A stretch of DNA of 33,461 nucleotides from Sedimentisphaerales bacterium (GTDB lineage Bacteria; Planctomycetota; Phycisphaerae; Sedimentisphaerales; Anaerobacaceae): NCBI GenBank assembly GCA_029907605.1, contig JARYLO010000015.1, positions 1 through 33,461 of the forward strand. Direction: 5' to 3'. This document shows positions 1 to 33,461 of the stretch, in pieces. Within the stretch, counting starts at the first letter, position 1; the number at the start of each line of letters is the position of its first letter. Below the pieces are notes generated by a model. That model was not told the DNA's origin. It searched no databases and saw nothing but the letters and a program-made list of their open reading frames with translations. Both the position numbers and the translations under genes were made by a program.

Positions 1-1814
1 TTGACGATGATATTCAACAGGACCTGGTTTATCTGATTTGCATGGGCAGGTATCTCCGGGACATCGCCCAATTCCTTCACTACCTCTGTATCATACTTCA
101 ATTCATTCCTTGCCACTACCAGGGTGGCCTCTACACCTGCATTGATGTTGTAGCTATCCCACTTGTCAGCCTGGTCCGTCCTTGACAGATCCCTAAGGTT
201 CTTGATTATGGCCGTTACCCTCTCGAGGCCTTCCTTGGACTCATCGAACAATGATTGTATATCCTCGAGGATAAAGCCTATCTTCATCTTGGCCTTGAGG
301 CTATCGATCTGAGCGAGCCTTTCTGCCAGTTCTGGGTATTTGGCCGGGTTGAGCAGCTTTATCAACTCTTCGTATTGCATCACCAGTTGTCTGAGGCAGT
401 TGACGTATTTCTGTAAAGCCTCGAAGTTACTGGCAACGAACCCGACCGGTGTGTTCATCTCATGGGCTACACCTGCGGCCAGTTGCCCTATCGAGGCAAG
501 CCTTTCGGTCTGGACGATCTGCGATTGGATCTGCTTGAGTTGTTGATTTGCCTTCTCCAGACGCTCATAGGCCAGGGCAGAGGCCTGCTCTGCCAAGACC
601 TTGGCGGTGATGTCATGGAGTGCACCTTGATAGCCAGTGACCTGGCCGTGGATGTCGCGGATGAGGCTGCAGGCGACACTGACATACAATGGGTTAGACT
701 TGGCGGTCTTTAGGTTCAGCATCTCTATGTGCATGTCGCCTTGTTTGAGCTTCTCAAGGAATTGCCAGCGTTCCTCTGGTCGCTGCCAGAACTGTTCTGG
801 AAGGAAGGGCCTATCTAGTAACTGGTCTGGCTGGTCCAATTGAAATAGACTGCAGAATGCAGGGTTGAGGTATATGGTATTGGCTGCTGCATCCAGGATG
901 AATATCGGTGACTTGGAGTTGTCAAAGAGCTCCAGTGCGGTTTCGTGTTGCGCCTGGAAAAGCCTTTGTGTGGCCCTCAATACATCTCTTTGCGATATGA
1001 TCCCTACCAGCCTTGGGCCTTCCATCACCAGCACCCTGTGGATATGCATCTGCTCCATGATCCTTGCGGCACAGAATACCGAATAGCTAGGGTCTATGCT
1101 GACTAGAGGGCTTGTCATGACCTGTTCTACAGTGACCTCCGTTGGATCCAGTTGTTTGGTGGTGACCTTTATAAGTATATCCCGCTCCGTTACCACTCCT
1201 ATCGGCTCATCGCCCTTGACCACCACCACAGATGAGATCCTCCTTTCGGCCATGATGGCCGCGGCCCTTGCAATCGTGGCATCTGGTGGGACAACGGCCA
1301 CATCAGTCTGCATGATCTGGCCTACGGAATTGATTGGGTTGCAGGATGTCAGGGCACGGGTCAGGTCTGTCTCTGTAATGATCCCGACCAACTGGCCATT
1401 CTTTAGGACGGGCAGCCTCCTGATCCCCCTCTGGTAGATGATCCTTGCCGCCTCTATGATAGGTTCATCAGGGCCTATGTACTCAACCGGGCTAGACATA
1501 CAGGAGGCCACTGTCCTGGAATACAGCGAATCCATATTCAGCTCTGGACCCAGTGCGATCTTCTTGAGAAAATCCCTATTGGTCAGGATACCGACCACCT
1601 GGCCGGCCTTTACCGCCACGATGCACGAGACCTTGTGCTTGGCCATAGCCTGGGCCGCTGCCACGAGGCTTGCCTGAGGGTCTATAGTCAGGACGTTGGT
1701 GGTCATGATGTCCTTGACCTTCAGGAAGGCCCTTGTGGCTACCAAGGATGGCCAACTTGTGGCCTTCCTTGAGATCACACGTGTACAACTCTGTCTGACT
1801 TGTGCATTCGACAT
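1..1814 (-). CDS. CBS-PAS sensor histidine kinase (C-terminus beyond window)
   Basis: Predicted soluble sensor kinase that autophosphorylates a histidine in response to ligands bound by its CBS and PAS modules. Translating the minus strand from ATG 1814 gives four consecutive CBS motifs (about residues 33-275, with VKDIMTTNV, ASCMSSPVE, VGQIMQTDV and VEQVMTSPL as their openings). A PAS domain follows (about 295-405), then a HisKA domain with AHEMNTPVGF, the phosphorylated His being residue 451. The reading frame leaves the window around the N-box (QVLLNIIVN), so the ATPase domain is incomplete here. The start is set by an in-frame TAG at 1844-1842 and a G-rich Shine-Dalgarno-like run (AGGGGGGAT) just upstream. 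It starts inside the end of the neighbouring kinase ORF, so the two are probably co-translated. The kinase core is very similar to that neighbour, suggesting duplication. CBS ligand (often adenine nucleotides in the family) is unknown. Confidence 0.85.
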   Translation of the reverse strand, partial: MSNAQVRQSCTRVISRKATSWPSLVATRAFLKVKDIMTTNVLTIDPQASLVAAAQAMAKHKVSCIVAVKAGQVVGILTNRDFLKKIALGPELNMDSLYSRTVASCMSSPVEYIGPDEPIIEAARIIYQRGIRRLPVLKNGQLVGIITETDLTRALTSCNPINSVGQIMQTDVAVVPPDATIARAAAIMAERRISSVVVVKGDEPIGVVTERDILIKVTTKQLDPTEVTVEQVMTSPLVSIDPSYSVFCAARIMEQMHIHRVLVMEGPRLVGIISQRDVLRATQRLFQAQHETALELFDNSKSPIFILDAAANTIYLNPAFCSLFQLDQPDQLLDRPFLPEQFWQRPEERWQFLEKLKQGDMHIEMLNLKTAKSNPLYVSVACSLIRDIHGQVTGYQGALHDITAKVLAEQASALAYERLEKANQQLKQIQSQIVQTERLASIGQLAAGVAHEMNTPVGFVASNFEALQKYVNCLRQLVMQYEELIKLLNPAKYPELAERLAQIDSLKAKMKIGFILEDIQSLFDESKEGLERVTAIIKNLRDLSRTDQADKWDSYNINAGVEATLVVARNELKYDTEVVKELGDVPEIPAHANQINQVLLNIIV

Positions 1815-3525
1815 ACATCCCCCCTGCAGGAACCGCTGTCTCTAGCGGATCTGCCTGCTGTATAGGCAATTCGACAGTGAACGTCGTGCCCTTTCCCTCG
1901 GCACTATCTACATCTATCTTCCCATGGTGTTTATTGACAATGATGTCATAGGCGGTGGTCAGTCCAAGGCCCATGCCTTGACCAATCGGCTTGGTGGTGA
2001 AGAATGGATCATATATCTTCGAGATGTGTTCGCTCTTGATCCCAGGGCCATTGTCACTGATCTGGCATATGACCTTCTCATCAGCCATACCTGTCCTGAT
2101 CGTGATGGTGCCCCTATCCTGCCGTTCCTGGCTGGCTATGGCCTGTGCAGCATTTAGGATGATGTTGTAAAGGGCCTGGTTGACCTGTCCGGCCCTGCAG
2201 GATATGGGCCTGACATCACCCAGCTCCAGCCTGACATCCGCCATCTGCTGTATCGTCCTACCAGCCACAGCCAGTGTAGACCTTATGCCCTCGTTGATAT
2301 CGTAATCGCCCAATTCCTCTGCCTGGTCGATCCTGGCAAAATCGCGAAGGCTCTTGACGATCTGGCCGATCCTCTCCAGACCCTCCTTGGATTCATCGGA
2401 CAGATCCTTGATGTCATTTAACAAGAAGTCGATCCGCATCTGACTCCTGCGCTGGCGGATCTTCTCTGCCAGCTCTATTCGCCTCTCTCTCTGCCCTTGC
2501 TCTACTGCTACCGTCAGTTGTTCGTATAGGTCAAGTAGCTCCAGGAGCTTGTTCATGTAGGTCTGGAGGGTCTGAAAGTTGCTCGCCACAAAGCCAAGCG
2601 GTGTATTCATCTCATGTGCCATGCCTGCGGCGAGCTGTCCTATGGAGGCCAGTTTCTCGGATTGGACGATCTGGACCTGCATGGAGCGCAGCTCCTTATT
2701 TGCCCTCAAGAGGTCCTCGTTGGCCTTACGAATGGCCTGTTGGGCAGCAAGCTGCTCGGTCACATCCTGGCCAGTGCACAGGAGGGCCATGGGTTGGCCA
2801 GACTGATCGGAAAGTAGGGTTGCGGACCATTGGATCACCCTCTGCCTGCCATCCTTGGTCATTATGGGGAAGACCTCTTGGTCTGAGTGATCGCCTTTCA
2901 TTGCCTGGGCAAAGAGCAGTCGCCTTTCCTGACGCATGGCTGCTGGTACGAAGAGCTCGAACCAATCCCTTCCCTGCAACTCCTGCAGGTTATAGCCAGT
3001 AATGAGCTCAAGGTGCCTGTTGAACCTCACGATCTTGCCCTCCCGATCTAGCACCAGGACGATGACCTGTGCGGTCTGGATGAGCCTCTCGGCAAAGTCC
3101 CTCTCTTGTCTGATCAACTCCTGCTGTCTCTTCCTCTCGCAGGCATACCTGATGACCTTCTCAAGGACCTGTTGATTGAACTGCCCCTTGACCAGGTAAT
3201 CCTGTGCCCCTTGAGCGATGGCCTGTAGGCCGATCTCCTGGCTACCCTCGCCTGTTATGACGACCACCGCTGCCCATGGGTGTGCCTGATGGACGGTAGC
3301 TATAGTCGCCAGGCCATTGCTGTCAGGCAGGTTCAGGTCCAATAAGATCACATCTGGCCTGTCTTGACTGAGGATCTCCAGACATGTGGCCAGGGTCTGG
3401 GCAGAGAGGATCTTGTCTATTTCCAGGCCGGTTGCCTTCAATAGCCGCTCTGCCTGCTTGCGGTCTACCAGATCGTCCTCTACCAGCAGTATGCGGTATG
3501 CCGGTCTATCAGGAGAAAGCCCCAT
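1576..3525 (-). CDS. Hybrid response-regulator/PAS sensor histidine kinase
   Basis: A 649-aa protein with an N-terminal receiver domain (about residues 10-128; acidic pair D17/D18, phospho-acceptor D63 in ILLDLNLPDSNG). A PAS/PAC module follows (about 140-265), then a HisKA dimerisation helix with AHEMNTPLGF (His 304) and a HATPase_c domain (N-box NQALYNIILNAAQAI, G1 DNGPGIKSEH, G2 GQGMGLGLTTAYDI). All catalytic boxes look intact. The receiver comes before the kinase, as in kinases controlled by an upstream phosphorelay. The family would normally end shortly after TFTVELPIQ. The last 80 or so residues are a low-complexity tail that reads out of frame through the first 239 nt of the downstream CBS kinase gene. 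That tail may be a real overlap or the trace of a frameshift joining two parts of one longer kinase. No strong Shine-Dalgarno precedes ATG 3525. Kinase identity is firm, the 3' end less so. Confidence 0.85.
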   Translation of the reverse strand: MGLSPDRPAYRILLVEDDLVDRKQAERLLKATGLEIDKILSAQTLATCLEILSQDRPDVILLDLNLPDSNGLATIATVHQAHPWAAVVVITGEGSQEIGLQAIAQGAQDYLVKGQFNQQVLEKVIRYACERKRQQELIRQERDFAERLIQTAQVIVLVLDREGKIVRFNRHLELITGYNLQELQGRDWFELFVPAAMRQERRLLFAQAMKGDHSDQEVFPIMTKDGRQRVIQWSATLLSDQSGQPMALLCTGQDVTEQLAAQQAIRKANEDLLRANKELRSMQVQIVQSEKLASIGQLAAGMAHEMNTPLGFVASNFQTLQTYMNKLLELLDLYEQLTVAVEQGQRERRIELAEKIRQRRSQMRIDFLLNDIKDLSDESKEGLERIGQIVKSLRDFARIDQAEELGDYDINEGIRSTLAVAGRTIQQMADVRLELGDVRPISCRAGQVNQALYNIILNAAQAIASQERQDRGTITIRTGMADEKVICQISDNGPGIKSEHISKIYDPFFTTKPIGQGMGLGLTTAYDIIVNKHHGKIDVDSAEGKGTTFTVELPIQQADPLETAVPAGGMYVECTSQTELYTCDLKEGHKLAILGSHKGLPEGQGHHDHQRPDYRPSGKPRGSGPGYGQAQGLVHRGGKGRPGGRYPDQ

Positions 3526-3850
3526 AGCCCATCCAGATTAAAGTCTGTGTCCATGATATGGCCGAAGCCAAACAGCATGGCCCAGGACACACCTAGATAA
3601 TCGGCCAGGTGATATGGCCCTTGCGGTATATCGCCGGATTGCCAGGCGATAGCGGGCTGTTCTTGGCCCAGAATGGTGTTTTATGGGGCGACGAGCCTAG
3701 TTGGCCTGTCTTATAGGGCCTGAGGATTTTTGTTTTTTTTTCTTTTTGAGGTCCATCTGTGATCTTAAGATAGGCCTAAACTTAATGCATGCGAGGGGCA
3801 TGTCTGCGGGCCGGCATGTACAGACCCTTCGCCTGGCTGGGGAAAGTGAT
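3526..3850. other. Divergent intergenic region between two sensor kinases
   Basis: 325 nt with no convincing gene. It holds a perfect 7-bp inverted repeat (3629-3635 with 3645-3651, 9-nt loop, TATCGCC/GGCGATA) and a long T-rich tract (about 3727-3747). The ORF of the plus-strand kinase technically extends back to 3701, but that extension encodes the T-tract (a poly-Phe run) and lacks coding character, so I leave it out of the gene. Both divergent kinase promoters must lie here, but I could not assign convincing -35/-10 boxes. Confidence 0.5.
3629..3651. repeat. Inverted repeat (hairpin or operator candidate)
   Basis: TATCGCC at 3629-3635 is perfectly repeated in inverted form as GGCGATA at 3645-3651, separated by 9 nt. 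It sits between divergent kinase genes, about 100 nt upstream of the minus-strand start. It could be an operator or a weak hairpin; the sequence alone does not decide. Confidence 0.35.
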
Positions 3851-5722
3851 ATGGCCGATCAGAGCCGAGATCTCGTTGTATTGGCCCTGGACGAGGAAGA
3901 GGCCTGTCTGCAACAGACACAGGCCACATTGGAACGAGAGGGATTCAATGTAATCGGGTGCAAGACCTGGCAGCAGGCAGCATCTGTCATGGCAGGCCAG
4001 CCAGTGGCTGTAGTAGTTGCTGACCTGGGCCCTTACGACCTGAATTGCCAGCGATTGGTCGATGAGTTGAGGAGTTGGTCTGAGCAAGCCTACATCATCA
4101 TATATACCAGGTCTGCAGCGTATGGAAGTGCGAGGATGGCGGTGAATCTGGGGGCACTGGCCTATCTGGAAGGGCCTGAGGATCGGCAGGAGTTGGTAAA
4201 GCAGGTACACAGGGCCATTGGCCTATACCTCCAGAGGCAGGCCAAACAGATAGAGCAGGCCGCAGCTGAGATGGGCCTGCGACTGCAGATGGCCATAAGG
4301 GCAGCCAATGTGGGGCTTTGGGATTGGGACCTTCAAGATGACCGTATATTCTTTTGCCCACAGTGGAAAGGGCAGTTGGGCTATGAGGAAGGCCAGATCA
4401 GCGATCGGCCTAGTGAGTGGTTTGACCGCATCCATCCGCAGGACTGGCAGAAGGTCTTGGATGCGCTGGATGGTTTCATAAGGTCACCAGGCCCTGAGCT
4501 ACGGCTGGAATATAGGCTTAGGCACAAGGACGGCTCCTATCGCTGGATCCTCTCGCAGGCTGCGGTCCTAAAGGATCAGCAGGGCAAACCTATAAGGTTG
4601 CTTGGTGCCAATGTGGACATAACAGACCGCAAAAGATCCGAAGAGGTCATTGCCGCCGCCCTTGCCTTCACCAAGGCCATAATCCAGCGGGCGGCAGAGG
4701 GGATCTGCGTATTCAGACCAGTAGGCGACCCGCCTGGGTTTATCTTCAGCGTCTGGAATGCGATGATGACAAGGATTACTGGCTACCAGTTCGATGAGAT
4801 TGCCAATCTCAGATTGCCTAAGGCCCTCTTCCCAACGCCGGATGGCCACGGCTTGGATTGGTGGGCCAGGTTGCTGGCAGGTCATGAGCTGGTGGATCAC
4901 GAGGTGGACCTGGTCAGGAAGGATGGCCGCCAGAGGACCGTCAGGATCTCTAGTGCCATCATCCTGGATGCGGATGGAAACAGACACATCCTGCTTGTGG
5001 TCAGGGACATAACCAGCTTGAGATTGCAGCAGCGTAAGATACTCAACTATCAGCAACAGTTGAGGTCACTAGCCTCGCAGCTTACCCTGACGGAGGAGAG
5101 GCTCCGCAGGGAGCTTGCCATACAGATACACGACGACATAAGCCAATTATTGGCCATGGCAAAGCTGCAGCTTGATGGGATCGATCAGTTGGACCAGCAG
5201 GCATTGGGCAAGTCTATACAAGCGATAAGGGAAGCCGTCGGTCAGGCATTGGAGAAGACCAGGTCCTTGACCAGTCAATTGAGTTATCCAGCCCTGAGGC
5301 TCTTGGGGTTGGCAAAGGCAGTGGAGAAGTGGCTCTATGAGGAGGTGGGCGCGAAGGCCGGTCTGGAGACGGTCTTTGTGGATGATGGCAGGCCCAAGCA
5401 GTTGGACAAGGATGTAGAATCCGTCTTATTCCGCAGTATTCGCGAGGTCTTGACCAATGTGACAAAACATGCGAGGGCAAAGAGGGTGGTGGTCAGTCTG
5501 CACACCGGGCCTGACAGCCTGGCCGTCTCCATAGAGGATGATGGCAGTGGTTTCGACCCTGCAGAGGTCATACCGCACAGCAAGGGGTTTGGGATACTCA
5601 GCATCCAGGAGTCATTGGTCAGACTTGGCGGTTCCATACAGATCACATCGAGACCTGGGGCAGGTTGCAAGGTGGTCCTGGAGGTACCTTTGAGCAAGGC
5701 GCAGGCCACCAAGGCCGGATAA
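3851..5722 (+). CDS. REC-PAS-PAS sensor histidine kinase, HisKA_3 (NarX/DegS) type
   Basis: A 623-aa cytoplasmic sensor kinase. Residues 8-120 form a degenerate receiver: D58 is in the acceptor position (VVVADLGPYD) but the usual conserved Lys region reads AYLEGPED. Two PAS domains follow; the first has the classic WDWDLQDDRIFF opening and RHKDGSYRW...LLGANVDITDRK end, the second ends in ILLVVRDIT. A HisKA_3-type phosphoacceptor helix follows (RRELAIQIHDDISQLLAMAK, His 427), then a HATPase_c domain (EVLTNVTKHARAKRV, IEDDGSGFDP, GFGILSIQESL). Such kinases normally pair with NarL/LuxR-type regulators, none of which is in the window. The start is ATG 3851, because GGGGAAAG lies just upstream; an upstream in-frame start at 3701 would encode a T-tract. 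It is transcribed away from the two other kinases, so the three form a signalling cluster. Confidence 0.88.
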   Translation: MADQSRDLVVLALDEEEACLQQTQATLEREGFNVIGCKTWQQAASVMAGQPVAVVVADLGPYDLNCQRLVDELRSWSEQAYIIIYTRSAAYGSARMAVNLGALAYLEGPEDRQELVKQVHRAIGLYLQRQAKQIEQAAAEMGLRLQMAIRAANVGLWDWDLQDDRIFFCPQWKGQLGYEEGQISDRPSEWFDRIHPQDWQKVLDALDGFIRSPGPELRLEYRLRHKDGSYRWILSQAAVLKDQQGKPIRLLGANVDITDRKRSEEVIAAALAFTKAIIQRAAEGICVFRPVGDPPGFIFSVWNAMMTRITGYQFDEIANLRLPKALFPTPDGHGLDWWARLLAGHELVDHEVDLVRKDGRQRTVRISSAIILDADGNRHILLVVRDITSLRLQQRKILNYQQQLRSLASQLTLTEERLRRELAIQIHDDISQLLAMAKLQLDGIDQLDQQALGKSIQAIREAVGQALEKTRSLTSQLSYPALRLLGLAKAVEKWLYEEVGAKAGLETVFVDDGRPKQLDKDVESVLFRSIREVLTNVTKHARAKRVVVSLHTGPDSLAVSIEDDGSGFDPAEVIPHSKGFGILSIQESLVRLGGSIQITSRPGAGCKVVLEVPLSKAQATKAG

Positions 5723-5725
5723 GGC

Positions 5726-5753
5726 TTGTCTCGGGGTGCCTGCTGGTTAGAAT
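5726..5753 (+). promoter_or_regulatory. Probable sigma-70-type promoter of tRNA-Ala
   Basis: TTGTCT (5726-5731), a 16-nt spacer and TAGAAT (5748-5753) lie directly after the kinase stop codon and 15 nt before the tRNA 5' end. The placement fits a tRNA promoter. Confidence 0.5.
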
Positions 5754-5768
5754 GGCTGCAGGTCCACA

Positions 5769-5839
5769 GGGGACGTGGTGTAACGGGAACACGTCGCGGT
5801 CGCATCGCGGAGCTGGGGGTTCGATTCCCCCCGTCTCCA
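5769..5839 (+). tRNA. tRNA-Ala (anticodon CGC)
   Basis: A full 71-nt cloverleaf folds by eye. The acceptor stem GGGGACG/CGTCTCC contains the G3:U70 pair that is the alanine identity element. The D stem is GTGT/ACAC, the anticodon stem TCGCG/CGCGG has loop GTCGCAT (anticodon CGC at 5801-5803), and the T arm is GGGGG-TTCGATT-CCCCC. The discriminator is A and no CCA is encoded. It decodes GCG alanine codons. Confidence 0.9.
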
Positions 5840-5877
5840 ATGGCCAGCCAAGGGTCTGCTTGATCGAGGCAGGGTAA

Positions 5878-7503
5878 ATGCGTAAAATACACTTTATGAG
5901 GCCCAAGGTCCTGCTTGCCCTGATCCTGACTATCCTCCTGGCAGCGATTGGTCCAGCACCGTTGGCAAGTCTGCCAGGTCCATCGCAGCAGCCCGATGAT
6001 GAGCTATTGGATGCGGACCTGGTCTGCGAGGCGGTAGTGTTGGACACACAGGCCCAGTGGAGGCAGGATGGGCACATATACAGCTCTGTCCGTTTGTGGG
6101 CCAGACGTGCACTGAAAGGTAGGCCCTCCGGCCAGATCATAAAGATAGAGGTACAAGGTGGGACCGTAGGTCAGATCACCGAGCGGGTCAGTCACATGCC
6201 CCTATTCTGCAGGGGCGAACATGCGGTGGTCTTTCTTAAGGATAGGCCCCTTCGTTTGGCAGGTGGCGTTGAGGGTAAGCTGCCTGTATTAGATGGCCAG
6301 GTTCCATGGCGAGGGCGATGGGTCAGTCTTGATCGCCTGGCCTCAAGGCTCAGGGGTGTAGATCAAGACCTCACTGAAGATCAGTTGGCAGGTCAGCAGG
6401 CCCTGGCCGGGCCAGTGATCAGTTCCATAGAGCCGGCCGTCGGTCCCGCAGGTACTGGGGCGGAGGTCAATATCGTTGGGGTCGGTTTTGGACAGAAACG
6501 TGGCAGGGGGGCAGTGGAGTTCTTCTACAGGTCTGGACGTCCAAAGATATCAGGGGGGATACTTTCCTGGTCGGACCAATCCATCAGGTGTACCATCCCT
6601 GTGGCCCTGATACATGGTTATTCGGCCAGTGCCAGTAGCGGCCCCATCGCGATCCTGCTGGAGGACGGCGCAAGGAGCAACGAGGTGCCGTTCCGCGTGA
6701 CGTTTGGGTTTGATGGCAGCAGGCGAGAGGGTGATCAGGTTTGGTATTGGATAAATGAGAATGCGCAGGATTGTGAAGCAGAGGGCCTAGCAGTGCAGTC
6801 CGCTGCAGATACGTGGAACAAGACCGGGGCGTCTATAAGACTGCTGTATGCTGGACCCCACCAGGCCACAAGCTCATCTTATAACGGCCGCAATGAGATC
6901 ATGTGGGGCAGCACTGACAAGGGCATAGGGGTCACATGGACATGGGAGGCATCTGGTGTGGTGTTGGAGACAGACACCGTATTTAGCAACAAGTACCACT
7001 GGAGTACGGCAGACCAACCATCGCCTTCGTCCATGGATGTAGAGACCGTGGCATTGCATGAGTTTGGGCACTGGATGGGCCTGCGGGACCTGTACGGTGA
7101 CCTGGGCGATGGGGAGTACGACACGGCCAAGGTGATGTACGGCTTTGGGTACTATGGTAAGGTCAAGCGCCAGCTCCACCCTGATGATGTGGCTGGTATC
7201 CATTTTGTCTACCCGCCACAATTGCCACCTGATACACCCGAGCTTATCGATTACCCGCAGGTGGATGAAGACGGCCAGTTTGTGGTCCATTGGAGTGCCT
7301 GTCCACAGGCAAGCAGTTATGAGCTTGGCAGGTCTTCTGATGGCGGTCTGAACTGGCAGTTGATCTATAAAGGCACCAGGACGGGCCTCCAACAGACCAT
7401 CGGTCCGGGTACATATAGGTTCAGGGTACGTGCGGTCAATACTGCAGGGCCGAGCGACTGGCTGGAAGGCCAGTGGGATTGTATTGTGCTTGCAGTCCGG
7501 TGA
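5878..7503 (+). CDS. Secreted M10-like zinc metalloprotease with TIG and Fn3 domains
   Basis: A 541-aa exported protein. The N-terminus (MRKIHFMRPK then a hydrophobic run to about residue 30) is a signal peptide. After a poorly characterised N-terminal domain come an IPT/TIG immunoglobulin-like domain (about 178-280, ISSIEPAVGPAGTGAEV), then a matrixin-like catalytic domain (about 285-450) with the zinc motif HEFGHWMGLRDL at 394-405 and a Met-turn candidate (KVMYGFG). The C-terminus (about 455-541) resembles fibronectin type III. The third zinc ligand would be Asp rather than His, as in snapalysin-like M7/M10 relatives. GGCAGGG upstream supports ATG 5878. The last 68 nt overlap antisense with birA. 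The physiological substrate is unknown. Confidence 0.8.
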   Translation: MRKIHFMRPKVLLALILTILLAAIGPAPLASLPGPSQQPDDELLDADLVCEAVVLDTQAQWRQDGHIYSSVRLWARRALKGRPSGQIIKIEVQGGTVGQITERVSHMPLFCRGEHAVVFLKDRPLRLAGGVEGKLPVLDGQVPWRGRWVSLDRLASRLRGVDQDLTEDQLAGQQALAGPVISSIEPAVGPAGTGAEVNIVGVGFGQKRGRGAVEFFYRSGRPKISGGILSWSDQSIRCTIPVALIHGYSASASSGPIAILLEDGARSNEVPFRVTFGFDGSRREGDQVWYWINENAQDCEAEGLAVQSAADTWNKTGASIRLLYAGPHQATSSSYNGRNEIMWGSTDKGIGVTWTWEASGVVLETDTVFSNKYHWSTADQPSPSSMDVETVALHEFGHWMGLRDLYGDLGDGEYDTAKVMYGFGYYGKVKRQLHPDDVAGIHFVYPPQLPPDTPELIDYPQVDEDGQFVVHWSACPQASSYELGRSSDGGLNWQLIYKGTRTGLQQTIGPGTYRFRVRAVNTAGPSDWLEGQWDCIVLAVR

Positions 7504-8284
7504 GGAGGTGGGGGCTATTAGGCACTACATGGCTGTGGCGCGATTCAAAGAACCTCACCCCACCCTCATCCAACTGAAGTACTAGCCCTTCGTCTATGTC
7601 CATGCCTATGCACGTACCTGCGAACAGCCTTCCACGGTAGGCGATCGTGATACGTTGGCCAAGTTGGCAGCACCTCTGCCTCCAGGCGGCGATTAGCTCC
7701 CTTGAGGACCTGCCTGCGATCTGGGTCCATTGGGCTAGTGCTGTAAGGAGCCCTCTTGCAAGGGCGTTTCGATCCACGCGATGGCCTGTGGCCATGAGAA
7801 GACTGGTGGCATGGGACCGGAGGGAGGCTGGTAGGTCGCTTGGTTCTTGGTGGCAGTTGATACCTATCCCGACTATATAGGCCATGCGATCACCTGAGGG
7901 CCTTGCCTCCACAAGTATGCCAGCCACCTTCTTACCAGATACTACTATGTCGTTGGGCCACTTGAGCATGGCCTGCGGTCCAATGGCATCAGCTGTGGCA
8001 ATGGCTGCTGCCAGGGACAGCCTCTCAGGGGGGAGGCAAGGGTTGTCTATGATCACCGAACAGAGTATCCCCTGACCATGGCCGCAATACCATCGATTCC
8101 CAGACCTGCCTCTGCCTGCAGTCTGGTGCTCTGCAAGCACCACCAGGCCATTGCAACCAGGCCAACGGGCATATGTGGCTGCCACGTCGTTGGTACTGCC
8201 TACCTTATCGAAGACCAAGACCGTATTGCCTATCTGTCCTGCTGGCAGCGCAGTCCGTATGGCCTGGGCACAGAGGCTATCCAT
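7436..8284 (-). CDS. birA: Biotin--[acetyl-CoA-carboxylase] ligase (monofunctional BirA)
   Basis: A 282-aa enzyme that activates biotin to biotinyl-5'-AMP and transfers it to the lysine of biotin carrier proteins such as acetyl-CoA carboxylase. Visible motifs are STNDVA, the biotin-loop motif GRGRSGNRW, KWPNDIVV with the following GKKVAGILVE, and GIGINC. There is no N-terminal HTH, so it is the non-repressor class. It starts 1 nt after the nadC stop, so the two are a tight operon. The last 28 or so residues extend past the usual C-terminal domain and lie in the stretch overlapping antisense with the protease gene. That tail is unusual but does not affect the assignment. Confidence 0.93.
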   Translation of the reverse strand: MDSLCAQAIRTALPAGQIGNTVLVFDKVGSTNDVAATYARWPGCNGLVVLAEHQTAGRGRSGNRWYCGHGQGILCSVIIDNPCLPPERLSLAAAIATADAIGPQAMLKWPNDIVVSGKKVAGILVEARPSGDRMAYIVGIGINCHQEPSDLPASLRSHATSLLMATGHRVDRNALARGLLTALAQWTQIAGRSSRELIAAWRQRCCQLGQRITIAYRGRLFAGTCIGMDIDEGLVLQLDEGGVRFFESRHSHVVPNSPHLLTGLQAQYNPTGLPASRSALQY

Positions 8285-8285
8285 C

Positions 8286-9173
8286 CTAACGGTCCAGCCC
8301 TATGTCCACTATGCCCGAGGAGTGGGTCAATGCACCTACTGCTATGCGATCTACTCCGCTCCTGGCTATGGCAGCCACATTGTAGAGGTTGATGTTACCA
8401 GATGCCTCCAGGAGCGGCCTACATCCCTTGCCGCACATCCGATCCCTCATCTCCACCGCATGCTGGAGCTGCCACTGGCCCATATTGTCCAGCAGTACGA
8501 TGTCTATCCCAGGTATCTCGAGGACATAGTTCAACTGGCCGTCTACGTGGTCTACCTCTACGGCTATGAACTTGACACCCTTGCGATTGCGGGCCTGTTC
8601 GACGATCTTGCGGAGTCTAGGTTGAAAATTGGGGCCAAGTTCAGCAAGGTGATTGTCCTTTATCAGGACGCCATCGTATAGCCCGAACCTGTGATTGTAC
8701 CCACCTCCACATCGCACTGCATACTTCTCTAGGATCCTCCAGCCAGGCAAGGTCTTCCTGGTGTCATAGATCTTTGCCTTTGTGCCCTTGACCGCCTGGA
8801 CGAACTTGTTGGTGGTGGTTGCAATACCGCTTAGCCTCTGGAGGAAGTTCAGCATCACCCTTTCTGCGCTCAACATAGGCCGCAATGGCCCCCTTACCGT
8901 GCCGAGCCTGCTTCCTATGTGGGCAGGCCTGCCATCCGGGATATGGATGGTCAGTGTCAACCTTGGGTCGTACCTGCGAAGTATCTCCCTGCACAACTCC
9001 ATGCCACAAACGATGATCTCCTCCCTGGAGACGATATAGGCCTCTGCCTGGGTATCATCGGGAAACAACAGCTCACTGGTGATGTCCCCGCTGCCCAGGT
9101 CCTCGGCTCTTGCCAGGTCAATCAAAGGACTGACCTGTTTGAGATCTAGTCTTGGTCTGTTTGTCTTGGTCAT
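8286..9173 (-). CDS. nadC: Nicotinate-nucleotide pyrophosphorylase (quinolinate phosphoribosyltransferase)
   Basis: Converts quinolinate and PRPP to nicotinate mononucleotide, CO2 and PPi in de novo NAD synthesis. Family signatures are present in order: EDLGSGDIT near the N-terminus, DTRKTLPGWRILEKYAV, GGGYNHRFGLYDGVLIKDNH, EVDHVDG, IVLLDNM and EASGNINLYN. I use ATG 9173 (295 aa); the frame also has a TTG at 9185 that would add four residues, and neither has a good Shine-Dalgarno. It is first in a two-gene unit with birA, a common arrangement in bacteria. Confidence 0.94.
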   Translation of the reverse strand: MTKTNRPRLDLKQVSPLIDLARAEDLGSGDITSELLFPDDTQAEAYIVSREEIIVCGMELCREILRRYDPRLTLTIHIPDGRPAHIGSRLGTVRGPLRPMLSAERVMLNFLQRLSGIATTTNKFVQAVKGTKAKIYDTRKTLPGWRILEKYAVRCGGGYNHRFGLYDGVLIKDNHLAELGPNFQPRLRKIVEQARNRKGVKFIAVEVDHVDGQLNYVLEIPGIDIVLLDNMGQWQLQHAVEMRDRMCGKGCRPLLEASGNINLYNVAAIARSGVDRIAVGALTHSSGIVDIGLDR

Positions 9174-9243
9174 AACAGGTGTCAAGATCGTTTAATCTAA
9201 CGATGTGGCCACCATCGTCAAATAAAATGGCCCTTTAATCTCC

Positions 9244-9271
9244 TTGACTGGATGCCGCCCGGACGCATAAT
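9244..9271 (+). promoter_or_regulatory. Sigma-70-type promoter of bfr
   Basis: TTGACT (9244-9249), a 16-nt spacer and CATAAT (9266-9271) lie 43 nt upstream of the bacterioferritin start. The expected start of transcription falls inside the palindrome immediately downstream. Confidence 0.6.
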
Positions 9272-9273
9272 AG

Positions 9274-9291
9274 GCCTGTCAATTGACAGGC
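9274..9291. promoter_or_regulatory. 18-bp perfect palindrome, operator candidate for bfr
   Basis: GCCTGTCAATTGACAGGC is a perfect 18-bp palindrome placed directly after the -10 box, over the predicted transcription start, and about 24 nt before the bfr start codon. This is where a dimeric repressor would block transcription. Which regulator binds (iron, redox or other) is not shown by the sequence. The motif does not look like a canonical Fur box. Confidence 0.55.
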
Positions 9292-9314
9292 GCAAAAAAG
9301 GAAAGGGTTAGATC

Positions 9315-9782
9315 ATGAAGGGCGACCCCAAGGTCATCAAGCAGTTGAACGCAAGGCTTGCAGATGAACTGGCTGCCATCAACCAGTACATGGTCCACGC
9401 AGAGATGTGCGATAACTGGGGTTACAAGAGGCTCCATGAGGCCATCCAGAAGCGGGCCATAGATGAGATGAGACATGCAGAAAGGCTCATAGGAAGGATC
9501 CTGTTCCTCGAGGGCCAGCCCTTGGTCAGCCAGTTGAGCAAGATACAGATAGGTGCTGACGTGGCCAAGCAGCATAAGTACGATCTGGAGGCGGAACTGG
9601 CAGCGGTCAAGGACTACAATGCCGATATCCGCACCGCCGAACAGGCAGGTGACAATGGGACAAAGGAGCTGCTGATATCGATCCTGAAGGATGAGGAGGC
9701 ACATATAGATTGGCTGGAGGCCCAGTTGGATCAGATCGAACAGATGGGCATCCAGATGTACCTGACTGAACAGATGGGGTGA
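9315..9782 (+). CDS. bfr: Bacterioferritin
   Basis: A 155-aa ferritin-like four-helix subunit that assembles into a 24-mer shell, oxidises Fe(II) and stores ferric mineral in the cytoplasm. All ferroxidase ligands are at their textbook positions: E18, Y25, E51, H54, E94, E127 and H130. M52, the axial ligand of the inter-subunit heme, is present too, so it is a true Bfr rather than a heme-free ferritin. A strong Shine-Dalgarno (AAGGAAAGGG) precedes ATG 9315. The stop codon abuts the start of the CxxCxxCC protein, so the two are probably translated from one message. Confidence 0.96.
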   Translation: MKGDPKVIKQLNARLADELAAINQYMVHAEMCDNWGYKRLHEAIQKRAIDEMRHAERLIGRILFLEGQPLVSQLSKIQIGADVAKQHKYDLEAELAAVKDYNADIRTAEQAGDNGTKELLISILKDEEAHIDWLEAQLDQIEQMGIQMYLTEQMG

Positions 9783-9783
9783 T

Positions 9784-10122
9784 GTGGGCTATAGGTCCAG
9801 GAATACTTGGGCCGCTAGGCTGAGGAGGACGATCGCCGCCTTCTTGCCTGGTTCCAGGGATCGCAAGGGTCAATGCCGCCGTTGCGGGTCCTGTTGTAAG
9901 CTGCCGAATGTATGTTGGTTCCTCAGGTATGACCAAGAGGGCCTGGCCTATTGCGCAATATACCCCTTCAGGCCCCTGAATTGCCGCAAGTACCCCAGGA
10001 CCAGGTCCGAGTTTATCACCGAACAGACCTGCGGCTACTGGTTTGATGGGCATCAGGCCAGGCAATGGGGGTCTGATAAGGCAAAAAAGGTTTGCAACGA
10101 CCAGCCTGTTAAGATACAATAA
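9784..10122 (+). CDS. YkgJ-type CxxCxxCC cysteine-cluster protein
   Basis: A 112-aa protein with the YkgJ/UPF0153 signature QCRRCGSCC (CxxCxxCC) at about residues 30-38 and a second cysteine set (YCAIYPFRPLNCRKYP, then TCGYW). The family is thought to bind zinc or iron, but its function is not established. The start appears to be GTG 9784, 1 nt after the bfr stop (9780-9782), with a G-rich site inside the end of bfr, so translation is probably coupled. The link to bacterioferritin suggests a role in metal handling; that is inference. The N-terminus is basic. Confidence 0.75.
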   Translation: MGYRSRNTWAARLRRTIAAFLPGSRDRKGQCRRCGSCCKLPNVCWFLRYDQEGLAYCAIYPFRPLNCRKYPRTRSEFITEQTCGYWFDGHQARQWGSDKAKKVCNDQPVKIQ

Positions 10123-10195
10123 ACGTGCAAAGAGGCCAAGAGCGGTGTAAGAAGATACCCACTGCATCGGCCTGTGGACCGGAGGCACAGAGGTT

Positions 10196-11386
10196 ATGGC
10201 TGGGATATTCTACTCGCTGAAAGAGACTGCTGCCAGGTTGAATCTCACCGAACAGGAGGTCCGGCAGATCTCCAGGGAAGGCAAGCTGCGTGAGTTCCGC
10301 GACGGGACCAATATCTTGTTTAAGGTCGATGAGGTAGAGGCCTTGGCCAAACAGATGGCCGCCTCAGGGCCTCCGGTCGTCCAGGAGCAAACGCCTGAGC
10401 CAGAACCAGTTGAGCCGGTCCCCCAAGCGCCTGCGGATGAGTTGGTAGTGGAGCAGGAGGCTGCGTCTGAGGAAGGCCTGCGGCCTGAGGAGTTGGAGTC
10501 CCTGTTCGCAACCGAGCCAGAGCCAGAAGGGGCACCGATAGAACAAGAACAGGCCCCTGTACCTGAGGAGGATATCTTCCTGGCCGAGCAGGTGGCTGAT
10601 GAGACCACAGGATTGTCCGATACGGTGGGGACTGCGGCACCTGGAGGGACCTCTGAGGAGGATATACTGCTGGCCTCTGATGCGACCAAGGCAAAGGATG
10701 AGGCTGGACTTGATACAACCATCTCCAATGAGGGTGTCAAGGTAGTAGACGAGGGCGACAAGGACCACAAATTGACCGACGATACCCTTGCAGAGACCTT
10801 GGCAGGGCTAGGGGCAGGTGAGGAGTCCTCAGAGGCCTCGCTGGAGGAGATAGAGAAGGACGTGAACCTCGATACATTTGGCAGCGGTTCTGGGCTGTTG
10901 GACCTCTCGCTCCAGGCCGACGACACATCCCTTGGCGGTGTCCTGGACGAGATCTATGCACCTGAGGGCCAGAAGGAGGCCCCTGCTGAGCCAGCGGAGG
11001 TGGCTGCGGAGGTCGGCCCTCCTGAGGAGGTAGCACCTGCAGTGGACCTTGGTGTAGCTGCCGCACCTGTTGCCCCAGTGGCCATGCCAGTACCTGTTGT
11101 TGAAGACCCTGCCGATCCATTGGTTGCAGGCCTATTGGGTCTATCCTTGGTAGTGGCAACATATACGCTAGTAGCCACGGTCAGCGCCCACCTGTTCGGC
11201 GCTACGCCAGGCCTTGTAGAGGTGACAAAGCAGTTCATCGTGTATGCGATCGGTGGACTTGGTGTGGTCGCCTTGGTGTTATCTGCGATGGTGTTCCTCA
11301 AGGCCGAGGGCCCTACAGGACGCTCGGCTGCCAAGCCAAAGAAGGAGAAGAAGGCCAAGAAGGCAAAGGACAAGCCTGCCCAGTAG
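10196..11386 (+). CDS. Membrane-anchored excisionase-like HTH protein with acidic linker
   Basis: A 396-aa protein of unrecognised function. Residues 1-52 are a MerR/excisionase-type winged-helix domain (FYSLKETAARLNLTEQEV...FRDGTNILFKVDEVEALA). Residues 60-300 are a Glu/Asp/Pro/Ala-rich, probably disordered linker containing two near repeats (EEDIFLAEQ and EEDILLASD) and a small conserved-looking patch (GSGSGLLDLSLQADDTSL, about residues 233-250). Two transmembrane helices follow (about 308-331 and 347-368), then a Lys-rich tail (KKEKKAKKAKDK). It would sit in the inner membrane with the HTH domain in the cytoplasm. Good ribosome site (AGAGG) upstream of ATG 10196. It might tether DNA or regulate transcription from the membrane; alternatively the HTH fold may bind protein. 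The family is conserved-looking but I know no assigned role. Confidence 0.75.
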   Translation: MAGIFYSLKETAARLNLTEQEVRQISREGKLREFRDGTNILFKVDEVEALAKQMAASGPPVVQEQTPEPEPVEPVPQAPADELVVEQEAASEEGLRPEELESLFATEPEPEGAPIEQEQAPVPEEDIFLAEQVADETTGLSDTVGTAAPGGTSEEDILLASDATKAKDEAGLDTTISNEGVKVVDEGDKDHKLTDDTLAETLAGLGAGEESSEASLEEIEKDVNLDTFGSGSGLLDLSLQADDTSLGGVLDEIYAPEGQKEAPAEPAEVAAEVGPPEEVAPAVDLGVAAAPVAPVAMPVPVVEDPADPLVAGLLGLSLVVATYTLVATVSAHLFGATPGLVEVTKQFIVYAIGGLGVVALVLSAMVFLKAEGPTGRSAAKPKKEKKAKKAKDKPAQ

Positions 11387-11461
11387 CCCATCTTTTCTGT
11401 GGCCTTTTGAGCGAGATTTGAATATCCTTTGCATCTACCTTTGAGATCGTGGTAGGTGCGC

Positions 11462-13915
11462 ATGGCAAGAACTACCCTTAAGGATCGTCTGCAGGCAAGG
11501 CAGGGATTTCTAGTTCTCATAGAGCTGGTCCCTGGGCCAGGTCGAGATACCAGGCCGATACGGCGGTTCCTTCAGGCCCTGGCAGGACCTGGCCGAAAGG
11601 AGATACCTGAGTGCTTCTGTGTATCGGCCCTTACCTTCCCGCATAATCCAGGGGGCGTGGCCAACCTAGAGCCATTGCTACTGATCACACAGATTCAGGA
11701 TGAGGGCCTTGCAGGTGACCTGGATCTTATCGCACACGTCACCTGTAAGGATCATAACAGTGCAGGTCTAAGGAGCCTGTTATCGTCATATCTGGACGCA
11801 GGGATAGAGACGGTCTTGCTGCTTACAGGCGATAGGCCAGCAGATGGCAAGGGCGTATTTGAGCTGGACAGCCTTGGTTTGCTGGATCTGGTCAGGCTGA
11901 TGAACAACCAGATCCTCTTGAACACAGAACCATCTAGGCTTGCAGTTGCAAGGAGATTCTTTGCAGGGGCGGCGGTATCGCCATTTAAGTACACAGAAGC
12001 ATCCTTATTGCAGCAGTACTACAAGCTAGAGAAGAAGCTGGCCTGCGGTGCCCAGTATATCATTACACAGGTAGGTTGGGACTGGCGTAAGAGCCAGGAG
12101 TTGTTCCTGTACCTAGCAAGGAGAAACATAACGGTGCCTGTGTTCGGAAACGTGTATCTGCTGACCAGCCTTAATGCAGCGCCTAGGTTGATGCACGATG
12201 GCAAGCTACCCGGTTGTTTTGTCAGTGACCAGTTATTGGAGAGGATCTATTCGGAGGACCTTGACGCTCACATAGAACGTGCCGCGCAGCAGGTGTCCAT
12301 GTACAGGTCCTTGGGTGCAGCAGGGGTGGATATCGCAGGCGTAGAGGATTTTGAGGTATTTATAAGGATCCTTCAGAGGGCCGCCCAGATAGGGGATCAT
12401 TGGACTAGTCACAAGGAGAACCTTTGCTGGCCGCCTGAGGATCCATTCTACCTCTTTGACCAGGCCGGCAACCAGCAGCTGCTATGTGAACCTGACAAGA
12501 CATTTAAGCACAGGTTCTTCAATGCATCGCACAGACTCTTGCTAGACAAGCGATATAGGGGATTTCGTGCCTTCAGAGGATTGATGGCCTTCTTCGGTGC
12601 AGACAAGGAGGATGGGCCCATGTACAAGCTTTTCAATGCCTTTGAACAGGCCTTCAAGTATCTGGTGTTTGAATGTCAACACTGCGGTGATTGCTTCCTG
12701 CCTGAGAACTTTGGCCTATGCACGATGGGGGGCTGCGAAAAGGGCCTGGACAATCCCCCTTGTGGAGACGCGACGGTTGAAGGCATGTGTGGTAATGACC
12801 CAAACAGGATCTGTATAGGAGAGAGGATATACCTTGCTGCTGCAGCAGAGTCCAACGGCCGGGATCGCCTGTTGTCCACGATCAATAGGCCCAGGGATCC
12901 AAGATTGTTTGGTACAAGTTCGATCATAAACTACCTATTTGACAGGGATCATGCGATGAGCCGTAAGCTTATCTTGATCGGTGAATCTATACATGCCTCC
13001 ATACCGAAGGTAGGCCAGGTGATGAGGCAACTAGAGGATAGCGGGCCGGATGGTTATCTAGGTCCAAATCCTGCACTTGATTACATGAAGGCACTGATCG
13101 AGTCGCAGGCAGATGATGGTGCCGACTATATCGCCGTCAATGTGGATGCATTTGGGGAGGACGACGTATCGAAGGCAGTAGAGATGATGCGTCGATATGT
13201 CAGGCTGGTCAGGCAATGGGGTAAGGGGGTACCAGTATGTGTTGACAGCGGATATAATCAGGTCCTTATAGCAGGATTGGAGGAATGGTACAAGACAGAC
13301 AGGCCAGTCAAGCCGCCGCTTGTCAACTCTGTCAAGACCTACACCGTAGATCAGATCCTCCCATTGAGGTCTAGGTTCGACTTTGCTGTGGTAGGCCTAC
13401 TGGTTGGCGAGGGGAGTAAGGAGGGGCAGCGTGGCTATTGCTCGATAGACCAGGTGGTCAGGCTTGCAGAGGAGATATTCGATGCAGCAGTGGGAAGATA
13501 TGGTTTCAGGCCAGACCAGCTCTTCTTTGATTCTACGGTATTCCCGCTAGCAATAGATATGCCCATGGAGCCAGGTGTGCCAGGCTATACTTACAGGACC
13601 TTTGAGACTATCAAGCAGATCAGATCCTTGCCAAAGTTTAAGGGCGTGCATTGTTCATTGGGTATCAGCAATTGTGTCAGGGACCTGCCTGGCAGGAAGG
13701 TTGGGGTTTGCAGGGCATATCTTGCCAAGGCCATGGAATACGGCCTCGATGCTGCTATCGTGAATGTCAGCCACAAGTACGGCTCTGTCGAACCTGCGTC
13801 TGACCTGCTGGAGTTGGTTGATGCATACGCAAAGATGGATGGCAGCCCTGAGAGGACCCAGAGGGCCATGGAGTTGATGGCCAGGTTCTGCCAACAGGCC
13901 AGGAAACCGAGCTGA
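11462..13915 (+). CDS. Fused methylenetetrahydrofolate reductase / MetV / pterin methyltransferase
   Basis: An 817-aa protein with three parts. Residues 1-290 are an MTHFR-type TIM barrel (HVTCKDHN, LLTGDRPAD, YIITQVGWD). About 345-480 is the cysteine-rich MTHFR_C/MetV domain (CQHCGDC, LCTMGGCEKG, PCGD, MCGNDPNRICIGERIY), likely to hold an Fe-S cluster or zinc. About 500-800 is a pterin-binding barrel of the methyltetrahydrofolate methyltransferase (AcsE/MetH-middle) type (ILIGESIHASIP, DDGADYIAVNVD, VCVDSGYN, NSVKTYTVDQILPL). Separate MetF, MetV and MeTr proteins act in the methyl branch of the acetyl-CoA pathway; here they are one chain, suggesting channelling of CH3-THF. I choose ATG 11462 over GTG 11456 because AGG lies 5 nt upstream. 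It is convergent with trmD, separated by 1 nt. Confidence 0.85.
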   Translation: MARTTLKDRLQARQGFLVLIELVPGPGRDTRPIRRFLQALAGPGRKEIPECFCVSALTFPHNPGGVANLEPLLLITQIQDEGLAGDLDLIAHVTCKDHNSAGLRSLLSSYLDAGIETVLLLTGDRPADGKGVFELDSLGLLDLVRLMNNQILLNTEPSRLAVARRFFAGAAVSPFKYTEASLLQQYYKLEKKLACGAQYIITQVGWDWRKSQELFLYLARRNITVPVFGNVYLLTSLNAAPRLMHDGKLPGCFVSDQLLERIYSEDLDAHIERAAQQVSMYRSLGAAGVDIAGVEDFEVFIRILQRAAQIGDHWTSHKENLCWPPEDPFYLFDQAGNQQLLCEPDKTFKHRFFNASHRLLLDKRYRGFRAFRGLMAFFGADKEDGPMYKLFNAFEQAFKYLVFECQHCGDCFLPENFGLCTMGGCEKGLDNPPCGDATVEGMCGNDPNRICIGERIYLAAAAESNGRDRLLSTINRPRDPRLFGTSSIINYLFDRDHAMSRKLILIGESIHASIPKVGQVMRQLEDSGPDGYLGPNPALDYMKALIESQADDGADYIAVNVDAFGEDDVSKAVEMMRRYVRLVRQWGKGVPVCVDSGYNQVLIAGLEEWYKTDRPVKPPLVNSVKTYTVDQILPLRSRFDFAVVGLLVGEGSKEGQRGYCSIDQVVRLAEEIFDAAVGRYGFRPDQLFFDSTVFPLAIDMPMEPGVPGYTYRTFETIKQIRSLPKFKGVHCSLGISNCVRDLPGRKVGVCRAYLAKAMEYGLDAAIVNVSHKYGSVEPASDLLELVDAYAKMDGSPERTQRAMELMARFCQQARKPS

Positions 13916-13916
13916 T

Positions 13917-14612
13917 CTATCCTATATCATCCCTGCCTTCCAGCAGGTCAGGCCGCCACATCCTGGTCCTCTCGATGGCCTGCTGTCTGCGCCATTGTGC
14001 GATCTTTGCATGGTCACCGCTGAGCAGTACAGGTGGGACCTGCATCCCCCTAAAGACCTCAGGCCTTGTGTATTGGGGGTACTCCAGCAGGCCATTGCTG
14101 AACGACTCCTCGCGTGTCGAGTCTTGATCACCAAGGGCTCCAGGTATCAGGCGGACAACAGCGTCAATGATGACCATAGCCGCAAGTTCACCGCCGCTAA
14201 GTACATAGTCACCTATGGATAGGGGCTCTGCATTCAAACCTATCCTGATCCTTTCGTCAAAGCCCTCATACCTCCCACATATCAAGAACAGACGTTCAAG
14301 TTGGCTCAATTCCCTGGCCTTGGCCTGATCGAACCTCCTTCCCTGTGGGGTCAACAGTATCACCGGCCCCTTGAGAGGACTTTGGGCAGCCACATGCTCG
14401 TAGCAGGCAAAGACGGGTCCGGGCATCATCACCATCCCAGGCCCGCCGCCGTAAGGCCTGTCATCCACCTTCCTATACGAGTCGGTGGCAAAGTCGCGTA
14501 TGTTGGTCAGGAATATCTCTACCAGCCCCTTCTTCTGTGCCCTTGCAAGTATTGAACACGAGAGGGGCGATTGAAACATCTCAGGAAAGATGGTCAGGAC
14601 ATCGATCCTCAC
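13917..14612 (-). CDS. trmD: tRNA (guanine-N1)-methyltransferase
   Basis: A 231-aa SPOUT-fold enzyme that methylates G37 next to the anticodon, using S-adenosylmethionine. Signatures: [39 protein letters not shown] and [19 protein letters not shown] (the trefoil-knot AdoMet site). It overlaps the end of rpsP by 4 nt (ATGA type), so it is translated together with that ribosomal protein, an arrangement common to many bacteria. It ends 1 nt from the convergent metF-fusion stop. Confidence 0.96.
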
Positions 14613-14971
14613 TCGCCACTGGCCTTACTGTCTTTTTTGGCTGGCTGTGCAACAGCAACACCCTTCTTCTTTGCGATGGCCTTTGCGCGCTGTCGCCTTG
14701 CCTTCTTCTGTTCGGCGAACTTGGTCTTGATGCCACAGCGAGCAAGGAGGTGTGCAACCGTCTCTGTAGGAATAGCACCCTTATCCAGCCAGTACTTGAC
14801 CCTCTCCGTATTCAGCACTATTTGCTTGGACTTATCCTTCTCTATGGGGTCATAATGGCCGAGCATTTCCAGGATCTTCCCATCCCGCGGGGTCCTTGCC
14901 TCGACCGCGTTGATCCTGAACAGTGGTCTGTGTCTTCTACCGTGCCTTGTCAATCTGATCTTTACTGCCAT
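14609..14971 (-). CDS. rpsP: 30S ribosomal protein S16
   Basis: A 120-aa protein starting [20 protein letters not shown], the S16 signature, with the family core over the first 80 residues or so ([35 protein letters not shown]). The Lys/Ala-rich tail (about 90-120) is a common lineage-specific extension. GGAGCGAAAG precedes the ATG. It is the third member of the ffh-(small ORF)-rpsP-trmD minus-strand unit. Confidence 0.96.
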
Positions 14972-15025
14972 CTTTCGCTCCTATATCCATGTATATGTCA
15001 AATATCCCCGACCTGCACTATGCGG

Positions 15026-15223
15026 TCAGGAAACGCGTTTGCAATGTAATGCGTAGCCATTGAAGAATATCGCTATCACGGCAGGATCTGCCTTGGCATC
15101 TTGTGCCAGCCTCTGTATCTGTGCATCGGTCAGCTCGGCCGCAGAGGCCTTTTCCTGCTCTGTCATGATTGCAACTACGCGTCGGATCTGACTTAGTTCC
15201 TCCTTTGTTGGGCAGGCAAGCAT
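15026..15223 (-). CDS. Small hypothetical protein between ffh and rpsP
   Basis: A 65-aa frame beginning MLACPTKEELSQIRRVV. The same frame is open upstream without an ATG, GTG or TTG, and reads LTIEQYLQQVSLFCEDAFGN and so on, with protein-like composition. It could start at a CTG at 15346-15344, 4 nt after a strong AGGAGGAG site inside the end of ffh; that would give 106 aa and translational coupling to ffh. It lies between ffh and rpsP on the same strand, with gaps that suit an operon. I recognise no domain. Its reality is likely but its start is unresolved. Confidence 0.5.
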   Translation of the reverse strand: MLACPTKEELSQIRRVVAIMTEQEKASAAELTDAQIQRLAQDAKADPAVIAIFFNGYALHCKRVS

Positions 15224-15342
15224 GGCAAGCTCAGAGCTACCATCGATGCCCTCAAACTGCCGCCTTATGAGGTTGCCAAAGGCATCTTCGCAGAAAAGCG
15301 AGACCTGTTGGAGGTATTGTTCTATCGTAAGCCTTTGTCCGA

Positions 15343-16764
15343 TCAGCGTCTCCTCCTTGCCTTCTTGCGGACCTGGTGCCTGGCCTGTGTGCGCAGCTTG
15401 AACTTCCGCCCAGACTGGATGGCTGCGCTGAGCGCCTCCAGGTTGAACCCCCCAGCCAGGAGGTTCCTCAGGCCGCCAAAGGTCCCGCCACTAAGGGCCC
15501 TGATCATATCCCTTGTACGGATAAAGGTCTTTACCAGGCTGGATACATCATGTGGCTGGACCCCTGCCCCGGCAGCGATCCGCCTGCGCCTGGATGCATC
15601 TATGATATCTGGGTTACGGCGCTCCTGGGGGGTCATGGATTGGACTATGGCCTCCATCCGTTTTATCTGGCTGTCGTCCAGTTCCAATTCCTGCAGCTGC
15701 CCGGCCCCTGGGAGCATCTTCATCATCTCTGTCAGGCCGCCCATCTTCTTGAGGGCATGGAGCTGCTTGAGGAAGTCATCGAAGCCGAATGTGCCCTTGA
15801 CCATCTTCTGCTGCATCTTGGCAGCCTCTTGTGCCTCGATATGCTGCTGGGCCTTCTCCACAAGGCTGACCACATCCCCCATCCCGAGGATCCGGCTGGC
15901 CATACGTTCAGGGTGGAATTCCTCAAGTCTATCCAGTTTCTCCCCAGTACCGATAAACTTAATAGGCTTTCCTGTCACGGCCTTTACTGATAAGGCCGCC
16001 CCGCCCCTGGCGTCGCCATCAAGCTTGGTCAAGATCACCCCATCCAGCTCCAGCCTGTCGTTGAACTCCTTGGCGGAGTTGACCGCATCCTGGCCGGTCA
16101 TGGCGTCGCAGACCAGGTAAATTTGGTGGCATGCCACCGCCTTTGTGATCCTTTGAAGCTCCTCCATCAGGGCGTCGTCCACGTGCAGCCTGCCGGCCGT
16201 GTCCAGTACCACCACATCGAGGCCGTTCTCCTTTGCGAATCTGACAGACCTGGTTGCCACGGCCACTGGGTCTGTGGCCTGCTCGGCATACACCTGGATG
16301 CCGGCCTGTTGGCCCAGTATCTTCAGTTGCTCTACCGCAGCCGGCCTCTGCAGGTCGTCTGCCACTAGTAGCGGTTTTCGGCCCTTTGAGACCAGATACA
16401 GCCCTAGCTTGGCCGCAGTGGTGGTCTTGCCGCAGCCCTGGAGGCCTGCAAGCATGATCACCGTTGGACCTGGGCTGACAAAGTAGATCCTGGTATCCAC
16501 AGGCCCCATAAGCCTGACCAGCTCGTCATAGACGATCTTTATCATCAACTGGCCAGGGTGGAGGCTATGATGGACCTGGCGGCCTATGGCGGCCTCTTGT
16601 ACGTCCTTACAGAACTGTTTGACCACCTGGTAGTGTACGTCCGCCTCCAGCAAGGCCTTGCGGACCTGGTACATGGCGTCCGATATATTGGCCTCTGTGA
16701 TGCGGCCGCGTCCGCTCAATGACCTGAAGACCGAACTGAGTTTTTCTGTAAGGGTGTCGAACAC
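15343..16764 (-). CDS. ffh: Signal recognition particle GTPase Ffh (SRP54)
   Basis: A 473-aa SRP GTPase that binds signal sequences and 4.5S RNA and delivers ribosomes to FtsY at the membrane. The N domain starts FDTLTEKLSSVFRSLSGRG; the G domain has GLQGCGKTTTAAKLG, DTAGR and TKLDGDARGG; the methionine-rich M domain covers about the last 150 residues, with a basic end (KKARRRR). The frame extends to a TTG at 16779, but GTG 16764 gives the usual N-terminus (MFDTLTEKL) and has AGG about 9 nt upstream, so I start there. It heads the unit that includes rpsP and trmD. Confidence 0.95.
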   Translation of the reverse strand: MFDTLTEKLSSVFRSLSGRGRITEANISDAMYQVRKALLEADVHYQVVKQFCKDVQEAAIGRQVHHSLHPGQLMIKIVYDELVRLMGPVDTRIYFVSPGPTVIMLAGLQGCGKTTTAAKLGLYLVSKGRKPLLVADDLQRPAAVEQLKILGQQAGIQVYAEQATDPVAVATRSVRFAKENGLDVVVLDTAGRLHVDDALMEELQRITKAVACHQIYLVCDAMTGQDAVNSAKEFNDRLELDGVILTKLDGDARGGAALSVKAVTGKPIKFIGTGEKLDRLEEFHPERMASRILGMGDVVSLVEKAQQHIEAQEAAKMQQKMVKGTFGFDDFLKQLHALKKMGGLTEMMKMLPGAGQLQELELDDSQIKRMEAIVQSMTPQERRNPDIIDASRRRRIAAGAGVQPHDVSSLVKTFIRTRDMIRALSGGTFGGLRNLLAGGFNLEALSAAIQSGRKFKLRTQARHQVRKKARRRR

Positions 16765-16811
16765 GCTTCTACCTGACAAATATACCCTGGCCTACCAACC
16801 TCAGGCCAGCC

Positions 16812-16839
16812 GTATAACTATAGCAGCTAACCCTGCCAA
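16812..16839 (-). promoter_or_regulatory. Candidate promoter of ffh operon
   Basis: On the minus strand, TTGGCA (16839-16834) and TTATAC (16817-16812) are separated by 16 nt, about 48 nt upstream of the ffh start. Matches to the sigma-70 consensus are fair. Confidence 0.4.
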
Positions 16840-16872
16840 AAGGAAGGGCAAACAGGCTGGCGGCTTTTTGCC

Positions 16873-16899
16873 TTGACTTCCAGGACTACCTAAGATAAT
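16873..16899 (+). promoter_or_regulatory. Candidate promoter of topA
   Basis: TTGACT (16873-16878) and GATAAT (16894-16899) with a 15-nt spacer lie about 90 nt upstream of topA. The spacer is short, so this is a moderate candidate. A 6-bp hairpin (GTCCGC/GCGGAC, 16952-16969) lies between it and the gene, in the probable leader. Confidence 0.35.
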
Positions 16900-16989
16900 T
16901 GTCCAGCGCCTAATGTAAATCTGGACCACTGCCGACACCGTGAGGGTAAGGGTCCGCATGTTGGCGGACAGGGGTTCGACTTATAGCAG

Positions 16990-19350
16990 ATGGCAAGAAC
17001 TGATTCCAAGAAGGCGTTAGTGATCGTAGAGTCGCCCGCGAAGGCCAAGACGATCCTGAGGTATCTGGGTAATGGCTTTGAGGTAAAGGCCTCGATGGGC
17101 CATATCCGTGACCTGCCTGAGCGGCAGTTGGGGGTGGCCATAGAGAATGGTTTTGAGCCTACCTACCAGGTACTGCCAGGCAAAAAGAAGATCGTATCTG
17201 AGCTGAAGGCCGCTGCCAGGCGAGCTGAAAGGCTCTACCTGGCAACAGATCTGGACCGGGAGGGTGAGGCCATAGCCTGGCACCTGACACAGGTGTTAGG
17301 TTTGCCGGAGGAGAGGGTCTATCGCGTGATCTTCAATGCCATCACCAAGTCTGCCATCCAGCAGGCCTTTGCCAATCCTGGCAAGCTGGACATGTACAAG
17401 GTGATGGCCCAGCAGGCAAGGCGTATCCTGGACCGGATCGTGGGTTATCAGATCAGTCCTTTGCTCTGGAAGAAGGTCACAAGGGGCCTATCTGCAGGAA
17501 GGGTGCAATCGGTCGCGGTCAAGATGATCGTGGAGAGGGAGCGGCAGATCCGTCAATTCGTGCCAGAGGAGTATTGGCTCATACCGGCCATACTGACGGC
17601 CGACCTCCAGGGGAACCTGAAGGATGAATGGGCCCAGGTAAAGGGCTCACAGGCAGACCCTTCTGAGGTGAATGCCTGGCTGGCAGAACATCAGGCATTC
17701 AGGGCAGAGCTGATCAGGATCGATGAAAAGAGGTTCAGGGCCTCCAACCAAGATCAGGCCATGCAGGTCTTTGAGGCCCTTTCCAATGCCACCTTTACCG
17801 TTGCACAGGTGCAGGCCAAGGAATCGGTCAGCCAGCCTGTTGCGCCATTCATCACCTCTACACTCCAGCAGGCAGCAGCGAGCCGGTTGGGCTTTTCTGC
17901 AAAGCGTACAATGACTGCAGCCCAACAGCTTTACGAGGGTGTGGAGCTCGGCTCCATGGGCTCACTTGGCCTGATTACATACATGCGTACCGATAGCACA
18001 CATGTTGCCCCTGAGGCGATCCAGGAGGTGCGTAGGTATATAGGGGCCCAGATAGGTCAGGAATACCTGCCAGATGAGCCCAATCGTCACAGTACCTCCA
18101 ACAAGAGCGCCCAGGAGGCACACGAGGCCATAAGGCCTACGGATGTAGACCTGACCCCGCCAGAGATCAGGGAGTTCCTGACCGAAGATCAGTACAAACT
18201 CTATGACCTGATCTGGCGGAGGTTTGTCGCATCGCAGATGAGACCTGCCATATGGAATGTCACTACGGTGGACATACAGGTCCCCACGTGTATAGGGACC
18301 TGTTGGTATAGGGCTACAGGCAGGACGCAGGTCTTTGATGGCTACAGCCGTATCTGGCCTATAGTATCAAACGATCAGCCGCTCCCAGCACTCCAGCCTG
18401 GTCAGAGGTTGGCAGTGGTTGACATCTGTCCGCAACAGCACTTCACCAAACCTCCTGCCAGGTATACAGAGGCCACGCTCATAAAGGCCTTGGAAAAGGA
18501 GGGGATCGGCAGGCCGAGCACCTATGCCACCATCATCAGTACGATCCAGGAACGTGGCTATGTGGAGCAAAGGGATAAGAAGTTCTATGCCACTGACCTG
18601 GGTGAGATAGTTACAGATAAGCTCAATCAATTCTTCCCAAGGATAATGGATATCGCCTTCACCAGGTTCATGGAAGAGCAGCTAGACAAGATCGAGGAAC
18701 AGCACATTGACTGGACTAGTGTGCTCAAGGAGTTCTATGAGCCTTTCAAACAAAGCCTGCAGATTGCACTGGAGCAGATGAGGCATGCAAAGGCAGAGAC
18801 GACACCTAGCCCATACACATGTCCGAGATGCGGCAGGCCATTGGTCTATCGTCTTGGGAAGAACAATCGGTTCTTAAGCTGTTCTGGATATCCGGATTGT
18901 AGATTTACAAGCCCATGTGACAAGGACGGCAAGATGGTCGAGCAATCGGCCCCAACAGAGCATATCTGCCCTGTATGTGGCAAGCCCATGATCTTGAGGC
19001 GGGGTAGGTTCGGTAGCTTCCTAGGCTGCTCGGATTATCCGAATTGCAAGACCACATTGAAGCTGGACAGGCAAGGGAATGTCCTACCTGTCAGGCCGGC
19101 ACCGGTGCCAACAGGGATCAGGTGCTACAGGTGCACAGAGGGCCAGTTGGTGATCCGTAACAGTGCAAAGGGCCAGTTTCTTGGTTGTGACCGTTTTCCT
19201 AAGTGCAGGACGATCATCAGCATCAAGCACCTGGACCAGCTTAAACAGCTACAGGCAAACGGCCAATGGCCTCCTGCAACACCCCAGCAGGCAAAAGCCT
19301 TGCTTTCGCAGCAGTCTAGGCCGGCGCTGGTTGGTGGACCTGGGCAATAG
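16990..19350 (+). CDS. topA: DNA topoisomerase I
   Basis: A 786-aa type IA topoisomerase that relaxes negative supercoils through a transient 5'-phosphotyrosine. The Toprim domain (KKALVIVESPAKAKTI at the N-terminus, then LATDLDREGEAIAWHL with the DxDxE metal site) is intact. The catalytic tyrosine is Y331 in LGLITYMRTDST. Three C-terminal four-cysteine zinc ribbons are visible (CPRC...CSGYPDC, CPVC...CSDYPNC, CYRC...CDRFPKC), which bind single-stranded DNA. Length and architecture match the family. The Shine-Dalgarno is weak and distant (AGGGG about 17 nt upstream). The stop codon is immediately followed by the stop codon of the convergent NDK-like gene. Confidence 0.96.
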   Translation: MARTDSKKALVIVESPAKAKTILRYLGNGFEVKASMGHIRDLPERQLGVAIENGFEPTYQVLPGKKKIVSELKAAARRAERLYLATDLDREGEAIAWHLTQVLGLPEERVYRVIFNAITKSAIQQAFANPGKLDMYKVMAQQARRILDRIVGYQISPLLWKKVTRGLSAGRVQSVAVKMIVERERQIRQFVPEEYWLIPAILTADLQGNLKDEWAQVKGSQADPSEVNAWLAEHQAFRAELIRIDEKRFRASNQDQAMQVFEALSNATFTVAQVQAKESVSQPVAPFITSTLQQAAASRLGFSAKRTMTAAQQLYEGVELGSMGSLGLITYMRTDSTHVAPEAIQEVRRYIGAQIGQEYLPDEPNRHSTSNKSAQEAHEAIRPTDVDLTPPEIREFLTEDQYKLYDLIWRRFVASQMRPAIWNVTTVDIQVPTCIGTCWYRATGRTQVFDGYSRIWPIVSNDQPLPALQPGQRLAVVDICPQQHFTKPPARYTEATLIKALEKEGIGRPSTYATIISTIQERGYVEQRDKKFYATDLGEIVTDKLNQFFPRIMDIAFTRFMEEQLDKIEEQHIDWTSVLKEFYEPFKQSLQIALEQMRHAKAETTPSPYTCPRCGRPLVYRLGKNNRFLSCSGYPDCRFTSPCDKDGKMVEQSAPTEHICPVCGKPMILRRGRFGSFLGCSDYPNCKTTLKLDRQGNVLPVRPAPVPTGIRCYRCTEGQLVIRNSAKGQFLGCDRFPKCRTIISIKHLDQLKQLQANGQWPPATPQQAKALLSQQSRPALVGGPGQ

Positions 19351-20523
19351 CTAGATAGGTCCGTAGAACTCCTCTGCGGCACGCTTGAATGTGTTCTCTG
19401 CTACGTCCATGATGCGGATCTCCCTGATGGCATTCTCGACCGAGTCGCTGGCATGTGCGGCATTTACCATCACATCATGGCCGAACTCCCTGCGGATAGA
19501 TCCAGGAGGGGCCTTGGATGGATCGGTCGGGCCTAATGCCTCGCGGATCTTGCGGATCGCATCTGGCCCCTCATAAACAAGGGCGATGCACTTTTCCTTT
19601 CCAGGCTGATCTAGCCGCCCAGCAGGACATTCGTCGGGCCTGAACCCAGACATGAACTTTATCAATCTTGCAAACTGTTCCTCAGCAAAAAGTGGGCCTA
19701 CAATCTCTCCAAGCCTTTCCATATACTCTGTCGGTATCCTCAACTCCAGCCCCTCCTCTAGCAAGGCCTTGGCCTTTGCAGTGGCAACAGGCCTTAGCCT
19801 TTCGTGCAGTGCCTGCCGGACAGGAGCATAAAACTCCATTGCCTGGGCTGGGCTCATATGCACCACCTTGATGCCGATTATATAGAGCCCGGTCCTAGAA
19901 AAGGAATCGACCATGTTCCCCGGCCTTCCTGTAGGGAACTGGAAGTTGTCCGGTTTGATCAGCACTAGGGTCTTTTGGACCTGTTGATCCGGAGGGTATT
20001 GAACCACACCCTCCAGAAGGCCCCCATCTGTGCCTGAGTACGTTGCCCATAATCTGATCCACTCCTTGGCCTGTGCTAGGGAAGGGGCAGTAAGCACTGC
20101 AGGCTCAAAGTAGACAACCTCGCCACTGCTATTGCAGACCAGGTCTCCATACGTGTCGCGGATGGTCTGGCCACCGTATTGTCCCAGGCGGAACATACCT
20201 ACCACCTCCATGATCCTGGCCACTGCATCATCGCCTCCAAATAGCAGGACCATGGCCCGCCTTCTTCTTCCGGTCTTAGGGTCTGGGCCCAACTGATTCA
20301 GGATATAGTTAGAGATCAGCCTCTGGATGACCTTATCTTGAGGGTCATCATCACAGATCGCTAACCTGGCATATTCCTCTGCCAACTGCCTGCTTGGTGC
20401 AAACATCCTTGCACTGAGTAGTTCCAATCCGCTCCTGCTTATAAGCCTGCTGATGATCCCACCGGTACGGGACTTATAGAGCGAATATGGTGTTATGATT
20501 ACGTATGTCAATTCCTTTGCCAT
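19351..20523 (-). CDS. Two-domain nucleoside-diphosphate-kinase-like protein
   Basis: A 390-aa protein with two tandem NDK folds. The C-terminal half (about 185-370) has KTLVLIKPDNF at its start and VMVNAAHASDS near its end, the latter matching the NDK active-site loop with its phosphohistidine. The N-terminal half (TYVIITPYSLYKSRTGGII...IRDTYGDLV) looks like a diverged NDK copy without an obvious active-site His. The C-terminal half also holds an insertion between core elements (about 255-310). It probably makes or senses NTPs, possibly as a regulatory pseudo-dimer; activity is inference. AAGGGG upstream of ATG 20523 supports the start. Confidence 0.8.
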   Translation of the reverse strand: MAKELTYVIITPYSLYKSRTGGIISRLISRSGLELLSARMFAPSRQLAEEYARLAICDDDPQDKVIQRLISNYILNQLGPDPKTGRRRRAMVLLFGGDDAVARIMEVVGMFRLGQYGGQTIRDTYGDLVCNSSGEVVYFEPAVLTAPSLAQAKEWIRLWATYSGTDGGLLEGVVQYPPDQQVQKTLVLIKPDNFQFPTGRPGNMVDSFSRTGLYIIGIKVVHMSPAQAMEFYAPVRQALHERLRPVATAKAKALLEEGLELRIPTEYMERLGEIVGPLFAEEQFARLIKFMSGFRPDECPAGRLDQPGKEKCIALVYEGPDAIRKIREALGPTDPSKAPPGSIRREFGHDVMVNAAHASDSVENAIREIRIMDVAENTFKRAAEEFYGPI

Positions 20524-20589
20524 AGGTTACCCCTTATCGAACAACTTAGATCATATGTCCTGGGCCGCCACGGTCAAGGTGCCGCCTGC

Positions 20590-20616
20590 TTGGTATTGAG
20601 CCCGGATGCGTATAAT
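20590..20616 (+). promoter_or_regulatory. Promoter of the alpha/beta hydrolase gene
   Basis: A perfect TATAAT (20611-20616) follows TTGGTA (20590-20595) with a 15-nt spacer. It lies inside the upstream extension of the hydrolase ORF, which argues that the real start is downstream, at 20662. Confidence 0.45.
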
Positions 20617-20661
20617 GTGCCCGGGTCTGAAGATCGCAGGTTGTTTGTTAGGGTGCTGGGT

Positions 20662-23229
20662 ATGGGACGTGATAGAGACGGTAAGACGAGCAAGCCGGGG
20701 TACCGCAGAATAGTCTGTCTGAATCTACTGTTGGTACACATTGGATGTGCAGGTGCACTCCAACAGGCATTGGAGAGGGCAGTTACGATAAAAGAGGGTC
20801 TGTTACTGGATGGGGTGGGGCGTTACGGTCCACAGGTGGTCTATACCGACCCGGTCGTTGCACAGATCGTCCAGGACAGGTGGCTACCACCAAAGGAAGG
20901 CGAGGTGATCACGGATGAAGATGGGAAGGAACATACCTGGCAGAAGGTCGTGGTCGATGGAGAAGGGTGGTTTGTCCAGCCTGGCCGTAGCGGGTATCTA
21001 TACCTTTCGATAACATCGGACCGACAGCGTCCGGTATTGCTGAACGTCCAGGGTGCAGAGATGTTGTACATCAATGGCTGGCCTTACATAGGCAGCAGAT
21101 ATGCATCAAAGGAAAGGTATGAATCCTGGGAGACGAACTTCAATATCACCTATCTGCCGGTCATGCTCAGGATAGGTCGAAATGACCTATTGTTGCACAG
21201 GGCCTGGAGGAGTCGGGGCAGGGCAAAGGTGATGGTGATGGAAACCCCCCAATTGTTGATCAACCCACTAGATGCAACCCTGCCAGATCTGGTAGCGGGG
21301 ATGGATGTGAATACTGTGGGTGCCATCGTAATCATCAACGCATCCCAGCAACCTCAGACAGACCTGTCGCTGCAGGTGACCTGGCCCTCGGGCCAAAGGA
21401 ACCGTTCGCCAATACCGCGGATAGAGGGATTATCGTTCAGAAAGGTCGGCTTTGAACTGGGGCATGTACGTCTTGATCGAGCTGGTCCAGTGACCTGTCG
21501 GGTCGAGCTGATGCGAGGCGTTGAGGTATTGGATCAGGTTGATATGACCCTGCAGGTCAAGGAGAAGGACCAGCCGCTGATGCAGACATTCGTAAGCGAT
21601 ATCGATGGGTCTGTACAGTACTATGCGATAAGGCATGCCTGCACCTGGCCAATATCGAGTCCCCTGCCTGCCCTTGTATTGAGCCTACATGGTGCAGGCG
21701 TGCAGGCATTAGGCCAGGCCGCGGCGTATGCCCCCAAGTCCTGGTGCCACATAGTCTGCCCGACAAACCGCAGGCCTTATGGGTTTGATTGGGAGGACTG
21801 GGGCAGGTTGGATCTACTTGAGGTGATCGGGCAGGTCAGCAGGACCTTGCGATTTGATCCAACCAGGGTCTATTTGACAGGCCATTCAATGGGTGGACAT
21901 GGGACATGGATACTTGGTTGCACATATCCAGATAAATTTGGGGCCATAGGGCCAAGTGCAGGCTGGATCAGTCTGGGATCATACCGCCGCACTGGCCCAC
22001 CACAGCCCTCAGGACCGGTATCAGAGATACTCTCGCTTGCAGAGAACACAAGTAATACGATCGGCCTTGCGGACAACCTTTGGGCAATGGGGATCTACAT
22101 ACTTCATGGTGGAGCTGATGATGTGGTAAGACCTCAACAGGCCAGGTTGATGATAGATCAGTTGACCAAGTCCCATCACGACTGGGTGTACCACGAGCAG
22201 CCTGGCGCAGGACATTGGTGGGATCTGTCGGACAAGCAAGAAGGGGCCGATTGTGTGGATTGGCCGGCGATGTTCGACTTCTTTGCCAGGCATCGATTGC
22301 CTGCAAGGGATGAGGTCAGACACGTAAGGTTCACGACCGCCAACCCAGAGGTCTCCTCAAGGTGTTGGTGGGTCTGTATAGAGTCTCAGCAGATACCATC
22401 TTCAATGAGTAAGGTGGACCTTACACTTGATCCTGGGATACCGGCCGTAAGGGGTGTTACAGAGAACGTCCAGCGGCTGTGCCTGATACTGAAGGGCATG
22501 GTTCGGGATGGTTGCCAGCTTGAGATAGAGATCGATGGCCATCGTCTGATTGCCGATCCCTCGAGGTATGCTGGTCTTGTATGGCTTAGGCTTGGCAATT
22601 ATGGTTGGTATGTAATGGACAGGCCCTCTCCACTACTGAAAGGGCCCCATAGGTATGGCCCATTTAAGCTTGCGTTCAACCACAGGATGGTCTTTGTATA
22701 TGGCACTGCTGGTAGCCAGGACGAGACCACCTGGGCTGCTGCAAAGGCCAGGTTTGATGCCCAGCAATGGTGGTATCAGGGCAATGGTTCTGTGGATGTG
22801 ATCCCAGACACGGCCTTTGACCCAGCTAGGGAGCCTGACAGAGGTGTGATCATCTACGGCAATGCAGATACCCATAGGTCTTGGCAGGCCCTCTTGACAG
22901 ATAGTCCAGTGCAGGTGAGGAGGGGGTACGTTGAATGTGGCGGCAGGACCTTCAAGGGCCAGGACCTGGCATGCCTTTTCTTGAGGCCCAGACCAGGTAG
23001 CAATCATGCATGCGTTGGTGTCATAAGCGGCAGTGGGCTACCAGGTATGAGGCTGACAGATAGGTTTGGCTATATCGGTTCAGGTTGCCACATCCCTGAC
23101 TGTGTTGTCATCAGCTCCAGGATGTTGACAGAGGGCATAAAGGGCGTGGTCTTGGCAGGTTTCTTTGCCGAGGATTGGTCTGTAGAGAGGGGCAGATTCG
23201 CCTGGGTGGAAGACAGGCCAGAACATTGA
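20662..23229 (+). CDS. Exported prolyl-oligopeptidase/esterase-like alpha/beta hydrolase
   Basis: An 855-aa protein. An N-terminal signal-like segment (basic KPGYRR, then hydrophobic IVCLNLLLVHIGCAGA) suggests export. About 60-330 is a beta-rich region (GWFVQPGRSGYLYLSI...MLYINGWPYIG, a PA14/carbohydrate-binding-like or chaperone-like fold). About 350-570 is an alpha/beta hydrolase: oxyanion region LSLHGAG, nucleophile elbow GHSMGGHGTW, acid loop LHGGADDVV and His in GAGHWWD. About 570-855 is a C-terminal region without a recognised domain. Start ATG 20662 follows the TATAAT promoter. The class is like carbohydrate esterases or S9 peptidases; the substrate is not evident. The gene is intact, unlike its downstream neighbours. 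Confidence 0.75.
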   Translation: MGRDRDGKTSKPGYRRIVCLNLLLVHIGCAGALQQALERAVTIKEGLLLDGVGRYGPQVVYTDPVVAQIVQDRWLPPKEGEVITDEDGKEHTWQKVVVDGEGWFVQPGRSGYLYLSITSDRQRPVLLNVQGAEMLYINGWPYIGSRYASKERYESWETNFNITYLPVMLRIGRNDLLLHRAWRSRGRAKVMVMETPQLLINPLDATLPDLVAGMDVNTVGAIVIINASQQPQTDLSLQVTWPSGQRNRSPIPRIEGLSFRKVGFELGHVRLDRAGPVTCRVELMRGVEVLDQVDMTLQVKEKDQPLMQTFVSDIDGSVQYYAIRHACTWPISSPLPALVLSLHGAGVQALGQAAAYAPKSWCHIVCPTNRRPYGFDWEDWGRLDLLEVIGQVSRTLRFDPTRVYLTGHSMGGHGTWILGCTYPDKFGAIGPSAGWISLGSYRRTGPPQPSGPVSEILSLAENTSNTIGLADNLWAMGIYILHGGADDVVRPQQARLMIDQLTKSHHDWVYHEQPGAGHWWDLSDKQEGADCVDWPAMFDFFARHRLPARDEVRHVRFTTANPEVSSRCWWVCIESQQIPSSMSKVDLTLDPGIPAVRGVTENVQRLCLILKGMVRDGCQLEIEIDGHRLIADPSRYAGLVWLRLGNYGWYVMDRPSPLLKGPHRYGPFKLAFNHRMVFVYGTAGSQDETTWAAAKARFDAQQWWYQGNGSVDVIPDTAFDPAREPDRGVIIYGNADTHRSWQALLTDSPVQVRRGYVECGGRTFKGQDLACLFLRPRPGSNHACVGVISGSGLPGMRLTDRFGYIGSGCHIPDCVVISSRMLTEGIKGVVLAGFFAEDWSVERGRFAWVEDRPEH

Positions 23230-23348
23230 TTGTTGGTCATTTTGGCAGGGCCTTGAACGACAATCCAGATAAAGTTATCCTGTTTGTAGTGGGATCTGAT
23301 AGTGGAGGTCCCGGGTAGTGGGTAGGTCTGCAAAAAGGAGGATTCATC

Positions 23349-26304
23349 ATGCCATCTAGAAACAAATCCCTTGTCTGCGTTGTTTATATCTCCATAGTCC
23401 TGTACAGCTTGGCCTGGGGCTTTACCGCCGGTCCTGAGCCAGATCTAGTGGGTTGGTGGCGGTTGGATGAGGGTAGTGGCAACATTGCATACGACTCCAG
23501 TGGTAATGGCAATGACGGTACCATCAACGGCACCCCCGTCTGGGTGGAAGGTAAGCTCGGTGGGGCCCTCCAGTTCAATGGTATCGATTGCTATATTGAC
23601 TGTGGCAATGGTCCTTCTTTCCAGATACAGAGCCAGATCACCATGGCCTGCTGGTTAAAGACACCTGGCTTTACCAGGAACTGGGCTGCGATCATAACAA
23701 AGGGGGATACCGCATGGCGGCTGAGCAGGTCATCAGAGACCGGTAACTCCATCCACATGGGTATTAATGGCACTGTCACGTCAGGTATGCCATGGTTTGA
23801 TGCCAGCAAGCCCGTTACGGACAACGAATGGCACCATGTTGCCGGGGTCTATGACGGAAAGGAGGCAAGGATCTATATAGATGGTGTAGTCAGTGCCAGG
23901 TATACGGCATCAGGCCAGATAGCGGCCAACGACAACAATGTCTACATTGGTGAGAATCATGGTGCATCTGGTAGGCTTTACACCGGTATACTTGATGACG
24001 TCAGGATATACAGGCGCGGCCTTACCACCGAGCAGATCCAAGATCATCATGAAGGGGTATGCAGGCCCGATCGCATCTGAGCCTACACCTGCTGATGGTG
24101 CAACGGACGTACCGAGGGATGTCATCCTAGCGTGGAATCCTGGGCCTTATGCGAAGACCCGTGATGTATACCTGGGAACGGATCCATCTGTAATGGCCTC
24201 AGCCACGAGGGTACAGCCTATGGGCGTGTTGGTAAGTCGTGATCAGACCGCCACGAGCTATAGGCCATCCGTCCTATTGGACTTCAATCGGACCTATTAT
24301 TGGCGGGTGGACGAGGTCAATGGGCTGCCTGATCTGACGATACATCCTGGTCAGGTCTGGTCTTTTACCACAGAACCTTATGCATATCCCATCAGGCCAA
24401 TCAGTGTAACGGCATCTTCCACCTCTACCCCTTCTATGGGCCCCGAAAAGACCATAGATGGATCTGGTCTGGATGCCCAGGATGGACACGGCACCTCCTC
24501 CAGCACGATGTGGCTCAGCAAGAGCGGCGATTGGCCTGCCTGGATCATGTATGAGTTTGATAGGCCCTACAAGCTCTATCAGATGTGGGTATGGAACCAG
24601 AACCAGGGTATGGAGCCGTTTATGGGATATGGGGCAAGGGATGTGGTGGTAGAGGTCTCGGTGGACGGAATGGGTTGGACAACCATAGATGGGGTACCTG
24701 AATTCGCCCAGGGTACAGGGAAGGTAGGCTACAAACACAACACAGAGGTTGACATGAAGGGCCAGGTTGCACGGTATGTGAGGCTGACCGTGACCAGGTC
24801 TTGGGGCGGTAGGCAGCAGGCCGGCCTCAGTGAGGTCAGGTTCTTCTATGTCCCATTGCAGGCATTTGCCCCTGAGCCTGCTGATGGGGCCACCGATGTG
24901 GCCATAGATGGGCAGCTCTATTGGCGGCCTGGTCGCGAGGCTGTAGGCGCAGAGCTCTATCTTGGTAGCACTCGGGAGGAGGTGGCCAGCCAGTCCGTTG
25001 CTGCAATAATCCCTCCTGAAAACCGTTACCCAATGGAGGCCCTGGGCCTGGAATATGGCCGTACCTATTACTGGAAGGTCAATCAACTAGGCCCCCAGGC
25101 AGCCCTCTGGGAGGGGCAGACCTGGAGCTTTACCACCATTGGCTACAAGACCATTGATGATTTCGAGACCTATGACGATAGGTGCAGGCGTATCTTCTTT
25201 GCATGGGTGGATGGTGCAGGCCACTCAGGCTCCTTGGAGTGCAAGGTAGACCCGTCCTCAGGCAATGGGACCGGTTCGACTGTGGGCAATTTCCAGCCAC
25301 CCTTTGCAGAGCAGTTGATCACACATTCCGGTCAGCAGTCCATGCCATTGGGCTATGACAACACCCGTAGTCCTTACTATTCCGAGACGGTAAGGGAGTT
25401 CGATACGCCACAATCCTGGACAAAGGGTGGGCTTGACAGCCTGACCATATTCCTTCAAGGGGTACCTGCAGCCTTCTTGGAGCCTTCTGCTGGGCAGATC
25501 ATCATGAATGGTGCAGGTGCCAATATCGGCGGCTTTACAGATGAGTTCCGTTTTGTCTACAAGTCCCTGGCGGGCAATGGCTCCATAGTGGCCAGGGTTG
25601 AGGGGGTGGGTCTGACCCACCCTGCTGCAAAGGCGGCGGTCATGATAAGGCAGACACTTGACCCTACCTCCACATATGCCATGGTGGTAGTCACTCCAGC
25701 CAGTGGCATAGGGCTTGAATGGCGATCAGAGACCGGTCAAAATGCCCAGGCCGTGACTCAGACGGGATTGACTGCCCCTTACTGGGTCAGCCTGACCAGA
25801 CAAGGGGATGCGTTCACTGCCAGGGTATCGACCGACGGGGTCAATTGGGTGCCTGTGAGTGCAGATCCTGCTGCCTCTACCGTGACGATCAAGATGGGTA
25901 CGAATGTATATATAGGCCTGGCAGTGACCAGCCGGGTGGCAGGCAGGGCCTGCGGGGCCAGGTTCTCCCAGGTCTCAACGAGCGGCTTGATCAGTGGGTC
26001 CTGGCAGATCGCCGATATCGGTGCGGTTGCCCAGATCCAGGGTAACCAGCCAGAACCATTCTATGTGGGATTGAGGGATGCCAGCGGTGTAGTCAAGGTT
26101 GTCAACCATCCAGACCCAGTGGTGATCGCAACTGGGCTTTGGGAACAGTGGGATATACCCCTAAGTGCCTTCTCACAGGCAGGGCTTGACCTAGGCCATG
26201 TCAAGGCGATCATACTTGGTGTAGGCAACCATGTTTCGCCTATTTCAGGTGGCACCGGCACGATCTACATAGACGATATACAACTGACCCGAAGGGGCCA
26301 GTAA
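23349..26304 (+). pseudogene. Secreted LamG / discoidin / DUF1349-like protein, single frameshift
   Basis: Two overlapping reading frames look like one long secreted protein. Frame 1 (ATG 23349, strong AGGAGG site) encodes a signal peptide and a LamG jelly-roll domain (LVGWWRLDEGSGN...LDDVRIYRRGLTTEQIQ) and stops at 24080. Frame 2 continues from about 24043 with IMKGYAGPIASEPTPADGATDV, a repeat ending DEVNG...VWSFTT, an F5/8 (discoidin) domain (SVTASSTSTPSMGPEKTIDG), a second WSFTT repeat, and a DUF1349-like lectin fold (TDEFRFVYKSLAGNGSIVARVE). One base too many at about 24042-24048 separates them (EQIQD | IMKG). It would bind extracellular polysaccharide. Frame 2 has no ribosome site of its own. 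The lesion may be real decay, phase variation or an assembly indel. Confidence 0.75.
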
Positions 26305-26315
26305 GAAAAAAGTTA

Positions 26316-26345
26316 GGGGGCCTGCAGGTCATGCAGGCCCCCTTT
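26316..26345. terminator. Bidirectional intrinsic terminator
   Basis: An 11-bp perfect stem (GGGGGCCTGCA / TGCAGGCCCCC) with a 5-nt loop sits between the convergent LamG and DUF1349-like genes. On the plus strand TTT follows the stem. On the minus strand TAACTTTTTTC follows, which makes it stronger in that direction. Confidence 0.85.
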
Positions 26346-26359
26346 GTGTGAGGGGGAGG

Positions 26360-27723
26360 CTACTGAGTGATGACAAAGTCATCAAAGACCGCGTAGCCGA
26401 TCTGATCAGAGTATGTGCAGTTGAATAGACCTACCTGTAGGGTAGTGGGCAGGTCTGGCCTACTGATCACCAACGGCTGTTGGGTGCCGTCAAAGATCCC
26501 CTGATACCCAGGATCGGTTAGAGGTATGAAGTTGACGCCGTCCGAGCTGATCCTAAAGTAGAAGTTGCTACCCTTTCGCTCAAGTTGGATATACGGATAC
26601 TGCTGGGCAATGGCAAAGGTGTCTGAACCTAGCCATGTGCCAGTGGTCTGGCCCAGTTCATCCCTGACCCCGTCCTTGGTACTGCTGGCAACGAATGCCG
26701 TCCAGGTCGGGAAGTAGCGCATGGAGACCCAGTTCTCCTGACCTCCATCACTAGCCGGATCCCTGGCGATGATCCCGCAGTCATTGTGATAAACAGGCGC
26801 AGCCAACGTGCCGGCGAACTCCGTGACCTTCACGGTGGCAACAAAGTCGCCGCTTATGGTCACGTATAGCATCGGACCAGGACCTGGATCCCAGATAGCG
26901 TTGACCGTGGACAGGTAGAGCTGACCTGGCCGGTTGACCGAGGCATTGCATGCCACTATGGTGCCATCTAGCAGGCCTGCATAGTTGCCCAGGTCCTCCA
27001 ATATGTAGTCATGTGCCGCCTCAAAGTCGTCCTTGAAGCCGAGTTGAGGTCTATCCGTCGAGATGGTCAGCTCATTTAGATACCCGTTGACCACGGTTAT
27101 GGCCACATAGTTGGTGGCGAACTTGGTGGTGCAGGTGGCAGAAGTGGTCAGTGTATTGGTTGGGTCATCTGCCTGTGTGAATGTGGCGGTGATGGTAGTG
27201 CCATCATCTGTGATCACGAACTTCCAGTCTTTGGCCTGTATGTTGCCAGGTATGTTTGCCCCTGATGTCAAGCTGACCCAAGGCCACTGGCCAGGTGTCT
27301 TTTCCTGTATATTGAGATCTGGAGGCCAGCCTTGAGCCAATGCCTGTGTCCAGAGGTTGATCCTTATGCCGCTGTCTAGTACGTGGCCAGGGCCTCCGCC
27401 GGAGTTGGCTGTGATGGCGGCCTTGTCCAGACGTCCATATCGCCGTCAGGGCCCAATGTGACCGAGCCTGTGATGATTAGTGGTGTGACGGCTGGGTCGT
27501 ACTGTTTGGCGGTGAGGAGGTAGTTAAGTTGTGTGGCTGGTCTATTGAAGAAGACTTGTCCGTTGGCCTGTACGATACTGACATCAGGGCCGTTTAGTGC
27601 CTGCCACTTGGCCAGATCCAGCTCAGCACCCTCAAAGTCATCCTCAACCAGCGTTGCGGCCAGACAGGGCGACAGTATCAAGAACAGAGTAGCGACCACC
27701 ATAAGGTAAGCAGATCTACGCAT
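26360..27723 (-). pseudogene. Secreted DUF1349/LamG-like protein, single frameshift
   Basis: Frame 1 (ATG 27723, AAGGAGG site) encodes a clear signal peptide (MRRSAYLMVVATLFLILSPC) and the start of a concanavalin-like domain (VEDDFEGAELDLAKWQAL), then stops at 27376 after DMDVWT. The neighbouring frame takes over in the same region (KAAITANSGGGPGHVL) and reads on through DFEAAHDYILEDLGNYAG and a second beta-sandwich copy ending GYAVFDDFVIT, with a stop at 26360. So the protein has two jelly-roll modules and one indel at about 27412-27430. No homopolymer marks the site. It faces the LamG gene across a shared terminator and likely served the same extracellular role. Confidence 0.7.
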
Positions 27724-27750
27724 AGTGTTCCTCCTTCTAGGACTAACTGA

Positions 27751-27909
27751 CTAGGTTTCTAACCCTACCTTTACAGGGATCATTCCCCTCCTACTGATAC
27801 AGCTCCTCAACTCGGTTTCTACCTTTTCTGGTCTGCTGATCACCTCCTTTCTGCGATCTAATAAGGTGGATAGGCCAACCAGTGGTTGGCGATCCAGTAT
27901 CCTAGGCAT
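27751..27909 (-). CDS. Possible 52-aa leader ORF upstream of the DUF1349 gene
   Basis: A short frame from ATG 27909 (GGAG about 12 nt upstream) to TAG 27751 encodes 52 residues beginning MPRILDRQPLVGLSTLL. It lies between a good minus-strand promoter and the DUF1349-like gene, with 27 nt between its stop and the next start. It contains a 7-bp hairpin (27874-27890) and a perfect match to the extended anti-Shine-Dalgarno complement. I recognise no domain, and it may be a chance frame or a leader peptide. Confidence 0.25.
   Translation of the reverse strand: MPRILDRQPLVGLSTLLDRRKEVISRPEKVETELRSCISRRGMIPVKVGLET
27874..27890. repeat. Perfect 7-bp inverted repeat
   Basis: GCCAACC-AGT-GGTTGGC forms a tight hairpin or a 17-bp near-palindrome in the transcribed leader of the DUF1349-like gene. 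It could be a regulator site or an RNA hairpin. Confidence 0.4.
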
Positions 27910-27972
27910 TCTCTACCCGTCTCCTACAAATACCTATTCGCCCTCGATCTTCAGGGGCATGGTCTTATAATC

Positions 27973-28001
27973 ATGCTAAGGCTTGGCTAAGGGCTTGTCA
28001 A
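27973..28001 (-). promoter_or_regulatory. Sigma-70-type promoter of the DUF1349 gene
   Basis: On the minus strand a perfect TTGACA (28001-27996), a 17-nt spacer and TAGCAT (27978-27973) lie about 250 nt upstream of the DUF1349-like start, so the message would have a long leader. Confidence 0.45.
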
Positions 28002-28040
28002 TATTTGCGCGGCGACCTGGGGGAGGGGTCTAGTGGGCCT

Positions 28041-28070
28041 TTGATATCCAGCAGCAGGTACGACTATTAT
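28041..28070 (+). promoter_or_regulatory. Candidate promoter of the ECF sigma operon remnant
   Basis: TTGATA (28041-28046), an 18-nt spacer and TATTAT (28065-28070) face the broken sigma-factor gene 160 nt downstream. Confidence 0.35.
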
Positions 28071-28232
28071 GCGCAGAATTGAGAAAAAGCTAGATTTTGA
28101 GCAAATGCCAATGAGATGGGCCTTTGCGGTCGGGGCCTCAGGAGTTTATCTGATCCCGAGCGGGAAGAGGTTTTTCTTGTAATAAGGTGCTTGCGTTTAG
28201 ATGGGTGGAAAGGTCGTAGCTTGTCATGCTCA

Positions 28233-28804
28233 ATGGATGAAATACCTGAGGATCTGATCGAGTAGTGTCGGCAAGGCAATCGTTGTGCCCTTGAAGGACT
28301 GCTCAGATGCCTTCAGAGGCCGTCGCATGCATATATCGTCAGGATGGGATTCGCCGCCACAGGGTATGAGCCAGAGGATACGGTCCAGGAGGTCCTAGTG
28401 AAGATACGCACACGTATCAAGGGTTACAGGAGGCATGGGCAGGTTAGATTCACTGTGTGGGTCTTTACTTGGCCGGCAAGCACTGCATAAGTCTGTCCCG
28501 CAGGTCTAGTTTCCCATTTGATCAATCGCAAGCTGGCGACCGGCTTGCTGGGGCGATGGACCGTGGTGCAGATGGGCCGGTGCAGACACCCTTGCGGTCT
28601 GAGGCGGTAAGGCTGGTTGCAGCTGCCATACGGCGTCTGCCTGAGGAGGCCCGAAGCGAGTTTGTCCTGAGGTATTACCACCAGATGGGCTTTAAGGATA
28701 TTGCACAGGTCCTGGGATGTAGCGAAGGTGCAGCAAGGACAAGGGCTACCAGGGCGAGGCAGTCTATAGCTGCTGCCCTGGGGTCATACCTGATAGAGCC
28801 ATAA
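28233..28804 (+). pseudogene. ECF-type RNA polymerase sigma factor, broken
   Basis: From ATG 28233 the frame reads MDEIPEDLIE, then TAG (28263-28265), then CRQGNRCALEGLLRCLQRP and the sigma region 2 sequence GYEPEDTVQEVLVKIRTRI through RFTVWVFT. A missing base near 28466-28470 then shifts the frame, which continues LAGKHCISLSRRS and the region 4 helix-turn-helix (RRLPEEARSEFVLRYYHQM, FKDIAQVLGCSEGAARTRATRAR), stopping at 28802-28804. Both regions needed for promoter binding are recognisable, and the restored length (about 190 aa) is typical. TAG is used as a normal stop nearby (topA, the NDK gene), so recoding is unlikely. It precedes an anti-sigma-like gene by 11 nt. Confidence 0.8.
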
Positions 28805-28815
28805 GGGGACATCAG

Positions 28816-29166
28816 ATGGACCCAATCTACGCGTGCCAGCAAGTTCGTGATCAGACAGATCAGATGACTACAGGGCAGCTTCAGACCATCAGGGACCTGA
28901 TGCCATTGATTGCACATCTTGAAGGATGTGCTGGTTGTAGGGAGTATCTCAAGGGCTCGTTGGACCTAGCCTGCGTCCTGGACCAATGGGAGGTACCTGA
29001 ACCGAGGCGGGATATAACCCCATCAGCCCTATCGAGCCTCTTTCGCATCCATCCTCACCAGACGATCGGAGGCCACCTTCGCTCGTTAATCGGTTTTCGG
29101 GTCCGCCTGCCTGCAGTGGCTGCGGCATTGCCAACCCACTGGGCATTTTATCGACTGTACCGATAG
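28816..29166 (+). CDS. Putative zinc-binding anti-sigma factor (possibly truncated)
   Basis: A 116-aa protein 11 nt after the sigma gene, with AAGGGG upstream of ATG 28816. It has an H-x3-C-x2-C motif (HLEGCAGCREYL, about residues 34-45), as in ZAS/zinc-finger anti-sigma factors, which bind the ECF sigma and release it on a signal. Membrane-anchored members continue into a transmembrane helix. Here the chain ends soon after a short hydrophobic piece (LPAVAAAL), so the gene may be truncated like its neighbours. The position downstream of a sigma gene supports the role. Confidence 0.55.
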   Translation: MDPIYACQQVRDQTDQMTTGQLQTIRDLMPLIAHLEGCAGCREYLKGSLDLACVLDQWEVPEPRRDITPSALSSLFRIHPHQTIGGHLRSLIGFRVRLPAVAAALPTHWAFYRLYR

Positions 29167-29204
29167 AAAACGACAAGACAGGAAGGCCATTGTAAGGAGA
29201 TCAT

Positions 29205-30199
29205 ATGTTCCAACATAAGTCAGTTCTTGCAATCGTGAGGTTTGTTTGGCATCGCAATCTGCCAACGATGGCCAGGCCGTCCGCGATCTGATCCAGCGAT
29301 ACAATCTCTTGATGGCCCCAAAGGATGTAGACGGGATCATGCAATTGTGTCTTGCGGAGATGGACTATTCTCCCCTCGATCAAGATAGCATGCGGAAGGC
29401 CATCGGAAGCAGGCTTAACCAGAAGGGACCTGTGAGGATGGAGATAGGAGATATTGGATGTAATCCATGTCTTGGACAGAGGGCCTACCGAGGCGGCAGG
29501 GACGTAGGGTTTCAGCCAGGTCGCGGAGTTCAGGCCTTCTGAAGGTCATCAGACCCACAGGCGGATGCGGGTATATCTGTCATCGCATCCAATGCTGTAT
29601 TTCTTTATTTGCGATGCAGTACCACCTGAGGCATTCGAGGGGTGGTCTGCCCAGTTTGATGAGATCATATCGAGCTTGCGTCTTGCTAAATCACAGGAGG
29701 GTATCAGCTCCAAGAGGCAGTGGCTGCTGAACAGGCCATTGGCCAGGTCACAGGCCGTGTATATACATCCAGCCAGTTCAATTGCTTTATCGCTGCACCT
29801 TCAGGATGGCAGATCGCAACCAGTCTGAATCCAGCTCACCTAGTGGAGATGCAGTACCAGAAGTGCAGGTCCTTGGCCAGGTTGATAGCGGTCAAAGGGC
29901 TTGGTCCGGACGCCACGGTCGATGAGGTATTCAACAGGAGACTCGATTCCCTCAAGCCGGTGGTGACCGACTTCAATGAGGTCAGGCGGACTGAGACAGT
30001 ATTGGCGGGTATGCCTGCCATAGAGTCGGTACAGACCTTCAAGATAGAGGAGCTAGGCGTGTTCCACGTCAAGGAGGTGACGGTACTGCTGGATGGCATC
30101 TATTACCTGATCCTTTGCCAATGTATAGAACCATACAACCTTGCGGTGCTGGAGAAGGACTTTGACGCAATCATAAGGAGCCTTGGGTTTACCCAGTAA
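29205..30199 (+). pseudogene. Secreted SnoaL-like / tandem PsbP-like protein, heavily disrupted
   Basis: The start is clear: AAGGAG (29194-29199) 5 nt before ATG 29205, then a signal-peptide beginning (MFQHKSVLAIV). The frame then shifts (about 29236-29246) to ASQSANDGQAVRDLIQRYN, a SnoaL/DUF4440-like domain. It shifts back near 29455 (DVIHVLDRGPTEAA) and meets TAG at 29505-29507. It reads on in that frame through YFFICDAVPPEAFEGW...DEIISSLRL, and shifts again near 29712 into a second, similar domain (FNCFIAAPSGWQI...YYLILCQCIEP...DAIIRSLGF) ending at 30199. The two halves look like repeated PsbP/Mog1-like domains. With three frameshifts and one nonsense codon it cannot be expressed whole. 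It is the likely target or partner of the upstream sigma/anti-sigma pair. Confidence 0.75.
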
Positions 30200-30234
30200 G
30201 GTTTGTGGTCCCCAAAATATCTGCGGCCGGGTAT

Positions 30235-30621
30235 ATGACCCACATGAAATATGGATGCATAGTTTACCTCATTTGCAGCGCGTGCCTGTTGGCTGATGTG
30301 GTGTATCTAGAGGATGGTTGGACGCTGTTGGGGATAGTCCAGGGACTGGATGCTGGGGTTCTTCTACTCAGTAGCCCAACGATTGGCGATCTACGTGTGG
30401 GGCAATCCAGCGTATGGTATTGGGCAAGGGAGGAGCCAAACTGTTTGCATGCATCATTCCAGATACTGCCTGCTGGCCAGGCCCTGCTTGGCCGGATGTT
30501 CGCAAGGACCATCAAACCAGATCCCACCTTACAGTTACCGGGTCTTGGTGTCTGGGAAAGGCGGGTGCTTTGCCAGCAGAGACTTGTACTGGAGCTGATC
30601 CTGGATCGGGCAATCCGCTAG
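30235..30621 (+). CDS. Small exported hypothetical protein
   Basis: A 128-aa frame from ATG 30235 (alternative ATG 30244). The N-terminus (MKYGCIVYLICSACLLADVV) looks like a signal peptide. The following VVYLEDGWTLLGIVQGLDAGVLLLSS resembles a small beta-barrel repeat common in secreted bacterial proteins. The rest has no recognised domain and an odd, arginine/leucine-rich end, so a downstream frameshift is possible given its neighbours. The ribosome site is weak. It follows the broken PsbP-like gene by 35 nt. Confidence 0.4.
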   Translation: MTHMKYGCIVYLICSACLLADVVYLEDGWTLLGIVQGLDAGVLLLSSPTIGDLRVGQSSVWYWAREEPNCLHASFQILPAGQALLGRMFARTIKPDPTLQLPGLGVWERRVLCQQRLVLELILDRAIR

Positions 30622-30640
30622 GAGCAGTGTGTGTATCTTC

Positions 30641-30669
30641 TTGACCTAAAACCCTTAGCAGTCTATAAA
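30641..30669 (+). promoter_or_regulatory. Sigma-70-type promoter of tRNA-Ser
   Basis: TTGACC (30641-30646), a 17-nt spacer and TATAAA (30664-30669) end 16 nt before the tRNA. It is one of the best promoter matches in the window. Confidence 0.7.
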
Positions 30670-30685
30670 TAAATTAGTGCGCTCC

Positions 30686-30773
30686 GGAGAGGTGTCGGAG
30701 TGGCTTATCGAGCAGCCTTGGAAAGGCTGTGTCCCGATTCTCGGGACCGTGGGTTCGAATCCCACCCTCTCCG
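30686..30773 (+). tRNA. tRNA-Ser (anticodon GGA)
   Basis: An 88-nt cloverleaf: acceptor GGAGAGG/CCTCTCC, anticodon stem CAGCC/GGCTG with loop TTGGAAA (anticodon GGA at 30720-30722), a long variable arm (GTCCCGA-TTC-TCGGGAC) typical of class II tRNAs, and a T arm GTGGG-TTCGAAT-CCCAC. The discriminator is G and CCA is not encoded. It decodes TCC/TCT serine codons. Confidence 0.95.
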
Positions 30774-30836
30774 TTATTATCCCACATGCCTTCCCCTAAG
30801 CAATCGCCCTGTTACCTTGCTCACATATGCCGCGGG

Positions 30837-32576
30837 CTACACAAGGACATCGATCGAGCCTTCGGGGGTCCTACCCAGGCCGTTAGATGTGTGGCGATCC
30901 TGTTGCCTTCCCAATGGCCATCCTGGATCCTGGGTCGTCTGCACAGGTGTCTGGTGTTGGCCCCTAGGATCTGATTGAGCGTGCCCCTCCCTATTGGCCG
31001 ATGGGTCGAAGGCAGACATCTGTTCGTTTAGGCACAATTCGATGTGTCTGACCTGTATGCCCTGACTGTGTAGGTTACTGGTTAACTGCCCAATGCCCTC
31101 ATGGATGCTGGCAAGGGTCTGCCTATTACTGACCTCGAGCCTACCTTCTATGCCATCCTCCTTGCGCTCTATCTGAATGACCACCCTGCCCAATTCTGGA
31201 GGGTAGAGGTCGATGGTGATCTGTTGTCTATACTGATCCAGGCCGGCCTTTATGCTGTTGGCCAATTGGTCTTCGATCATTGGTGGTGTTCCGATCTCCT
31301 GCAGGACTGCCTTTGCGGTTGCCGCCCCGACCTGTTGGAGGTGTTCACTGGGTGGCATGGGAATGGGATCTATAACTACCATCTGGGCATCCAGCCCTGT
31401 CCTCGGTCCACGCAGGGCAACAGGTGTTTCTACCTCCTGATGTGGAGTATCCTTTGTGAATATAGGCATATGGGGTGTGGATGAGAGGCCAGGCGCATCT
31501 GTTGGTTGATCTGTCCGAAGATCTTGTAGCACAGAAGACGTTGGTCCTCTTACGATCTGGGGATCGGCCATCTGAAGCGACTTATCAACAGGTACCTCTG
31601 CAGTAAGAGCAGGGATCTTGGTAGGTACAGGGATCTGCTGTAGTTCGGACTGGCTAGCTGGCGCGAGCGGCAGCAGGGTATCTGTCTGAGGCCTTGGCCT
31701 TCCAGCCTCCGACACCTTATTCTCTGTAGGTTGGACTATCTCCGTAGCTCCTGCGCCCTTATCTTCGTCCTGGATGGGTGTGGGTAGCTGCACCGGCTTG
31801 TTGGATTGTTGAGCCAGATCTCTTACAGCCTGGTTTGGGCTTGGGGCAAGCGATGGCCCAATGGTATCTGGAAGATATACAGAAACTGTTGGAACCTCGG
31901 CCTGCTGGATGGATGTCTTGTGTCCTACATGGACTCCTTTTCCAGGCCTGCCAGCCTTGATGGGTGGGTCAACCTCTGCATCAGCATCCTTATCGCTTGG
32001 CTTCTCAGCAGCCTCTTTGGTCGGTTCGTGCAAGGTCTGTTGGCTAACAGGGGCCCTGCGACTGACCGATAGGTGGTGCACAGGATGTCCGATTGCCTTT
32101 TGGCCTTGCTGACGAGCCTGCTGTCCTGTCAAGCATTCTGCCTTGCTAGCTTGGTTGGGGCCAGACCCCATCTGGCGCCCCTGATTGCTGGAGTCAGATC
32201 CCTCGCCATCCTGGGGCACCTCTATACAGCCCTCTATGGAGGATGCGGTAGGTGGTTGTATCCTATCGGGTCCGAGCTCAAGGTTCACCTGGCCATGTGG
32301 CCTGGATGGATCTGTCCCGGCCGGTGGTGTGACGGTCTTATCCTGTAGAGGCCCAGCCTGAGTCTGTTTGGTTGGAGGTACAGTGGGCTGCGCAAGGTTG
32401 GTCCTGTTGGCCATGGCCAGGACCTGAAGGAAGTTGCCTTGTGCCTTCAGTGGTGGGGACGCTGGTCCATCTTGCTCGGACAGGATCAAGCCCTTCTTAG
32501 AGGTCTTTTTGTGGCTGGCGGAAAGACCGCTGGTGATATCTGTCTTTGAAACTGTCTTTAGCAGAAAGCGAAACAT
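30837..32576 (-). CDS. fliK: Flagellar hook-length control protein (FliK family)
   Basis: A 579-aa protein whose first 430 residues are low-complexity, Pro/Gln/Thr-rich and probably disordered (the ruler part). The C-terminal domain (about 445-525) matches the Flg_hook fold: ITIDLYPPELGRVVIQIERK, then LEVSNRQTLASIHEGIGQL and GIQVRHIELCL. FliK measures the hook during assembly and switches export from hook to filament. It is transcribed away from flgB, with a sigma-54 promoter just upstream. No Shine-Dalgarno precedes ATG 32576, and the predicted transcript start is only a few nt ahead, so it may be leaderless or start at a downstream codon. Confidence 0.8.
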   Translation of the reverse strand: MFRFLLKTVSKTDITSGLSASHKKTSKKGLILSEQDGPASPPLKAQGNFLQVLAMANRTNLAQPTVPPTKQTQAGPLQDKTVTPPAGTDPSRPHGQVNLELGPDRIQPPTASSIEGCIEVPQDGEGSDSSNQGRQMGSGPNQASKAECLTGQQARQQGQKAIGHPVHHLSVSRRAPVSQQTLHEPTKEAAEKPSDKDADAEVDPPIKAGRPGKGVHVGHKTSIQQAEVPTVSVYLPDTIGPSLAPSPNQAVRDLAQQSNKPVQLPTPIQDEDKGAGATEIVQPTENKVSEAGRPRPQTDTLLPLAPASQSELQQIPVPTKIPALTAEVPVDKSLQMADPQIVRGPTSSVLQDLRTDQPTDAPGLSSTPHMPIFTKDTPHQEVETPVALRGPRTGLDAQMVVIDPIPMPPSEHLQQVGAATAKAVLQEIGTPPMIEDQLANSIKAGLDQYRQQITIDLYPPELGRVVIQIERKEDGIEGRLEVSNRQTLASIHEGIGQLTSNLHSQGIQVRHIELCLNEQMSAFDPSANREGHAQSDPRGQHQTPVQTTQDPGWPLGRQQDRHTSNGLGRTPEGSIDVLV

Positions 32577-32590
32577 ATACGCATTCGCAC

Positions 32591-32606
32591 TGCAATAGGT
32601 GTGCCA
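32591..32606 (-). promoter_or_regulatory. Sigma-54 (-24/-12) promoter of fliK
   Basis: On the minus strand TGGCACACCTATTGCA matches the consensus TGGCAC-N5-TTGCA exactly, with GG-N10-GC spacing. The transcript should start near 32580, four nt before the annotated ATG. Confidence 0.75.
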
Positions 32607-32824
32607 GAGGCTCGTCTAAGATAACTGTGCTAGCTGTAAAGGATTGCCCGGCTTTTCTTGGGTCTTATAGGACTGCTTGGCGCTTGAGGCCTTCATAGCA
32701 GATAAACCTGCCGCCATAGGGACGGATCTTCCGCAGGTATAGTCGAGTTGGCCTTGTATAGAATCCTGACAGGCCATGCTAGGTTTGGCCTGTTATATGG
32801 CCTGGAAGTGAGGATAGGCAGGTT

Positions 32825-32840
32825 TGGCATAGGGATTGCA
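32825..32840 (+). promoter_or_regulatory. Sigma-54 (-24/-12) promoter of flgB operon
   Basis: TGGCATAGGGATTGCA has GG-N10-GC spacing and differs from TGGCAC-N5-TTGCA at one base. The start of transcription would fall near 32851, about 22 nt before flgB. Confidence 0.7.
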
Positions 32841-32872
32841 TTTGTCCATATCGGCTCTGAATCGAGGTGCAT

Positions 32873-33235
32873 ATGTCTATAGTTGATAAGGTTGTTGAGC
32901 TTTTAGAGGTCGGCATCAAGGCAGAGGGCCTCAGACAACAGGCCATTGCCTCAAACATCGCTAACGCCCAGACACCAGGCTACAGACGCGTGGATGTGCG
33001 GTTTGAGCAGATCCTGGCCAAGGCTATTGAATCGGGCAGACTGGATCCGAATGGGCTGGAACCGCAGGTTTATCGGCCTATGCAATCGCCAGTAAGGCCT
33101 GATGGTAATGACGTCAGCCTTGAACATGAGGTAGGCCAGATGGTGCAGAACTCGATCCGTCAGAGGACATTCGTGAGGTTGTTGGCCAGAAAGTACCAGC
33201 AGGCATCGCTGGCAATGGATACCGGTCAGCATTGA
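32873..33235 (+). CDS. flgB: Flagellar basal-body rod protein FlgB
   Basis: A 120-aa proximal rod protein. The N-terminal rod signature is present (LRQQAIASNIANAQTPGYRRVDVRFEQIL), as is the C-terminal helix (RTFVRLLARKYQQASLAMDTG). ATG 32873 is chosen over GTG 32867 because GAGG lies at proper distance. It is first of a flgB-flgC unit that leaves the window, under the sigma-54 promoter. Confidence 0.93.
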   Translation: MSIVDKVVELLEVGIKAEGLRQQAIASNIANAQTPGYRRVDVRFEQILAKAIESGRLDPNGLEPQVYRPMQSPVRPDGNDVSLEHEVGQMVQNSIRQRTFVRLLARKYQQASLAMDTGQH

Positions 33236-33266
33236 GTACTTAGCTATTGTTTGAGAGGGCTTGACG

Positions 33267-33461
33267 ATGGCAATTCAGCGGGTCTTTGGACCAATAGACA
33301 TCGCCGTCTCTGGCATGAAGGCACAGGATGCGAACCTGTCAACCATCTATTCAAACGTTGCCAATGCACTTACCGTCTACGGCTCAGGCATGCCATATCG
33401 ACGTGTGGAGGCCCTACTTGCACCTGACGGCGAGGGGCCTTTTACAGGGGTGAAGGTCAAG
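33267..33461 (+). CDS. flgC: Flagellar basal-body rod protein FlgC (3' part beyond window)
   Basis: The first 65 codons are visible. IDIAVSGMKAQDANLSTIY and SNVANALTVYGSGMPYRR match the FlgC N-terminus (the variant SNVANA replaces the common ANNIANA). GAGAGGG precedes ATG 33267, 31 nt after flgB. It runs off the right edge. Confidence 0.88.
   Translation, partial: MAIQRVFGPIDIAVSGMKAQDANLSTIYSNVANALTVYGSGMPYRRVEALLAPDGEGPFTGVKVK

Follow-up and report, generated by a model that had tools for sequence, protein, structure and literature searches.

The window analysed here is the whole 33,461-nucleotide stretch of a Sedimentisphaerales bacterium (assembly GCA_029907605.1, contig JARYLO010000015.1, forward strand), and the gene under study lies in it as one long fusion (Table 1). 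An alternative in-frame start, GTG 11456, gives 819 codons; the stop is at 13913-13915, the frame has no internal stops, and residues of the fusion protein are numbered from that GTG. The neighbours are a gene for an HTH/membrane protein and, on the opposite strand, a trmD-looking gene near SRP54.

Table 1. Coordinates of the fusion gene and of the parts of its product
Feature	Position	Strand	Basis or description
MetF-MetV(C half)-MeTr fusion gene	11462..13915	+	Single open frame; 817 aa from ATG 11462
MTHFR (MetF) barrel, residues 6-311	11471..12388	+	Pfam, structure, alignment; E23, H94, D126, K194, Q205 invariant
DUF5981 / C-terminal half of MetV, residues 392-479	12629..12892	+	Pfam
Stretch C407 to C453 holding the eight invariant cysteines, candidate ligands for metal or Fe-S	12674..12814	+	Alignments
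Linker between MetV half and MeTr, residues 480-502	12893..12961	+	Remnants 5' of some stand-alone MeTr genes in relatives
MeTr barrel, residues 503-816	12962..13903	+	Pfam, structure, alignment; N562, D597, N624, D692, N739 kept

Three Pfam families match the protein above their cut-offs: MTHFR over residues 88-265 (E 1.8e-16), DUF5981 ("MTHFR C terminal") over 392-479 (E 9.3e-14) and Pterin_bind over 547-770 (E 3.7e-9). The NCBIfam models for HcyMT/MTHFR, CODH/ACS methyltransferase and MetH give partial matches, all below cut-off, and the chain does not combine the Hcy, folate, B12 and activation domains of a MetH. In an AlphaFold2 model built from an alignment of 45 fusions (A1; pLDDT 88.8, pTM 0.89), the N-terminal barrel (6-311) resembles Thermus MTHFR 3apy (Z 25.1, rmsd 3.1 over 276 residues), while the C-terminal barrel (502-816) resembles the folate domain of MetH, the O-demethylase MeTr and AcsE, with Z scores of 28-29 for 3k13, 4o1e, 5voo and 2e7f (29.3 for 3k13, 28.9 for 4o1e, the O-demethylase MeTr). 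For the MetV half, a sequence search for a solved structure returned chance-level matches only (E 0.13 and 0.17). The sequence-only reading had described a single-chain MetF, MetV and methyltransferase; Pfam and fold confirm the three-part frame, but MetV is represented by its C-terminal half rather than in full.

The residues listed for the MetF barrel, together with all eight cysteines, are identical in 54 of 54 aligned fusions, a set that includes three records, one titled Kiritimatiellota, one Lentisphaerae and one from another bacterium (38% identical). We take E23, D126 and Q205, matched by motif, to be the equivalents of E28, D120 and Q183 of E. coli MetF. On fold, Pfam and catalytic and flavin residues the fusion is a MetF-type MTHFR, and it is predicted to be a methylene-THF reductase.

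The MetV part had been credited with about eight cysteines, and we find exactly eight (407, 410, 413, 422, 427, 436, 445 and 453), invariant in 45 of the 45 fusions of A1, in the pattern of the stand-alone MetV of G326. Stand-alone MetV proteins of relatives are 221-222 aa long, with DUF5981 covering residues 110-205 (beginning at 110 or 112); unlike the fusion they have an N-terminal half, of about 110 aa, and in the fusion the 80 residues before 392-479 hold no conserved cysteine. What the fusion has of MetV is DUF5981 and the eight cysteines, and neither the N-terminal half nor the status of a separate subunit. In acetogens, according to PMC8760232, methylene-THF reductase of the MetVF type (type II) likewise combines a MetF with a cysteine-rich MetV C-terminal domain, although MetV and MetF are separate subunits there and no MeTr is attached. 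Other planctomycetes carry MetF joined to the C half of MetV in chains without MeTr, so this part of the fusion is not unique to the three-part proteins. In two genomes outside the order (G235 and G277) the MetF-MetV gene lies immediately 5' of a separate MeTr gene, an arrangement that hints at the route by which the triple fusion arose.

The five folate residues of the C-terminal barrel (N562, D597, N624, D692 and N739) are all present, and the loss of methyl-THF-binding residues that would have refuted the sequence-only proposal is not seen. The Asp/Asn residues among them presumably correspond to D75, N96, D160 and N199 of AcsE, a match made by motif; in the alignment the column of N624 is lysine in the three AcsE rows, which looks like an alignment matter. 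The barrel shares its fold and key Asp/Asn residues with AcsE and the MetH folate domain (2e7f, 3k13, 5voo), although identity is about 22-25% and the fusion MeTr is covalently tied to a reductase. A single clade of the MeTr tree unites the fusions with the stand-alone copies of relatives, apart from AcsE, including that of the same order, and from the methyltransferases of G040, G235 and G277. By fold and folate residues the domain is a methyl-THF:corrinoid methyltransferase, with methyl transfer itself a prediction.

In the genome that carries the fusion (G000; 2.89 Mb, assembly 94.6% complete) we found no conventional MetH or MetE, with neither a Met_synt_B12 domain (MetH) nor Meth_synt_2 (MetE) detected. 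The B12-binding_2 domain occurs in one 214-aa frame only, that of a lone 209-aa corrinoid protein consisting of B12-binding_2 and B12-binding and no other domain. Two frames (675 and 313 aa) match Hcy methyltransferase; neither has a B12 domain, and they correspond to a 666-aa HcyMT-MTHFR protein and a 305-aa HcyMT. A formate-THF ligase gene is present, and a gene for a RamA/RACo-like activase is split into two pieces, which sit at contig ends (C165 and C110). Of the features of a split methionine synthase of the Phaeobacter type, the genome has a separate HcyMT, corrinoid protein and RamA-like activase, and no full MetH or MetE was found in it. The sequence-only reading had set against its own proposal a complete unrelated MetH plus a stand-alone MetF; what the genome holds is no MetH, and a second MTHFR that is fused to a Hcy methyltransferase. 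Against such a split synthase, the genes for the four parts are spread over separate contigs; the fusion has no C1 gene as a neighbour, and we found no conserved operon around it in this genome. Next to the HcyMT-MTHFR gene, a gene at L132:2902-3528 looks from its sequence like that of the flavin-dependent thymidylate synthase ThyX.

We think it probable that the fusion supplies the methyl-folate part of a split methionine synthase with four components, in which the pterin subunit has become fused to its own MetVF-type MTHFR. The MetF barrel would reduce methylene-THF to methyl-THF with electrons arriving through the eight-cysteine MetV half, and the MeTr barrel would methylate the Co(I) of the 209-aa corrinoid protein, which occurs alone. 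From the corrinoid, one of the separate Hcy methyltransferases (HcyMT-MTHFR or the 305-aa protein) would carry the methyl group on to homocysteine to make methionine, while the RACo/RamA-like ATPase would rescue oxidised Co(II), so that the parts together would replace MetH. This reading rests on the identity of the domains, the kept residues, the failure to find MetH, MetE or CdhD, the partner genes and the gene neighbourhoods of relatives. The reactions themselves are putative, as are the electron donor, the direction of flow and any hand-over from barrel to barrel.

Price et al. 2018 (PMC5764234) describe such a division of labour in Phaeobacter inhibens, where HcyMT, pterin-binding and corrinoid proteins and a RamA-like activase replace MetH, with a DUF1638 partner included. 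The planctomycete likewise has a separate HcyMT, corrinoid protein, pterin protein and RamA-like activase, although in Phaeobacter the pterin protein stands alone, whereas that of the planctomycete shares a chain with MetF and half of MetV, and a second MTHFR is fused to one of the planctomycete Hcy methyltransferases. In Ruegeria pomeroyi, according to PMC12478193 (PNAS 2025), a dual role of MtgC and MtgD has been proven with glycine betaine; there too a lone corrinoid protein works with a methyltransferase, shown to be two-way in that organism, and metF2 lies downstream of mtgD, so that reductase and methyltransferase are neighbours, although the genes are separate there and fused in the planctomycete. 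The one MtgD-like sequence that we used (G040) falls outside the clade of the fusion MeTr.

Relatives group the fusion or its MeTr with likely partner genes. In G395 the genes for the corrinoid protein, FTHFS, FolD and the fusion are co-directional, with a Hcy methyltransferase gene divergent on the other strand; G357 has the order corrinoid-FTHFS-fusion, and in G381 a MeTr frame opens directly 3' of the corrinoid gene. MeTr lies upstream of the HcyMT-MTHFR gene in G299 and G303, and the B3_Pla record has an HdrA-like gene, MetV, MetF and then MeTr. Taken as a pathway, these arrangements may be read as formate to methyl-THF to corrinoid to methionine. The earlier suggestion that the fusion could supply a corrinoid protein or methionine synthesis fits with this clustering and with the lone corrinoid protein, Hcy methyltransferases and RACo-like activase of the genome.

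The same machinery might instead run mainly in reverse, with methyl groups from methoxy or methylamine compounds passing by way of the corrinoid and MeTr to THF, and the MetF half oxidising methyl-THF to methylene-THF. The O-demethylase MeTr (4o1e) is among the closest folds, and in G157, G209 and G261 the corrinoid gene has as its neighbour a gene for a protein of the URO-D family (family checked for G157), relatives of which can be demethylases. In other planctomycetes, loci L071, L072 and L074 cluster MTHFR/MetV, MeTr, corrinoid and RACo-like genes with URO-D-looking genes, as judged by eye. However, we found no donor methyltransferase beside the corrinoid gene or the fusion in the genome studied, by eye and with Pfam, MetH is absent almost throughout the order, and it is a Hcy methyltransferase gene that stands beside MeTr in G299 and G303. 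Mainly reverse use seems unlikely to us, but since MtgC and MtgD work in both directions in Ruegeria (PMC12478193) and URO-D-family genes sit beside the corrinoid gene in three relatives, demethylation is a serious rival or side role.

The split synthase proposed here has parts that are widespread among the 118 Sedimentisphaerales genomes. MeTr of this clade is found in 110 of them (78 with a fusion, 29 with stand-alone copies only and three with fragments) and is lacking in eight; the RACo C-terminal domain is found in 104, Hcy methyltransferase in 111 and a corrinoid match in 106, a column that includes some partial matches and, in G057 and G335, merely the B12 part of MetH. All four parts occur together in 85 of 118 genomes, while at least one is missing in 33, many of which are incomplete assemblies. 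Full-length MetH is present in three (G057, G335 and G371), all without RACo and two without MeTr, and MetE-type matches occur in 13, one of which (G335) consists of weak frames of 346-355 aa only. The split system is not a strict substitute for MetH or MetE, since the 12 genomes with full-length MetE retain MeTr (fused in 11) and in G371 the fusion coexists with MetH. In G375 and G383 we found none of the three: MetH, MetE or a MeTr of the present family.

Some relatives carry genes that overlap in part with MetH or with the activase. At L102:4583-7950 (G365), L103 (G369) and L121 (G377), chains made up of folate, B12 and partial activation domains resemble a C-terminal portion of MetH; these genomes also carry the fusion, and in G365 and G369 a separate Hcy methyltransferase frame lies beside the chain. 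Stand-alone proteins of 219-220 aa, weakly similar to the activation domain of MetH, are encoded at L105:2340-3002 (G332) and L106:3026-3685 (G372), directly adjoining a second corrinoid-like gene, and are possibly another reactivation system. At L145:6118-8181 (G127), a hydantoinase/oxoprolinase-like ATPase gene, recognized by eye, is divergent from a lone corrinoid gene and is a candidate second activase.

We also considered whether the C-terminal barrel might be a relic or a structural domain in a protein that is solely a methylene-THF reductase. Loss of this kind appears to have happened in 11 of 82 distinct fusions (counted after merging sequences identical over the last 200 residues), which lack one to three of N624, D692 and N739. 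However, all five residues are kept in the fusion studied here, in 71 of the 82 and in all 41 distinct stand-alone copies of the clade, and where the MetF-MetV half has been lost it is the MeTr half that persists, all of which makes a relic very improbable for this gene. The 41 stand-alone copies are 40 plus L266 (383 aa, its match starting at residue 435), with L064 (G235, outside the order) left out, and one of them (L272, G401) has internal stops. Among the 11 genomes with an altered barrel, nine hold a second, intact MeTr (G384, G392, G354, G373, G368, G385, G319, G308 and the FK_Sedi_B_Bin.55 record); the other two altered fusions are those of G393 (71% complete) and of the record behind L207. 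Further MeTr copies were sought in the genomes with G handles; some of the named records are the same contigs as these. Two intact MeTr copies occur in G300 and in the CSMAG_1168 record (L187 and L232), which are counter-cases. As the altered barrels mostly have a second intact MeTr in the same genome, the MeTr barrel seems to be kept under selection if it is the only MeTr in a genome and to be dispensable if it is not.

On a tree of residues 1-500, explaining the barrel losses takes four changes of label, and well-supported branches force three of the four; on the MeTr tree the fusion label changes seven times. A decayed MetV or linker stretch is detected just 5' of the stand-alone MeTr at three of 35 loci (L220, L228 and L230; E <= 0.01) and is visible by eye also at L110, L223 and L227; the other four upstream matches are genuine MetF or MetV neighbours. 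In the downstream control, the two matches are genuine MTHFR neighbours.

The sequence-only reading had proposed checking the genome for CO dehydrogenase/acetyl-CoA synthase. A role of the fusion in the methyl branch of the acetyl-CoA (Wood-Ljungdahl) pathway, feeding a corrinoid Fe-S protein, has some basis in G373 and G385, where a divergent fusion lies inside a CODH/ACS cluster in the order CdhD-AcsE-FTHFS-fusion. These fusions, however, lack N624, D692 and N739 and lie beside a separate AcsE, and CdhD was found in none of eight genomes (the one studied and seven relatives); we rejected a link to CODH/ACS for this genome and regard the acetyl-CoA role as the least probable of the readings considered. 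CODH/ACS-type RACo, assigned by score and by neighbours where inspected, occurs in 17 of 29 genomes with stand-alone MeTr only versus 10 of 89 others, counts uncorrected for kinship. Altered-MeTr fusions at L116:6988-9465 (G384), L205, L207 and L250 (G373) lie near what looks like a formate dehydrogenase and NADH-linked (NuoE/F-like) module, which was checked with Pfam in L250 only.

A further and more tentative idea, on which we would not rely at present, concerns channelling in the putative split synthase. Methyl-THF would pass unreleased from the MetF barrel to the MeTr barrel and on to the corrinoid, and in acetyl-CoA lineages the two halves would have been separated by decay, leaving either MeTr alone or a second fusion with a disabled barrel in the CODH/ACS cluster. 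The relatives, with an intact barrel, an altered barrel plus a second copy, or a freed barrel, offer a natural experiment for testing such channelling between two folate enzymes.

In the literature searched, which missed most subscription journals, we recognized no paper describing a MetF-MetV-MeTr fusion; the single modules are known already, and neither the three-part chain nor its tie to a split methionine synthase across the order turned up there. If correct, the proposal would explain how methionine can be made in an order of planctomycetes in which MetH and MetE are both unseen in the majority of members sampled; automated calls of auxotrophy for these organisms would need correction. 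It would also link the anabolic synthesis of methionine to an MTHFR of the MetVF type, which is mostly treated in connection with acetogens.

Elsewhere in the window, the reverse-strand gene at 19351-20523 encodes a 390-aa protein whose similarity to nucleoside diphosphate kinase falls into two stretches apart from each other, which suggests a kinase with a long additional segment.

What the first reader, a model, noticed from the sequence alone, without database searches (positions are those of the whole stretch)
28233..30199. Decayed ECF sigma / anti-sigma / secreted effector operon
Three adjacent same-strand genes carry at least six lesions in total: a nonsense codon and a frameshift in the sigma gene, a possible truncation of the anti-sigma gene, and three frameshifts plus one nonsense codon in the effector. 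Domains remain readable on both sides of each lesion, so decay is recent, or the assembly is poor here. Housekeeping genes in the window show no such damage. The restored operon (ECF sigma, zinc anti-sigma, SnoaL plus two PsbP-like domains) is itself an unusual set.
Basis: partly seen in the sequence, partly recalled or inferred. Interest (0 to 1): 0.72.

Follow-up and report, generated by a model that had tools for sequence, protein, structure and literature searches.

The report
Decayed copy of stress-response sigma operon
This is the broken remnant of a four-gene bacterial envelope-response operon that is still nearly intact in four related Planctomycetota genomes; the damage is genuine gene decay, including large deletions and loss of its switch-on promoter, and is an ordinary kind of event.

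Summary
Homologous four-gene operons stand in four relatives (effector, anti-sigma and gene 4 intact in all four; sigma intact in three). Against these, the window copy has an in-frame TAG and a frameshift in sigma; an anti-sigma cut short before its membrane helix; two clear and one probable frameshift, a TAG and a deletion of about 140 codons in the effector; and an in-frame loss of roughly 90 codons in gene 4. The relatives' sigma genes share a canonical ECF promoter, GSGAAC-N14-(T/C)GCGTT; the window keeps only the -10 half. About 4,700 codons of conserved neighbours show no lesion. Amino-acid change is raised at the operon in this lineage but not in TopA. Large deletions, promoter loss, non-homopolymer lesion sites and accelerated change argue against base-call error as the main cause, though single indels remain unproven without reads. 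The intact module is rare and apparently undescribed, but of a well-known kind. Ordinary pseudogenisation; modest interest.

The parts
28166..28197 (+). Remnant of the ECF autoregulatory promoter: TGCGTT (-10 half) kept near 28190, the conserved GSGAAC -35 half missing
   Evidence: alignment: GSGAAC-N14-TGCGTT in G021, G044, G053 (and GCGAAC-N14-CGCGTT in G052); no match at this place in the window and none in all of G000
28233..28804 (+). ECF sigma factor pseudogene; TAG at 28263-28265, frame change near 28466-28470; region 2 degraded, region 4 well kept
   Evidence: tblastn with G021/G044/G053 sigma; Pfam Sigma70_r2 20.6 bits (below its cut-off) vs 56.4 in G021, Sigma70_r4_2 54.8 vs 54.7
28816..29166 (+). 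Truncated zinc anti-sigma gene; Hx3Cx2C kept, membrane helix and C-terminal part absent
   Evidence: aligns to residues 23-126 of the 217-aa G021 protein; H, C, C invariant in all five
29206..30199 (+). Secreted effector pseudogene; probable frameshift in signal-peptide stretch, ~140-codon deletion with frame change at 29446-29469, TAG at 29505-29507, frame change at 29685-29711
   Evidence: three pieces match residues 21-85, 227-299 and 302-470 of the 470-aa G021 protein (35, 53 and 65% identity)
30238..30621 (+).
   Evidence: two same-frame matches to G021 residues 23-90 and 189-227 (230 aa); start of gene approximate

Best explanation
A once functional, self-controlled envelope-response operon (ECF sigma, membrane-bound zinc anti-sigma, secreted PsbP-like protein, secreted beta-rich protein) has become a pseudogene cluster in this lineage. 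In the intact ancestor the anti-sigma would hold the sigma factor until an envelope signal released it; sigma would then drive its own promoter, raising the operon including two exported proteins (inferred from family knowledge). In the window the promoter -35 element, the sigma reading frame, the anti-sigma membrane part, half of one effector repeat and much of gene 4 are lost, so the circuit should be dead. Shown: anatomy, relatives, lesions, promoter conservation. Inferred: signalling mechanism, envelope location, order of loss.
For: Homologous four-gene operon in G021, G044, G053 and G052, with effector, anti-sigma and gene 4 open in all and sigma open in three. Pieces in different frames, two in-frame TAGs and three long deletions. 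Conserved ECF promoter, one genome-wide copy in G021 and in G044, exactly upstream of sigma, none in G000. Eleven control genes/segments, 4,738 codons, no lesion. At sites where outgroups G044 and G053 agree, G000 differs at 130 and G021 at 81 of 317 in the operon, but 54 and 56 of 383 in TopA (Fisher P = 0.03). No homopolymer of 5 or more at any coding lesion. G000 has 21 sigma region 4 hits against 44 in G021, and at least one other ECF sigma looks frameshifted.
Against: No reads could be mapped; single-base lesions may be partly sequencing error, and an isolated frameshift also occurs in the LamG gene of the same contig. The rate test is only modestly significant, rests on one control gene, and synonymous sites are near saturation. 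Some pieces (sigma region 4, effector C-terminus, anti-sigma) still look well conserved.
Confidence: 0.9

Rival explanations
1. The lesions are sequencing or assembly errors in a poorly covered stretch and the operon is intact in the organism.
For: MAG of 225 contigs; an isolated frameshift also in the LamG/discoidin gene at about 24022-24041.
Against: Three deletions of roughly 90-140 codons, one of them in frame, plus loss of the promoter -35 half; lesions not in homopolymers; 4,738 control codons on the same contig without a lesion; raised amino-acid change inside the aligned pieces.
Confidence: 0.06
2. Part of the locus is still functional: the region-4-only sigma fragment and the shortened soluble zinc anti-sigma (116 aa, Hx3Cx2C kept) persist as a reduced regulatory pair, or the 159-169 aa C-terminal PsbP-like domain is still made.
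For: Sigma70_r4_2 scores as well as in the intact relative (54.8 vs 54.7 bits); anti-sigma frame open with ATG; effector C-terminal piece open for 169 codons at 65% identity.
Against: G000/G021 change ratio is about 1.8-2.0 in these pieces against 0.96 in TopA; no promoter and no signal peptide for the effector fragment; small open frames survive by chance in recent pseudogenes.
Confidence: 0.04
3. Programmed recoding (stop read-through and frameshifting) expresses the full proteins.
For: Domains are readable on both sides of each lesion.
Against: Would need several different events in one operon, cannot restore deleted codons, and homologues need none.
Confidence: 0.005

Closest known systems
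ECF sigma factor with cognate class I (ASDI) zinc anti-sigma factor operons (SigW/RsiW-like, RpoE-like; PMC7406223, PMC8103513)
   Same: Intact relatives: only sigma regions 2 and 4, adjacent anti-sigma with Hx3Cx2C and an apparent membrane helix, AAC/CGTT-type promoter upstream of the sigma gene
   Different: Two further, probably secreted proteins of no named family follow in the operon; below the cut-off of every specific NCBIfam sigma model shown; the window copy is broken in all genes
PsbP / PsbP_2 / DcrB-like proteins (Pfam PF01789, PF18933, PF08786)
   Same: Weak similarity of the two internally repeated domains of the intact effector
   Different: All matches below Pfam cut-offs; N-terminal region and two-repeat layout differ; first repeat half deleted in the window

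Membership tests
ECF sigma factor | Only sigma-70 regions 2 and 4 | tested here: met
   For the intact relatives: G021 and G044 proteins score 56.4/64.3 (r2) and 54.7/47.9 (r4_2) bits and G021 and G053 match TIGR02937 over its cut-off; in the window region 2 is below its cut-off and split from region 4 by a frame change
ECF sigma factor | AAC ... CGT(T) promoter upstream of own gene (common, not universal) | tested here: met
   Met in four relatives: GSGAAC-N14-(T/C)GCGTT; not met in the window, -35 half absent
Class I zinc anti-sigma factor (ASDI) | Hx3Cx2C motif in an N-terminal domain next to the sigma gene | tested here: met
   Invariant H, C, C in relatives and window; weak NCBIfam anti-sigma match in relatives
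Class I zinc anti-sigma factor (ASDI) | Four-helix ASDI fold binding sigma | not tested
PsbP-like protein | Match to Pfam PsbP/PsbP_2 over the curated cut-off | tested here: not met
   Best 22.2 bits vs cut-off 23.5 (G044), 15.7 vs 27 (G021); structure prediction too poor to decide (pLDDT 39)
SnoaL-like domain | Match to a SnoaL/NTF2 family model | tested here: inconclusive
   No Pfam SnoaL hit; only an E = 0.23 sequence match of residues 29-101 to de novo designed apixaban-binding proteins, NTF2-like by my own knowledge

The most novel reading that the evidence does not exclude
The decay is not complete: the locus survives as a minimal pair of a region-4-only sigma fragment and a soluble zinc anti-sigma, kept for a new regulatory role after loss of the membrane sensor.
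Probability: 0.04. Interest if true: 0.55.

Novelty: new member of a known kind. Interest (0 to 1): 0.25.

Why it matters
It shows the combined loss of one ECF signalling circuit (promoter, sigma, sensor and outputs) in an uncultured planctomycete, with homologous operons at hand for comparison. The intact operon itself is a rare, apparently undescribed, self-contained ECF module with two probably secreted proteins of unknown role, which relatives make testable.

Tried and rejected
Synonymous/non-synonymous rates: third positions differ at 0.46-0.69 between G000 and G021, near saturation, so only codon-position ratios and a relative-rate test were used. Effector structure prediction failed (pLDDT 39) and was not searched. 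Gene 4 model (pLDDT 84) resembles beta-rich domains of M1 aminopeptidases and oligosaccharyltransferase subunits at TM about 0.4-0.5, too weak to name a family. Many stop-containing alignments come from shadow frames of the GC-rich G021 genome and were discarded. Literature search for this order together with ECF found nothing. Weak effector hits in G049, G176 and G195 were not counted as the operon. Programmed recoding was considered and dropped because deleted codons cannot be recoded.

Full report
Observation. Translated comparison places the window pieces on homologous genes from four relatives. The sigma gene starts at 28233, has an in-frame TAG at 28263-28265 and changes frame near 28466-28470. 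The anti-sigma frame (28816-29166) matches residues 23-126 of a 217-aa relative and then stops, without the membrane helix and C-terminal part. The effector is in pieces: residues 21-85 at 29252-29446, 227-299 at 29469-29684 (with a TAG at 29505-29507) and 302-470 at 29690-30196; the roughly 140 codons between the first two are deleted. A frameshift in the signal-peptide stretch is probable. A fourth gene follows (about 30238-30621), which in relatives is 230-239 aa and here has lost roughly 90 codons in frame.

State of the relatives. Effector, anti-sigma and gene 4 are full-length open frames in G021, G044, G053 and G052. Sigma is full-length in G021, G044 and G053; in G052 (L100) the listed sigma frame begins at a TTG at 3756 and the upstream ATG lies in another frame, so a small frameshift near the N-terminus is possible there, real or a sequencing error.

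More than chance. Eleven conserved genes or segments of the same window, 4,738 codons, align to the same-genus genome G021 in one frame without a stop. Taking the 95% upper bound of that rate, five or more small lesions in the operon have P about 2e-5. The coding lesions are not in homopolymer runs of five or more. The three long deletions are not of a kind that base-calling errors make.

Promoter. Upstream of sigma, G021, G044 and G053 share GSGAAC-N14-TGCGTT, and G052 has GCGAAC-N14-CGCGTT. This fits the AAC/CGT(T) promoters of ECF factors (PMC8103513). The exact pattern occurs once in G021 and once in G044, each time at this operon, twice in G053 (one at the operon), and nowhere in G000. 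The window keeps a TGCGTT but not the -35 half. So the circuit probably controls mainly itself in intact relatives, and its switch is lost here.

Selection. Where outgroups G044 and G053 agree, G000 differs at 130 and G021 at 81 of 317 operon sites; for TopA, the one control gene used for this test, the numbers are 54 and 56 of 383. The difference between the ratios is modestly significant (P = 0.03). Codon-position patterns still look coding. The decay is therefore recent compared with the genus split but not brand new (inference).

What it is. Intact relatives show an ECF sigma factor with regions 2 and 4, an anti-sigma with Hx3Cx2C (motif as in PMC7406223), a probably secreted protein with two related domains (internal repeat; weak PsbP/DcrB similarity) and a probably secreted beta-rich protein. 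Membrane helix and signal peptides are read from the sequences by eye; no dedicated predictor was run. The operon is rare: the four relatives plus the window among 161 genomes of the order, and no further clear case in 397 genomes drawn from the class. The relatives are MAGs titled Phycisphaerae, Sedimentisphaerales and Planctomycetota.

Mechanism. By analogy with characterised ECF/class I anti-sigma pairs, the anti-sigma would hold sigma at the membrane until a signal frees it, sigma would then transcribe its own operon, and the two exported proteins would be the output. Promoter anatomy and gene order are shown; the signal, the release step and the role of the exported proteins are inferred or unknown. 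In the window every step has lost a part.

Genome context. G000 has 21 sigma region 4 matches against 44 in G021, and another ECF sigma at G000:C22 appears frameshifted, so loss of ECF systems may be wider in this lineage; this was not surveyed fully.

Verdict.

Noticed in passing
window 23343-26304 (+): LamG/discoidin-type secreted gene split by one frameshift at about 24022-24041; the G021 homologue spans it in one frame.
   Followed up: partly
window 26360-27723 (-): Two neighbouring minus-strand frames (326 and 115 aa) may be one secreted protein split by a frameshift; a 68% DNA match lies in G000:C169.
   Followed up: no
L043 1468-2033 (G000:C22): Another ECF sigma gene of this genome appears frameshifted between regions 2 and 4, with a possible anti-sigma downstream.
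   Followed up: partly
L100 3729-3780 (G052): Sigma N-terminus of this relative seems to carry a small frameshift; real or sequencing error.
   Followed up: partly
window 1576-3525 (-): Sensor kinase frame ends in a tail that looks out of frame.
   Followed up: no
window 30685-30774 (+): tRNA-Ser (gga) directly downstream of the decayed operon.
   Followed up: no
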